Origin: Serpula lacrymans var. lacrymans S7.9
Taxonomy: Eukaryota; Basidiomycota; Agaricomycetes; Boletales; Serpulaceae
Reading direction: 5' to 3'
Assembly (NCBI RefSeq): GCF_000218685.1
Contig: NW_006763290.1
Location: 4,180,908 to 4,244,907, forward strand
Length of the DNA: 64,000 nt
The notes beneath the pieces are model-generated. The model saw only the letters and a program-made list of their open reading frames with translations, had not been told where the DNA came from and did no database searches. Both the position numbers and the translations under genes were made by a program. Within the stretch, counting starts at the first letter, position 1. Each line of letters opens with the position of its first letter. Below are positions 1 to 64,000 of the stretch, piece by piece.

Positions 1-67
1 ATCGCGTGCTGTGGTCATGGTTCTGAGGTTGCCATTTCAAATAAGAATTATTTCCTGCGTAGCTTTT

Positions 68-87
68 GCGCACCAGGGCTCATAACC
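68..87 (-). promoter_or_regulatory. Copia primer-binding site, initiator-tRNA half type
   Basis: Read on the minus strand, the bases directly after the LTR are GGTTATGAGCCCTG. They match, from memory, the complement of the anticodon arm of fungal initiator tRNA-Met (CAGGGCTCATAACC). Drosophila copia and yeast Ty5 are known to prime from this internal half-tRNA site rather than from the tRNA 3' end. Its position next to the LTR, with no spacer, shows that the flanking LTR is a genuine 5' LTR of a minus-strand element whose body lies left of the window. Confidence 0.75.
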
Positions 88-354
88 TAATAAAACTAAG
101 TGAAACTACAATAGATGTTAGTTTAAGGTGATCTCTAATAAATGTAATGTAACATACCTCAGCCGCTGCCCAAGAGGCTATAGAAACAACTGAGGTATTC
201 CTATACTAAACCCCCTACTACTTATAGTCGGAGGTGCTACTCGCTACAGTATAATAACTCCTAGGAGAACAATGGTTACTCCATGGAGTGGTGGCTATGC
301 TCCATGGAGAACAATGGCTGCTTTGGCAGATACCAGGTTTATCCGGTTTTGTCA
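88..354 (-). repeat. 5' LTR of minus-strand copia element A
   Basis: This 267-bp sequence is the reverse complement of the LTRs at 4732-5011 and 59849-60170. In sense orientation it runs from TGACAAAAC-type to GTTTTATTA-type ends. It lacks the roughly 53-bp internal duplication present in the other two copies but keeps two CTCCATGGAG palindromes and one CTCCTAGGAG. The primer site abuts it on the left, so the element interior extends off the window. No matching target duplication can be tested because the other LTR is outside. Confidence 0.8.
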
Positions 355-394
355 GGATAAACCTCTCCTAGGCAGCTTGAAGACAATTGAAAGA

Positions 395-1470
395 AGAGTC
401 AACCGGTACTGTACCTGCAAGCATAATTGTGGTGCAGGAAAATGGGTACACAAGGGCGCCTACCAGAGGCATCAAAAAGTGATTTTTGATCTCAGTGCAA
501 GCGCCTTTCAAACATCACAAGCTCAAGCACCCTCTAGTCATCAAAAAAACCAAGCAGGGCCTTCACTAGTTCAAGGAAATAGCCATATGAGGCAGGTTTT
601 GCATTTTCAGAATCTCTATATCACATGCTAACAATATTCAATTTACCACCGCTACTCTATCCTGACAGTTGGACTGAAAAAAACCTGAGTCATCCATGCA
701 AGACCAGCATCATCTTCACCAGGATATAAACACCAAAAATCAAGATTCAAACTCAATTACACCAGCACCTCAGAATCAGCCAAGAAACAATGACTCTGGG
801 TCTGAAGATAACAATCTGCATGACCAAGAATTTCCCAGTGAGTATGACCTTGAAGAAATTGAATGTCATGCTTGGCTAGAAGACCTCAAAAATATGACAG
901 CGTTTCTACGAGCCATGGAGAATGCTTCTTTTGAAGACAGCGTGCAGGACTTGACCCCAACTACCTCTATAGCCTCTGCAACCCACTTCAAGACAATCTT
1001 AGCCTCAATGATGACCCCTTCCTCAAGTTTTCCATACTATTCTACCTGAAAGGGAGAAATTTGTCTGAAGATTGCTACAATAGCACACATCAAGCATATT
1101 GTGAACTACATCCAGAACACGCACACAAGATCCTATTATACTACCAAGTGGAACAAGCTGTATCCAAACTAAGTGGTGTCCAATCTGTCGTTCATGACAT
1201 GTGCATAGGCACATGTCTTGCCTACACGGGGGTATATACTAATCTTGACGAATGTCCAATCTTCCACGAACTAAGATATGATCAAGACAAGTTAAGGCTG
1301 AGCAGAGGGACAAAAAAGGTAGCAAGACAGACCTTCCATACCATACCCATTGGATCACAGCTTCAAGCCCTCTGGCGTCATCCTGATAGGGCTGAATTGA
1401 TGAAATATTGCAATGCACAAACACAGAAGATTTTTGATCAGTTTGACAAGAATCAGGAATATCCGGATGC
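395..1470 (+). pseudogene. N-terminal fragment of a Tnp2/CACTA-like transposase
   Basis: Conceptual translation in shifting frames gives a Cys-rich N-terminal motif (CTCKHNCG...YQRHQ near 405-480), an acidic linker (about 700-1000), then a well-preserved block at about 1085-1450. That block contains KILLYYQVEQAVSKLSG, VVHDMCIGTCLAYTG and TIPIGSQLQALWRHP. These are recognisable as the pre-catalytic part of basidiomycete Tnp2-family (CACTA) transposases, which cut and paste DNA in the nucleus. The catalytic part is absent: the sequence runs directly into copia gag at about 1455-1475 in another reading frame. At least one frame change separates the acidic part from the conserved block, so it is non-functional. 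Confidence 0.6.
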
Positions 1471-4400
1471 ATGGCTTTCGCTATTCTCCAATCTCTCCCA
1501 TGCACTCCTGAATGGCAAATATTTCAGTCATCAGTAATCAACACGATTGAAGAAAATAGATTTACCTTTGATGCAGTTGAGATCTGGATCACTGCAGAAG
1601 TTGCACGACAGTCAGGGAAGGCCCCTGGAGGTTCCGAATCAGCACTCAAATCCGAGGAGAAATGGTGTAACTTCCACAAAGCCAAATCACACAACACCTC
1701 GGAGTGTCGAACACTTCAGTCAGCTGAAAAAGGTCAAAGGAAGAAGGGAAAGGAAAGACACAAGAATAAAGGAAAAGAGAAGGAAAAGGCAAATACAGCA
1801 GAGCAATCATCCAGATCTGACTCCGAGGAGGAACAGAGTCATATTGCATTGGATCATGTACATATTTCCAAGCCCCTTGCTAAACACATTCAAGCTTACC
1901 TTGTGTCGGAACCCGATAAGACCAAAACAACAATTATTATTGACTCCGGAGCAACATCCCACATGGTCCCTCACCGCTCCTGGTTTGAGCCAGGAACATA
2001 CCATGTTCTGCATCCTCCGAGGACGATCAGTTTTGGGGATGAATCCTCTGTAAATGCTATTGGCATTGGAACAGTAATCCTACAAGCAACTGTTGGCAAA
2101 AAGGACTACAACATTGCACTGTCAAATGTCTTACTTGTGCCAAACTTCACGTTAGCACTCGTCTCTGTCCACAAATTGTCCAAAACGGGGTTATCAACAC
2201 TTTTTCCAGCAGGGTCAAATGCTTGTGAAGTTCGGAAAAAGGAGGAACTTATCCTCACTGCGTTACACAAGCGAGGACTTTATCACATCCAAGCAAAACC
2301 CGAAATCAACCTGGATTCAGCTTTTGCAGCAGTAGATGTAAATTTATTGCACAGGAGAATGGGACACATTGGAATGGACCGCTTGCAACGAATGGTTACA
2401 AAAAGACAGCTCCAGGACATAGACACCCTTACCGGAACCCTGGAGTTTTGTGAACCTTGTGCTTTAGGAAAGATGAAGAAATTACCTTTCAAGTCCACTG
2501 GAGGAAACCGAGCCAAGCACCCCATACAAATTGTGCACACAGATGTTGAAGGACCAATCAAACCAACTTCCAGGGAGGGTTTTTGGTACTGGATTATCAT
2601 TGTAGATGATTTCTCCAAATTTCCATGGATATATTTCCTAAACATAAAAGTGAAGCTCTGGAACAATACAAGCAATGGAAAGAAGATGTCCAAATATTCT
2701 TCCGGACTCATTTGGGAGAAGAAAACTTCAGCCCCACAACATACAGCCAGCTGATGTGGAAAAAGTCCGAATACAGCTAGACAGCCTGTCCATTGGATCA
2801 GCTTCTGGAAGGCATACAACACCTCCAAGGAGTGATTCAACACCTTCAGGAGTGAGTGGGGCAACAAATACACAAATGCTGCTACTCCCTGGAGTACCTG
2901 CACAAGTTCCTAAAAGAGCAGTCATGCCTGCTAAAGTCCTAGGAGTACGCAGAAGCAGTCGCCAGACCCGTCCTGCAGACAAAAACCGAGATTATCAAAG
3001 GACTCTAGATGAGGAACAGTCTCGAAAAGAGCAGCATGATAACTCCATGGAGAAACCTAACACTCCTGAGGTTCATGAAGAAACATCTGATACAGAGGAG
3101 ACATTCTTTGCTGGAATAGCAAGTACCGGTCCATCTAACACAGACCTTCCAAGGACACTAAAGGAAGCCTTATCACGTCCGGATGGAGAATTATGGAAGT
3201 CTGCCTTGGAGGAGGAACTCCTGAGTCTCAATACTAATGCAGTATATGACACTGTTCCACTTCCAAAGGGAGTAAAACCCATCACATCAAAACCTATGTT
3301 CCAGATCAAGTTTGATCAAAATGGAAACATTGAGAGATACAAACTCCGGATTGTTGCACGAGGTTTTACTCAAAGGGAGGGGATTGATTACCAGGAGGTT
3401 TTTGCTCCGGTTGCAAACTCAGAGTCAATCCGAATTATTCTAGCCCTGGCAGCAAAGTACGACCTAGAACTTGATCAAATGGACGTATCCACAGCTTATC
3501 TCAATGGAGAACCTGAAGAAGAACTGTACATGCTTCCTCCAAGGGGTGTTCCTATCCAACCTGGATACTGCTGGAGATTTAAGAAATCCATCTACGGGTT
3601 AAAACAAGCTGGTCGTACATGGAACAAAACTTTTGATCGCAAGCTCCAGGAGCTCGGTTTCACAAGACTAAATGCAGAAACATGTCTCTATGTATTCCGG
3701 GACAACAAACAAATATGCTTTGTTGTTGTCTATATAGATGACCTCCTCCTAGGAGCTTCATCCCGGAAATTCATGGATATCACAAAAGCCAAACTCGAAT
3801 CCATATTCAAAATGCAGGACCTTGGAGAAGCAAAATACATCCTCGGAATAGAAATCCAACGTGATCATTCAAACAAAACAATATCCCTATTGCAACGCCA
3901 ATTCATTGACACAGTCCTGGAGCGTACTGGAATGAAGAACTGCAAACCAGTATGGACACCAATGGCCCATGGATTAAAACTCCTTGCAAATGCTCCAGGG
4001 GAAGATATTGTGCAACACAAGATGCATATTGAAGGGCGTCAAGTGTCATACCTCTCAATTGTAGGCTCCCTCATGTATGCCATGCTTGGAACCCGCCCAG
4101 ACATTGCCTACGTTGTTGGAATACTAAGCAGGCATAGCTCAGCTCCAAGGAGCCATCACTGGGAAGCTGCAAAATGTGTCCTCCGATATCTGAAAGCAAC
4201 ATGGGACATGGAACTACGATATGATGGCACAGATGTCTCCATGGACATGGATTTCTATGGATATTCAGATGCAGATTGGTCTGGAGACCCAGACACGTCT
4301 CGATCAACATCAGGGTTTGTCTTTATCACCATCCAAGGAGCAATTTCCTGGACAAGCAAAAGACAAAGCATGGTAGCTTTATCCTCCACGGAGTCAGAGT

Positions 4401-4747
4401 ATATTGGATTGAGCAATGCTGGACAACACCTTGCATGGCTTCGGACATTTTTTGAAGAAATTGGACATGCTCAAAATGGACCTACAACATTGCACTGTGA
4501 CAATCAAGCAGCTATCATTCTTACACGAGATCCACAGTTCCGTGCTCGCACAAAACACATTCAACAGAAATATCATTTTATCCGAGATGACTTAGTATCA
4601 AAGGGAGAGGCAGTAATCAGATATGTTCCTACAGGAGATATGGTTGCAGACATTCTCACTAAACCCCTCACTCATGAAAAACACTGGAAATTCTCTAAAG
4701 CTATGGGACTACGGTTGCACTCGAGTGGGAGTGACAAAACTGGATAA
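1471..4747 (+). pseudogene. Ty1/copia gag-pol polyprotein, element B (5'-truncated)
   Basis: Two overlapping open stretches (1471-2754 and 2675-4747) give, in order: the C-terminal end of gag, a zinc knuckle (CNFHKAKSHNTSEC), aspartic protease (IIDSGATSHM), integrase zinc domain (HRRMGH...CEPCALGK) with only the start of the integrase core (HTDVEGP), reverse transcriptase with catalytic YIDDLLLGA, and RNase H with the copia signature ending TKHIQQKYHFIRD and VADILTKPL. This order is diagnostic of Ty1/copia. Most of the integrase core is missing: the first frame breaks down near 2660 and the second resumes in the variable linker before RT. The gag N-terminus and 5' LTR are absent and replaced by the Tnp2 fragment, so the copy cannot be autonomous. 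Confidence 0.92.
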
Positions 4748-5011
4748 ACCCGGTCTCTGCCAAAGCAGCCATTGTTCTCCTAGGAGTCATTGTACTGTAG
4801 CGAGTAGCACCTCCGACTATAAGTAGTAGGGGGTTTAGTATAGGAATACCTCAGTCATTTCTATAGCCTCTTGGGCAGCGGCTGAGGTATGTTACATTAC
4901 ATTTATTAGAGATCACCTTAAACTAACATCTATTGTAGTTTCACTTAGGTAAATAATACAGTCGTTTTTATAGCCTCTTGGGCAGCGGCTGAGTTTCACT
5001 TAGTTTTATTA
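4732..5011 (+). repeat. 3' LTR of copia element B
   Basis: This 280-bp LTR starts TGACAAAACTGG, just inside the end of the pol reading frame, and ends GTTTTATTA. It is homologous to 88-354 (inverted) and 59849-60170 (same strand). It has lost about 41 bp between two direct repeats of the type CCATTGT(T/A)CTCC, which removed the paired CTCCATGGAG palindromes. A 30-bp motif (tatagcctcttgggcagcgg core) occurs twice inside it. The next bases are GTTAC; no matching left duplication exists because the 5' end of the element is lost. Confidence 0.88.
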
Positions 5012-5760
5012 GTTACTTGGAAGACTAGAGAATTGTGGTTCAGGAATAGTCCCGAGCATAAGCATATTGTTTATCATTGTGATTCTATTGAAGCTATCAA
5101 GTCCTTGCTAGGAAATCCAGCTTATGCCAAGGACATTGTTTATAGGCCCAAGCGCATCTTCACCAATGCTTTAAAATTGCACAAGTTTTACAATGAGATG
5201 TGGACCGGAGATTGGTGGAACACAGTACAGGCAGGTGGCATGAATCCAAATATGTCATTTCAGATATTTGATAATAATATTCTCACCTAGAATTTCTTAC
5301 CTGAAGGTGCCTGTGTAGCCCCTGTTATCATAGCCACAGATAAGACATAACTCACCCAGTTCTCTGGCAACAAGTCTGCTTATCTGGTGTATCTAACTCT
5401 GGGAAATTTGCCCAGATTTATGCGCCGTAAACCTTCCAAACATGCCTGTATTCTCATTGCCTATTTTTCTGTCAGCAAACATGTAGGAGATGATCTATCC
5501 AAAAAGCAAAAGTCAGCACATATTCAACAACTCTTTCATGACTTAATAGGCATATTCTTGGAGCCTCTGATAGAGCCTGGCAAGTGTGGAATGAAAGTCA
5601 CAGGGGGAGATGGAAGGGTTAGGAGGATACATCCCATTCTAGCCTGCTACATAGCTGATTATCCAGAACAATGCCTCATTACCTGTGCAAAATAAGGGAC
5701 CTGTCCTAAATGCAATGCCTCTGAAGATACAATGAGAAAAAGACGTCCAGGGAGATAGAG
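5012..5760 (+). pseudogene. Plavaka-type transposase fragment
   Basis: Reading resumes immediately after the copia LTR: WKTRELWFRN, HCDSIEAIKSLLGNPAYA, YNEMWTGDWWNTVQ. After frame interruptions comes VYLTLGNLPRFMRRKPSKHA, then CGMKVTGGDGRVRRIHPIL and ACYIADYPEQCLITC. These motifs and their order match the Plavaka family of fungal DNA transposases (related to CACTA). Stops and frame changes near 5290-5390 and 5693 show decay. The abrupt start at the LTR edge suggests the copia element landed in, or recombined with, a Plavaka copy. Confidence 0.75.
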
Positions 5761-6284
5761 GACCCAGAAAAAGACCACTGAGGTTATATTAACAGCCAAA
5801 GCTTGTGCAACTTCTATCAACAATTTCTAGGAGAGATGCAAAGGTTAAAATGTGTCTGGGCGTGTCCGTCATCCTTTCTGGGAGGGCATTAAACTTTCAG
5901 GATGAAATTTCTCAGATGACTCAGTAGCTTAGTAAGCAGGAGAAAGTAGCTATATTTGAAAGCTACCTGAACAACTACAAGAGAGAAGAAGAGAAACAAG
6001 CAGAGCTGGAAGGAAGTATAGAGGCCAGTTCATCATTTTCAACCAAACCCCTATCAATTTTCCTGGCTAAATGCCCACATTCCCCTGGCCAGACACTGAA
6101 AAACATTCAAACAAGTCATTAATGTCCATTTTTCACATATCACCTACATACTTTCCTTAACAAATTCATGGGCAGCTATCAGAACCGTGGCCTCTTTGGA
6201 GTAACAGAGCTGCGGAGTACAGGGGCAGAGTAACAGAGTATGGGGGGAAAGATGGGGAATCGGCTTAGCTTGTGTGCTAGGCCC
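5761..6284. other. Decayed interspersed DNA, no gene recognised
   Basis: No conserved protein or structural RNA was recognised here. The first part may be a degraded continuation of the Plavaka fragment (Lys/Arg/Glu-rich translation on +), but no motif supports that. Confidence 0.4.
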
Positions 6285-6640
6285 TTTCACGGACCTTGGT
6301 CCCTAGCTTGTTAGAAGTGGATGGAGGAGAAGTAGAGGATGAAAAGGAGCAGAGTAGAGATTCTTCGGAGAAGAATCGGAAAAGAACTTAGAAAAGGACT
6401 GGTAAGAAGGCGAGGGAATCTAGTTGATATTCAAACTGCAGGATCGGGGTACAGGAGTTACAACTTATTTACTGTTGGGGAAGCAGGAGCTTGTAAGGAG
6501 GAACTTGTAATGTAGGTATGGAGTTCCATGCGGACAATTATCTAGCGAGAGGAAAATGTATGTGCAAGGAGTGTATCATAAGGTCTAACTACAGATTCCA
6601 CAAGGAATACTAGAACGTGCGAGGAGGATGTATGGCGGAC
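6285..6640 (+). repeat. Diverged interspersed repeat R1, copy 1
   Basis: This is similar along its length to 31610-32300 once the solo LTR inside that copy is removed. Shared landmarks include agagtagaggatgaaa, gatattcaaactgcagga and aacttgtaatgtaggta. It is probably an old LTR or non-autonomous element; ends and target duplication could not be fixed. It lies just left of the inverted repeat that opens the RecQ-DUF6589 unit. Confidence 0.6.
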
Positions 6641-6791
6641 TAGAGGTTTGGTGCAGGAGTATCGGAGTGGACAACCACATGTGGAAATGGAGCGTAGAGT
6701 TATGCTGACTGGCAGCCCACAAGGAACATAATGCGGAGTATACTGATGGTTTGGTAGTCTCGTGACCAGAGCTAGGAGGGAATGTCCTAGC

Positions 6792-6833
6792 GTCTGGTGA
6801 CTTTTGATAGGTGACGAGTGCATCGAGTCACAC
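6792..6833 (+). repeat. Left terminal inverted repeat of RecQ-DUF6589 unit
   Basis: The outer block is GTCTGGTGACTT (6792-6803) and the inner block is AGTGCATCGAGTCACAC (6817-6833). Both recur exactly, inverted, at 12155-12196 with the same spacing of 13 variable bases. The inner block overlaps a near-palindrome (GTGAC...GTCAC) that could be a protein-binding site. Confidence 0.8.
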
Positions 6834-6913
6834 CTGTTGGCTGCGTTTGGCAATATTGTTACAAGAACCGAGCAGTAGCTTACAAATCAAAATCTTATCT
6901 TATCTTTCAAACC

Positions 6914-9478
6914 ATGATCGATCCCACTGAACGTGAGAGCCTGTCTAATTGCAATAGCAGTGAGGCTTTCGAGGACGATAACAATCCATTTGCCCCCTTA
7001 GCGGTTAATAATACACATAATTCATTATCATCCACTGATACAGAGCCCAGTAGTGACCCAGAGAACTTAAATATACGCCCTGTCCAGCTACAATACACAT
7101 CTCAACTCAAGACACAACTCACTGGCACTCCTGCTTCCAAAGTTCGCTTGGTGCTGGAATACATGAACATGCTTGGGCTCAACCTTCCCTTATTCTTAGA
7201 TTATCTCAGCTGGGGCAACTACAACTGCATCACGGACCCCAAGATCCGCTATGAAAGGACAGCTCTCATGGTAAGTGATGAGCTTCCAGTGATACTGGCC
7301 CGCTGGCATAAACCACCCCAGACCAAGGGCACTCACAATGCACGTGCAACTGGGGGAAAGGATGTACTCAAGGTGTTTGCCTTCCCATGTGTTAGGGAAG
7401 CTATTGAAAGAGAATTAAATAGCATACAGGAGTTAGCAAAGTGCCTGCCCGAAGATGTCAGTGAAGAGGGTTTTACCAGCCTGTTAATTGACGACTTGGT
7501 CCTCAAACTCCAGAGTCCTGGCTTTGGAGGCACACCCAAGCTGTGGGAGCTCCTTCAGCAACTAACAAGAACCCCTACACAAGAGAAATGAAACTCTGGG
7601 CAAAATACATATCTTGTGAGTGCTTTTACAGTCTCTATATGTTTTTCTTTTCTCATTCGGCCCAGGTGATCATCTCAATCATTTTTCAGCTAATGTTTTC
7701 CTGCTCACATCATCATAATAGGTGGCCAAAGCTTCTCACTACCTTCCTTCGCTCTCAGGGCATTTCTGCCATTCTTCCAACCAAATGGACAAGGTTCAAC
7801 ACCTTGTCAAATCCCACCCATTTGTCATATCCCACGACAACCTCAACATCCCATTTCGTGTATATTCACAGCGTATCGACAACCAAAGCCACTTTGACTC
7901 TGGGACTGCAGCAACTGTATATTTCCAACCAGATGCTCCACCTATTGCTCCTCTGTGTAATTGTACACTACAGGAATACCGTGCAGCTGGTCGTTTAACT
8001 CCCCTAAGTACATCTGAAATATTTGCATTGGAATGTGAAGCGGCACCTTCAAGACATGTTCGAGACACATTCCGTGTTTTACGGTATTTGATTGAATGTC
8101 CTGAATTCAACTTTGCAACCTATTCACACCAAGATGATCTGGTGTTCACCCCTCCTCTGCCAATTCAACAACTTCATTCTGGCCAAGCATATGTTACACA
8201 ACAGTACATGCTTGGGACAGTCCATATCGAAGAAGCAAGTTATGAAGGGAACGATAAACTATTGACAGAATGGTTTAAGCAGCTTGGGCTGCATTCTGAT
8301 GAAGAACAACGCCAAACTGGCATGGAGCGTGTCATTCCATGGGTGGGTGACCAGCTCACTATTGAGCGCCTCTGTGGCCTATACAAGTTTTGTGCCCAGG
8401 ATCATAATGCTTTTGACCGAATGGATTGGATCATCCCAGTGTTTGGCTGGTTCCACTTACAAATGGCCTTCGCCAATTCACTCCATAAGCAATACCTTGG
8501 GGCTACAGCTGGTCGTGGATTAATGCATGCATTCACATTGCTGGAACGCAAAGGACTGAACTATGTACAGACCAAGGGTCCGTTTCATCAAAGCTTACGT
8601 GACACTATCACTCATGTTGCCAAGGCTCACAACAAATAGCTGAATCAATCATTCAAAAGTTGACATCAACAGATGTGCTCGACAATATCAAACTACAGCC
8701 AGCTGAGAAGCAAGATCAGGTATTCCGCCAATCTGTGATGTGGAACCATGACGTGTTGAGGTATTTGGACCTCCATGATGCCATCAAGAATGGAGATGTT
8801 GGAGTTATGGAACAATCACTACCTCACCTACTCTTTCACTTCGCAGAAGGGGGTAACTCAAAGTATACAATTGAAATACTCAAACTTCTTCAATGTATCC
8901 ATCATGAATGGCCCCCCCAAGTCAAGTAAGTTGCTTAACTATAACAGAATTGACAGCGCACTGACAGGCACACAGGCAGTTTATACAAGACAGATTCTGG
9001 CTAATGAACACCACTGGCCTGCCACACCAATTCTTCGCTATAGACAAAGGCCAGGAGCACAACATCAAAGAAAGTAAGGTCAGTATTTCTATTCTATGCA
9101 GGTGTTTCAATTACACAGTTTTTGCAGGTGACATTTGCTGTGCATGGTGTTCATGCTACTTGGGATCTCATGAAAGATCGAGCACCTGCACTGCCAACAC
9201 TTCGAGCTGTCCGAAAACACTTGGAGACACAAATCCAACCCCTCCGACGAGGCATCTCCCTTACAGATCCTAGCAAAGGGAAGGATCTTGAGCGTCTGCA
9301 TGATGCCTACACAAGCTCACAGGTTGACATTGAAGTAGAGGGTCATACAGCTAAAACCAAAGCAGATATCATTCCAGATGTCGTTACTAATAGTGCACTC
9401 AACATTGTCACCCTCAAAACAATGTCGAACTGGTGGGACAACCGTGATTACAAGCAATCTATGGAGGAGACTTGGTAG
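6914..9478 (+). pseudogene. DUF6589-family protein, decayed (candidate transposase)
   Basis: The likely start is ATG 6914 (CAAACC ATG), 80 bp inside the left inverted repeat. The N-terminal part (SKVRLVLEYMNMLGLNLP ... GTPKLWELLQQL) leads into a conserved core: IPFRVYSQRIDNQSHFDSGT, YMLGTVHIEEASYEGNDKL, ERVIPWVGDQLTIERLCGL, FGWFHLQMAFANSLHKQYLG, GRGLMHAFTLLERKGL. A C-terminal block (EHNIKE ... VTFAVHG) follows. Probable introns lie at about 7615-7664, 8926-8965 and 9070-9128. I recognise this as DUF6589, a basidiomycete-rich family of unknown function. Acidic residues in RIDNQ and WVGDQLT could be RNase H-fold catalytic residues (inference). Defects: TGA at 7589 where Arg is expected, and frame shifts near 7770 and 8635. 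Confidence 0.7.
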
Positions 9479-9838
9479 GCTGGTTATTTTCACTGTGTAG
9501 GCAGAAAAATGAAATATATATTATGTGCGACTATGACTACACAACATTATGCTAAGGACTTCAGTATTACACCTAAGGCCTCCTCACATGTGACTTACAA
9601 AGGAAAATGGGAGTGAATGGGGAGTGTGCGGTGTATGGAACAGTGTAGTTATAGTCACTTGGCATGAAGGGGGATGGATCGGCAATGTACACTGGCAGTC
9701 TATCTACAGGCCAGTTGGTGTATAAACAAGGGCCGGTTTGCGGTGAGGGTGTCTGTGGGACAAGAGGGTCAAGCTTGGCCTGAACTCTAACAGATACATG
9801 AGGCTATGCACAACCTTTACACTCGAAGAATCAACAAC
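9479..9838. other. Spacer between the convergent 3' ends
   Basis: About 360 bp separate the DUF6589 stop (9478) and the RecQ-like stop (9839). No gene, RNA or clear repeat was recognised; this is where both 3' untranslated regions should lie. Confidence 0.5.
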
Positions 9839-12016
9839 TTACTGAGAAAACCCTGGAAGGGGTACATTTTCCTTCTGACTTGTGCGAGGCTTTTTTTGGA
9901 TAGCCCTTGTATCATCCTTGCTCTTCGTCTTGATGACTCTTGCATCCTCCTCCGTCCTGACCTCCTCCTGCCTCTTCAACTTTGCAGCTTCTGTGGCCTG
10001 CCTCTTCAACTCTTGCTTCTCTATCTTGGCTGCTTCCCGCAGCTCCTTGTCCTGATGATCTACATCAGCCAACACCTTCAAAGCTTCCTCCCCATATTGA
10101 TCCACAAGTGCCCAAGGTGCAGGCAGGCCCTCACGAATCTCTTCAAGTGTTTTCCACCGGCGGTTTGAAGCAAGGGACGTCAATGTGGGGTCAGGGATAA
10201 GGACAACACCTGTGAATGAACAGTATAAGAAGTCACAGCACCGGACTTGAGCACACCAATGCTGGAGTGCAGCCTTGGCACGGCTCAAGTGCTGTAATAT
10301 TTGTCACACAGGTTCTTGAGTTATGGTGTGCATGGGTCTTTTGCCTGTTTCATTGATAGCTGTGCTGGGCGTGTCATTAGACAGTTCTGTATGTATACTG
10401 ATGGGACTGTTGGGAGATGAGGATGGGGGTGTATCTGAGTGCATCTTCTCGCAGTTATTGCAGCAAGGACCTGTGGGAGCTAATGGGCGTAAATAGGTGT
10501 TAGTGATACATAGCTTGCCTTACCTGATTGTCCTGGTGGGTTGTCAAAATGCCTATTAGCAACAAGCCTTCGACAACCTTTTGTTCCGATCCATTCACGC
10601 AAGGATGCCTCAATTTATTTCTTGAACTGTAGGTCTTCTTCTGGTGTTTCAAGCTCCAGGTCGGTTTTTTTCTCTCCTTCAACTACACACTCTCCATCTG
10701 ACAAAGGTTCTTCTTTGACCACCACACTAACACCTACCTTACGGAGCACTGAGGCCTTGACAAGCAAAATGGCTCGACCTTGCATTGAATGGAGCCCTGC
10801 TGCCTGACCAGCTCTCTGCATCCAATTGGTGAGGGATTTGGGCACTCCAAACTGGATTACCAATTCAACATCAGGTATGTCCAAACCCTACACAAACATT
10901 TTAAGCGGTTGTTCAACTAATGCTTTTTTCACCTTACCATCCCACCAATCTCTGTTACAACCAACAATCTGGTTGTCGCTTCACGAAATCTTTGTAAGGC
11001 AGTCTTCTTGGTGCGCACAGAACATCGTGAATTCAAGAAGTTGACTTGAGCCTGTAAACTCTCAGGTAAGAGTTTCCTGAGATGCCGGTGTGCAGCCTGC
11101 AATTCTTTTACAGTATTTACAAATACCAAGGTCCGTGGTATATCTTCCAGTCTTTTGGCGTTACTCACCAGAAAATTTAAAGGTGAATAGTCTTTGGAGT
11201 TGGGGATATAACGAACTTCATGAGTGATATTCAGTCGGTCATTCCCCAAGTTTAAATGAAAAGATTTTGCTGAGTCAATATGTAGCTTTGACCGAACATC
11301 GGCAAGAACATTAGGAGTCATTGTGGCCAAAGTTGCATATACAGGGATATTGAGTGGTAGAAAGGATCGCAATTGGTCAACCTGGGAATATGCAGGGCGG
11401 AAATCCCCTCCCCACTGTGAGATGCAGTGGGCCTCGTCAATGATATAGCCAAGCATGTGTCGCTGGAATGCAGGTGAGCATAACAAGCCTTTTAAACAAG
11501 GATTTTTTATAACTATTTCTGGGGAAGCGAAGATGGTATTATATTTTTGCTCGTTGAGCTCCTTGTGTAAGTGCTCGTCATATGTGTCTTCATTGACATC
11601 TGCAGACTGTATTCCCCACTGATAGAACTATGCAGCCTGGATTGATATGAAGCAAAGGTAAGTGACTGAGATATGTTACAAAAAGCTTACCTGTTCTTCC
11701 TCCAGACTTTTCAAAGGCGAGATGATGACAAGTATACGCTCTTTGTGAAGTAACAAAGGCATAGCAAAGGCAAGTGTCTTACCGGCGCCAGTACCCGCTA
11801 TTATTATACAGTCTATCCCAGTGTAAATGCCTCAGAGGCATCCAGCTGCCATTCATAAGGTGTCCGGCCATTGCATTGTGCTCCGACAGACTGAATCAGC
11901 TTTGCACGAGTTTCCTGGGAGGAGTAGTTGGTTTTTGCCCTTCGGGCTTCAGTGAGGAGCTTGTAGGAGTGTTTTATAGCCTCAGCATGTGATGAAGGAT
12001 ATGACGAGGCTGGCAT
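9839..12016 (-). pseudogene. RecQ-type DEAH helicase, decayed
   Basis: On the minus strand from about 12016: Walker A AGTGAGKT (about 11777-11800), SPLKSLEEEQ, an intron (about 11620-11690), FASPEIV, then DEAHCISQWGGDFRPAY (near 11390-11440), RTLVFVNTVKELQAAH, a short intron near 10885-10930, GLDIPDVELVIQFGVPKSL, and QRAGQAAG where RecQ proteins normally have QRAGRAGR. The C-terminal tail is Lys/Glu-rich and coiled-coil-like. RecQ enzymes unwind DNA 3' to 5' using ATP; this one belongs to the transposon-like class in basidiomycete genomes, not the housekeeping BLM/Sgs1 orthologue, since RQC and HRDC regions are not seen. Defects: a one-base frame loss just before Walker A (near 11815), in-frame stops at 10615-10617 and 10314-10316, and loss of the motif VI arginines. 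Confidence 0.8.
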
Positions 12017-12154
12017 TGACTTGTTGTTCACTGAAAATTGTCTCTGTTGCTCATACTACAACTTAGAGTCACGCATCATATTTTATTTGGTGTCCTAATA
12101 AGCATGATGACGAGAATCTAAAACTTCAACCCAAAAAGAGCAAAAAGTGTGACA

Positions 12155-12196
12155 GTGTGACTCGATGCACTTGTCCTGAGACGGAAGTCACCAGAC
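12155..12196 (-). repeat. Right terminal inverted repeat of RecQ-DUF6589 unit
   Basis: The inverted copy has AGTGCATCGAGTCACAC (12155-12171 on the minus strand) and GTCTGGTGACTT (12185-12196 on the minus strand), each identical to the left copy. Beyond it lies a separate perfect 9-bp inverted pair (TTTTGGGAA / TTCCCAAAA, about 12198-12235) that is not present on the left. Confidence 0.8.
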
Positions 12197-12369
12197 ATTT
12201 TGGGAATGCGTCTGAGTTTGACTGCTTCCCAAAACGCCTGGGTTCGAGACTAATGGTTCGGGAGTTTCAGACTCGGAGAACAAGTCCTTCAGAGGTGCCA
12301 GAGTTCTGTCTTCCGGTACAGATATGACAGCAGCGGGAACACAATCCCTAGAAATCAAGTAGCCTTGGC

Positions 12370-12980
12370 TCAGCTTCCATTTGATCAACTTAATATTTCG
12401 CACTTATTCAAATTTGTGTTAGATAGTCTAGGTAATGATATAGATAGCATCCAAAGTATGGATGGTATAAAGGCAAAGCCTGGAAAAAGAGGAGAGGAGG
12501 GCAGATTTGACACTGTTATTGTAACACATACTAATGAAGCTGAGGCAATGGGCCTACAAGGTATGTCAAACTGTATTGTCCCTCCACTGCTTCTTTGCTT
12601 GCTATGTCACTATAGGGATCAAGGTTGGGAGATTGAGGGTCATATTCTCACTCCCAGATATTCTTCATCCTTACAACATTGTATCTCATTCATGGACCAA
12701 AGGCCCTTTGGCTTATGTGGAGTGGTACAAAATATCTAGAAATCCTGGGCAATTTCATAACATGTATGTTGTTACCAAGCCAGTCCCTCAGCCATATGGT
12801 GTTGTACCTGGCGCTATTATTCTACTGGGGACCATACATCAAAGTTGTTATCTGGTTCCTCTTACTGGACCTGGGATTATTTCGCCATCTACTTGGAGGA
12901 CAGATAATGTACTGGATTTTTGTGGATCATTTTTGATTAATAATTGGGCTAGTAAATTTGCATACCAAACAATATGGTAG
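12370..12980 (+). pseudogene. C-terminal fragment of a Plavaka-like transposase
   Basis: Exon-like reading GRFDTVIVTHTNEAEAMGLQ is followed by a splice-like interval (GTATGT at 12561 to TATAG near 12615). It continues with GRLRVIFSLPD, GPLAYVEWYKISRN, HQSCYLVPLTGPG, WRTDNVLDFCGSFLINNW and ASKFAYQTIW before a stop at 12980. The VIFSLP, LAYVEWY and VLD.C.SF.VN motifs are the usual C-terminal end of Plavaka-type fungal transposases. The upstream catalytic part is not present next to it, so this is a tail relic. It is not contiguous with the 5012-5760 fragment. Confidence 0.65.
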
Positions 12981-13223
12981 TATAGAATTTATTTGTTGTA
13001 GCACAGTAACTCGAAGTCTATCATTTTATAATCAACAACTTTGAACTGATCTGATTGGCTTTAATTGCAATAAAGATACTTTATATGTAACAGTAGTGGC
13101 ATCTATATCAATCTATAGTGCACTATTTGCCACAAATGCTATATTTGGTCTATTACCTGATCATATCAAACTATATCTAATGGTAGTAAAATCATGTTTT
13201 CCTGATGAATATCCCTCTCAAAG

Positions 13224-13386
13224 GACGGTCAATACCATGCACAAACCAAGCATATTGATATTCGGTATTGTTTCATTTGACATGCCTTCAAAAAGATGAC
13301 AGCCGATGTGCCTACCAAGTCCTTGCCTTTTGCAAAGGTAAACATTTTGTGGCTGCCTTGGGCCTGCATAGTGCTTTAGGGGGAGT
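13224..13386 (+). pseudogene. Copia pol tail and polypurine tract, element C
   Basis: In broken frames the translation shows a HIDIRY-like motif, TADVPTKSLPFAKV and a Trp/Leu tail, matching the RNase H end of Ty1/copia polyproteins. A purine-rich TTTAGGGGGAGTG sequence at about 13374-13387 serves as polypurine tract immediately before a TGTTAG LTR start. It differs from elements A and B. An upstream stretch (13096-13220) may be more of the same pol, but no motif was legible. Confidence 0.65.
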
Positions 13387-13645
13387 GTTAGAAATTGTGA
13401 GTCAATGACAACAAACAATGTCCAAGGGGAAAGTATGGTGCAGAGCATCATACTAGGAAGATATAGTGGTTGGTTGGCCTATATGCTTTGATGGGCAATA
13501 TCCTCTCCTTAATTATACTTCTGTTTGGTTTTATAAACCCTCGTAGCAAGGACTCTTCACCTCAGAGCTTTACCCACAAAGTTTGAGGTGAGGATCTTAT
13601 ACCTTTTTGTATTTTTTATAAAATTTACTTTCACACAACTTTGGG
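13387..13645 (+). repeat. Probable 3' LTR of copia element C
   Basis: It begins TGTTAGAAATTGTGAG directly after the polypurine tract. It contains a promoter-like stretch and a palindromic ACCTCA...TGAGGT pair near 13558-13595. The right end is approximate (a ...TTTCACACAAC-type end near 13640). No second copy in the window allows exact definition. Confidence 0.5.
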
Positions 13646-14311
13646 GACCAATATCTTTTTTTTTGATAAAGTGGTCAGCTTGGTGGGTGTTGTCCACAAT
13701 CAAACTATATAGAAAGTACAAGGAATAAATCCTGGCTCTGGGTCCTTAACATGTGGAATGACCTTTGCACTAATCACATTCGGTTTATACTCAAAATCAT
13801 ACCTATGCTGTCTCAGTTTAGTCAAAAATGCTCTATACAGCTTCATGCTCAAAGGAGAAATAAAAGTAATCACTTATTTCCATGTTAGCATATAAGAGTG
13901 TTCACATTTCAATGGTGCTTTGTACCACCTCACCTTCACCAAGGATAAAATGAAAGATACACCATGAGGGTGCTGTGTGAGGGCCAGGACACAGGTCAAT
14001 GTTGTAGTTCAGCAAAAACTAAACTAAGCTATTTGTGAGAAACAGGTACCTCAGCTTTTTATACTTGTCATTCATTCCCTAAGGTTGTATCAGGAGGCTT
14101 GCATGAACTCATCAAGGAATGAAAACAGATAAAATGACATTCACATTGCAGTTCAAACAGTGCCTAAGGTCATATTATGATAAGTAAATTTTGATAAAAT
14201 GTGATACACATTGTGAAGAATATGGGGTATATATTTAGAATGATACTGGCCAGAATAATATGGATTAAATTGTGAATAAATTGTAATACTGCTGACTATC
14301 AACACTGATTG
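13646..14311. other. AT-rich DNA with one short minus-strand reading frame
   Basis: The only notable content is a 48-codon minus-strand frame (about 13708-13854) starting MKLYRAFLTKLRQHRYDF and containing KVIPHVKDPEPGFIP. It is too short to assign and may be a transposon scrap. No RNA gene or repeat was recognised. Confidence 0.3.
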
Positions 14312-14701
14312 TGTAACAACCAAGAGTTAGTTACTCTGGCGCACACAGGAACACACTACAAAGGTAGTGGAAGATGGGGAGTGGGTACCCCTTGGGCTGC
14401 AGTGAGTTAGTTGGTATACAACAGGAGGACTCGCTGAGGAGTCTCCTGGATCTATTGGGGTATATATACTACTACAGGTTTGTTTGTACATGTGTACTAT
14501 ACAGTTGATGAAGGCAGTGGCTGATGATGTCATAGGGTCTAGCCCGTATGGCCAGCTCCACTGCGTGAGAGAGTTAAGTCTAAAAGTAAAAGAAAGGCAA
14601 CGCGGCGCGAGAAAGGGAAATGCCGCGTGGCACTTAAAGTATAAAGTTAAAGCGGAGAATAAAAAGGAAAGGAGATGTCCGGAAATTGTGTTATCGTAAC
14701 A
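14312..14701 (-). mobile_element. Solo LTR (gypsy-type), TSD GATTG
   Basis: This 390-bp LTR has ends TGTAACAACC...ATCGTAACA and is flanked by exact 5-bp duplications GATTG (14307-14311 and 14702-14706). Sense orientation is minus. Inside are a TATA-like GTATATATAC, a TGACATCA site, and the conserved GACTC...GAGTC hairpin. It is nearly identical to 53296-53681 over the U3 part. An apparent 71-codon frame inside it is shared with that copy and is not a gene. Confidence 0.93.
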
Positions 14702-15766
14702 GATTGTTGATTGTTGACTTGACTGTGTAAACTAGTGATTGTCTAGAATCAACTATCAATGATGAGTTGAAAGTAGAGTGTACTGTTGAAATTGAACTTT
14801 TCTAGAATTTATTTTGGGAAAGAAGCTGTTTATAGTATCATTTATTCTGGTGAGAAAAATGTTAAATGATGAAAAGAATATTATATATGTGAATCACATA
14901 TCTACACAAATTAGAAGGCTGTTGAACTGAAAAGAAAACTTGAAACAAAATGTGTATAAAAAAAAGAAAAAATGAAGTAATTTTTGAATGTTAGTCCAAT
15001 GATTGCTAGATCCTTGGGTTAATAAAATTCAAAGGGTTTTGGCCTAGTAAAATGTATATCCTTCACAGTACAACATCATAAAATAATCAGTTCTACATTT
15101 AACCTGTTTTGTATGCTTACATTTTCATTTTCTTTGAAGAAAAATTTAAAATTTGGGGTAGAGAAAATTGTAAAGAAAGAAGGAGAAGATCTACATTGTT
15201 ATGCTGAGATAAATCATGAATTGAATTGTCATTTAGTCACCAACTTGACTGTGAAAAAGTTTCAACAAAACTTTTGAGCAATATTAATGAAATGATCTAA
15301 TACATATAACATTTTAATGTGAGAAAAATGATAATTCAAGGTCCGATGTTTTTTGCCACTACATCCTAAGATAAAAGGGAGAAATTCAAGTAATAGTTTT
15401 GGATCATATTACCGTTTTATCTGGGGGAAAAAGGTGTGTTTACTTTGTCTTTAGATACAATTTTATCAGCATTTTTTTCAAGGAAAAATTGATATTTCCC
15501 CCCTGTGAGATTCGGGGATCATGTACGTACTATTTGGTGTGGGAACGTTTTTTGGCCATCCATTAGACCAGCTTATGTAACGTGTACAGTAGTACTCGGT
15601 TCTTATCCCCGCACCTGTTGCTTAGCCCACCGTGACCGAACGTTACAGTATTCCCTGGCGGGACTGCAACAAGTATACTTGTGGTCTTTCCCTTGTTTTC
15701 TCTCCTAGAGATACCCATAATACCGCTAGACAATAATTCCTAGAGTTCTTGTGGACACTAGAAAAT
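14702..15766. other. AT-rich intergenic DNA upstream of the carrier gene
   Basis: No coding or repeat signal was recognised between the solo LTR and the carrier start. Composition changes at about 15480-15500 from very AT-rich to balanced, CpG-containing DNA; the last 250 bp are the likely promoter and 5' UTR of the carrier gene. No convincing TATA box was seen. Confidence 0.5.
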
Positions 15767-18700
15767 ATGTCCGAGTCACTGTTATCGCGCATCCTTCCGA
15801 CCATCCACTGTGACACTAACGCGGGCTCTGGGTCGTCTTCAATAACTAACTCGGCCCTCAAGAGCGTCCGGAGTGTAGTGGCTACTCCAGAAAGCGAATT
15901 AAAGCGCTGGAAGCGTGTCTTTGAGGGAAATGCAAAAGTAGTGGTTAATGGCGAAAAGTGAGGACAATCATATTAACGTTCGTCGTGATAGTGCATGTTC
16001 TGAACAAAAACATACATGGTGTAGGTTCCTTGACCCAGAAAGCTTTGTCGATGCTATAGCTCCGAAGAGTGACCTCACAAAAGTCGCTCGTGCCCAATTT
16101 ACTATCCTTTTCCGTGTTGCCGATACCTCAAGGCGGGGCTTGGTATCTTGGGATGACTTCACCGTCTTCGAGACTCTGCTGAAGCGTCCCGACGCAGACT
16201 ATTGGATCGCTTTTCAGTACTTCGATGCGTGAGTATTTCTATCCGATTACGAGCTTTTCACTGATTTCTATTTTCGAGTACAGCGACAGCTCTGGTACTA
16301 TAACTTATGATGAATTCATACATGTGTTCACGGCCAACGTTGGGCCCGATGTCATTCCTTTCGATTTTGATTGGCAAGTCTTTTACACGGAACCCGTCGA
16401 ATGTCACTTACTGTCTTTTTTATTTATTTGTTTAGCGACTGGGTTAAACTATATCTAGGAAAAAAGAATGGCACACACGTCTTAGGGTGTATGTATACAT
16501 GTTCTAAAGCTTGTTCGCAATTATTTTTAACTTGTCGTTAGATAATGAGTTTACGCAGTTGATGAAGGGTTTGCAAGGAGAACGTCTTCGTCAAGCCTTC
16601 AAATACCTCGACTCGGATCAGGATGGTTTTATTCGACCTGACCAGTTTAAGCAGATCGTACTGGTGTGTGCTTCCTTTACTGTGGTGTACGATGACACTT
16701 AATAAATGGATAAAGGACATCGCAGGTCACAAACTCTCGGACGCGGTGATAGAGCGGTTGCCGACGTTATGTACGTTGTCACCAGGAGGCAAGATATCAT
16801 ATTCTGAAGTCGTTGCATTCCATAACGTTGTCCGAGGTGAGTAAATTACTCAATTTGGGAAATCTCACACCCATTGTGTCTTATATTGTAGAGATGGACA
16901 TGGTTGAACGGTACGTCAATCTTATCGTCATAGTTCATTTTTTCTCTCTCTTATGGGCCTATTAGTATTCTTCGGGAGGCCACTGCAAAATCCAAAGATG
17001 GACGAATTGACCAGTCCGATTTCCTAAATCACTCCGCCGCAAATGCTCGGTATTCTCTATTCACCCCGATGGAAGCTTCCATAATTTTCCACTTTGCCGG
17101 AAGGGGAAGTGGTGGGAAACGGCTGGCATTGGTGGAATTTGCGCAATTGCTGCATCCGCGATGGAGAGCTCCTCACGAAGAACAAGCCGTGAAGCCTACA
17201 AGCAAGGGAGACTCGTTTGTCGAAGGTCTCCTGCATTCCGCATATAATTTTGTTCAAGGAGGTACGTTACAGACGTGTGTTCTAGAGAGTATGTGTTATG
17301 CACTCACCATTTTTATTAGGTGCAGCCGGGGCATTAGGTGCCACTATAGTCTACCCAATTGACATGGGTAAGCGATATGCAGTTTAAAGGTTATTTCATT
17401 CTAACCTTCAATTGCGTCGTACATAGTTAAGGTATGTTACCCTGTCTTTGTTTTATCGCGATTATATTGATCCAAAGTTAACGTTATACAAGACTCGGTA
17501 AGCATTTCATTCTTGGTCCGGAACATATACGCTCATTTTTGCTTTGCAGCATGCAAAATCAACGTAGTACCGTTGTCGGTCAGATGTTGTACAAGAACAG
17601 TATTGATTGTGCCAAGAAGATATTCCGTAACGAAGGGTTCCTTGGTTTTTATCGTGGTTTGGGTCCTCAGCTTATTGTACGGTGCCTTTCAGTACATTTT
17701 CGTCCTTGCGCAAATTAGTTGACCTTAGATAATCAGGGTGTCGCGCCTGAAAAAGCTATTAAACTTACTGTGAACGATCTCATTCGTGGTCGCACTACGG
17801 ATCCCGAAACTGGTCGTATCAAGCTAGCATGGGAACTGTTTGCCGGCGGCGCTGCTGGTGGTTGCCAAGTGGTCTGTAAGCCTTTTCTGACTGCACGTTA
17901 GTATTGAAAATTTTGCCCAGGTGTTTACTAACCCTTTGGAAATTGTGTATGGTGCCAATTATTCCTACTTCACAATCACGCTGAACTTCTTTTAGCAAAA
18001 TTCGTCTCCAAATTCAAGGAGAGGCAGCTAAATTAGAGGGAGCTGTACCGAAAGGGGCTATACATATTGTGCGCCAATTGGGTATATTTGGTTTGTATAG
18101 AGGAGCAAGTGCATGCTTACTCCGCGACATTCCATTCTCCGCTATCTATTTCCCTGCGTATGCACATTTGAAGAAAGACGTTTTCCGTGAAGGTTACAAT
18201 GGAAAGCAGCTGTCGTTCCTGGAAACTCTTGGTTCAGCTGCTATCGCGTGAGTCGAGTCAATTATATGACAAAATTATCGTGAGATTTATCCCTTTGCAG
18301 TGGTATGCCCGCGGCGTACTTTACGACACCAGCAGGTAAAACCATTAGCCATATCCCTTGTTCCTTTTTGCGCTCATCAAATGCTACTAGATGTTGTAAA
18401 AACTCGCCTTCAGGTGGAAGCACGTCAAGGTCAAACTAACTACAAGGGGCTAACTGATGCATTCATCAAAATATGTGGGTATTTTAAAGGGCTATTACGC
18501 AATCGAATTGGTTTTCATCTTCTGCATAGACCGGGAGGAAGGTTTCCAGGCTCTATTTAAGGGTGGACCGGCTCGAGTTGTTAGAAGCAGTCCTCAGTTC
18601 GGATTCACTTTGTTGGCCTATGAGTATTTACATAAGGTATGCAACTTAACCTACAATCAACGTTTTGCTATACTTAGTGATGATGGGGCAAACTTCCCCT

Positions 18701-18950
18701 TGCTGCCGCAGTTCTTTCCCGTGGGTAACGTTTTCTGTTGCGCTGTTTGCTTTTCTGATGTATATTTTTGTAGTATCCGTGGCAAGAAAAATCACAGGGG
18801 GTGGAAACTGTACTTACGGCATCCACGCAAGATGATATGTCCAGGATACGTGCACGGAATGCTCTCAAGATTTTATTAGATGTTCATGGAGAATTTGGGC
18901 GCCGTGCGGCCACAGTATCTTTACCGTTGATTCGCTCCTCGTCTTCATGA
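15767..18950 (+). CDS. Mitochondrial Ca2+-binding aspartate/glutamate-type carrier (AGC1/aralar-like)
   Basis: The 20-exon model joins 15767-15957, 16025-16228, 16284-16373, 16436-16488, 16542-16663, 16716-16836, 16892-16910, 16966-17261, 17320-17367, 17427-17431, 17493-17497, 17550-17676, 17737-17871, 17921-17946, 17996-18247, 18301-18335, 18391-18474, 18530-18636, 18712-18720 and 18774-18950. Its length, 2106 nt, is divisible by three (701 aa). The N-terminal half has EF-hand motifs ([26 protein letters not shown]). The C-terminal half has three carrier repeats with signatures YPIDMVKTRMQ, NPLEIVKIRLQ and [14 protein letters not shown] carriers exchange aspartate for glutamate plus H+ across the inner mitochondrial membrane for the malate-aspartate shuttle. 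One intron uses a GC donor (16374) and one a weak GTCTGT donor (17872). Length and order match the family; it looks intact. Confidence 0.93.
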
Positions 18951-19439
18951 TCAAAGTTAGCTTGATAGATGGGCATCTCTTTCGTTGATGACTACCAACC
19001 GTAATGTTCTATTTTTTTTGAACTGTGAAATGATGGAACATGTGTATTGATTAATCATGTCGTGTCCATTTCCAATACACATCTCCACTCCCTTCAATCA
19101 CTAAGGAGACCACGACGTGGGAGTTTTCGGCCTCCTTGATATCCGTAGTGACGAGAGAGAGAAGGTAAGTATAATAATGGCTCTAGTGCTTAAGAGTACC
19201 AAAGCAATTAGTTCCTCATTCCCTCCTTCGGTTTTTTGTTTCTTTTCGTTCTTTTCGTCTCTTTTCTCCTCCACTTCGTCCTCTACTCCGGTCAGCAGGG
19301 GATCGTTACTTTTTGGCAATTTATAATTTTCTTTTGCTTACAGCGCTTGCGTTAGTGGAGCCTATCAACCTGCTGCTAGACAGCCCTTCAAGGACTCCAA
19401 GCACGATTTTATTTCCATCCACTAATATTCTCTTTGAAT
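18951..19439 (+). other. Intergenic spacer with probable 5' UTR intron
   Basis: It holds the carrier 3' UTR and the leader of the next gene. A good donor (AAGGTAAGTA, near 19164) and a pyrimidine-rich tract ending CGGTCAG (about 19295) could form a leader intron of about 130 bp. This is inference from splice signals only. Confidence 0.35.
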
Positions 19440-21159
19440 ATGAAATTCCCAATTTTTATCATTTCGCTTGTTGGTGCGACCATTGCCCAACAGCCCAATG
19501 GAGCTTCAATGGTACCTGCTGCCAGTGTATCTGCGTACATTTCTAGCATGTACAGCTCCCCAAGTGCATCCCCTGCTGGTTCCTATTCAAGTTCAGGTTC
19601 AGCATATGCTCAGTCTGCAGCTGCCACTCCGGCTTCGTGGGCAGCTTCGTCGCAGTACACTTCGCCCCCCACCGTGTCTTCGGCTGGTACTTGGTCCACG
19701 ATGCCGTATTCTTCTTTCGTCTCGGGTGGCTACAGTAGCATGAACTGTGGTTACGGTTATACCAAAAGTTCTGACGGGACTTGTCAATCTGAATCATGGG
19801 TGAGCGCAACGCTGACTTATCATTCCTCTCAATATATCTCTTATTCTAGTGGTCCACCGAAGGATGTTATGAGACAATCATCATCAATCACAGGTAGTTC
19901 TTCAGCCTATATTCAAAATGGGCTTGCCTTTTAATCTGTTAATCTGGTTCAAAGCTACGATTATTACAGTTCATGCTATACGGAAACCTCTACGGTGACG
20001 GAGACCTCGACGAAGACCGAGTACTGGACGGTTACTGCGACAACGACATCAGTATGCTCATTCATTGCTTCGTTCTTCAACTCTTTGCTGATCCTCTAGT
20101 CTCAGACAGAAACTGTACCTACCACTGTCTATTGGACCGAGACTAAAACAAATACTCGAACTGATTTCGAAACAGCCACTAAGACAGAAGTTTTGACATC
20201 GACTGAACTAGTGCCAACGACTCGCATTTGGACATCTACTGAAATAATCGACCAAACTAAGACCCAGGAATACACCTTGACTGCAACCGACACATCAACA
20301 AAACTCTGGACTGTCACTGATACTGCCACTCAGACCGACACAGCAACGGAAACCCTCAGGCAGACAGCCACTGACTTCATCACGTTGACAGAAGTGAGCA
20401 CGATGGTGGTGCCAACAACATACACTAGCGTTTGGGTCAGCACCGCAGTTGTCGACGAGGTAAGTCCACATGCGCGCTAATGAATATGAAAGAAAATAAT
20501 TCGTGTTTGCTTGTAGACATCAACTGTCTTTGAGACACACACGGCTACTGTAACGGATAAGATGACCTACATCTCGACTGCCACACAAACAGATACCCTA
20601 ACGGATATGGTGACAATGACTAAGACAAGCACACTCGTTAAGCCTACGACCTATTTATCAACTTGGGTCGAAACCCAAACTGTGGATAGCGTATGTGGAT
20701 TCAATATGTTCAGGCCCATGCGCTGTGCCTAAAGTTGCATTTTAAGAATCAAACTGTAGAGAACACGAAGACATCTACTATTACAGAGGATAAAACTTAC
20801 CTTCAGACGACCACTTACATGACAACAGCCACCGCTACACTGACAGACACTGCGACAAAAACTCAGACTGTGTATGAAACTGCTCTTTCCTCGTGCCTCT
20901 GGAAGGTAGGTAGTGTTTTATTCCTTGATGATTGTTACTGATATGTTACGCTCATCAGTGCGAACTTTACTGGGGAATGGCAACTGGCAACAGTGATGGT
21001 TGGAATACGTATGCTACACCGACCGCGACTGCGTGGGACCACAGTTCAAGTTCCACTTACTGGAATAAACCCAGCTCTGAATCCAATATTTACGCTTCTT
21101 CAAGCTCGGCAAAGCCATATGGCTGGAGTTCGTCTGGTAGTTCTAGCGGTAGATATTAG
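19440..21159 (+). CDS. Secreted Ser/Thr-rich (mucin-like) protein
   Basis: The seven-exon model joins 19440-19799, 19850-19893, 19955-20051, 20100-20459, 20517-20690, 20747-20905 and 20959-21159. It totals 1395 nt (464 aa) and stays in frame throughout. The ATG at 19440 opens a signal peptide (MKFPIFIISLVGATIAQQ). Next come a Ser/Ala/Tyr-rich part, a small Cys-containing segment (MNCGYGYTKSSDGTCQSESW ... CYET), then about 250 residues dominated by Thr with TETxT-type repeats, and a Ser-rich tail ending SSSGRY. There is no hydrophobic C-terminus, so no GPI signal is evident. Heavy O-mannosylation and an extracellular or cell-wall location are likely (inference). No enzymatic domain is seen. 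With the carrier gene it forms the only host gene island here. Confidence 0.85.
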
Positions 21160-21331
21160 TTTGTGTATTTGCAACGTAATGTCTTTTGCTGTTTATCAAG
21201 GATGTTTTTACTTATCTTACTTACAAGGACTTGATTAGCTGTTTATAAAGGGACTATTTTCTTCTTCTTCATCTAAATTGTAGATTGTTAGATTGTGATA
21301 CATAGGTAAACTGCATAGTTTCCTGGTACAA

Positions 21332-21583
21332 CTTACAGCTAAATTCATATCGATAGACCGATATTTTGAAAAATCACACGCATAGGAGTTTGACTGACTT
21401 TCTACTGAGTTGAATTGAGTTGGAATATTAGACTAAATCTTAAAAAAAAGGCTAAACTGATGTGGTTAGACTCTGACAGAGTCACATGCAGGTGGCCGGC
21501 ACTTAAAACTATTCGCACTCCATTTCGTCTTCCTGTACGTGTGCTCTCACGTGGTGGCTTATCAATATGAATTTAGCTGTAAG
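21332..21583. repeat. MITE-like inverted-repeat element
   Basis: The 24-bp ends (CTTACAGCTAAATTCATA at 21332 and its complement ending 21583) match at 23 of 24 positions. The interior is non-coding. A diverged direct copy of the left part lies at 21627-21750, with AATTCATATTGATAGG, GACTAAAT and A/T runs in the same order. No clear target duplication was found. Confidence 0.5.
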
Positions 21584-21626
21584 ATGACTTACTAACTTAT
21601 TAAGAGCCTGCGCGGCTGGAAGTCAA

Positions 21627-21750
21627 AATTCATATTGATAGGTCGGAAATTTTGAAGGTCACATATGTAGGAAATTGACTGACCTTAAACTGAGCTTGAA
21701 TATAAGACTAAATTTTTTTAAAAAGACTAAAGTACGCTGTGGCTGAAAGC
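21627..21750 (+). repeat. Diverged direct copy of the 21343-21475 segment
   Basis: The order of blocks (AATTCATAT.GATAG, TTTTGAA, GACTGAC, AGACTAAAT, AAAAAGACTAAA) matches 21343-21475. It may be a second, truncated copy of the adjacent MITE-like element. Confidence 0.45.
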
Positions 21751-21869
21751 ATGAGAGCTTGTGAAGTCAAAGTCCAAGACTAGTACTTATATAGCGAGAA
21801 AACACATTGTAAATGGACAAAAAATTGTTTGATGTGAATTCCATATTGCCGATAAACTATGGAGGTGAA

Positions 21870-22285
21870 TGTAACAACCAAGAGTTAGTTACTCTGGCGC
21901 ACACAAGAACACACTATAAAGATAGTGAATGGGGAGTGGTTACCCCTTAAGCTGCGGAGAGTTTGTTGGTATACAACAGGAGGACTCGCTGAGGAGTCTC
22001 CTTGATCTATTGGGGTATTTATACTAATACAGAGTGTTTGTACCTATGTACTGTACAGTTGATAAAAGCAGTGGCTGATGATGTCAGAGGATGCAGCCCG
22101 CGTGACCAGCTCCACTGTGTGAGAGACTTTGTGTCTAAAAGAAGAATAAAGGCAGTGTTGCGCAAGAAACTGGAGTTAGAATGAAAAGGAAAGTGCCGCA
22201 TGGCATGGAGTGTGAACTATAGTAAAAGGTTAAAGCGGAGAATGAAAATTAAAGGAAAGGTCCGAAAATTTGTGTTATTGTAACA
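21870..22285 (-). mobile_element. Solo LTR (gypsy-type), TSD GTGAA
   Basis: This 416-bp LTR starts TGTAACAACC, ends TTATTGTAACA, and is flanked by exact GTGAA duplications (21865-21869, 22286-22290). It is the same family as 14312-14701 but older: several CpG sites of that copy are TpG/CpA here (for example GCCGCGTGG versus GCCGCATGG). Confidence 0.93.
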
Positions 22286-22409
22286 GTGAATATCCAATTA
22301 CAAGCAGTGGTAGGGCAAAAAAAAGTCACTGCAATAGCCTCTCAACCAGCCAACTTCAACTATATTAACAACCCACAAAACATGCACCATCTGTTACGGG
22401 GTATCAACT

Positions 22410-22638
22410 ACCTCGGGCTCCCCCTGGTTATGTTGGCTATCCCACATCAGCAATCAGATACTCTAATCATCCCTTTGCTATGCAGTATGGCCATCCAGGT
22501 ACATATCCAGTGGTTCAACAAGGCATGCAGGCATATGGGCACCCACAGACACCTATAATGCCAATTGCACCCCCACCATTATATGCAGTGAATGCTGAGC
22601 AGACATCACAAAAGTGTGTGCCTCATAGGTCCTTGTAG
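22410..22638 (+). pseudogene. Pro/Gly/Tyr-rich coding scrap, unidentified
   Basis: One frame reads PPGYVGYPTSAIRYSNHPF, then MQYGHPGTYPVVQQGMQAYG, HPQTPIMPIAPPPLYAV and a stop. The low-complexity Pro/Gly/Tyr composition suggests the disordered part of a real protein (transposon gag or host), but no family can be named. It lies between two LTRs and has no visible start. Confidence 0.35.
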
Positions 22639-22744
22639 GTAATAGAGGACCTGTTGGCATATTCTGTTTATAACATGCTCACATCCTTTCCTTTATTTCT
22701 TCATTTCCCATACACTATTCTTTTTTCTCTGGTTGACCACTTTT

Positions 22745-23119
22745 TGTTACAACCAAGAGTTTGTATACTCTGGCGCACAACTCAGACAAGCAAGAGTGAA
22801 GTGAGTGGGAGTGAATACCCCTTATGATAGGACCAAGTATATTGTGGGTAAACAACAAGAGGACTCGCTGAGGAGCCTCCATTTATTGCATATTGCAAGG
22901 GTATATATACCTAAATACATGTGGTATTGTATAGTTAATATAAATAAAGGTAAATATTCTGTGGTGTTCCATTGTATTCTATACGATGTCATAGCACATG
23001 ACCAGCTATATGATGTATCATGTGATTAGTCACATAACTTCCTAAAGTAAAAGTCCAAATAAAAGAAAAATAGAAGGAAAATAAAAGTGAAAATATATGC
23101 CAAAAATACTGTTGTAACG
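22745..23119 (-). repeat. 3' LTR of a truncated gypsy element
   Basis: The LTR runs TGTTACAACCAAGAG...GTTGTAACG. Its inner edge abuts a purine tract on the sense strand (GGAGGGGGGTAA), the expected polypurine tract, and then gypsy coding sequence. This join ties the whole TGTTAC...GTAACA LTR family to chromodomain gypsy elements. The first LTR base pair differs (CGTTAC instead of TGTTAC in sense). Confidence 0.85.
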
Positions 23120-23480
23120 TTACCCCCCTCCTATGGCTTGACTTCCAGGTGGGACCAAATACCAAGTGTTGTGGTAAGATTTTCAGGCATTATTTGAAAT
23201 AAAGAGGAGAAAAGATTTAAGTCCATTCTATGAAACTTTCTAGGAGCTGAGGGTTTTAATTTATAGAAATCATGCACACTGTCTCAAGAATGACCCAGAT
23301 GAACTTGTGGTTCCCAAGTTCTGTCCTCATCTCCATAGTCCTTCCAGTGGACTAGGAATTATAATTTTCCCCTCTTCAAGTATGCATCTACCACTTTTTC
23401 AACTTCAAACCCTTCATGGCCTTTCTGTGTCACTTTTACCAGTCCTGGCTTGTCTACTTGTTAACCCGGTGTAAGATGCT
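23120..23480 (-). pseudogene. Gypsy integrase C-terminus with chromodomain (fragment)
   Basis: The minus-strand translation contains FEVEKVVDAYLKRGKL, VHWKDYGDEDRTWEP and FYKLKPSAPRKF: the chromodomain and tail also seen at 44515-44850. Internal stops mark decay. Only the last 350 bp of the element remain; the rest has been lost at about 23480. Confidence 0.8.
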
Positions 23481-24715
23481 AAAGGCGTCTGAGAGAGAAC
23501 TGAGTATAGTCCTGACGTCCAAACACCTATGTGTCATTCAACCCACAGGGATCAACCCGGTGGATTCAGAAGAAAGTGCTGAAGACAAGGATCAACTGAG
23601 TCCACAGATGAGTCCGTAGGTCCACAGGTCCGCAAATGAGTTCGCAGAGTCCGCACTTCTGAGTATATGGGTGATCAAAAGATTGTATTCCTTCCTTTTG
23701 GAAGTACAGTTTTATAGTAATACCAAAAAGGAAATAGCAAAAATAGTGTAAATCATATGAGAACCAATGGGTGAAACAAAGGATAAACATTAGAAAGTGT
23801 CCATATGAAAATGTAAGAAACAGCGAGCCATTTCCTGCATCCAGATAGTCCCATACCGTGAGGGACAACTCCTATAATCCATAAAAGAAAAGTGGTAGTC
23901 AAGTTGTGGACAGTCATAATGCTCTGGAGTCCATGTGGAGGCTTGCACGTACATGGAGTGCTGAGTTAGCTCCTCGTCCTATGGGTCTGAAGTCCAAGTA
24001 CGGACCCTATGTGTCCGCAAATGCAGAGTCTATGTGTCTACAAACACAAACTCTGCAGACTGTATGAAAGTGCTGACTGAAGTGCAGATTGAGGGAGTCC
24101 AACTTGTGGATTGAATTTCCCATGGGTGTGGACTGTGTGGAAGTGTGGATTGACGTGTCCAAACTACTGCATATGTGCATTATCCCTGCATAAGACTGTC
24201 TGCTGTGCTTGGTGCAAACCCAACGAGTCCAAAGTGCAGATTATGTAATTTGAATGAAGTCAAAATGCGGATTGTGCAGACTGTATCCATTGGCAGTGTG
24301 GGTGGAGCAGGCTGTATGACAAATTGAGCATAGAATGTGTGGGCTGGATGACATATGATAAAGGAGTGGGTTGGATAGAAATGGTATTGGGAGTAGGAAT
24401 GATTCATGTTTTTAGTACCTGATACAAGAGGTACCCAGTCTCTGATGTAAAGACTCTGTTTATTAGCAAATACCTGATACAAGAAATACTAGGTATTTGC
24501 TTCAGTAAAACTAAGATTGTATATATAAAAGTTTCCAAACTCACCTTAGTCTCTGATGTGAAAACTGAGGTGTCAAGAAAGCGTTGAGTCTGAGTTCTTA
24601 AGTTACGGAAAAGTCCAATGTCCTAAACAGTAAGTATTTTCCCAACCACACCACCTAGAGGGAGGTGGCTGGTGCCAGTGGTGCGTGAGGCTCAATCATC
24701 AAAAGCTAAGTCCAT
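23481..24715. repeat. Region dense in GTCC-type short motifs
   Basis: Degenerate short motifs such as GAGTCCACAG, GGTCCGCAAATG, GAGTCCGCA and GTGCAGATTG recur many times from about 23540 to 24300, on one strand, without a fixed period. Two copies of a TACCTGATACAAGA motif occur at about 24417 and 24470. It resembles the long terminal repeat or subterminal region of an unidentified element; no coding frame is conserved. Confidence 0.4.
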
Positions 24716-24800
24716 TATGTGACAACAACAATACCCAAAGTTTGTAGACTCTGGTGCACACACAGATACTCAAGGAGGAATGGATGAAGTGGCGCAGAGG
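24716..24800 (-). repeat. Gypsy-type LTR fragment
   Basis: TGTGACAACAACAATACCC then AAAGTTTGTAGACTCTGG matches the antisense start of the LTR at 33171-33365 and, less closely, 22745. It breaks off after about 85 bp. Confidence 0.6.
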
Positions 24801-26160
24801 GCCTCTGGAGTGTGATATGAATGTCAGGGCTGGGAGGATGTGGAGGATCCGTATCCACAGCAAACAAATCCTCGGGAGAGTTAATCTCAACGTATCTGCC
24901 CTTCTTGCACAAATTTTGGGAAGATTGTTGGTCTTGCGCAGAAAATGCAGTGTGATAATCTACTTGGTTTGGGCTGGACAGGAATGGGTCAATCAATGGC
25001 TCATCCTTTGGCAGGGCCTCAGAGGCAGTGAGAAGTCTTGTTTTCCAGCCTTGAGCTTTGCAAATAAGCCATAAATCATGCTAAATTGCCTTGATGTTGG
25101 CTCTAAAGTCAAGTATGCATTGCAATAATAGGAGATGATTGGTGACCCCTTTTAATTTGTGAATAACCATAGCTGCTATTGGTTGTACTTTTGGCATTCT
25201 CTGGGACATCTGGAGCTGACAAGAAAATTGGACAATATTGAGGTGGTGTTTGGAATATGCTGTCAAGATCTTCATTCATTTTTCTGTTAAGGAAATTGTT
25301 TCTGAATCAAAGTCTTTGTTGGAAGGATTAGGAAGGCACTTACCAAGATAGTAGATATATCACAAGACAAAGAGGATATACTGTATGTCAATACCAATAC
25401 AGAAAACATGATTGGTTGACCAGGAGTGTTTTTTAGGTCCTTGCAACAAATGCTAACATGTCGGGGTGTATTAAGCATACTAGATATATTACATCAAGAT
25501 ATATGTATGTATAACTTACCTGACAATAGAAAAATTGACCGACACGGCAGATAGTGCAGGGTGAGGTACCATTTCTACTGAGATGAGCTACAGACACTTG
25601 AGAGGACAATGATGAGGGGAAAACTTTGGGAAATTTTGAGATGCCAGTGTGCTTTTAAGCTTTCCATACTGTCAAGATATTCTTTGAAAAAAGAAAAAGG
25701 TGGTGGGATTTGCTGAAAGAAAACAAAATAGAAGTGAAGATGACCATAGTTGTCAGAATTGGCAACTTACCTTTACTGAGAGGCTCGGAGGAGCACTGTG
25801 CAAGCGTGCAGAGAGCAACACAGAAAGTGCAAGCTTGGTGTATGGACAATTGAATGTTCTGGGCATGGGAAATACACTTTTCTACTACAGTAGTAGCTCC
25901 GCCTGGCCTGTTTCTTCCATCAATGGGCTAATGGCTAATCACACAATATGAATAAATGACCTACTGAATGTAAAACATATCTGGAAGATGCAAACATGAC
26001 TCCATGACCAGTATACTACATTGAATAAATACAGGGGAGCCACCCCATCACATTGATATCAATTTCTCCAGAGGCTTCATACAAATATCATAATCCAAGG
26101 ACTGAAAATCTTGCAGTCTGCATGTAGCTCTTGCATACATATCATGGGCTTGATTTCTTT
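24801..26160. other. Decayed mobile-element DNA, content unclear
   Basis: Weak minus-strand frames with an acidic/Pro-rich stretch (about 24800-24990) could be downstream parts of the KDZ/Ulp1 element, but no motif is legible. Composition is AT-rich and poor in CpG. No structural RNA was seen. Confidence 0.35.
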
Positions 26161-26169
26161 GGTTTTAAC

Positions 26170-26684
26170 ACCATGGGATGTGTGGCAAAATATCTAAGCC
26201 TCGCAGACAGCCTCACCACAATTCAAGAGTGCAAAGATCAATATGCTCTTACAACAGGGTAAGCTTATGCAACAACACTTGAAACATATATTAACCAATA
26301 TACAGAGAAAAGTTATGCAAAAAATACAGAAAAATCACCATTATGCTAAGTCTCACAGATGACACACCAAAAACCCTTCTCTTCCAGGTTGTAATGAAGC
26401 TTTGTATCACCAATACAAGTCTAAGCTTTGGGAGCTCCAACAGCTACCCACTATATTTGTTTAGCTTATTGCTGCAAGACCTCTTTCAGCTGAACACCTT
26501 TTTCATGAAGCATTGCGAGGGCCAGACTATGTGGATGAATCTGAACTTCCCCTGTGGGACTCGGTACCTCCTTACAAACTACCAGATCCTTCCAATACAC
26601 CAGGAAAAGCTCAATTCACATCCTCTCTTGTTGATGTGATGCATGGGCACCACTTTGGGCTGGAGAAGGAGGCATAGTGTGGTA
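26170..26684 (+). pseudogene. Transposon-type coding relic on +, unidentified family
   Basis: Exon-like reading VAKYLSLADSLTTIQECKDQ (about 26170-26260) and a splice-like gap (GTAAGC to TTCCAG at 26390) are followed by NEALYHQYKSKLWELQQLP. After one in-frame stop come LFHEALRGPDYVDESELPLW and FTSSLVDVMHGHHFGLEKEA. The style is that of multicopy basidiomycete transposon-associated proteins. I do not know a function. It faces opposite to the Ulp1/KDZ relic that follows. Confidence 0.45.
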
Positions 26685-26699
26685 GGTTTTCAGAGCTGG

Positions 26700-26805
26700 T
26701 ATCATAATTGATATACCAGCACCTACTGTACACTTCACTTTTACTTTTCATTTTCCAAGTCACGTGACTGATCATGTGATCATTTACTTTACTTTTCATA
26801 GTTGC
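26700..26805 (+). repeat. LTR U3 fragment related to 31662-32014
   Basis: ATACCAGCACCTACT, CTTCACTTTTAC and TTTCCAAGTCACGTGACTG align with the start of the solo LTR at 31662. Only about 105 bp remain. Confidence 0.6.
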
Positions 26806-26839
26806 ATTAAAACTGATGTGAGGGATGTTAACCAAACAA

Positions 26840-27349
26840 ATTAACCAGACTCACAATGATAGGCCTAGCTACCCATCTTTTTGTGTCCACTCAACAGCAT
26901 TCATGGTGTTGATTGGCTATGGCTTGCAGCCTTATTATTAGTGTCATAGTATCCTATTGAATCTTTTAATGGTTGCCTAGTGCAAGAGAGTCCACTTACC
27001 TTGACATCCGCTTTCCATTCCCTTCTGTCTCCCAAACTATCAAACAGATGAAGCTGTTTGGTTGAGAGGTGAGCAATACAGGAGACCCAATGTCCCACTA
27101 GCAATGGGCGGTGTATAGGTATTATCCATATATCTTTCTCCCAATACAAACACTAGGACATGGTTCACCAAAGGATGTCATTGGACACATGGTATTGAAT
27201 ACATGGGAGATTGTGGGTGGAAAAAGTAGCACATTGTTGAGTATGTGGCAATAGAAACTCTGAGTATAACAAGGTGGTGCAGTCATTAACACATGTATCA
27301 TTGAGTCAAGCAGATAGAGAGGAGAGCATTGTGATATTTTCAGCTTCAA
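26840..27349 (-). pseudogene. Ulp1-type cysteine protease domain, KDZ-associated (relic)
   Basis: The minus-strand frames give DSMIHVLMTAP..HILNNVLLFPPT (27122-27349), then EKDIWIIPIHRPLLVGHW, VSCIAHLSTKQLHLFDSLG and DRREWKADVK (26901-27149). The W.IPIHR...HW and FDSLG motifs are the His and Asp boxes of the Ulp1/SENP fold, proteases that remove SUMO. The catalytic Cys box was not found. It sits directly downstream of the KDZ transposase relic on the same strand, the usual arrangement for KDZ elements that carry an Ulp1 gene. Frame changes and a splice-like site at about 26998 show that it is broken or unspliced. Confidence 0.7.
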
Positions 27350-27599
27350 TTATCAGCTGCCAGAATCCATCTTGAGGTGCTTGCACTCTCTTCATAGTTA
27401 AACCTGCTGCAATTACTATTTCATTGTAGGACAAGATAGGGAATTTTCCAATGTCAAGGTCCTTGTGAATATCTTTCTGTCAATGTGCTGTTGTTAAGAT
27501 GATATCAAGCATACCTCTAGAGCCTCCCAAATGATCTACACATCAGCTATATTTTCATTTTCTTCATTGTCTTGTTCCTTGTCTGCCTCTCTATTATCT

Positions 27600-30500
27600 C
27601 CAGCCAATATGCCCAGGGTGACTTGTTCTGGGTCAAGTGCAAAAATTATTCTCTGTTAGAATAACTGTTTCAACATCAGCATCAATTTTTATAGTAGTTA
27701 AGTTGGGTAATAGCATAGTTGTAGTATTTATCCAATGATACGTGGTTGCAGTTGAGCCTCCTAAGAGCCTGATGGCCAATTTGATGCCTTTGTTTGCCTG
27801 GCTCTTGAAGCATGTTAGTGATACCAATGGGTTTACCAGCATGTGCTCCTGGTTCTGGTGCAATGTAAGATGGAGCCGCATATCTGTAAAGCATAATAGA
27901 TCTCTGTAAGAATATGAGCTTGTATTACTTACAAGTGGTGTAAACGGAGCTAACTCAATAGCTGCAAGCTCCTCCCCAAAACATTGACAGATGTTATTAG
28001 CCTCTACACCAAGGCACCTCTGCTCTTCCCTACACCCATTGTGTTTCAACAATACACACATCCCATCATGGTATCTCTCCGGGTGCTGGTGTGATTCAAA
28101 TGCCTTCTATGAGGGTTTGATTGTTTCATGAGTCATTGAGTTTAGTGAGAAGAGGTGTTGGAAGTGGAATTGCCTAGGATGGATTATAAAGGTCAAGTAA
28201 CCGCTCACAATATACATTGAACTTGCAAAGAGCTGTCGTAAGAGCTGGTTGCCGCTTTGCTATGGCTTTTTGGGTTTGTTGGTGGAGTTTTGTACCTATA
28301 ATCTACAATGAGCATCAGATAGAAAAGACAAGAAATAAGGGGCATTACTGAGTGCTTTCTGTGTTCCTCTAACTGCACAATCAAGCTTGTCCCATTCAAA
28401 AAAGCTTACAATTGCCCCCTTGCGTGTGTTGATTCTAAGGTTCTGTGCCATCAATAGTATACGCACAAACTCCAAGTTGATCCCTTTGAGCTCTGGGAAT
28501 TTGTCCTGAACATTGAGAGAGGCATACAGTGTTTCAGCCTTCTTTAGCAAATGCTCATGGCCCCTCTCAAGGCTACCAAGCACCTTAAGAGCACTATCAG
28601 GGGTAGTGCATTTCTCGATCACCGCTTTGGCTGCTTGTAGCATCATATTAGTGTGTCCAAACCAGTCTGAAGAGCCAAAACAACATCAAGCTCTTCCTTG
28701 AGCTGTGCAGAAGCATCTGAAATGCAGGAAAATAAGTATTAAGGCCTCTACCATTGATATTGTCACACATGAGATTGTACCAATGACTGCAACTCCTTAT
28801 GTTCAGACCATTGCATTTGTAAATCTGTGACTGTATCTCGACATCCATCTAAGATGCCTTGTGCTGCTGGTCTTTGCTCTGCGGCATAGACACCTTTGCC
28901 GCTAAGCCAGACTACAACCAGTCGGTGGGTGTGTTAAGCAAATTCTAGAGCAAGTTGATATGTCCGAGATTGTACCAAAACTTGAGATGGGCTTAACACA
29001 CCTAACTGACTGGCAAAACTTGCAGTGGTGCTACATTATTGTCTATTTATACCACCATATTCCAACACCGAGTCTGACACATCCTTGGTCAGCTAATAAT
29101 AAAATTGGCTGTAATAGACAAATTGGGTGACGTGACAGGATACCTCTTGAATAAAGTAGTAATTACAACAGCCAGGTAGATTAAGAACATGATATTACAA
29201 TAATGGAAACATGCTGCAATGAAAAGCTAATATTTAATACTTAAACAAATCTATGTCTACAAATAAGTATATGACCCCAATGAACAAAGCTCACAGAGTG
29301 AACAATATTCTGCAGAACATGCAAGACAATGGGTTATTAATCTTGGACTTGATCCAGGCAGTCCTAGAAAGCAATAAACCAGAGCACATATTAGCACAAA
29401 AGACATTGGTATGTAGTGCCACAATGATATGTACCCACCTGTATAAGCACTCCACAGCCCAAGAGCCTGTGTTACAATGGGCTTTTGGGCTGATCAAAGG
29501 TGTACATATAAATATGCACATGGTGGTGAGGGAGGAAATGTACCAAAGATGACCATTCAACACCAATGAGCCTGATAAAATGGGACCATAACCTTTTTGT
29601 GCCTTCTCCATCAGAACAGGCCAAGGCCAAGGGACATGCAAGGATTGAAAATAAACTGATTGTCCTGCAATGACCATGTGATAGTGTGGGTGGTGTGAGG
29701 GATTGTACTGGTGATCTGAGTGATGGAGAGGATAAACTGAGAGCCTCTCATGTAGGTGCCAAAAGTACAGCTGAGATTATGTGCCTTGTTGAGGGCATAC
29801 TGTATTGTACAAGTGCAGAGGCTCTTATGCAGCAGCTACTTGACTGCGACAATGCTGTATAGCTGCATCGGTCCGTCATTCAACTTCAATGTGAAGAACA
29901 TTGTACCATTGCACTACTTGACCAAGGCTTTGTTAGAAAGGCTCGTGGATAGCCTCTCCCTGTGTGAAAGTGTGAATAGGTTTGCACAGTGAGTGGTTAG
30001 TGAGACTTACCCAAGGTGTTGTCATTCTAAAGCCTCTGCCAATATAGTGGGTTTGAAGAGCTGCTGCCAGCACATTAATCACATTGCATGACCACTCAAA
30101 AAGTGTGCAATAGAATGTTAGCAGGTCAATGTATATAGCCATCCAGGGCTTTGATGGCGTGAATGGAAATAAACCATGATAGATTAGGACTTGAGGGAGC
30201 ATCACACATTGACAACTAGGTATATAAATACAAGCAAGGTCTGATATCAAAATAAGCATACAACGTGTGGAGAGAAAAATAGACTACATACACCCAAAGA
30301 AGAGACATCATTAATATTTATTTTTGCACACAATTAGACTTTGGACAAATTAAAAATACAGAGCTTGAATGCACTGTTGAAAGTGGCTTCAAGAGAGTGC
30401 ACAACAGATAATCTATGTATGGGTCAACAAAACTAAGTATTAGTGCTTTCTAGGAGTCATACAGGCACAGGGTTGACATGTCTGGGAGAATACAACAATG

Positions 30501-30854
30501 GCTGGGGGATGATGTAACCTTGGAGTCTTCAAGCCCAGAGTCAATATCTAACAAATTTTCACCATAATCGACATTAGCACTCTGCAGTGTATTGTATAAG
30601 GAAGCCATCCCCTTATCTGCATCAATTCTTGCACTGCTGATATCTGTGATTTTGAAGGGCTGGAGCTCTGGCGGCTTTGAATGCATTAGCTCCTCTATTT
30701 TATCAAGCAGTTGATGGTGTTTGGCTTCTTTTCTGGGGAATCTTAATAAGGCTTTAGTTTTCCTTATGTTTTTCTTCTTTTGTGGGCTAGCAAAGTGATT
30801 TCCCAGTCCTGAAGATATAGGTTGGGCTGCACGGCTACCTGAAGGGGGGCCCAT
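27600..30854 (-). pseudogene. KDZ-family transposase, decayed
   Basis: The ATG at 30854 (ACC ATG G) opens a KDZ-like N-terminus (FASPQKKKNIRKTKALLRFP). Downstream are CQCVMLPQVLIYHGLFPFTP (about 30180-30215, a Cys-containing zinc-binding region), a Gly-Lys-Gly segment (LSGKGVYAAEQRPAAQG, near 28880), then the C-terminal hallmark GSLERGHEHLLKKAETLYAS, INTRKGAIVSFFEWDKLD and CREEQRCLGVEANNICQCFG (27990-28050). KDZ enzymes (Kyakuja-Dileera-Zisupton) are large RNase H-fold transposases. Many stops and frame changes occur and the catalytic core could not be read. A possible 75-bp insertion lies at 28928-29002. CpG is scarce throughout. Confidence 0.8.
28928..29002. repeat. Small inverted-repeat insert
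   Basis: GGTGTGTTAAGC (28928-28939) and GCTTAACACACC (28991-29002) form a perfect 12-bp inverted pair around 51 bp. It interrupts the KDZ reading, so it could be a tiny MITE or a chance hairpin. Confidence 0.35.
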
Positions 30855-31609
30855 GGTGAGTAAATGAAAAGATTTAGCATAATATTTTCATGGCAAGCTA
30901 AAATTGTATATGATACAGTACTAGTAAGGCTATATTCTTCAGGTGGCTTTCCATAATGTGCCCAAAGGCTTGTCAAAGTCCAGACACTATTGAGGAGGAA
31001 AGGTAAGAGGGTGTGGTCTATTTTTAGAATAAGGTTCATCAAAGAAACACAGATTGTTCATCTCAAAGACAGATTTCCCACAACAAAAAAACACATCTCA
31101 GTGACTACGAGTGGGTCTGAGAAGAGCTGTCCAAGGTGCAGTTCAGATGGGGGGGGCTATTTGGATATTTTTGAGATACAATAATTCTGCTACCTCAATA
31201 GCTAAATACACTTATTAGACACAATTTTATGCCTTCCAAATGAATAACCCAAGTTTTCCTACCTCCAAATTTGCATTATTGAGTGAGTCCCTTATTTTGC
31301 ATGATTTTCAACAAAGTAACACTCTGCCAAACACAGCGCAATTGTAGTTTCAACTTTCCAAGACCACCAGGCACACACTATACTATACATTGACAGACCG
31401 TTATATCCATGCCACAGGCTATGATTTCCAGACCTCCAAAAAGTCAGAGACCCTCAAGTCTGAACTCCCAAATCTTTAGTACTCTCGGAATTACACTCCT
31501 CGTGCTCTGCCATTTGGCATAGCCCTGTACCCCACCTCCACATGGTACTCCGGATATCTGCTCTGATTCTCTTGCACTGGACTTCTAGTCTGCCATACTT
31601 CCACAGACC
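30855..31609. other. Upstream flank of KDZ gene, no gene recognised
   Basis: This is AT-rich DNA that should contain the promoter and left terminal repeat of the KDZ element. I could not identify a matching terminal repeat near 24.8 kb. No other gene was seen. Confidence 0.4.
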
Positions 31610-32300
31610 TTAGTCCCTAACTTGACAGAGTGAATGTGTGAGAGTAGAGGATGAAAGGTGGTGTTACAATTAACATACCAGTACCTACTTACGCTTCACT
31701 TTTGTACTTCTACTTTTATTTTCCAAGTCACATGACCAGTCATGTGACCATTTACTTTACTTTACATTTTCGACTTTTCATAGTCACATGACCAGTCACA
31801 TGCTAGACATTGGACTTTGAACTTTATTTACAACTGTACAGTACCTCATGTATTTTAGTATATATACAAGAGCAATACATGGGGAAGGACTCAGCGAGTC
31901 CTCCTGTTGTCTAGCACAACTAACTCACTGCAGCCTAAGGGGTAACCACTCCCCATCATCTTCTCTATAGTGTGTTCCTGTGTGCGCCAGAGTAAATAAC
32001 TCTTGGTTGTTACAGGTGGAGAGGAGTAATGATCCTTTGGAGAAGGACAGGAAGACTTAGAAAAAAGCTTGGATGAAAGGTGGAGGAACTAGTAGATATT
32101 CAAACTGCAGGAATGGAGTGCAGAAGCTACAGCTGATATACTATTGGAGGGATTGGAGTTCATAAGGAGTAACTTGTAATGTAGGTATTGAGTTTCATGC
32201 AGACAATTACCTAGTGAGGGGAAATTCTATGTGAGGGGAGTATACCATACGGTCTAAAATACAGAGTCCATAAGGAGTATGAGAATGTGTGGAGAAAACG
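31610..32300 (+). repeat. Interspersed repeat R1, copy 2, split by a solo LTR
   Basis: Flanks of the solo LTR (31610-31661 and 32015-32300) align with 6285-6640: GAGAGTAGAGGATGAAA on the left, and GATATTCAAACTGCAGGA, AACTTGTAATGTAGGTA and GCAGACAATTA on the right. The LTR therefore inserted into an older repeat. Confidence 0.65.
31662..32014 (+). mobile_element. Solo LTR (gypsy-type, variant U3), TSD GGTGG
   Basis: This 353-bp LTR runs TGTTACAATTAAC...TTGGTTGTTACA with exact GGTGG duplications (31657-31661, 32015-32019). The 3' part is the shared LTR family, including the GGACTC...GAGTCC hairpin, but the first 190 bp (U3) are unrelated to the other copies. They carry repeated TCACATGA/TCATGTGA palindromes. 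Confidence 0.93.
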
Positions 32301-32833
32301 GGCCTAGTGCACAAGTTAAGTCAACTCCCAATCTTGTACTCTGTTCTGCCTCCCACCTCATCTCTGAACTGTGAACTCTGATCACTCTGAAGGTCACAGT
32401 TCTGACACAGACAAACTTGTCTTATTCATTGAGCTCATTGCCAAATTATGACACGCCTCAATAATCACAGCAAAACCAAAATGCTGGCAAATATAAATCA
32501 TATGCTAGTGCTGACCGAGCACATGACATGAGTAATTAATCAACATCAAACTGATAAATCAAATGCTTATCAAGGGTTCTAATACCTTGTTTTCCTAATC
32601 AGGTCATCTGCCAGACTTTACATGATTGTGCAACTGGCTTACACAAACCCCAACAGGATGGACAGGCAGCAAATCAGCTGCTAACAACACCAGAGAAGAA
32701 GCTGCTGATGGAATGGACTCAATGTCACACCATGGAGGCGAATCCTTTCAACCCAAGAAACCCTTGTATGTATGCCTACATAATCAGTGGTAAGAAGCCA
32801 GGCAGGAATTGGCATTACCACTATGGCACTCGC
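32301..32833. other. No gene recognised
   Basis: This is AT-rich DNA between the R1 repeat and the next LTR. A short plus-strand stretch near 32630-32760 is open but has no recognisable motif. Confidence 0.4.
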
Positions 32834-33176
32834 TGTTACACAATTTTTGGACTTTCAACTTTTATTCTCCTTTTTAACTTTCTTTATCATTTTTGGACAC
32901 TTATGCTATGCGGCACTTTCCTTTTATATCCAAACACCACTTATCCTTTTACTTTCTTATGCTGCACCACCTTCCTTGACCCATAGCTACAACTCTCTCA
33001 TGTGGTGGAGCTGGTTACAAGGGCTACACCCTATGACATCATCAGCCACCACACCCCAGTAAGTCCTCCTGTTGTTTACCCACAACTAAATCGGTCCAAC
33101 CTTAAGGGAGTTTACTCACTCCTCTCTGTTTGTGTTCTCTGTACGCCAGAGTATAATAAAAACTTTGGTTGTAACA
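32834..33176 (+). repeat. Gypsy-type LTR, target duplication not matching
   Basis: TGTTACACAATTTTTGG...CTTTGGTTGTAACA, 343 bp, includes TATGCGGCAC, the CCTATGACATCATCAGCCA block and CCAGAGTATAA. The TATA and hairpin part is deleted relative to 40012-40426. Flanks (CTCGC left, CAATA right) do not match. Its last bases double as the start of an inverted LTR fragment, so it has recombined. Confidence 0.8.
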
Positions 33177-33365
33177 CAATACCCCAAAGTTTGTATACTC
33201 TGGTGGACACACAAAAGAACTCAAGAGGATGATGATGAAGAAGATGAGAGTTTGTAGACTCAAGTTGTTAGGAACAAGTCAGTTTCTATCTATTGCAAGG
33301 GTATATGTACTAAAATACATGTGGTACTGTATAGTTAATATAAATAAAGGTAATCATTCCATCAT
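33171..33365 (-). repeat. Inverted gypsy-type LTR fragment
   Basis: TGTAACACAATACCCC, AAAGTTTGTATACTCTGG ... ATACATGTGGTACTG, TATAGTTAATATAAATAAAGG matches the LTR at 22745 in antisense (same order of blocks), truncated at about 33365. It shares the TGTAACA palindromic end with the LTR to its left, giving a head-to-head pair. Confidence 0.7.
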
Positions 33366-34860
33366 CAGGAGAATGGTGAGGTGCTGATATTACCAGGCAA
33401 AATTTACAATCCGTCCCAAGTCTTACATCTGACTGTCAGGTTATACCTATGATTATAATATGAGAGTAAGATTGACATAGTTGTATCAGCTTTTATACAC
33501 TACTGGCACTGTTGGGTAGTCAGAAAAAATAGTATAATTACCATGCAAGCTAGCTTATCTAGCCTTCTAATATACAACCAGACTGCTACTTTGCCTCTAT
33601 AATTATCAGTGTGATATATATGTGCATTGGTCTCACTGGCAGATACTTGCAAGTTAACAGGCAAAGATGTTATAGCATAAAAAATACTGTAAGTAAACAT
33701 TATTTTCAACTAATCAACATTTCCATCACTCTCATTGTTGAGACCATAGACCTGCAATCCATCATCTTGATTTCCCTCTTCTGAATGCATGTTGAAGGGG
33801 GTTGATTGAGAATCTTCACCCGCTGATGAGGCTCAACCCTCATATTCATGGTTTTCTGCATCAGAACCAAGCAAATCCAGGGCTTCAGATTGTTCACCCT
33901 AGCCAATATTTGTGAGGTTGCAGTATAATAATAGGAAATGTTTGACTCACAATTTGTGTGGAATATGAATTGGTTGTGCTCAGTCTTCTTAGTCTTCTAA
34001 ACAAAGGTAAACAAAGGAGCCACAGAGGCAAAATAATAGAGAACACAACCAATAATAAATGATATAGGAATAGATAGTGAAAGGAATGAAAATAAGTAGA
34101 AAGCACTAAGGTGCAGAATCACCAAAACTAACAGATTTTTCTCGTAAATCAAACTGTGTGCTTCCTTTTCTACATTCTGTCCTATCTCTTGCACATTCCT
34201 CTCATACTCCTTTTTCCTTTCCTTTATTCATTTTCTGCCTTCACCACCCTTTGTTATGGGCATCCCATCTAGTGGTGCTCCTCCTGCTATCCTTTCCAAC
34301 AAGGGTGTTGACTCACGTGAAATAACATAACTGGATGGTGGCAAAAATGAGCCATAGCAGCAGCATCTGGGAGGTAGGAACACCCCAGATGACCTAGCAC
34401 ACAACAAATGGCTGCCCTGCGATAGCTCGGATAATTGACATGGGTAGCATTCTCTGATTTGAGATTGCAGTGGTCCTGGGCCTAGGTTTATTGTCCACAA
34501 AGAATATACAACTGGGAGGTAGAAACCCCCCAGTTGCATCATGCAATAGCAGTGACGGTGACCGTGGAGGGTAGAAATGCAGTGGGCAATAATTGGGCAA
34601 TGGGGACTCAGACATGTCATGATCACAGTCGCGCAACAGGCCTTTCCCATATTTGGTCATTGCACATGACAAATAATTTGCGTGTCTTTATCTGTCACCA
34701 GCTTTCAAGTTACTTCACTGCGGACCACCACCACCAATTGATCCTCTACGCCTGTGGCATTTGTACACCACAGATGTTCTAGAGAGGAAAAATACCCAAA
34801 AGCCCCTCCCAAGAACAGGACAAGGTCCTTCATCACTTCATAAACAAAAAAACACCCCCA
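33366..34860. other. Mostly unidentified; small acidic minus-strand scrap
   Basis: One minus-strand frame (about 33716-33905) reads EALDLLGSDAENHEYEG, a stop, then an acidic tail ending NNESDGNVD and a stop; it looks like the C-terminal end of some protein, family unknown. The rest, including a C-rich stretch at 34240-34650, gave nothing recognisable on either strand. Confidence 0.35.
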
Positions 34861-34875
34861 TTGTACTACATACAG

Positions 34876-37800
34876 ATGGCGCAGTCAACAGATCACTCCT
34901 TTGTTCATCTGGACGAGACTCTTTGCATTTATGCATCACCTACTGCCAATTTCCTTCCCTACGTTCCATCTCCGGATGATGTCCTTCGTGCTAGCATGCA
35001 CCCCCGTGAAACCCTTGTTCCACATTGGGTTTCTGCCGCCTACTCCTACATTGGTTTTACACCACTGGAAATCAAATCTGATGGCCTACTCACTGGTTGC
35101 TTGAAACTTCCCTCCAAAATTCCGCTTGAAAAAATTGACAGCGTCTATTATCTTGAAAAAAAAGTACGCGTGTCATGGGCAAGGCTTGAAGACAGTATCA
35201 CTCGAGCAATGTACTATCTTGAGCAATTACAGCCAATTCTTTGGCCCCTTGACTGCGAGACATACCCCTATATTAAAAACTTTGGATACCTCAAGGGGCA
35301 CCAGAGTGAAGCTAAAGCATCCAAGGCTGCTTTGGTCTCCCGTTTTGCCTTCATTCCCTTCTTTGGCCTTTGTTCTTTTGTCCTGGCGATGTTTAGCAAA
35401 GGAAAGTGTTTAGGAGATCCTCACCCACCTTGGGCTCGTGTACTGCAAGACTCTTGCAGAGTTCATCCAGAATGGGTTAAAAATCTATGATTCTCAGTTG
35501 TTGGTGACTTTTCCAAGTTGACGAAATGATGCGGGGTGTTCATACATGCTTCACAATCCTATGATTAAATGGAAATGGTATCCCGTACAATACAAGCCAA
35601 CATTCCTGTATGGTTCTATTATGGAATATATGGGCAGAGCCAAATATAACCCTCAACTATAATGGCCCCTATCCTGAAGTACTACCTTTCATTGCGAGCC
35701 GTGAACACAGTAAAGGCGGATAAGGAGCAGATAGGCTGGAACAAATGCAGTGCAAGATGGAGTCTATGTACACTGCCTACTGCACCAGCTCGCTGGCTTG
35801 TACAACTACAACAATACACTGGAATATCAAGTTGAAAAAGGAAGCAGACAGAGGCTTGGAGAGCATTGGAGAGATTTTATGGCCCAAAGAGATGATGAAA
35901 ATGCTGTGATTTGTGCTCATGAATCCAGTTGCCATCAGCAACTTTGTCTCAATATCAAGGAGAAGATGGCCAGTTTCCCGATGCCAGAGACACGGAAGTG
36001 TTGTGTTTATATGTGGAACTTTGAGAAAGATGGTGCAATTTACTGGGTGTGAAGACGTATGCCATTCAACATTGTCTGTCAATGTTGGTTGTTGATTCCA
36101 GATCAGCACAGATTTTATGACAGTTTCTCCTACTGCTGGGATATATGTCACAAATTCATTGCGGATGCGGGGCAAGATAATATGTTGTCAGAAAAAGGCA
36201 ATCATGAGGAACTCAAAGGACAAGCCCCGATGCTACCTGAATTTTGCAAACAGATCAGCTCTTCCTTACAAGTCGACTTGTCCTTGGCTCAAGAATGTTT
36301 GGCTGTGTTTCAGCTTACTGTACCTTCAGCAGAGGATATCCTGCAATTCCGTTACAGTTTTGTACCAAAAGATATATTCTCAGTTGGTGAGTGTCACATA
36401 ATTGAGCTCGTTAAATGAAAAGACGTTAAAGAAATAGGGGGAGATATTGGCTTAAATGCACAGCTCCCCAGCTGGTCCTCCTCCGCTTGCTACTTTACAT
36501 CTGCTTTTCTATCCCTTAGTCAATATAAAACGGCTAGAGGTGCACTGCCACCTGTCTGGGACATGAGCAATTCTTTTCCACACTACATTCAAGGACACAA
36601 TTTTCCTTTTCAAATCACCCCCATTTGCTTCAAAGACACTTCACAAGACCACTAACTACTCAGCTCTCTTGGCCTAGCAACAAGCCCAAAATGGAAAATT
36701 TGTCTGAGAAAATCTTCATCTATGTTGGAATGTATACAGCAAGGATTTGGGCCTAGTTTGGAAGATGTCACTCTACAGCTCACATCAATGGCTATGCCAT
36801 TTAAAACTCTTCTGCAAGTGGAAACACCGCCCAGTGTTGTCCCGCCACATCACATCACTCTGGGGTATTGAAGGGAAGGTTATAAACTTGATGTTATTGA
36901 CTATAGTTGTTATCAGGATGCCTGCAACAAACTTCTGCTCAGCACTCATAGATGTGTTGCTTTTCTGCAAGGCAGGATTGTATAGTGTCTTGCTGTAGAT
37001 GTCCTTTCCCCAGAAGCCATCTTATCAGGACCTTCAAGTGATGTCCAAGAACCAAAGGAAATATTTCAGACTAGTTCTGTTGCTGCACATCAGAATCTGT
37101 TGTTCCCACCTCACACTTATTTTATTTTTTAGTAAGGCCAGTGCAGTGCACTTGGTCTCATTCATTCAGCTGGCTGTTGCAATCTGGGGTGTTACTACAC
37201 CTCACATTGCTCAATTTTGTGTTCACAAGTTAACCTTTGACTCCTTAGCGGCTCTTTACCTGGTGTCATTGACCTGTCGCAGTCATCACACTTACTGCGG
37301 CATCCAGCCTCTAGGCTCGTGTTTGTCAATTACAACAAATTCACCGCCAGCAACAACCGCGTCACATCCCAGGGCTGTAATATTACTCATAGAAGGATTG
37401 TACTTGAGGTTTTCCCTTCTGGAGATTTGACATGGCAATATGTTCCCAAAGCAATATTGGAACCTGAGGTAGATGATGAAGGGTCCTGGCCTCAGCTGGT
37501 TAATCTCAATGGGTAGATACTCTTTCCATTGAGCATTCTTTATTTCTGACCAGATCTCCAGGGAGCTTTTATATTGTATGATGGATCAGTGGGATATATA
37601 TAAATTGGATCCGGCGTATAAATGCCATGTCTATCTGGCACCCCAAATTTTGACAATCATTCCGTTGGACTGCCTACAAGAGAAATATTCTGCAACACTG
37701 GGTACAAGCAGTGCCATGTCAGTCAACAAAAATATTGAAGCAGGTGTGTGTAGCAATAATGATGCCAGTAGTCTTCCTGGTGCATCTCAAGCCAGTGTTC

Positions 37801-38464
37801 CCAAACAAAAATGTAACCTTGTTTGGTTTGGTTCACACTTCACCCAATTTAGTAAACTCAAAATTCTATAGCATCTGAGATAGATAGCAGCTACATAATC
37901 CCAGAAAAGTACACGAGTCCAAGGAAGGTATCTTCCCCTCAGCCGAGCCCCAAACAAACCTGCAACATATCCCCCAATGACATAGCTGGGAGAATGGCTC
38001 GAGGTGTTTTCAAACAATATCAGCGGTTGAAAGAAGTCCAAAAATTGCGATGAGAACACATGAAAGTCAACCAAGCAAAGTTTGATGATATGAAAGTGAT
38101 GGAGGAAGCATTTGCTGCACAAGCAGAGCTTGAGGCAAAGTCAGTTCAGGAGTGGCAGAAGCAGAAATACCAGAAGAGAATTAAAAAGAAACAGCATCTA
38201 AAGCAGGAAGAAGAACATAAGAAACAAAAATTTGAAGCAAAGAAGCAGCAGGTATTACGTGAGAATCTGGATGGAAAATGGGACAATGCCCTCGCTATTC
38301 AACGGTTTGTTGCAGTGTGGAACTTCTTTAATACATCCAAGGTCCCTCCCTCAGCTATGAAGGTACCTTGGCCTATACTCTCACATCCAAATGTTACAAC
38401 ACCTCATGACACCAATTGGGAAAATGTTGAGGCCTTTATCACAATTACTGGATGTCTTGGATGA
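34876..38464 (+). pseudogene. Relic of an unnamed multicopy basidiomycete protein family
   Basis: The best block is 34876-35487: MAQSTDHSFVHLDETLCIYA, SPDDVLRASMHPRETLVPHW, LWPLDCETYPYIKNFGYLKG and SEAKASKAALVSRFAFIP. Shifted frames continue the same family: YMLHNPMIKWKWYPVQYKP near 35540, QRLGEHWRDF and RFYDSFSYCWDICHKF (35860-36160), ASLEDVTLQ-like then DACNKLLLSTHRCVAFLQGR near 36750-36985, and LTWQYVPKAILEPEVDD (37430-37480). A Lys/Glu/Gln-rich coiled-coil segment follows (38060-38280), ending FFNTSKVPPSAMKVPWP. Such proteins are abundant hypothetical genes in agaricomycetes and are probably mobile. No catalytic motif or function is known to me. Many stops and frame changes are present. 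Confidence 0.5.
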
Positions 38465-40011
38465 TTTACTCAGGGAAACCTTTCTAAAAATGCTGACAAT
38501 TATTTCACAAGTAGTTAATGCTATTGATGTATAGGTATATTATAACAGAATATATGATATGGTGACACCGTATGTAAAGCATAGAAAGAGCGGGTATTGC
38601 TTGGGCAAGCATTGGGTAAGGGAGGGGCGATCAGGGGCTAATGAGTGGGCAATGCCTTTTGATAGCACTCAAAATGTCATATTACAGGTGCTACCAAAAT
38701 GAGAACCAGAATTTCATATTTAGAACTTTTACACATGGCAGATAAGATATCATATTCACACCGACTTTTTGTGCACAAATTTTGGGACTCACTCAAATCT
38801 TGAGTGAAATTTGTAACAATAGGTGTCTATTTTTCAACAAATGAATTATATATATATATATATGTTTTTTGAAAGAGTTGAATGTTCAATAAAATATACT
38901 ACTTTGAATACAATTTTGGGCCCGAGCACAATTTTAAATTTCAGATGATTGAAATGTTAATGTAAAACTATATATTTTATTTGCAGTTTTGGATAACATT
39001 TTAGAACGTCAAAATGCTCCTCACTGTGATGTGTGAGAGGCAAACAAAATTTCTCACGCTATGTCACATCATGTTACACAAATTTCAGGATTGTAAATTA
39101 AGTAAGCTTAGGTCTCATCCATAATTAATGCTATCACATGATGTGATTTGGCCTGTGACAATTGGCGCAACGAGGCACATCAGTTTGATTTTTTGTTATC
39201 TTTGCCACAGAAAATCTACCTCGTCTTTATAAGGCACCACTTTCTTTTGAGTTCTGCTCGCAGAAATCTATCTAATTATCAAGTCCAGCTTTTCTCGCAA
39301 AAAAAAACTTAAGTAGTTCATATCGAGCAAGAAGGTAGCTTTTTCTAGTTTGTCACCAAGTGTAACACTTTTTGTCACATGATCACATGATAGCATCAAA
39401 GGCCTATCTTATTTTATGGGTACTCAGTGGTGTGACAAGCTTTTTCCAAAATAAGTTGTGTCGCCAAACATGTCAGCTTGTTCCGAAACAGGCCCGTTTT
39501 GAAAGGGCACCTTTTGAAATGAAACAAGACTTTTTTGGCGGGCAACATTTCAAAACGGTGGCTGCTGAACGGGCCCTTACGTCTGTCAGAGGTCTACACA
39601 GATAATTGTAAGACCTAATTTGTCGACATGTGAGCAATAAAACTTAAATAGATAGTACTTACGCACACTGCGCAACTGTCTACAATGGTTGTATGAGGCC
39701 AAGTCCAAATGATCTGAGGAGGTTATCAGCAGCAATTGATCAGTTTATAATATTGTTAGCGACATTATAATGATAAATTGACATTATGGCAATGCTTGAG
39801 CTACAACTCTGAGGCCCTTGTAGCAGTGCAGAAAAAAGGTGAGTATTGTGGCAGGATGGAGTGCTTCATCAGCTATTTTCAAGTAAGAATACTGCATCAT
39901 ATGTACAGATTAGTATGTACACACACTTTTACATTATCCTCCCATTCCTTGGTAGTCACAGTGCCCTTTTTTGCATGTTCCTGAATTTCATAGAGGAGCT
40001 GGTCCACATAC
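38465..40011. other. AT-rich DNA with a TA microsatellite
   Basis: No gene was recognised. A (TA)n run of about 20 bp lies near 38848-38866. A less AT-rich stretch at about 39430-39600 has repeated CCCGTTTTGAAAGG / CATTTCAAAACGG-like inverted pieces but no coding frame of known type. Confidence 0.4.
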
Positions 40012-40426
40012 TGTTACAATAACACAATTTCCAGACCTTTAAATTTCATTCTCCTCTTCAACCTTCTTTTGTAGTTTTCACACCCTGTGCCATGCGGCAC
40101 TTTCCATTATTGTTCAAACTCCACTTCTCGTGCTGTGCTGCCTTTTTCTTATTTTTAGATACAAGTATCTTACACAGTGGAGCTGTCCACACGGGCTGTG
40201 CCCCATGACATCATCAGCCACTGCCTCCATCAACTGTACAGTATACATGTACAAACAACCTGTAGTAGTATATATACCCCAATAGATCAAGGAGACTCCT
40301 CAGCGGGTCCTCCTGTTGTTTACCCACAACAAACTCGGTCCTATCTAAAAGGGTAACCACTCCCCTCACTACCTTTATAGCTTTGTCTGAGTTGTGCACC
40401 AGAGTATCAAAACTTTGGTTGTGACA
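40012..40426 (+). mobile_element. Solo LTR (gypsy-type), TSD CATAC
   Basis: This 415-bp LTR runs TGTTACAATAACAC...TTTGGTTGTGACA with exact CATAC duplications (40007-40011, 40427-40431). It contains TGACATCA, GTATATATACCCC and the hairpin as GACTC...GGGTC (one G-T wobble). Confidence 0.93.
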
Positions 40427-40431
40427 CATAC

Positions 40432-41699
40432 ATCCAGACTGCTCATCTTTCCACACTTGGGGAGCTCCTATGCTGCTGCCCCTCTCCTCTGTGTCTTAAT
40501 CACCATTTGGTGTGGCTCTATCTTCTTGTTGATCATTTCCATCAGTGTTGCTTCCGGTGTTATCTTGCTCCTCATAAATACTTTAGGAGGTTTGGGAGGC
40601 AATAAGCCTTCAGAATTCCACCAGCGAGGCACACTACTCTCAGGGATCAGCATATTAGAACTCAAAATGTATGAACAAATCACTAAGAATGTTATTCTGG
40701 CCCAGTGGGCCAGAGTAACCTTTATTAGTCCGGGTAGAATGAGGCCTTTTGTGAGCAAAGCAATATTTTGTTTCTTCTGTATGCTTGTCCTCGGCTATGA
40801 ATGAAACAATGTCAATTTAAGAGAAAGAGAACAATCAAATACATATACCTTTGGTTTAATGTTCCCTCTTCCCAAAGTCAGCAAGTCCTTAATCAAGGAT
40901 CCCAACTTACTTCTCATTTTGGGATCTTAAAGGACCTCTGCCTTGATCTTCAAGACAGTCGGATTTTTCTCGAGAAATTCCTATGGATAGTTAGCAAAAA
41001 AAAGAAGGAAGAACAAATTTTACTTACAAAAATGCAGTCACTAAGGTCTGTTACATAAGCTGTAAATAAGTTGGGAGGTTTTGGGAGAATACACAGGCTC
41101 AAAGATGGTTGTTCAGGAGTTTCTAAATATTGGTGATATTTTAGTGTGGTGTGAATGAAAAGAGCAAATCTATTTGCCCTAAAATCTGCCAAGCCTAGCA
41201 TTTCCAAGGCCTTGTCTCATTCAGAATCCCAAGTGACTGATTCCATGGCAAGAAGATGCCCCTTGATGTTGAGTAGCATTCTGACTGTACTGCCAAGCTG
41301 GTAAAACCATCATTTGGCAGGTCACCATTTGGCAGGTCACCTAGAAAAGGATGTACATACCTCTGCAAAGTTATCAAGGCTCCGGGGAGGGAGCTTGCAC
41401 AATTTGCTGGGTTCTATGCCAAGCCCCTTCAGGCATTTTATGCTTGGTTGATCAAAATCATTTGATGAACCAGAGCGGGGGCAAGAAAGGCTTCAGGCGT
41501 TCCAGGAGGACTGAGGGTTCTTGGATTCCCACAAAAAGCAGGCATGGAGAGTGAAGGGGTTGATAAAACCCCATCAGACACTTGTTGATGCTTGAGCTGG
41601 GAGAGAAAAGATGCAAAACTTTTAGCTCCATGTTTCTGCAAACACAATAGAGCCAGAGAACAAATTATCCTGTAAGGCAGCCAACAATAGACACAGAAA
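40432..41699 (-). other. Weak coding-like relics, unidentified
   Basis: Minus-strand frames such as SVPRWWNSEGLLPPKPPKVF followed by a Lys/Glu-rich stretch (about 40480-40680) look protein-like but match nothing I know. They may be a downstream part of the transposon-like gene at 41700-43640. A tandem duplication of CATTTGGCAGGTCAC lies at about 41311-41341. Confidence 0.3.
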
Positions 41700-43640
41700 G
41701 ATGATACTTAACAGGATAATAATGCCAAAATCAAGTTTTTCTGTGATAGTGAGAAGGTCCAAATTGTGGTGAATTAGGCAAAGCAAATGGACACTGGTGG
41801 TAGTGGTAGTGAGATGAGCTAGGCTGAGGTGACACTGGCAATGTGAAAGACTGGTGAAGGCGGGATGGGCCAGGTTGTGCTGATGCAGGTGATGCAAACA
41901 GATGCTGGTGGTGGCGGTAGTGGGATGGGCTAGGCTGAGGTGACACCGACAATGTGAACAGCTAGTCGAGGTTGGATGGGCCAGGCTGTGATGATGCAGG
42001 CTGCAGTGTGGAGAATGGGGAAACTTGTTTATTCTTTGAGGGCCTAGTACCTTGTCCTTTTTGGGGGGCTCTTCTTGTTGGGGTACTGTTAAAGGTGGGG
42101 GTTGGTACATCCGGCGTTGGCGTGTCAGGGACCTGTTGGATGTCAACCGCGCCAGAGCCATCTTCCTCTTGCACAATTTGAGTGGCCTTCTTTTGACGTA
42201 TAAGTTTTGCAGCATTAAGTTGAACCTGTTGTAGGTTGGTAACCCAAATTATGTTTGTGCAAAGATGAGGGGAACTACAGAATGTCAAGAGTGTTGATTT
42301 CCAGGAAATAGGGTCTGATTGCTTGCCCGGCGTGGTTATTATGAATCTGGCCAAACCTAAGTCAGTCCCAACAAGTGTCATTGCTCTGGGTGGTTAGCAC
42401 TGTATTCCTGTATAGCTTGACCAGTATTTAGCCAGTTTTTGGTAGTGTTGTCCTGCCAGTAGCCTCCTGTAGCAATATGTGTAGCAATATGTTTAATAGC
42501 GTCTTGCAAAGCAAATGATTGCTGTATACTGAAGAGAGCCTGAAAATGTGGTTGAAAGATTCATTTTGTTTGGTTGAAAATAATAATGCAGGTCCAAATC
42601 TGCATACAAAAGCCTTGTAAGTGAAGTAGGAAATGAAACTTTGGCTTCTTTATTAGTATGCTGGGTGCGTATTTTGCAGTGATATTGAGAAAGTCTTCAA
42701 TGGTACATGAGAGTTGAGCTTAATTCTTTTGGCCTGTTAAATGCCTGTGATAAAAAGTGAAACCAGGCTCACCAAATACACCTCAGCATTGTCTATCTTG
42801 GTGTGCCGGAGAAGCACAACCAAGTTTCCAATGACACACCAACCATTGAGGACATCTTGCAAAACCAAGTCGTAAATAAGATATGGCATCACCTGTGCAA
42901 GACTTTTGAAGTGCTTGCCAATGAGGCCATCCTTGAATCAACAAATATATTCTGCACTCAATTGCACCAAATTTGAGGCCATCCTTGCTGATCAATTGCG
43001 CCTTGTTTGGAAAGTAGTCAGTAAATATGCTTTTTCAAGGAGCCAAACCTTTTGTGCCCAGAAATACTTGACTACACCCACAGTGTGCAAGACCTTGGTG
43101 GGGTTGTCTTGATGGATATTAACCCCAGGCATCCCCAATAGCGGGTTAATATGGTCTTCAATTGTTGAGTCATCAAGTAGACTTTCAAGCTCCCATTCTA
43201 GCTGTAGTCGCACTTCTGTTTCAGGAATATCAGTCTTTACTGAGTTGTATTTACGCAGTTGCTTGCCAAGCACCAGTAAATGTTGGATAATTGATGCAGT
43301 ATTGCTGTCACATATACCTGAATTAGTGCCAGCCACTTTGACTTTTTCAGTCTCACTGGACTCTAGAGAATAATCTAGTTGTTGCAAGATTTGTGCTTGC
43401 ATTTCTTGAGGAGTTTGAGCTTCCTGACACTTTAGAGAAAGCGAGTGAGATTAAACCAAGATAAAATGAAACAACGTACTCTGAATATGTTCTGATAGCC
43501 TTTGTCAGTTTTTTTCTGAGCTTGAGTACCACCAACTTTACAGGTTCTGCAAAAGAAATTACTTTTGAGCCCCATACAGCCACATTCCTCGGCATGCATA
43601 GGGTTATCCCCTGCAACAAAAAGAACATAAGGTAGTAATA
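41700..43640 (-). pseudogene. Transposon-like gene of basidiomycetes, decayed
   Basis: Read on the minus strand: IQHLLVLGKQLRKYNSVKTD, RLQLEWELESLLDD, NPLLGMPGVNIHQDNPTKVL, HTVGVVKYFWAQKVWLLEKA. After a frame shift near 42950 come GLIGKHFKSLAQVMPYLIYD and LVLQDVLNGWCVIGNLVVLL. Further on are QDAIKHIATHIATGGYWQDN, NWLNTGQAIQEYSANHPEQ and a stop near 42380. This matches a recurrent basidiomycete transposase-like protein (HxDxPxEVLH...GVVKYFW and QD.IKHIATGG.W signatures) for which I have no family name. The C-terminal part (42381 to 41730) is Pro/Ser-rich and low complexity. Two or more frame shifts and stops make it non-functional. Confidence 0.6.
41767..41999 (-). repeat. Two-copy tandem repeat of about 115 bp
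   Basis: Blocks GGTAGTG(A/G)GATG(A/G)GCTAGG, CTGAGGTGACAC and GGATGGGCCAGG, then TGTG.TGATGCAG, occur twice in the same order (about 41767-41885 and 41886-41999). In the minus-strand frame they encode Pro/Ser/His-rich units (SPQPS.SHY, QPGPS). Confidence 0.65.
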
Positions 43641-44514
43641 TGATTTCTTGCTCATACTTGCAATCCCCAAGTTATTGTACCCAATTTAGCTGCTTTGCTA
43701 TATTTTGTTGGTATGAGAGTTCATAAATACAAAGTAGGAGACTAACCTGATTGAGTCAGTGACTCCCTTTATCAACTCCATGGGTGCAGCATGTGGGGAC
43801 AATGAGACAAAATGGACCCAGAACTCCTTTCCTAACATCTCCCGACGCATTAATGCATTAGACATATACACTACATGATGTTTATGCCACTGTTTTGATA
43901 TGTTACAGAAACATTGTCCATGAATATAACTAGTGGGACAGATAGGGCCAGCCAGCCACCAAAAGGGTTGGGCATCTGGCTTGCAAAGTGTGCAGATGAC
44001 TCTATCACATCAATCTTCAGAAGGTCACAAAAAGGCAATAAAAATTAAACCTACCCGGTCCTGCAAACTCCTGTGGATTTTCCTGGATTTCTTGGAATGT
44101 ACAAAGAAATGTTGGTGTTGATGCAATGTCACGCTCAGGATCAACAAATTAAACCTGCCTGAATAATATTTCAAATTTTGAGCCTGTTAATAAATATAAG
44201 AAATTACATACCTGTGAACAAACTACTGGGTGGCCAAGCACCAAAATCTCTGTATCACCTGTCTGATTTCTAGGTTCTATTGAACCAGGAATTTGATTTT
44301 ACTGCCCTCCCATCGGTGGGCAGTAATTGAGTTGATGTACCCATTTGGTATTGTTGTCTTGTCCAAAGTCGTAGAAGACTGTATGGTCTCTTCTCAGGAA
44401 TAATGAGTCATTGTTTGGCTCATGTTTCCTCAATAATCCTACGTGGAACATTGGGTGTATATGCCTTACCCTGAGCTCCTCCGGGAGTTTCAGGGTGTAT
44501 GCACTACCCCCCTT
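43641..44514. other. No gene recognised; gypsy LTR missing here
   Basis: The gypsy element to the right ends with its purine tract at about 44505-44518, but no TGTTAC LTR follows; sequence left of it is unrelated. A perfect ACTGCCC/GGGCAGT hairpin lies at 44301-44324. Confidence 0.45.
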
Positions 44515-45072
44515 CTAAGGCTCAACTTCCAGGCAAGACCAAATACCGGAGGTGGTAGTTAAATTTTTGGGCATAGGTTGAAAATGGGAATTAAAAAGTT
44601 TTGAGTCCATGCCTCTAAGCTTCCTAGGAGCTGAGGGGTTCTTAGAATAAAATTTGTGAACAGCGTCACGGGAATTGTCCAGATGGGCTTCTGGTTCCCA
44701 TGTTCTGTCCTCATCTCCATAGCCCTTCCATAGGACTAGGAACTCTAATTTTCCACGCTTCAAGCGTGCATCCACTACCCGTTCGACTTTGAACTCTTCT
44801 TCACCTTCCTGGGTGACTACAACCGGTCCGGGCCAGTCTATACGCTGTCCCGGCAGCGGTCCTTCGTAGGGTTTCACACGGCTAATGTTGACCGTGGGTA
44901 CTACCCTCATTTGTTTTGGGAGTTCCGGCTCCACTGCGTTGGGTTTGACTTCCTTAATCCGGTAAGGGCCAATCCATTTTTTGGTCAGTTTTCTAGCTTG
45001 CTCACTTTTATGGTTGTGTTCACTGGTACTAAGTGTACCGTGGACGTTAGTCTACACATGATTACCCATAGG

Positions 45073-45300
45073 TGTTAGAATATACTCTGACATACCAATA
45101 CCCCATAGAATAATACCTCTGATTTGTAAGCCAGCCCAGTATGCAGCAGCTATTCTGTGTAAGACGTCCGTGTTTGCATGTCATGTTTAAGATCCTACAT
45201 TGTATAACCTTGGCCATATAGCTCAATTGGTAGAGCAGCTGGCATGTTTCCAGAAGGTTCCAGGTTCAATCCCTGGTCTGGTCATTATCCAATTTTATCA
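45073..45300 (+). mobile_element. LTR-like element carrying a tRNA-like unit, copy 1 (TSD ATAGG)
   Basis: The 228-bp element begins TGTTAGAATATACTC and ends CCAATTTTATCA, with exact 5-bp duplications ATAGG (45068-45072, 45301-45305). TG...CA ends and a 5-bp duplication are the marks of retroviral-type integrase, so it behaves like a solo LTR. It interrupts the gypsy integrase gene. A second copy is at 54783-55000. Near its 3' end lies a 73-nt tRNA-like sequence with intact A and B boxes, followed by TTTT. Confidence 0.85.
45212..45284 (+). ncRNA. tRNA-like sequence inside the LTR-like element
   Basis: Exactly 73 nt folds as a cloverleaf by eye. The acceptor stem pairs six of seven (one G-T, one mismatch), the D stem is GCTC/GAGC, the anticodon stem CTGG/CCAG has loop CATGTTT, and the T stem CCAGG/CCTGG has loop TTCAATC. 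A box TAGCTCAATTGG and B box GGTTCAATCC fit the pol III consensus; a TTTT terminator lies at 45293-45296. Position 33 of the loop is A rather than T and there is no clear anticodon identity, so it is probably not a decoding tRNA. Confidence 0.7.
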
Positions 45301-47556
45301 ATAGGTAGTTATGTTCCCTTGATACTAGAAATGGGCCTACAAAGTCCATTCCTATTGACCCCCATGATCTCCATGGGGTTGGCAGACTATACAGGAGACC
45401 CATAGGTCTTTGCGTACTGCTCTTTGTGATCTGACAGGTTCCGCATGTTTTAAAGAATTTGTCAATTTGTATCCCCATTTTGGGCTACCAATACCAGCAA
45501 TGTATATAGTTTGCTGTTTTGTTTGGTCCAAAATGGCCAAGCACCTCATGTGCTTGGTCCATGATAGATCCTGTCAGACCCTTGTCTTTTGTGATCCTCC
45601 TCGGAATGCAGAGTGCTTCCTGTCCATTCCGGTTTTTTATGAACAGCAGCCCCTCCTTCAACTTGATGGCAGAGGATGTTGTTTGATAGATTAAACTATC
45701 TTCGTTAGGACAACATAAGTGCTATAGCTATTCTTGATCTTCTGTTGAAACAAATCAGTTTTCTCTCTGAAATCCTGCAATTTTGGACCCCCTGAGAACT
45801 CCATTATTGTAGGATTGTTCTCTTCATCTATTGATTGATATAAGGGGCTCCTGGACCTTTTTTTGATGTTACAGCAAGCTCTCGAGCTTGCTGTTTCCTG
45901 TCTTTGTGTCTATCTGACACTTTCTGTCCCTTGTGTTCCCTTTCATTCCTAATGGTACAAATGGCTCACAATTCTAATAACCTGTCTATGGGCAGGTCAT
46001 CTCCCTGAGGGTCTAGTTGTGTATCTGCATTGACGTAGTCCTACCAAGGGTAGCTGTCCTCTGCATTATCATTTTTGAAGTAGTGTGATAAGCAGTCTGC
46101 CACCCTATTTGTGTCCCCAGGGACATAAATAATCTCAAAATCAAACCAAATGAGACATTCTATCCATTGAGTCTGACAACTCAATAGATTTCTTTGGGTT
46201 TTGAAAAAACTTCAAGGCTTGGTGATCTGTCACCATTTTTATTTTATACCCGAGTAGCTTCTCTTCCCATTTGAGGAGGGCTTCAAGTATTGCCAAAGTC
46301 TCTAACTTGAAGACATGGTAATGATGCTGAGCATCAGTCAACTTCTTTGACATGAAGCCTGCCAGCCTACCCCTGATACTGAGGTGTTGCAGATCACCCA
46401 TATGGGTTTTCCCATGCTCGGGTCTACTGCCTTAAGAATAGGGTATTTATATGCCATAACCTTAATGTGTTTGAAACATTGCTCATGTAAAGGTCTCCAG
46501 TGGAACAGGTGCCCATTCCTCATCATCCCTGAAATGGGGCCAGTATAGGCCGACACATCAGGCATGAAGTGCACCAGATACTCTGTCAAGCCCAGGAATT
46601 TTTGGATATTGTGCAGATTGCACACTGTCCTCCAATTCCTGATCTTAGACATCTTATCTGTGTCAGCATGAAGGCCCCTGTCATCGACCATATAACCAAG
46701 GCAGTCCAAGCTTGTGGAATAAAGATCGCACTTCTCTTTCTCTAGAAAGGGTTGTGCTTCTCTTAATTTCTCAAACACCAATGTCAGGTATTGTTTGTGA
46801 GGAACATATCATCGAGAAGTATGTGCAGAAATATTCCGATGTATTTTTGGAATATTACTGCCATTAGGCGTTGGAACGTTGCAGGGGCGTTTCAATTGCC
46901 TTGTTGCATTACATGACTGATAAAAGTCCCATATACCGTGGAAAAGGCTGTCTTCCAGACATCTTCCAGTTTAATTTGTACTTGTTTGTACGCATTAGGC
47001 ATGTCAATTTTTGAGTGGTACTTTGCTCTGGAGACATGCATTCTAATCTGACCCTGATCAGGGAATGGGGTAATATCCTTCTGAGTATTATTATTTTGTC
47101 TCCTGCAATCTATGACTGTTCTCAATGTGCTATTCTTTTTGGGAATGCACAACATTGGGGATGCCTGCGGTACACTGGTCATTTCCCACCACCCTGCAGT
47201 GGTATACTTTTCTATTTTTGCTATGAGCTGGGGCTTCATAGCATCTGAGCATCTTGGTAAATGTGCCACATACTTCTTATTGGGATTGATAAGTGGTATT
47301 TTGTGATTCACTTCCCTAAATGGGGGCATCCTGGGTGGAACTCCTCCCAGTATGTTCTTACATTGTGAGAACCATTTTTCCCTTAGTTGGGTTCTTTGGT
47401 CCTCCAACAACTCCTGTCCAGGAGTCTGCCCCTTTACTTCTTGCATTGGGTTCTCTTCCTCCATTATTTGTATAGCAGTCATCTGCTGTGCAAACTTTAT
47501 CTCTGTCCTTCTCTTTTGTGGGGCTAATTGCTCTTTTTTGTTTCTCTTAGCCATGG

Positions 47557-50026
47557 AACAAACTTGTTCTGTGGCTTTGTTATGGTTGTGATTAAATGTG
47601 CTTTTGCACGTCTGATCCCTACAGGAAAATAAGTGGGTAAGCTATACACTACATCAATTTGCTTCATCTCTAGATATTCTTTTGTTCCTACAGCCAGGAC
47701 CAAAGCTCAGAAGAGTTGTTAAATGCTGAAATTGGGAAAGGTGGAGTGCACAATGGATACTTCTTGCAATTCCAGTAGTACATTCTAACTCTCCCAATTT
47801 GCCATAGATTTTTTGCGTTTGCACCATTTTACATGGATTCTATGAGAGCTATATCATTGATTTTCAATTAGTGAGGCTGGAATGCATCTATGTTGCATCT
47901 GGCCATGAAATTTTTGCAAGCATCGTATATTTCAGTGAAGAGCTGGGCCTGTAAGTAAGTTAGTGTATGGGGCTCACTCTTTGTGGGGTGCCGCTCTTGT
48001 TGAAAGGAGTTTAAAATCACCAGGCCATGATGTTGTGCCATTCACTCGCAGATATATATGTTATACAAAGGTTCAGTTATGACCAGGAGAGAAGGAACAA
48101 GTTGTACCTTGTGTAGGTTTGTGAAGTTTTCCCAATAGCACTTACAGTTTGCAGCAGCCAAAATGCTAAAAAGGTCAATGGCCAGATTGATTTGGGGTGA
48201 GGGGTACCATTAACACCCCGTTTGAACAACCAGATTTTTCTGAGTCTTCCAATGATCCAAAATGTGAAAGGTGCAGTTGTTATGATGTCTCACAGATAGT
48301 ACAACAAGTCCTTCTTGTGTGTTTTCACACCCTAATTATATTTGAGGGGCAGGTCGTTGAAGTTGTAAATATAAAATGCATGATTATTGTAATTAGAAAA
48401 GACATGGATTTGCCTGATATGATCATTAAAGTTGGTGCAGCAGAGGTTGAGAAGGTGTTATATTGAATCAGATTGTTGTTAAGAATGTGCCATTCAACCA
48501 ACAGCAAATTGCACCTTGTTATTATTGCTTTGATTTTTGGAATGTGAATCACTGTGTAATGGTTATTATAGATGTTGGTGCAAACCTGAGCAAGAACATA
48601 CCTGTCTGGTAGCAAATTAGATGTTAGTTTTTGTATTTTGTCACTAATCAAGTGATTTTTGTCTTGAAAATAACTGTGGGCAGTGGTAAAGATATCCTGG
48701 GTGAAAGCGAAAAGGACCTACATTACAGTGGTCTGGTCAGATGCTTCAGTGTGTCAAGCAAGAGTTTGGGACGGTTTTGAAGGATCAGTCTCAGAAAACA
48801 CACCCATTAGCAGGTAAGATTGACTTCAGGAAATTCTGGGTTTCTTCAAAGAAGTGAAATGGGGAGAGGGAGAAAATGCAGGAGCATTACACTTAGTTGC
48901 AGGCATTTTTGTAGAATGGTAGGTGGGTAGTGCAATGCTAGTAAAAATCTCCATTGTTTAGTTTTAATGATTGCAATGTTGGCAAAGATGTGTAAATATG
49001 TATGTAGTGGTTTTTGTTTGGGCGCAAATTGTATCAGATGTGAGGGCAAGGGGCAGTGGAGCAAGTTTTTGGTGTGAAGAAGGTTTGAATGAATTCACAT
49101 TGTGGGGATCTGATCAGAAAGAACTTGAATTTGAAGCACATTCTAAGGGGAAAAGTCTTATAAAGAGCTCAAAGAAAAGAAGGCCACAGAAAATGTTGTT
49201 GCAATGAAAAAGTTTCAATCATAGGGTGAACCTTTAGAGATTTAGGAGATGTCGGCAGTGAACCAGCCACAAAAAAATGGAGTAGTGGTCAAGCCTGAGT
49301 CACTTGTTTTATTGCAATTGCAAGGTGAAACAAATAATATTTTTTTTCTGCAATGCTGAGCGAAAAGATGTCAGTCAGAGTTTCTAGAGAAACTATACAT
49401 ATGCTGCAAAACTAAATGTAAAATATTTCACATTTATTCATCATTTTCAAATACTAATTGTGGCTTTGAAAGCAATGATGACACATAAGCCAAGGGTTTT
49501 GGGGCTTTTATGGCATTGGAATGCCCAATGATGATAAGATATGAATGGAAAAATGAGTTGGGAAAAAAGTGGTGGAAGGAATTTGATACCCACAGTGCAC
49601 AATTGATTGACAGGAGCGAGTTGCAGGACATGTTCCATTTTGAGAGGAGCATGAACAGAGTGCAATGGAAAGCTTAACATCTACAAAATCACCAGTGTGG
49701 AGCAGAGTGTGCAATGTCTACTCTTTGACACTTGCGTGCAACTTTTTCATGACTTAGTACATTCTCTGAAGGTCAATAACATTTCATTTTCCTCATTTTT
49801 TTCATTAGCACACTTGCCAAACAAATTTTTGTCATATTTTCATCTGTAGCCACAGAAGGTGGTGTATATAGCACAGTGGACGTGTGTTGTGTGTTGTTAT
49901 TGAACATTTCTGCTCGGAGTAAGGAACTCACTACTTTGTTTACTTTGTCATTCTGGTTATTTGACAAAGGCACAGTCTCTAATGCATAAAAAGGGTTAAT
50001 AGGCATGTTTATCACATCAGACACAT
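47557..50026. other. Decayed element DNA, mostly unreadable
   Basis: This lies between the gypsy and Helitron relics. Short minus-strand frames exist (for example 48325-48651 and 49773-50066) but show no motif I can assign. They may be the eroded helicase part of the Helitron, whose PIF1-type domain should lie here; Walker motifs were not found. AT-rich and CpG-poor. Confidence 0.4.
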
Positions 50027-51460
50027 TCAATTGACCAGTACACTCACCAGCAATGTTGTCCTGCACTTTTGAAGCGTGAAAAGTGGTTGAGAGGTTGGGG
50101 AGATTCCCATGATCACTTTAACGCTGATGCTCATAAAGGTTGTGTGTGTTTTTGCATTCATGTTCAACGTCCATGTTTTTGATGTACCACGCAAATTTGA
50201 AGGGAACACATAGTGGTCAAAAGCCGCACTCCATGTTTCTTGAAGGTTTTTTAGATCAGTAATAGAGCACCATGGCTTCTTAAACAATATCAACATATTG
50301 TAACACCAAAGGTTATAATTGACATCAGCACGTGGATGCATAAAATGACCACGAGCCTTGGGTTTTTTTCCCTGAGTAGATGTCTGTTCACACATATTCA
50401 CATTTTCATCAAGCTTTGCAAGGCGAGCATTTTCTTGGCTTAAAGGCATCTTCTGTGCCAACTCAGTATATACTTAGAATAACAAATTTCCAAAGGAATA
50501 GCCATGACTGTGATAGCAATAATCTTCAATGTCCATGTTCACGGCAAAATTTTGACCATCAAAGGAGATAAGTACATCCTGCATGGAAGATTCAGGCACT
50601 TCAAATTCACTTTTGCTTGCAGATTCTTTGTTGTTAGATGTGTGAATATCATTGTCCCCTTCAACACAATGGCCAGAATCTGACAAAGCGGGATTGTGGG
50701 GACTTCAAAATTCTTGACTTTGTATGTAGCGGTCTACATCACTCCAACGTAGCAACTTAAAATTGTGGCTTTTGTAGCAGTCACCACCACCAACCAAATA
50801 ACTCATGGCTTACTGATGACACAACTCTTAACGAGCCATAATCACATTCACTGCTTTGGTGAAGAGACTTTGGTGTGTTCCATAATATTGTATTTGCTCA
50901 ATCCTTAATATTTAGTCCCATTCTGTTTTATTGCATATCTCAGGGCATCAAATCCAACGTAGACGGGCAAGGAACACATGGTAATGTAGTGTGAAATAGA
51001 ATAAACAAGAGCTTTCATGGCTTGATCAGAACCTATGTATTTTACGTCCACATTGCAATGCATCAAAAATATGACAACATTGTTGAAATTGTTAATGCAA
51101 GGGTGAAAATAGCATTGATTGAGTGGTTGGGTCTATTTCTGAGAGGGAATGAGTAGAACCATCAATACATATTCTACAATGTGAGTTGTCACGCGGTTCC
51201 CCTGCCTTGAGGTGCTTCCAGCTCATATCAGTGTGCTCATGCCATTTGCAGGTGATGGCGAGCTCTTTCACAAACAATTGGAATTTGTTCTCAGACTCTT
51301 TGTCATCTTTGAGGTTACAAGGTGCACTGCAAACACAAGGGTTTTGTAAATCTGAAGGGCAAAGACATCTAGTAAGATGATCCCTAGGGTTCTTAGTCAG
51401 CACATCAATCATACTAGGCAGCTTGCTTTTTATGATGGACTCTAGCCAATTAATCATGCG
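50027..51460 (-). pseudogene. Helitron Rep/helicase-like protein, decayed fragment
   Basis: The minus strand reads a Cys-rich segment (CLCPSDLQNPCVCSAPCNL), then CKWHEHTDMSWKHLKAGEPR, HCRICIDGSTHSL, then CINNFNNVVIFLMHCNVDVK and YIGSDQAMKALVYSISHYIT. After stops comes LWCYNMLILFKKPWCSITDL (about 50270-50330). The NN.N....L..NMDIK(Y/F)IGSG.A.KA..YYI.DYITK-like block is the hallmark of fungal Helitron-like replicase/helicase proteins, used for rolling-circle transposition. The key D and Y residues are partly changed (SISHYIT). Stops and lost helicase motifs make it inactive. Confidence 0.65.
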
Positions 51461-51869
51461 GTCTTGGTGGCATCAGTATTCATATTATCACGCAATTCCG
51501 GAGGGTTGGGGTTGCCCCGCTACCATAGAAGGAGGTGATAGTGGAGTAGTATTGCTGCAGCTGGCTTCACCAAGCTGCTGCTCAATAAGTCACATTTTGT
51601 CAGTGCTGTGGCTTTAAGTAGGCTGCAACTTTTTTAAATTAAGCTGTGGCTATTAATATGTCAAAAAAATGACTTCAGAAGTTTGTAGTAAAAAAGAAAA
51701 AAATATAACTTGTTGTACTATAAATAAAAACAGAAAAAAGTGAGGTAATATCCTTATGTGATAGCATTTTGAATACCACACCTTCAAATCCCTTTACCCC
51801 CAACTTCTGAGTAATACTCTTCACCCAAAACTGTTAGTTGTTATATAGATGAACTTTGCAAGTTGGTAG

Positions 51870-52906
51870 ATATGATGATGTTAGTTTTTTCTGATCCAGT
51901 CATGGGAATAGTTGTACAGGAAGCTATGACGTGCTGTAAGGTTGCAAAATAGATTATGAATATAACGATAGTCAGGATCCTGATTGTAGGCAAGTGAACA
52001 GGTATACAAGAGAAAGTCATGAAATTCTTTGGGAAGACCATGACATAGTGCAGCAGGTGTAGTGTGAAGTTTCTTCTTCTTAATAAGTCTGTACTTTTTC
52101 TCTTTGCTGCCCTTGATTCCCTGCCACAGAAGAGATTCACAGAGAAAGTAAGTTATAATATAGACAATTGCTTCCAAGTCATTGTGCCGGGATTGTTGGA
52201 TGCCCATGCTATGTGAGCATTGCATGATAAATAGCAAATAGTACCAAGCAACTTCTGGCCATCTTTGTAGGGAATATGTTCACCAGTGATTGGGTGTATG
52301 TTTTCCGTGCTTAAGTTAAGATCAACAAAATGCAGGATATCAGCACTTCTATTGACACCAAGAAGAAATTTTTCTGGCTTTGGATCATGGTGAAAAAGAT
52401 GATAGGAATAAAGAGTTTGAATCCATGAGGTCTGAGTAGATGTCAGCTACATTCTTGTAGTAATAAAAAATACTTGCCATTTGATCAAGCAATATTAGCA
52501 CTGTCTTAAGGCTAAACTTATGGCCACATAGATTAAAAAATTGTTCCAGTGAAGCTCCCAATAAATCCATGACCATTACACTGTTGTCTTCACAAAATCC
52601 ATACCAATATAACTTGGGGAATCCTATGTAACCTCCAAGTCGTTCATACTGTATATCTGCACCTTTGTTTAAAGATGGGTTAATAAGATATCACCAGCTT
52701 CTAGCTTAATAGCAAAATCCTCGTGATTGAGCATATCAAAGCCACACCAAACCTCTCTTTTATGATATTGGTATGATTAAAAACAAGTTTATAGAATATG
52801 TAAATATTTACCAAAAGATCCTGTGGCAATATGCTCCTCCAAACAGTACTGATAATTGATAATCATGGACAGATCAAGTTTGTCCTTTGAGGCAGTCATC
52901 CTGAGG
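51870..52906 (-). pseudogene. Casein-kinase-1-like kinase relic without catalytic motifs
   Basis: The minus strand begins MTASKDKLDLSMIINYQY ... EHIATGSFG (52840-52900), then a probable intron, VWCGFDMLNHEDFAIKLEAG with the ATP-site Lys, KLYWYGFCEDNSVMVMDLLG, ASLEQFFNLCGHKFSLKTVL and LLDQMA. HHDPKPEKFLLG stands where CK1 has HRDIKPDNFLMG, and DLNLS where DFGLA is expected. The C-lobe GIQQSRHNDLEAIVYIITYF ... LPKEFHDFLLYTCSL ends near 51870. CK1 kinases phosphorylate acidic Ser/Thr sites. The changed HRD and DFG motifs and several frame changes indicate a dead copy. It lies next to Helitron DNA, which may have carried it. Confidence 0.8.
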
Positions 52907-53290
52907 AAAAAGGGAGCCTATATACACCAAGATATACACAGAAATAAGGCAGAACAAAAGTTGAGGAAGAATTAGTTGGACTTAAAGTTGGAGTTTGAAA
53001 GAACAAAAGCCTTTTACTATATTTAGCTGCCTGGGAAAACATGATATGCAAAAGAGGACCTCAGTAACCACAAAAGTATGAATTTTTGAATACAGCCTAG
53101 ACCTAAAATGAAGAAAAAAAAAGGCATAGTACATTCACAGCAAGCCACCAAATGTAAATCATAAACACCCCAATTCATGTTTTCAGAGTAGAATGTACGG
53201 AAGCAGTTATATCTTCTAACTCAGGTAATAATATTTCCTCTGGAGTATTCCAAAATGACAATAAGTTAGATTCATCATGGCATGCAGAGA
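52907..53290. other. No gene recognised
   Basis: This is AT-rich DNA between the kinase relic and the solo LTR; nothing legible on either strand. Confidence 0.45.
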
Positions 53291-53295
53291 CTTTG

Positions 53296-53681
53296 TGTTA
53301 CGATAACACAATTTCCGGACATCTCCTTTCCTTTTTATTCTCCGCTTTAACTTTATACTTTAAGTGCCACGCGGCATTTCCCTTTCTCGCGCCGCGTTGC
53401 CTTTCTTTTACTTTTAGACTTAACTCTCTCACACAGTGGAGCTGGCCATACGGGCTAGGCCCTATGACATCATCAGCCACTGCCTTCATCAACTGTATAG
53501 TACACATGTACAAACAACCTGTAGTAGTATATATACCCCAATAGATCCAGGAGACTCCTCAGCGAGTCCTCCTGTTGTATACCAACAAACTCTCTGCAGC
53601 TTAAGGGGTAACCACTCCCTCTACATCTTCCTTATAGTGTGTTCTTGTGTGCGCCAGAGTAACTAACTCTTGGTTGTTACA
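53296..53681 (+). mobile_element. Solo LTR (gypsy-type), TSD CTTTG
   Basis: This 386-bp LTR runs TGTTACGATAACACAA...CTTGGTTGTTACA with exact CTTTG duplications (53291-53295, 53682-53686). The first ~290 bp are almost identical to the inverted copy at 14312-14701, while the last ~95 bp differ at many positions, giving a mosaic. It includes CCTATGACATCATCAG, GTATATATACCCC and the GACTC...GAGTC hairpin. Confidence 0.94.
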
Positions 53682-53686
53682 CTTTG

Positions 53687-54777
53687 AGCATTTGTAAAGC
53701 TTCCATAATGTCAGCACTGAGGTGATTTCTTCTTGGTGTGGCAGTCAAAACAGCTGAAGGAAAAACCCACTCACAAGGGACTGAGGTTCCTTGAATTGGG
53801 AGGTAGTCCAATGCCATAGAAAATAATGTGGGGAATCTGTGGGAATTCATCTGATATACAGATGCAAGAAATTAGAATCAAACAGATAAAGTATGAATTA
53901 TCCTTACCTCCCACCACTCAACAATATTGTATATTTCTCTAGGTAATGCCAGTTAGGCATTATGCTCCTCCTTAATTGATCTCAATTCAGGGGAAACATT
54001 AGCTAAGCCCATGTCTAATAATCTGTACTCCTCAGTCAAAGAACAAATGATGTCGACAGCTTGACAGTTTGTAGATCCATATAGTTGAGATGTTTGAAAT
54101 TGCTGTGTTTATGGCTAGTTAGGCTGTGTACTAGGAGTAGATATAGTACGGTGATATTTTTGTAACTAGAAACATTTGTTTCAGTAAAGGTCAACCTAAA
54201 TAGGATAAAACTACCCATACAGTTCACAATATGAGCCTATGCTGGTTCCATATACTCTATCCCCCATTTCTCAGGTATCCAGCTATATTTAACAGCAGGG
54301 TTTAAGACTATAAAAATGGAAGTTGAACATATAAATGATAAATGAAAAGAAAAAGAAAAAGATACTCATTAAAATAACATAAGCTAGATTCTCATCTGTC
54401 TATCTTGTAATACAGCAACTCTCATCTAGACATGACCAATTCGTAAACTAGGATAGCTGCAGCTAGGACTGAAACTTTCTCAAGAGATAATGTCTGCTGA
54501 GCTAAGTGCACAACCTTGAAGATAGTACCAAATATAGTGTGATGTAAGATTATATATTGAACAGATACACATCATGTATATTATAGCAATCTCAATATTT
54601 CCCCCACTCATTATGATAAAGACCCAGACCTCCACAAAATATATACCCCATATTCCTCAAAAAATTCAATCTCTTTGACTCTTATCCCGAACTTTCTTTT
54701 AAATTACAACATTGTTTCCCTATTGGTCCAATAGATCCCATTGTCACAACTTATGCTCCGGATAACCTACCTGGGGC
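53687..54777. other. No gene recognised
   Basis: This is AT-rich DNA with scattered stops in all frames and no repeat family or RNA gene identified. Confidence 0.45.
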
Positions 54778-54782
54778 CTTCC

Positions 54783-55000
54783 TAATAAAATTGGATATTG
54801 ACCAGACTAGGGATTGAACCTGGATACATGCCAGCTGCTCTACCAATTGAGCTATATGACCAAGGTTATACAATGTAGGACCTTAAACTTGATGTGTAAC
54901 CATGGACGTCTTACACAGTATAGCTGCTGCATGTTGGGCTGGCTTACAAATCAGAGGTATTATCCTATGGAGTATTGGTACGTCAGAGTATATTCTAACA
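54783..55000 (-). mobile_element. LTR-like element carrying a tRNA-like unit, copy 2 (TSD CTTCC)
   Basis: The 218-bp inverted copy of 45073-45300 has sense-strand ends TGTTAGAATATACTC...CCAATTTTATTA, with exact CTTCC duplications (54778-54782, 55001-55005). The tRNA-like part (54799-54861) has a 10-nt deletion in the anticodon/variable region but keeps the A box, the B box (GGTTCAATCC) and the TTTT tract. This is an independent insertion of the same family. Confidence 0.85.
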
Positions 55001-55289
55001 CTTCCTTCATATTGATACTATTTGAGATTATATCACGGAGGAACTCCTCTTGGCACACTTCTCTGGTCCTTTCTCCCAACCCACTTTTGAACAGAAAATT
55101 GGCCTATTCCAATACTGTCCCTTTCAAGTAGCCACCAAGGATGGTGCTCCAGGAGACGCACCAAAATATTGAGTATGTCTCCACCTATCCTTCAAAGGCA
55201 CACTCAAAAAATCAATAAACAGCTCAATTAATCCAGTCAATTTTCCTACTTGGTGGTGTATGGTACCTGAAGTAGCATAAGTTATAAGT
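55001..55289. other. Short spacer, no gene
   Basis: Nothing recognisable. ATAAGT precedes the inverted repeat at 55284-55289 and recurs just outside the partner repeat (63360-63365). Confidence 0.4.
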
Positions 55290-55457
55290 CACTTCAGGCA
55301 GCCAAAAAATTGGGGCTTTTAGCTTGATCATCCTCACCAAAAGGTTGGGGCTAAAATACCCCTTTTCATGGTCTACCTATAGCCATTAGGGACCAGACCT
55401 ATTTGACATGGGACAGTCTCATCTATTTACATAGGTCCTGTCCCTATACACATAGGG
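55290..55457 (+). repeat. Left long inverted repeat
   Basis: It begins CACTTCAGGCAGCC and contains AAATTGGGGCTTTTAGC, CATCCTCACCAAAAGG and ACATGGGACAGTCTCATC. It matches the reverse complement of 63194-63358 with only scattered differences. Confidence 0.8.
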
Positions 55458-55781
55458 ATGGTCCCTTCAAATATCATATTTCACCTGGTGCCAGACATCT
55501 AATGGGATAAGACCACAAATGCCAGCTATTTAATTTGCAGGTTACATAATAATTCCCACAGGTGTGCACTATGTGGATTGTGTGGGATAATAATAAGTAA
55601 TACAGGAGAGATTTGAGTATGGAGAATAATGGAAATATGTATCTAGCCAAAATAGGAACTATGCAGTGGTACAGCATAGCAAAACACAGAATAAAATAAG
55701 CATTTGCATATTTTAAAGCTAATAGAGCAATAAGTAACTTTTGATGCAATTATGAAATACTTTCTTGAGAGAATTGTTTTA

Positions 55782-55967
55782 ACCTAGGTGCATATGGGAC
55801 AGGACCTAATCAGATATGGGATGAGCCCTAGTGTATGTGGGATAAGATTTAGGCATATATGGGATGAGACCTAGATGTATATGGGATGGGACCTAGGTGT
55901 ATATGGGACAAGACCAAGGTGCATATGGGACAAGACCTACGCACATATGGGATGAGACCTAGGCATT
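55782..55967 (+). repeat. Degenerate minisatellite, ATATGGGA-type units
   Basis: About seven imperfect units of roughly 25 bp share a core of (C/T)ATATGGGA(C/T)(A/G)(A/G)GACCTAGG. The same core occurs singly at 61970, 62400 and 62576-62660 near the other end of the composite element, suggesting subterminal repeats. Unit length varies and there are no unique spacers, so it is not a CRISPR. Confidence 0.7.
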
Positions 55968-57616
55968 ACTTGGGAGCTTGATATTTCATTCCAAGGCCTG
56001 TCAGTGATAAGGGCAGCAGTAATAGTGGATAACTTTTGAGTGTGGCACTAAAGATGATGTAACATTGTACAGATGTGGGTCCTGGCATTGTTGAAGGTCT
56101 ACAGTATTATTACAGGGACTATGTTGTCTGTTTCAGTTCTTGCAAGTTGTAACAATTGTTGCCAATATTATTTCAGAAGAAGGCAATAAACAGCTTCTGG
56201 CATAACAGGGATTTAAGCCTTGATTCCTTCAATATCAATTCTGAGCATTTTTAAACATCCAACCATAAGTTGAGGAGGTCTTCTAGCTATCTGCATTCTC
56301 ATACCTATTTGTTGGTTACTGGGTGCAATCATTTTGTTCTGGAGATCCCCATATATGATGAAAATTTCTGATTGTTTGTCCAAGAAGTGGAGTTCCTGAT
56401 GAATTACATTGAGGTTGACTTATGACTTCTATAAAGATGTAGTGTGCTCCACTTTTAGTGGAAGTAGAGGAGCATAATAGCATAATAGCATTGACTTATG
56501 CTCTAGGTGTTGATAAGAGATTTCGTTGGGTATTGTAGTTGTCAACCAATTCCTTCCACAAGCTAATACACAATGGTGACACTATAGACCACTATGTTCA
56601 GTAATTTTTTATAAACATGTTTTTTATACATCTGGCCTTGCTACCTTGAATTCATATATAAACATCAGTGTGAGTTTATTATGACTGAGAATATCTGTGG
56701 AGATGAAATCAAGCGTGTTGGTTTTAGTAGCATATAGGTCTTTTCTAGTTAAGCTGCCATTTAGTCTTTTGTCATTTCTTTCTTGGACTGGGTGCATTTG
56801 CATTTAATTTTATTGTAGCTAGTGTAGTTGCACTCTGATCTTTATCTAGCTTATCTTGTACAGTGACCATAGTAGCTTATTGTCAACAATATTGAAAAAT
56901 AAATATTGATGTTGTCAGGTTTGGGCAGACCTAGCGTTTTAAGGAGTTGTTGGCTTAGCTGCAGATATATTGTTGAGTGGTCCTGTGAATTGTTTATCAA
57001 ATGAGGTTTCAGGTCCTCTAGAATTCAAAGGAATAGGAATAGCTATTCTATTAGTTATTTGAAGATATTGTCTTTCTCAGATGATTATATATATATAAAT
57101 ACATTCCCAGATTACACTATAGTCCCAAATGTAATAGCTGGAAGAATTTTAGAAGTGGCAGTTAGGTAAGTTTGACTGGGTTTTGTAAGGATATTCCTGG
57201 GTTGTCAGTGGAAAATTTTGTTTGAAAATATTGCTACAGTGATGTTGAGATAAAAGTAGGAGCTACACTTATATAGCTATAAGTACAAAGCATATAAGAC
57301 AAATATAACACACTGAATGGATAGGGTCACCAACATTTAGCAAATGTATTTTGGTAGCAAAATCCTCAACTTCTGTAATTGTGGACTTGTTCTTTGAGGA
57401 TCCAAATGCTATGGTTTTGGTGTATATTTCTTGGTATGTATACATTTAAAATGATAGGTTTCTTAAGACGGTGAATTTTGTACTATTGTTGGCTCCAGGG
57501 TATTGTTTATAGTGTTGCCACAGTTTGGTTATAGATAGGTTTTAATTAGTTATTATTAGTTAAGCCCTAATCTGGTTTATAAAATTTATAAAAACCACAG
57601 TTTCAGTTTAATATTA
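55968..57616. other. Non-coding interior of the composite element
   Basis: This AT-rich stretch is closed in all frames; no protein, RNA or repeat was identified. It precedes the TA at which the mariner-like element inserted. Confidence 0.45.
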
Positions 57617-57753
57617 TAGCTGATTTGGAAAACATTGGCTGCGCCAGCTTTTTCTCTCGTGTCTGTTCTAGCTTAGTAATATGATCTAAATTCCAAAAAT
57701 AGAAACAACATGGAATCCCAGCAGCTGCAAACATGTAACCCATCGATAACACT

Positions 57754-59239
57754 TTGCTATTGACTACCATACCCTACAGACAGATCAGCAAGGATATCAA
57801 GGAGCGCACTCTTTGGTTAATAGAGCATAACTACATCCCATCCAACGTCTGCAACATTTTTGGCATCTTTGAGCGTTCCCTTTGCCGCTGGCAGGCCAGT
57901 CAAGAAGCATTTGGCTCTGTAGCACCTCTTATCCTTGGTGCAAACCAAGCCAAGAGGATATATTCGCTGCTTGAAGACACCCCAGAGATATACCTGGACA
58001 AAATTCAAGACTGGTTAGCCCTTGTGTTACGCACAAAGTGCTTAACAAAGTCTGAGGGTTCGTCGAGGTTTGTAAAGAGACTTATCCGAAGACAAGTTCG
58101 AGAACATAGTTCTGAGTGGAGGTCTTCCAACAGGAGTTGGTCTTCTTCTGAATAGAAGTCTGATCTTAGGAGTCTAGCTTTGTAAGTGTAAACTGTGTAG
58201 AATTGTATTAGAGAATACTACTGCTGTTACATGGTATTTATAAGGGAAAGGAATTGGTGATAGGAGTTAGGTCCTATCTAGGGCAGGTCTGTCTGTTGAG
58301 GACTAAGTGCTATAATAGGTACTGTGAATGCGAGAGGAATGAAAATGTACGTGAAGGAAATGAGTCATTGGTCCGATGGTATAACCGATGAGTAAAAAGA
58401 AATGAGTAGTCCTTAAATGTCCAATAGAGATCGTAACACCTTGCACATGATGTGCACATATTGAAGACCGCTCTTTTCGAACATATTAGAGATGCAGGGC
58501 TAACTTATAAGGTTCTACAAAAAGTAGCAGCAGAAAGGGATAACAATTGGAGGGAGGAGTGGTTGAAGGACATCAATACACACTTTACAGCCAGCCAGTT
58601 TGCTATGATTGACAAAACCAGCAAGGATGACCGGACAATTTATCAACACTACAGACGGGCGCCCAAAGGTCGTTGTGCTGCGGTTCAGGCTAATTTTGTT
58701 TGGGGAGAACACTACAGCTTAGTAGCAGCACTCACACTCAACATATATCTGGCCATGAATGTAGTCCACGGTTCTGTCAATAGTGAGGATTTTTTTGATT
58801 TTATTGTAAATGATGTGGTACATTTTTTTTGTTTATATTTATGCTCATCATTCTAACATGTTACAGCTGCCTGTGATAAACCCGTATCCTCAAGATAAAA
58901 GCATCATTATACTCGACAACTGTGCAATACACAAAATGAACGCTGTCCGTGAAGTTGTAGAAAGTGTAGGGTGTGTTGATCTTTTTGCTGCCATACTCCC
59001 CAGACTTGAATCCAATTGAAGAGAGCTTTAGTTGTGGTACAATTTTCTCTTTTTAGCTTGCGCTTTAGGCTAACACTTGGTTTTTTTTAGTCAAAAGCTG
59101 GATCCGCTGTAACTATGTTCGCATTCAAGAACACGAGTATCCCGAAGTTGCTTTGCTTGACACTGCACATACTGTGACAGCTGACAAGGCTCAAGAGTGG
59201 TTTACGCACTCAGGATATAATGTAGAAACTGTATTTTAG
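57754..59239 (+). pseudogene. Tc1/mariner-like DDE transposase, interrupted
   Basis: The N-terminal helix-turn-helix-like part (IKERTLWLIEHNYIPSNVCN, FGIFERSLCRWQA) runs to DWLALV at about 58024. There a solo LTR with duplicated CCTTG splits it, and the frame continues exactly after one copy of the duplication (HILKTALFEHIRDAGLTYKV). Next come FAMIDKTSKDDRTIYQHY (first Asp), ALTLNIYLAMNVVHGSV, and an intron 58818-58866. Then follow IILDNCAIHKMNAV (second Asp), and after a frame shift near 58980 SPDLNPIEESFS (Glu), a second intron, and a tail ending SGYNVETVF. These are the DDE_3/Tc1 catalytic motifs of cut-and-paste enzymes. The start is uncertain: an upstream ATG at 57710 hits a stop. Confidence 0.8.
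58025..58438. mobile_element. Solo LTR (second LTR family), TSD CCTTG
   Basis: The 414-bp element runs TGTTACGCACAAAG...AGATCGTAACA with exact CCTTG duplications (58020-58024, 58439-58443). It is a different family from the gypsy LTRs above despite similar end bases, and is highly similar to 60434-60845. Orientation is not determined. It inserted in the transposase coding sequence. Confidence 0.92.
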
Positions 59240-59848
59240 TGTATGTTGGCCATTTTTTGTGTAAAAATGCACAAAACAATGTTGTATTGTCCGATTACGG
59301 GTGTAAATGAGTGTATGTAAGACTAAATATGGTGATCTTTCTTATATCTATGGTAGGCTTTCAAAACACGAGCCCATGCGAGAGGTTGAATCCTGCTTCC
59401 CTATGCTGTTGTTCTGTAACAGCCTCCAGATTGTCTCCCACCATGAAACCCAACCAATCCAAGCTACTTTTGATATCTTCACCAAGCTTATACAGCTCAC
59501 AAAACAATAAGAGGCTGCAAGATTCGATTAGCGGGGATGACAAATGGTTTGTTTCTTCAATTTCTTCTTTTTGTGGGCTGGATCTGACAAAATGCGACTC
59601 TACACCATGCATACCCATGCCCATACTCATTCCTGGACTAATGTACATTCCCCCACCCATTCCCACACTCATTCCCACACACATTCCACCCATTGGCATA
59701 CCAAATCCCATTGGAAAAGCGGTTAGAGGGTTGTAACCAACAAATGGAGAGAATGCAAGAGGATTAGCAGATGGATTGAGGATGGGAGTGGTGCGATGGT
59801 GGTTTTTGCAGCAGGAGATCTGGGGGGCCTCTTTTCTGTCAAAGTATG

Positions 59849-60170
59849 TGACAAAACCGGATAAACCCGGTCTCTGCCGAAGCAGCCATTGTTCTCCATG
59901 GAGCATAGCCACCACTCCATGGAGTAACCATTGTACTCCTAGGAGTCATCATACTGTAGCGAGTAGCACCTCCGACTATAGATAGTAGGGGGTTTAGTAT
60001 AAGAATACCTTAGTCGTTTCTATAGCCTCTTGGGCAGCGGCTGAGGTATGTTACATTACATTTATTAGAGATCACCTTAAACTAACATCTATTGTAGTTT
60101 CACTGAGGTAAATAATAAAGTCGTTTCTATAGCCTCTCGGGCAGCGGCTGAGTTTCACTTAGTTTTATTA
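59849..60170 (+). mobile_element. Solo copia LTR, TSD GTATG
   Basis: The 322-bp LTR runs TGACAAAACCGG...GTTTTATTA with exact GTATG duplications (59844-59848, 60171-60175). It is the fullest of the three copies of this LTR, holding both the paired CTCCATGGAG palindromes and the internal ~53-bp duplication. The duplication fixes the true LTR ends used for the other two copies. Confidence 0.93.
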
Positions 60171-60433
60171 GTATGTACCTTCAACACTTGTTTTGCTTTG
60201 AACAACAGTGATCCAGTAGGGATTTTTTCAAGTGTAGCATCACCTTTCAATATAGCAGCAGCCCAAACCATACAGTGGGGGTGTGTCAGTTCAAAATGTA
60301 GGTCACTGGCCCGGTGGTGGAAACATGCGATGATGCTCTTATGCATAATACACAAGCCAGGCTTTTATTTGTTCAGTATTTTACTAGCTAAATCCTCTAG
60401 TTTGCCGTCTAGCTTCCACTAAAACATTGTGAT

Positions 60434-60845
60434 TGTTACGCACAAAGTGCTTAACAAAGTCTGAGGGTTCGTCGAGGTTTGTAAAGAGACTTATCCGAAA
60501 ACAAGTTCGAGAATGTAGTTCTGAGTGGAGTTCTTCCAACGAGAGTTGGTCTTCTTCTGAGTAGAAGTCTGATCTTAGAAGTAGCTTTGTAAGCGTAAAC
60601 TGCGTAGAATCATATTAGAGAATACTACTGCTGTTACATGGTATTTATAATGGAAAGGAATCAGTGATAGGAGTTAGGTCCTATCTAGGGCAGGTCTGTC
60701 CATTGAGGACTAAGTACTATAATAGGTACTGCAAATGCGAGAGGAACGGAAGTGTACGTGAAGGAAATGAGTCATCTGTCCGATGGTATAACTGATGAGT
60801 AAAAAGAAATGAGTAGTCTTTAAATGTCCAATAGAGATCGTAACA
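60434..60845. mobile_element. Solo LTR (second LTR family), imperfect TSD GTGAT/GTAAT
   Basis: The 412-bp element runs TGTTACGCACAAAG...AGATCGTAACA, nearly identical in length and sequence to 58025-58438 and in the same orientation. Flanks are GTGAT (60429-60433) and GTAAT (60846-60850), a duplication with one G to A change. Confidence 0.88.
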
Positions 60846-61792
60846 GTAATGAGTATGCTAAACTAGTACACCAGACTATAATCACCTTTTCCGTAGTCAG
60901 TCCACCCTCAACTTCCTAATCATACTCGTCCTCGCCTTCAATATGAGTGGCCTGTGCAATGGACAGGGGCTGGAGCAGGAGTAGGGGGTAGAGGGATGAG
61001 AATGGCCAGTTTGATTGGCAGAACAGTGGGTTTGATTGGTGGCCTATGCACCAGCGGATATGGTGGGTAGATGACTTGAATACCGGCCTCATCCAGGCTA
61101 TCCTCACTGTTGGGCATATCTTGGAGGATAGAGATGGGAGGGATGGTGTTAGGATCACTATTACTAGCTTGTAAGTCTATGATTCATAAAACCAGAAGGG
61201 TAAAACGGCATTTACAACCTTGGAGCAAGATCATGACATGGCGGCAGCAGGGAGCTTTGTTCTTGAGTGTAAGGAATCATTTCTAAAGAGTGGCAGTGGC
61301 AGCACCTAACAATGTGACGAGATTCTCATTAGCAAAGAGTAGAGACTTTATACTATAAGGAACATGCTAGACTGCAGGCTGCAGCATGCTATAGTACATA
61401 CTAGAGATTCCACCTTATTTCCTTTTTTGGAATTCAGATCATATTACTAAGCTAGAACAGACGCAAGAGACAAAGTTGGTGCAGCCAACATTTTCCAAAT
61501 CAGCTGTAACTTATCACTAATTTCAAACTAGGACAGCACTTTTTTTGCTTATGCTACTTCTCTTGCCAGTCAGGTTGATGAAACTATTAGTCATCTGCAA
61601 AATGTTCTCACTCAGATAAGTTCTTTCTATTTGTTCTCCACCAGTGTCTTTGTCATTGCTAAAATCCTCATCCTTCACTCACTATTAGTCTATTAGCTCC
61701 CAAGTGCTAAGCCATTGGACTTTACTAGATGATCAAAGCTGACAAGTAAAGGTTGGGATATTAGAATAGTCAAGGTCAAATCCTATTAGCCT

Positions 61793-61902
61793 TGTTAGAC
61801 AACATACATTCTGAGTTGGTATTGGACAAAGGCTGGTAGCTCAGTTGGTAGAGCACCACTATATATAGGTAGAGGTCCTGGGCTCAATCCCCACCTGGTC
61901 CA
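61793..61902 (+). ncRNA. tRNA-like sequence 3, degenerate
   Basis: The sequence has TGGTAGCTCAGTTGGTAGAGC (A-box region and a perfect GCTC/GAGC D stem). Next are an anticodon-arm-sized segment, CTGGGCTCAATCCCCACC (T loop and weaker B box) and a CTGGTCCA 3' end. The 5' acceptor strand appears displaced (GGACAAAGG). It is preceded by TGTTAGACAACATAC, which recalls the head of the tRNA-bearing elements at 45073 and 54783, but no 5-bp duplication was found. Likely tRNA-derived mobile DNA rather than a working tRNA gene. Confidence 0.5.
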
Positions 61903-62437
61903 CTTTGCTTTCATGCACTCCCTGTGGTCAGGTGACACTTAGAGGTCACATGCTAAAATCTAATATGGGACAGGCCATTTCAAGTTAGGCTTATTGAAGT
62001 TATTCCAAGTGGATTTAGCTGTGTATATGGGGTAGTTATGTAGGTCACATCCCAGATATTAGTATATATTAGACTAATTTGATACTAAAACACTAATATA
62101 TGCAATAAATAACTCTCTTATTTGTCACTTATATGCTTAGTTGACTTGAAAATCTTGGGAAAGGGATAATTAATGAAATTTTGATTTTATGTGGCTGTAT
62201 GGTTGTATAACTTTTGCTGAGCATATTCAGATCTTCCAAAGCCACATAGGATTTTTCTATGGTTCTCCCCAATTGGAGATATGATATTCTAACTACTCAA
62301 TGGTGCCCTCCATAGTCCCCCCTAACAATATGAACTCTGCCTAGGTAACATGGTCTCATAATTAGTACCTCAAACATATCACCTCATAAGGCTTTATTCT
62401 AGACCTAAACATATATAAGATGGGACTTAAGTACATA

Positions 62438-62575
62438 CACTGTGGGGATTGACTTATATGAGCTCAGCTTATATGCTGAAGATATTGGATATCTGCGTTT
62501 TGATTGGCTGAAAAAAGCTAAAATTGAATATTTTCAGCATATAAGCTGGGCTTATATAAGTTGATCCCCACAGTG
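62438..62575. mobile_element. MITE with CACTG ends, TSD ATA
   Basis: The 138-bp element has ends CACTGTGGGGAT and ATCCCCACAGTG and inverted repeats of about 40 bp (subsequent CTTATAT.AGC.CAGCTTATATGC blocks also mirror). ATA flanks both sides (62435-62437, 62576-62578). CACTG-type ends with a 3-bp duplication fit CACTA/EnSpm-like transposases, and Plavaka/Tnp2 relics are present in this window. Confidence 0.8.
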
Positions 62576-63193
62576 ATATGGGATAAGACATTACTCTATA
62601 CATGTGGGACAATGTCCAAGTGCATATAAAATGAGACCTTTATACATGTGGGAGAATATATAATTTAATACATGGTATGGTATAAGCTCTTTTTTCACTT
62701 GGGATAAAATTTAAAATAGTGTTGGATTTCAACTGATGAGTTAACAAGTAGAGAGAAACAAACAAGACAATATAGATGAATTATGTTTATGTATTCATCA
62801 AGTAACAAGACTAAATGTCAAAAACTTGTTGAAAAATTATTTAGGTAGTTTACCATATTCTGCCTTTAGATAAGACATAGTTATATGGCCTAATTTCTTA
62901 TTGTCAATGAAATTCAAGTTATTCAAGATCTACTAGAAACCAGATATAAGTAGATTTTTTCATGTTGCATTTGTCCAGTTTGTTAAGGCAGTATCACCTG
63001 CTAGACTAATCTTGCTTTCATCAACTATTTCCCACAGCTTTCACAGAAAGATGGTGGGACAAAATATTATTAGATTATGTGTGCTAATGAGAATTACAAA
63101 ATGTAAAGATAATAGAGTAGGTGTGTTTTTGGGATAAGATTATGAGAAAATAAAATAAGTGATTACAGATAACACACCATATAAAGGCATATT

Positions 63194-63358
63194 CCTATGT
63201 ATAGGGACAGGACCTATGTAAATAGATGGGACTGTCCCATGTCAAATAGGTCTGGTCCCTAATGACTATAGGTAGACCATGAAAAGGGGGATCTTAGCCC
63301 CAACCTTTTGGTGAGGATGATCAAGCTAAGAGCCCCAATTTTTTGGCTGCCTGAAGTG
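63194..63358 (-). repeat. Right long inverted repeat
   Basis: Reverse-complement partner of 55290-55457; it ends GGCTGCCTGAAGTG, followed by CATAAGTT. Confidence 0.8.
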
Positions 63359-64000
63359 CATAAGTTCATTTCTATTCTAATCTCTCGCTCTACCTGCTTC
63401 ATGATTATGTGCAACTTGCTTGTTGTTCTGTGACATATGAGGACTTCCCCTCCCCATATTGTTATCCATTTTGACTTGCTGAGGAACATAACATAATCAC
63501 ATGGTCCTCTCTCCCTCCTCTTATTCTCCCCCTTTACCCAAAAATAATCCTCTTCTCTTATTTTTCTCATTCTCTCCACCCTCTCTCAGATCATACCTCA
63601 CACTCCCTCCCAAAAAATTGTCCTCTCACTCCAACTTTTGATCAAATTAAAACTTCCACTCACTTGTCTTCTATCTCATCTCTCCAGATAACAAACTCAA
63701 ATCTAGACACTCAACTAGCCACTTTGGATGTTGGAGGAGCTAACTGCACAATTCTAGTTCTCCCTGACCACAAATGAGTTCTCATGGTATGCTCAGAAAA
63801 TTCTTTTCATATCAATCATAATGTCTCTTTGATCTCATCTAAGGCTCAGGACTACAAGGCAAAGTGGCCAATACCACTATTGACATCTGACATACTCTTG
63901 GAGTCCACCCAGCAATTGGTGGATGACTTCGACATATTTTGTTCTCCTCACCCCAAAAAACAAACAACAGGTATCTGTGCTAACAAAACATATCAATATC
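63359..64000. other. No gene recognised
   Basis: Pyrimidine-rich DNA (63500-63690) then AT-rich sequence to the window edge. A short plus-strand frame at about 63850-63990 (KWPIPLLTSDILLES) is open but unassignable. Confidence 0.35.

Follow-up and report, generated by a model that had tools for sequence, protein, structure and literature searches.

Introduction

AcademH transposons carry terminal inverted repeats, and the nuclease of the AcademX transposons is of the XPG type. AcademH was reportedly described by Kojima in 2020 (Mob DNA 11:15). In the excerpts of the literature available to us, AcademH appears as the Academ lineage that encodes a helicase and is present in animals and fungi (given there through a cited title; PMC10045372), produces target duplications of 9 or 10 bp (PMC10045372) and has a fungal distribution which includes the Basidiomycota (PMC10799480). 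Likewise in excerpt, non-autonomous elements of Marasmius oreades are classed as Academ by terminal motifs and duplication length (PMC8290104).

Here we analysed a 64,000-nucleotide stretch of the Serpula lacrymans var. lacrymans S7.9 genome (the window), in which a first-pass annotation had proposed a DNA transposon composed of a DUF6589 gene and a RecQ helicase gene. It is highly likely that this locus represents a decayed copy of an AcademH-type cut-and-paste DNA transposon, with DUF6589 as DDE transposase and the helicase as accessory.

Results

Boundaries and target site

The ends of the element, which spans 5498 bp (TAGTCTCG...CGAGACTA), were set by comparing copies within the same genome (Table 1). 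Terminal inverted repeats are found in families A to D, hereby with TAGTCTCG ends in families A-C and CAGGCTCC ends in family D. The first-pass annotation had instead taken inner repeats as the edges (6792..12196), while the real ends are located at 6755 and 12252. Its exact blocks of 12 and 17 bp, inverted and equally spaced, were confirmed: block 1 (12 bp) is 100% complementary between both sides, block 2 (21 nt) is 95% complementary and contains the exact 17-mer (6817-6833 / 12155-12171), and 9 nt separate the two blocks on either side. The blocks are, however, subterminal, with the real ends 37 and 56 nt farther out, which is why the earlier coordinates exclude the termini and the target-site duplication. 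Allowing up to 3 mismatches, the 17-mer occurs twice in the window compared to 0.10 expected occurrences; with up to 2 mismatches the whole genome holds 37 matches vs 5 for a reversed control pattern.

Table 1. Coordinates of the element and its features in the window.
Feature	Position	Strand	Basis
Left target-site duplication ATGGTTTGG	6746..6754	+	8/9 match to right duplication
Whole transposon copy	6755..12252	.	End of homology between independent copies, 9-bp flanking duplication, empty sites
Left terminal inverted repeat TAGTCTCG	6755..6762	+	Common to copies of families A, B, C
Left-end stem-loop (CCAGAGCTAGGA ... TCCTAGCGTCTGG)	6763..6797	+	DNA folding z = -4.8
Inner block 1, left (12-bp block of the first-pass annotation)	6792..6803	+	
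Inner block 2, left, includes AGTGCATCGAGTCACAC	6813..6833	+	
Decayed DUF6589 (PF20231) putative transposase gene, several frames	6914..9478	+	Pfam and ORFs
First putative catalytic Asp codon (SHDNLN; D310 of P0001)	7836..7838	+	58 Asp and 4 Asn of 62 in A1
Second putative catalytic Asp codon (GDQLT; D481 of P0001)	8349..8351	+	62/62 in A1
Putative catalytic Glu codon (KGQEHNIK; E725 of P0001)	9055..9057	+	61/62 in A1, in helix
Decayed RecQ-type SF2 helicase gene	10615..12055	-	Pfam DEAD and Helicase_C; NCBIfam recQ_fam 1.6e-21
Helicase DEAH box	11427..11438	-	ORF 10929-11627, alignment to RecQ5
Helicase Walker A motif GTGAGKT	11775..11795	-	
Inner block 2, right	12155..12175	-	
Inner block 1, right	12185..12196	-	
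Right-end stem-loop (CCAGGCGTTTTGGGAAGC ... GCATTCCCAAAATGTCTGG)	12191..12244	-	DNA folding z = -5.2
Right terminal inverted repeat (CGAGACTA on +)	12245..12252	-	Copy comparison
Right target-site duplication ATGGTTCGG	12253..12261	+	8/9 match to left duplication

Of the 15 elements with both ends located, 14 are flanked by a 9-bp duplication in which 8 or 9 positions agree, compared to 0 of 210 mismatched controls, and 9 is the best duplication length in 14/15 end-pairs. The target repeat also exists in seven empty copies, which align gap-free across the insertion point; five of them contain ATGGTTCGG or ATGGTTTGG, and the remaining two differ by one base. An empty site was also found for copy L049, where three fetched target copies carry three extra bases inside the duplicated stretch which are absent from both flanks of the insertion. 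Beyond its own flanks, the empty-site search for L032 matched mainly the left flank, ending by position 85. A short form of the element moved as such. Among the divergent pairs, 3 of 7 selected were analysed (pieces of 4 were fetched), L056 and L057 being left out; the end search in the C3 pair L060/L061 found none. Ends, target duplications and empty sites together bear out the proposed DNA transposon.

Stem-loops at the ends

In three related families a stem-loop is located just inside the terminal 8 bases at both ends, and the inner stems differ, yet pairing is kept. Compared to dinucleotide shuffles, 31 of 34 ends fold better (z < -2) as DNA, the exceptions being L040 (-1.2), the left end of L043 (0.8) and L047 (0.5). 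The 34 ends were kept from 45 rows in which identical end sequences were counted once; of the 11 rows left out, ten represent chance matches in the interior or a shifted register, while L041 is a real end that, folded separately, gives z = -7.8 (-5.9 with 80 nt) and brings the tally to 32/35. Ends L050 and L053, having failed the inner-block filter, lie outside the folding set. The inner stems form three sequence classes, with stronger pairing among members of one class than across classes. Hereby, the C-right class is not cleanly distinct, since its inner arm pairs nearly equally with the B-right arm (-9.9) and with its own (-10.7). The ends of the divergent family D show no significant stem-loop, folding no better than shuffles, and the stem-loop is thus not a hallmark of every DUF6589-RecQ element. 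No description of end stem-loops for such elements was found in the literature searched.

There is an even chance, in our judgement, that the arms are simply inverted transposase-binding sites on double-stranded DNA, with no folded structure. The sequence of the outer arm (CCAGAC/GTCTGG) is conserved and shares its motif with inner block 1, and family D, whose gene pair and duplication length are no different, has ends lacking a significant stem-loop; both points, like the blurred C-right class, favour such binding sites, whereas the class-wise pairing of the inner stems and the z scores speak against them. Alternatively, the ends of the TAGTCTCG clade could act as folded DNA, with a stem-loop kept by pairing and not by sequence that the element's own RecQ helicase would extrude or resolve. 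A DDE cut-and-paste transposon would thus use helicase-made single-strand or cruciform ends, which we regard as unlikely.

The DUF6589 gene

Pfam matches to PF20231 cover 7998-8630, 8630-8926 and 9119-9250, the last of which alone is under the family cut-off. In the predicted DUF6589 structure the core is RNase H-like and contains conserved D, D and E residues, with D310 on its first strand. The solved structures which best match the model are DDE transposases, with a resemblance to the Hermes fold; no MULE structure is among the matches listed. When the DUF6589 core was compared by sequence with solved structures, no match was obtained up to E = 1. At the Pfam level, neither a hAT nor a P-element match was obtained for P0001 up to E = 10, nor a MULE match for P0001, P0012 and P0087 up to the same value. 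Based on the predicted RNase H-like core, the conserved D/D/E positions and the best solved matches, DUF6589 is very probably the transposase, as had been suggested, and the three residues would be its catalytic ones. PF20231 was found in 120 of 120 among the matches listed (274 relatives found), and the organisms named among them are, we presume, Agaricomycetes.

The RecQ-type helicase and its linkage to DUF6589

The helicase ORF is split into three pieces (10615-10887, 10929-11627 and 11813-12055), the last without Pfam match and assigned by eye. Its solved relatives are RecQ5/BLM/WRN/RecQ1, and a RecQ-like CISQWGGDFRP loop comes after the DEAH box. As the first-pass annotation had stated, the DUF6589 (+) and DEAD/Helicase_C (-) genes are convergent and both interrupted, i.e. 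this copy is decayed. When the 108 DUF6589 matches in this genome are merged to 72 loci and the 53 helicase matches to 46, 26 of the 46 helicase loci have a DUF6589 locus within 6 kb, compared to an expectation of 1.0, and 25 of these 26 pairs are convergent. The helicase is thus a regular partner of DUF6589 within this genome, which upholds its proposed role as partner. Subtelomeric RecQ helicase genes are known in other fungi, according to an excerpted source (PMC5576322), and such a gene was considered here; with its position around 4.19 Mb on a contig of 5.73 Mb, the element is not at a contig end.

Discussion

The first-pass annotation had suggested checking gene linkage, shared ends with target duplications, and empty sites, all of which proved positive within this genome, as did the comparison of the predicted DUF6589 structure with RNase H-fold transposases. 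The element is thus real; it corresponds, however, to a type already described in 2020 and not to a new superfamily, the name AcademH being given by traits rather than by protein comparison. The assignment follows from three shared traits: a DDE transposase (by predicted fold and conserved D/D/E), a DEAD/Helicase_C (RecQ-like) helicase in the same element and 9-bp target duplications. As far as the excerpted descriptions go, AcademH likewise unites transposase and helicase in one DNA transposon of fungi with 9- or 10-bp duplications. AcademX, placed in the same superfamily by these excerpts, differs in its 3- or 4-bp duplications and its nuclease. KolobokH, a helicase-carrying group named alongside AcademH in the excerpts, duplicates TTAA, whereas the 9-bp duplications found here are without TTAA. 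The hAT (Hermes) and P-elements produce 8-bp duplications in contrast to the 9 bp of the present element; Mutator-like elements (MULE) produce 9-11 bp, a range which includes this length. The Marasmius oreades Academ elements, known from an excerpted description, likewise belong to a mushroom, and their classification refers to terminal motifs and duplication length.

A new superfamily, whose DUF6589 transposase would have no relation to Academ and whose RecQ helicase would have been gained independently, is in our view quite improbable. The first-pass annotation knew of no superfamily with this gene pair; AcademH is, however, already in print. In favour of novelty, the word DUF6589 was not found in the literature searched, P0001 yields no second Pfam family up to E = 10, and a search for AcademX-like DUF6589-XPG fusions in longer proteins gave one match, with DUF6589 only, among 7984 candidates scored (those sharing most words, which makes it a weak test). 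Against it, a DDE transposase, a helicase and 9-10 bp duplications in fungi are what the excerpts report of AcademH, and it is unlikely that another lineage would combine these three traits independently. Novelty as leading view was therefore set aside, since AcademH fits.

Helitrons possess a Rep/HUH nuclease and make no target duplication. The carried helicase speaks for such a rolling-circle element. Against it, the comparison drawn by the first-pass annotation fails on account of the inverted termini and the 9-bp target duplication, the predicted transposase fold is DDE/RNase H-like, and no Pfam Rep or Pif1 domain occurs in the pieces scanned, leaving this reading a negligible probability. 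That host genes and scattered repeats lie together here by chance, without any mobile element, is a reading for which no favourable point was found. It is contradicted by the multi-copy ends, the target duplications, the empty sites and the linkage of the two genes and is just as improbable.

For the AcademH-type transposon we propose that the DUF6589 DDE transposase would recognise composite ends, consisting of the outer 8-bp TAGTCTCG repeat, the stem-loop and the two inner inverted blocks. It would excise the element and join it to staggered cuts, thereby generating the 9-bp target duplication. The convergent RecQ-type helicase may serve as a dedicated accessory, presumably opening DNA at the ends or the target, or aiding gap repair. 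Catalysis, end recognition and the helicase step are what we infer.

In conclusion, these results point to a likely function for the Pfam DUF6589 family, which is common in mushroom-forming fungi, and DUF6589 genes could be annotated as transposon genes in fungal genomes. The defined ends, 9-bp duplications, empty sites and short derivatives provide a basis for the design of an assay for helicase-carrying cut-and-paste transposons. If the stem-loop ends matter, this would suggest a reason why the element carries a RecQ helicase.

The DUF6589-helicase gene pair

In the window, the + strand encodes DUF6589 and the - strand a DEAD/Helicase_C protein, and each gene is broken across several frames, which bears out both the convergent arrangement and the decay described in the first-pass annotation. 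The helicases of the window copy and of a family-B copy (L016) match solved RecQ5, BLM, WRN and RecQ1 chains and give recQ_fam matches of 1.6e-21 and 3.7e-23, respectively, both below that model's cut-off; Walker A, DEAH and a RecQ-like CISQWGGDFRP loop are readable in the window helicase. Genome-wide, DUF6589 yields at least 108 matches, merged into 72 loci, and the window's helicase at least 53, merged into 46. The proposed linkage holds within this genome, as 26 of the 46 helicase loci have a DUF6589 locus no more than 6 kb away, compared to 1.0 expected under uniform placement, and 25 of these 26 pairs are convergent. Paired helicases include ones just 24-38% identical to that of the window. 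At this distance, 20 helicase loci and 47 DUF6589 loci are unpaired.

Element ends and target sites

The inverted blocks of 12 and 17 bp, previously proposed as terminal repeats, are real: they recur at the same spacing, a 9-nt gap separating the two blocks at either end, and exceed chance in the window. In the 42.6-Mb assembly (29 contigs), the 17-mer has 37 matches at up to 2 mismatches versus 5 for the reversed pattern used as control. Copies were compared over 20 stretches around other 17-mer matches, then over 20 wider stretches. Homology among copies of the window's own family (A) ends near window 6755 and 12252, at the terminal sequences TAGTCTCG...CGAGACTA, and the sister families B and C have both the outer ends and the inner blocks in common with it. 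Since homology runs out to these positions and the outer ends are common to B and C, the blocks are inner, subterminal repeats rather than element edges.

Target duplications of 9 bp flank 14 of the 15 elements with both ends located, matching at 8 or 9 positions, compared to 0 of 210 control pairings (flanks of different insertions) reaching 8. The window copy carries ATGGTTTGG and ATGGTTCGG, with one C/T difference. The sole exception, L034/L035 (3 of 9 positions), retains both B-family ends on contig C5 and is possibly a recombined or rearranged copy.

The window copy is inserted inside a multi-copy repeat, so that empty sites could be found. Its joined flanks have 40 listed matches, two being the flanks themselves; of the remaining 38, 37 run across the joint (72-87% identity). 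The seven target copies fetched are uninterrupted at the insertion point, aligning without gaps and with a single target copy. For L049, a short element, many target copies span the joint at 91-95% identity; three fetched ones hold 3 extra bases inside the duplicated stretch, which both insertion flanks lack. For L032, matches other than its own flanks fall mostly on the left flank and end by position 85.

Ends were sought for three divergent DUF6589-helicase pairs. Those on C4 and C18 (family D; L058/L059, L062/L063) end in another inverted sequence, CAGGCTCC, carry additional inverted repeats inside it and are flanked by 9-bp duplications without mismatch; for the third, on C3, no ends were found. 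Given the perfect duplications of family D, the duplication length is not confined to close relatives of the window copy.

Features of the window and of one related copy
Feature	Position	Strand	Remarks
Decayed AcademH-like element	window 6755-12252		
Left flank	window 6695-6754		part of another repeat; with the right flank, at least 38 further genome matches listed
Right flank	window 12262-12321		same repeat
Copia-type LTR retrotransposon frames	window 935-4747	+	gag/integrase/reverse transcriptase-like; ORFs, by eye
Gypsy-type reverse transcriptase-like fragment	window 46892-47641	-	ORF, by eye
Tandem arrays	window 55782-55966 and 41794-42000		periods 22/44/66 bp and 111 bp
Apparent nested Helitron-like coding sequence	L018 (family-C copy) 1757-4717		ORFs, by eye

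Stem-loops at the ends

In families A, B and C, an inverted repeat on CCAGA...TCTGG adjoins the outer 8 bases inwardly. When folded with DNA parameters, 31 of 34 distinct ends, which stem from related copies and are hence non-independent trials, reach z < -2 relative to dinucleotide-shuffled sequence, with a median of -4.4; a 35th, removed by filter, folds at z = -7.8. In windows up to 80 nt, 30 of the 34 ends fold (z < -2) versus 3 of 51 control windows. Sorted by sequence, the inner stems of seven representative ends form three classes: A-right with B-left and B-right; A-left with C-left; and the two C-right variants. Mean duplex energy in this set is -12.5 kcal/mol when an arm is paired with its own partner and -7.1 when arms are swapped. 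In four of seven rows no arm pairs better than the end's own, and in the other three it is beaten by same-class members alone; C-right pairs with B-right (-9.9) nearly as well as with itself (-10.7). Family D ends show no such stem-loop in the shuffle test (z from -1.2 to 0.7). The stem-loop is thus a feature of the TAGTCTCG clade and not required by DUF6589-RecQ elements generally. A literature search combining Academ transposons with stem-loop ends found no description of such structures in the papers covered.

Non-autonomous copies

Short elements of about 0.7-2.2 kb (L029, L031, L032, L033, L042, L043, L049) retain both ends, each with its own 9-bp duplication, and some keep helicase remnants. 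L029 and L031 lack an identical stretch (about window 7510-11275), align to each other over 1736 nt through it and occupy different sites with different duplications. This form therefore transposed as a short form, with enzymes supplied in trans; the other short elements could also have arisen by deletion following insertion.

Mechanism and relation to known elements

A DUF6589 transposase most likely pairs two composite ends, cuts, and joins them to a 9-bp staggered target, a step supported by the ends, the duplications, the empty sites and the predicted fold. We infer that the helicase may help to open the ends or the target, or to repair gaps.

No mention of DUF6589 was found in the literature searched. 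Published work names DEAD and Helicase_C domains in the context of AcademH, which occurs in Basidiomycota, Ascomycota and Mucoromycota (PMC10799480), and reports non-autonomous Academ elements in a mushroom (PMC8290104). Duplications are given as 9 or 10 bp for AcademH and 3 or 4 bp for AcademX (PMC10045372). With its DEAD/Helicase_C protein and 9-bp duplication, the window element agrees with AcademH and differs in duplication length from AcademX. The new superfamily initially suggested is thus not upheld; from architecture and duplication length, we conclude that the window element represents a new family of an already known kind, very probably AcademH.
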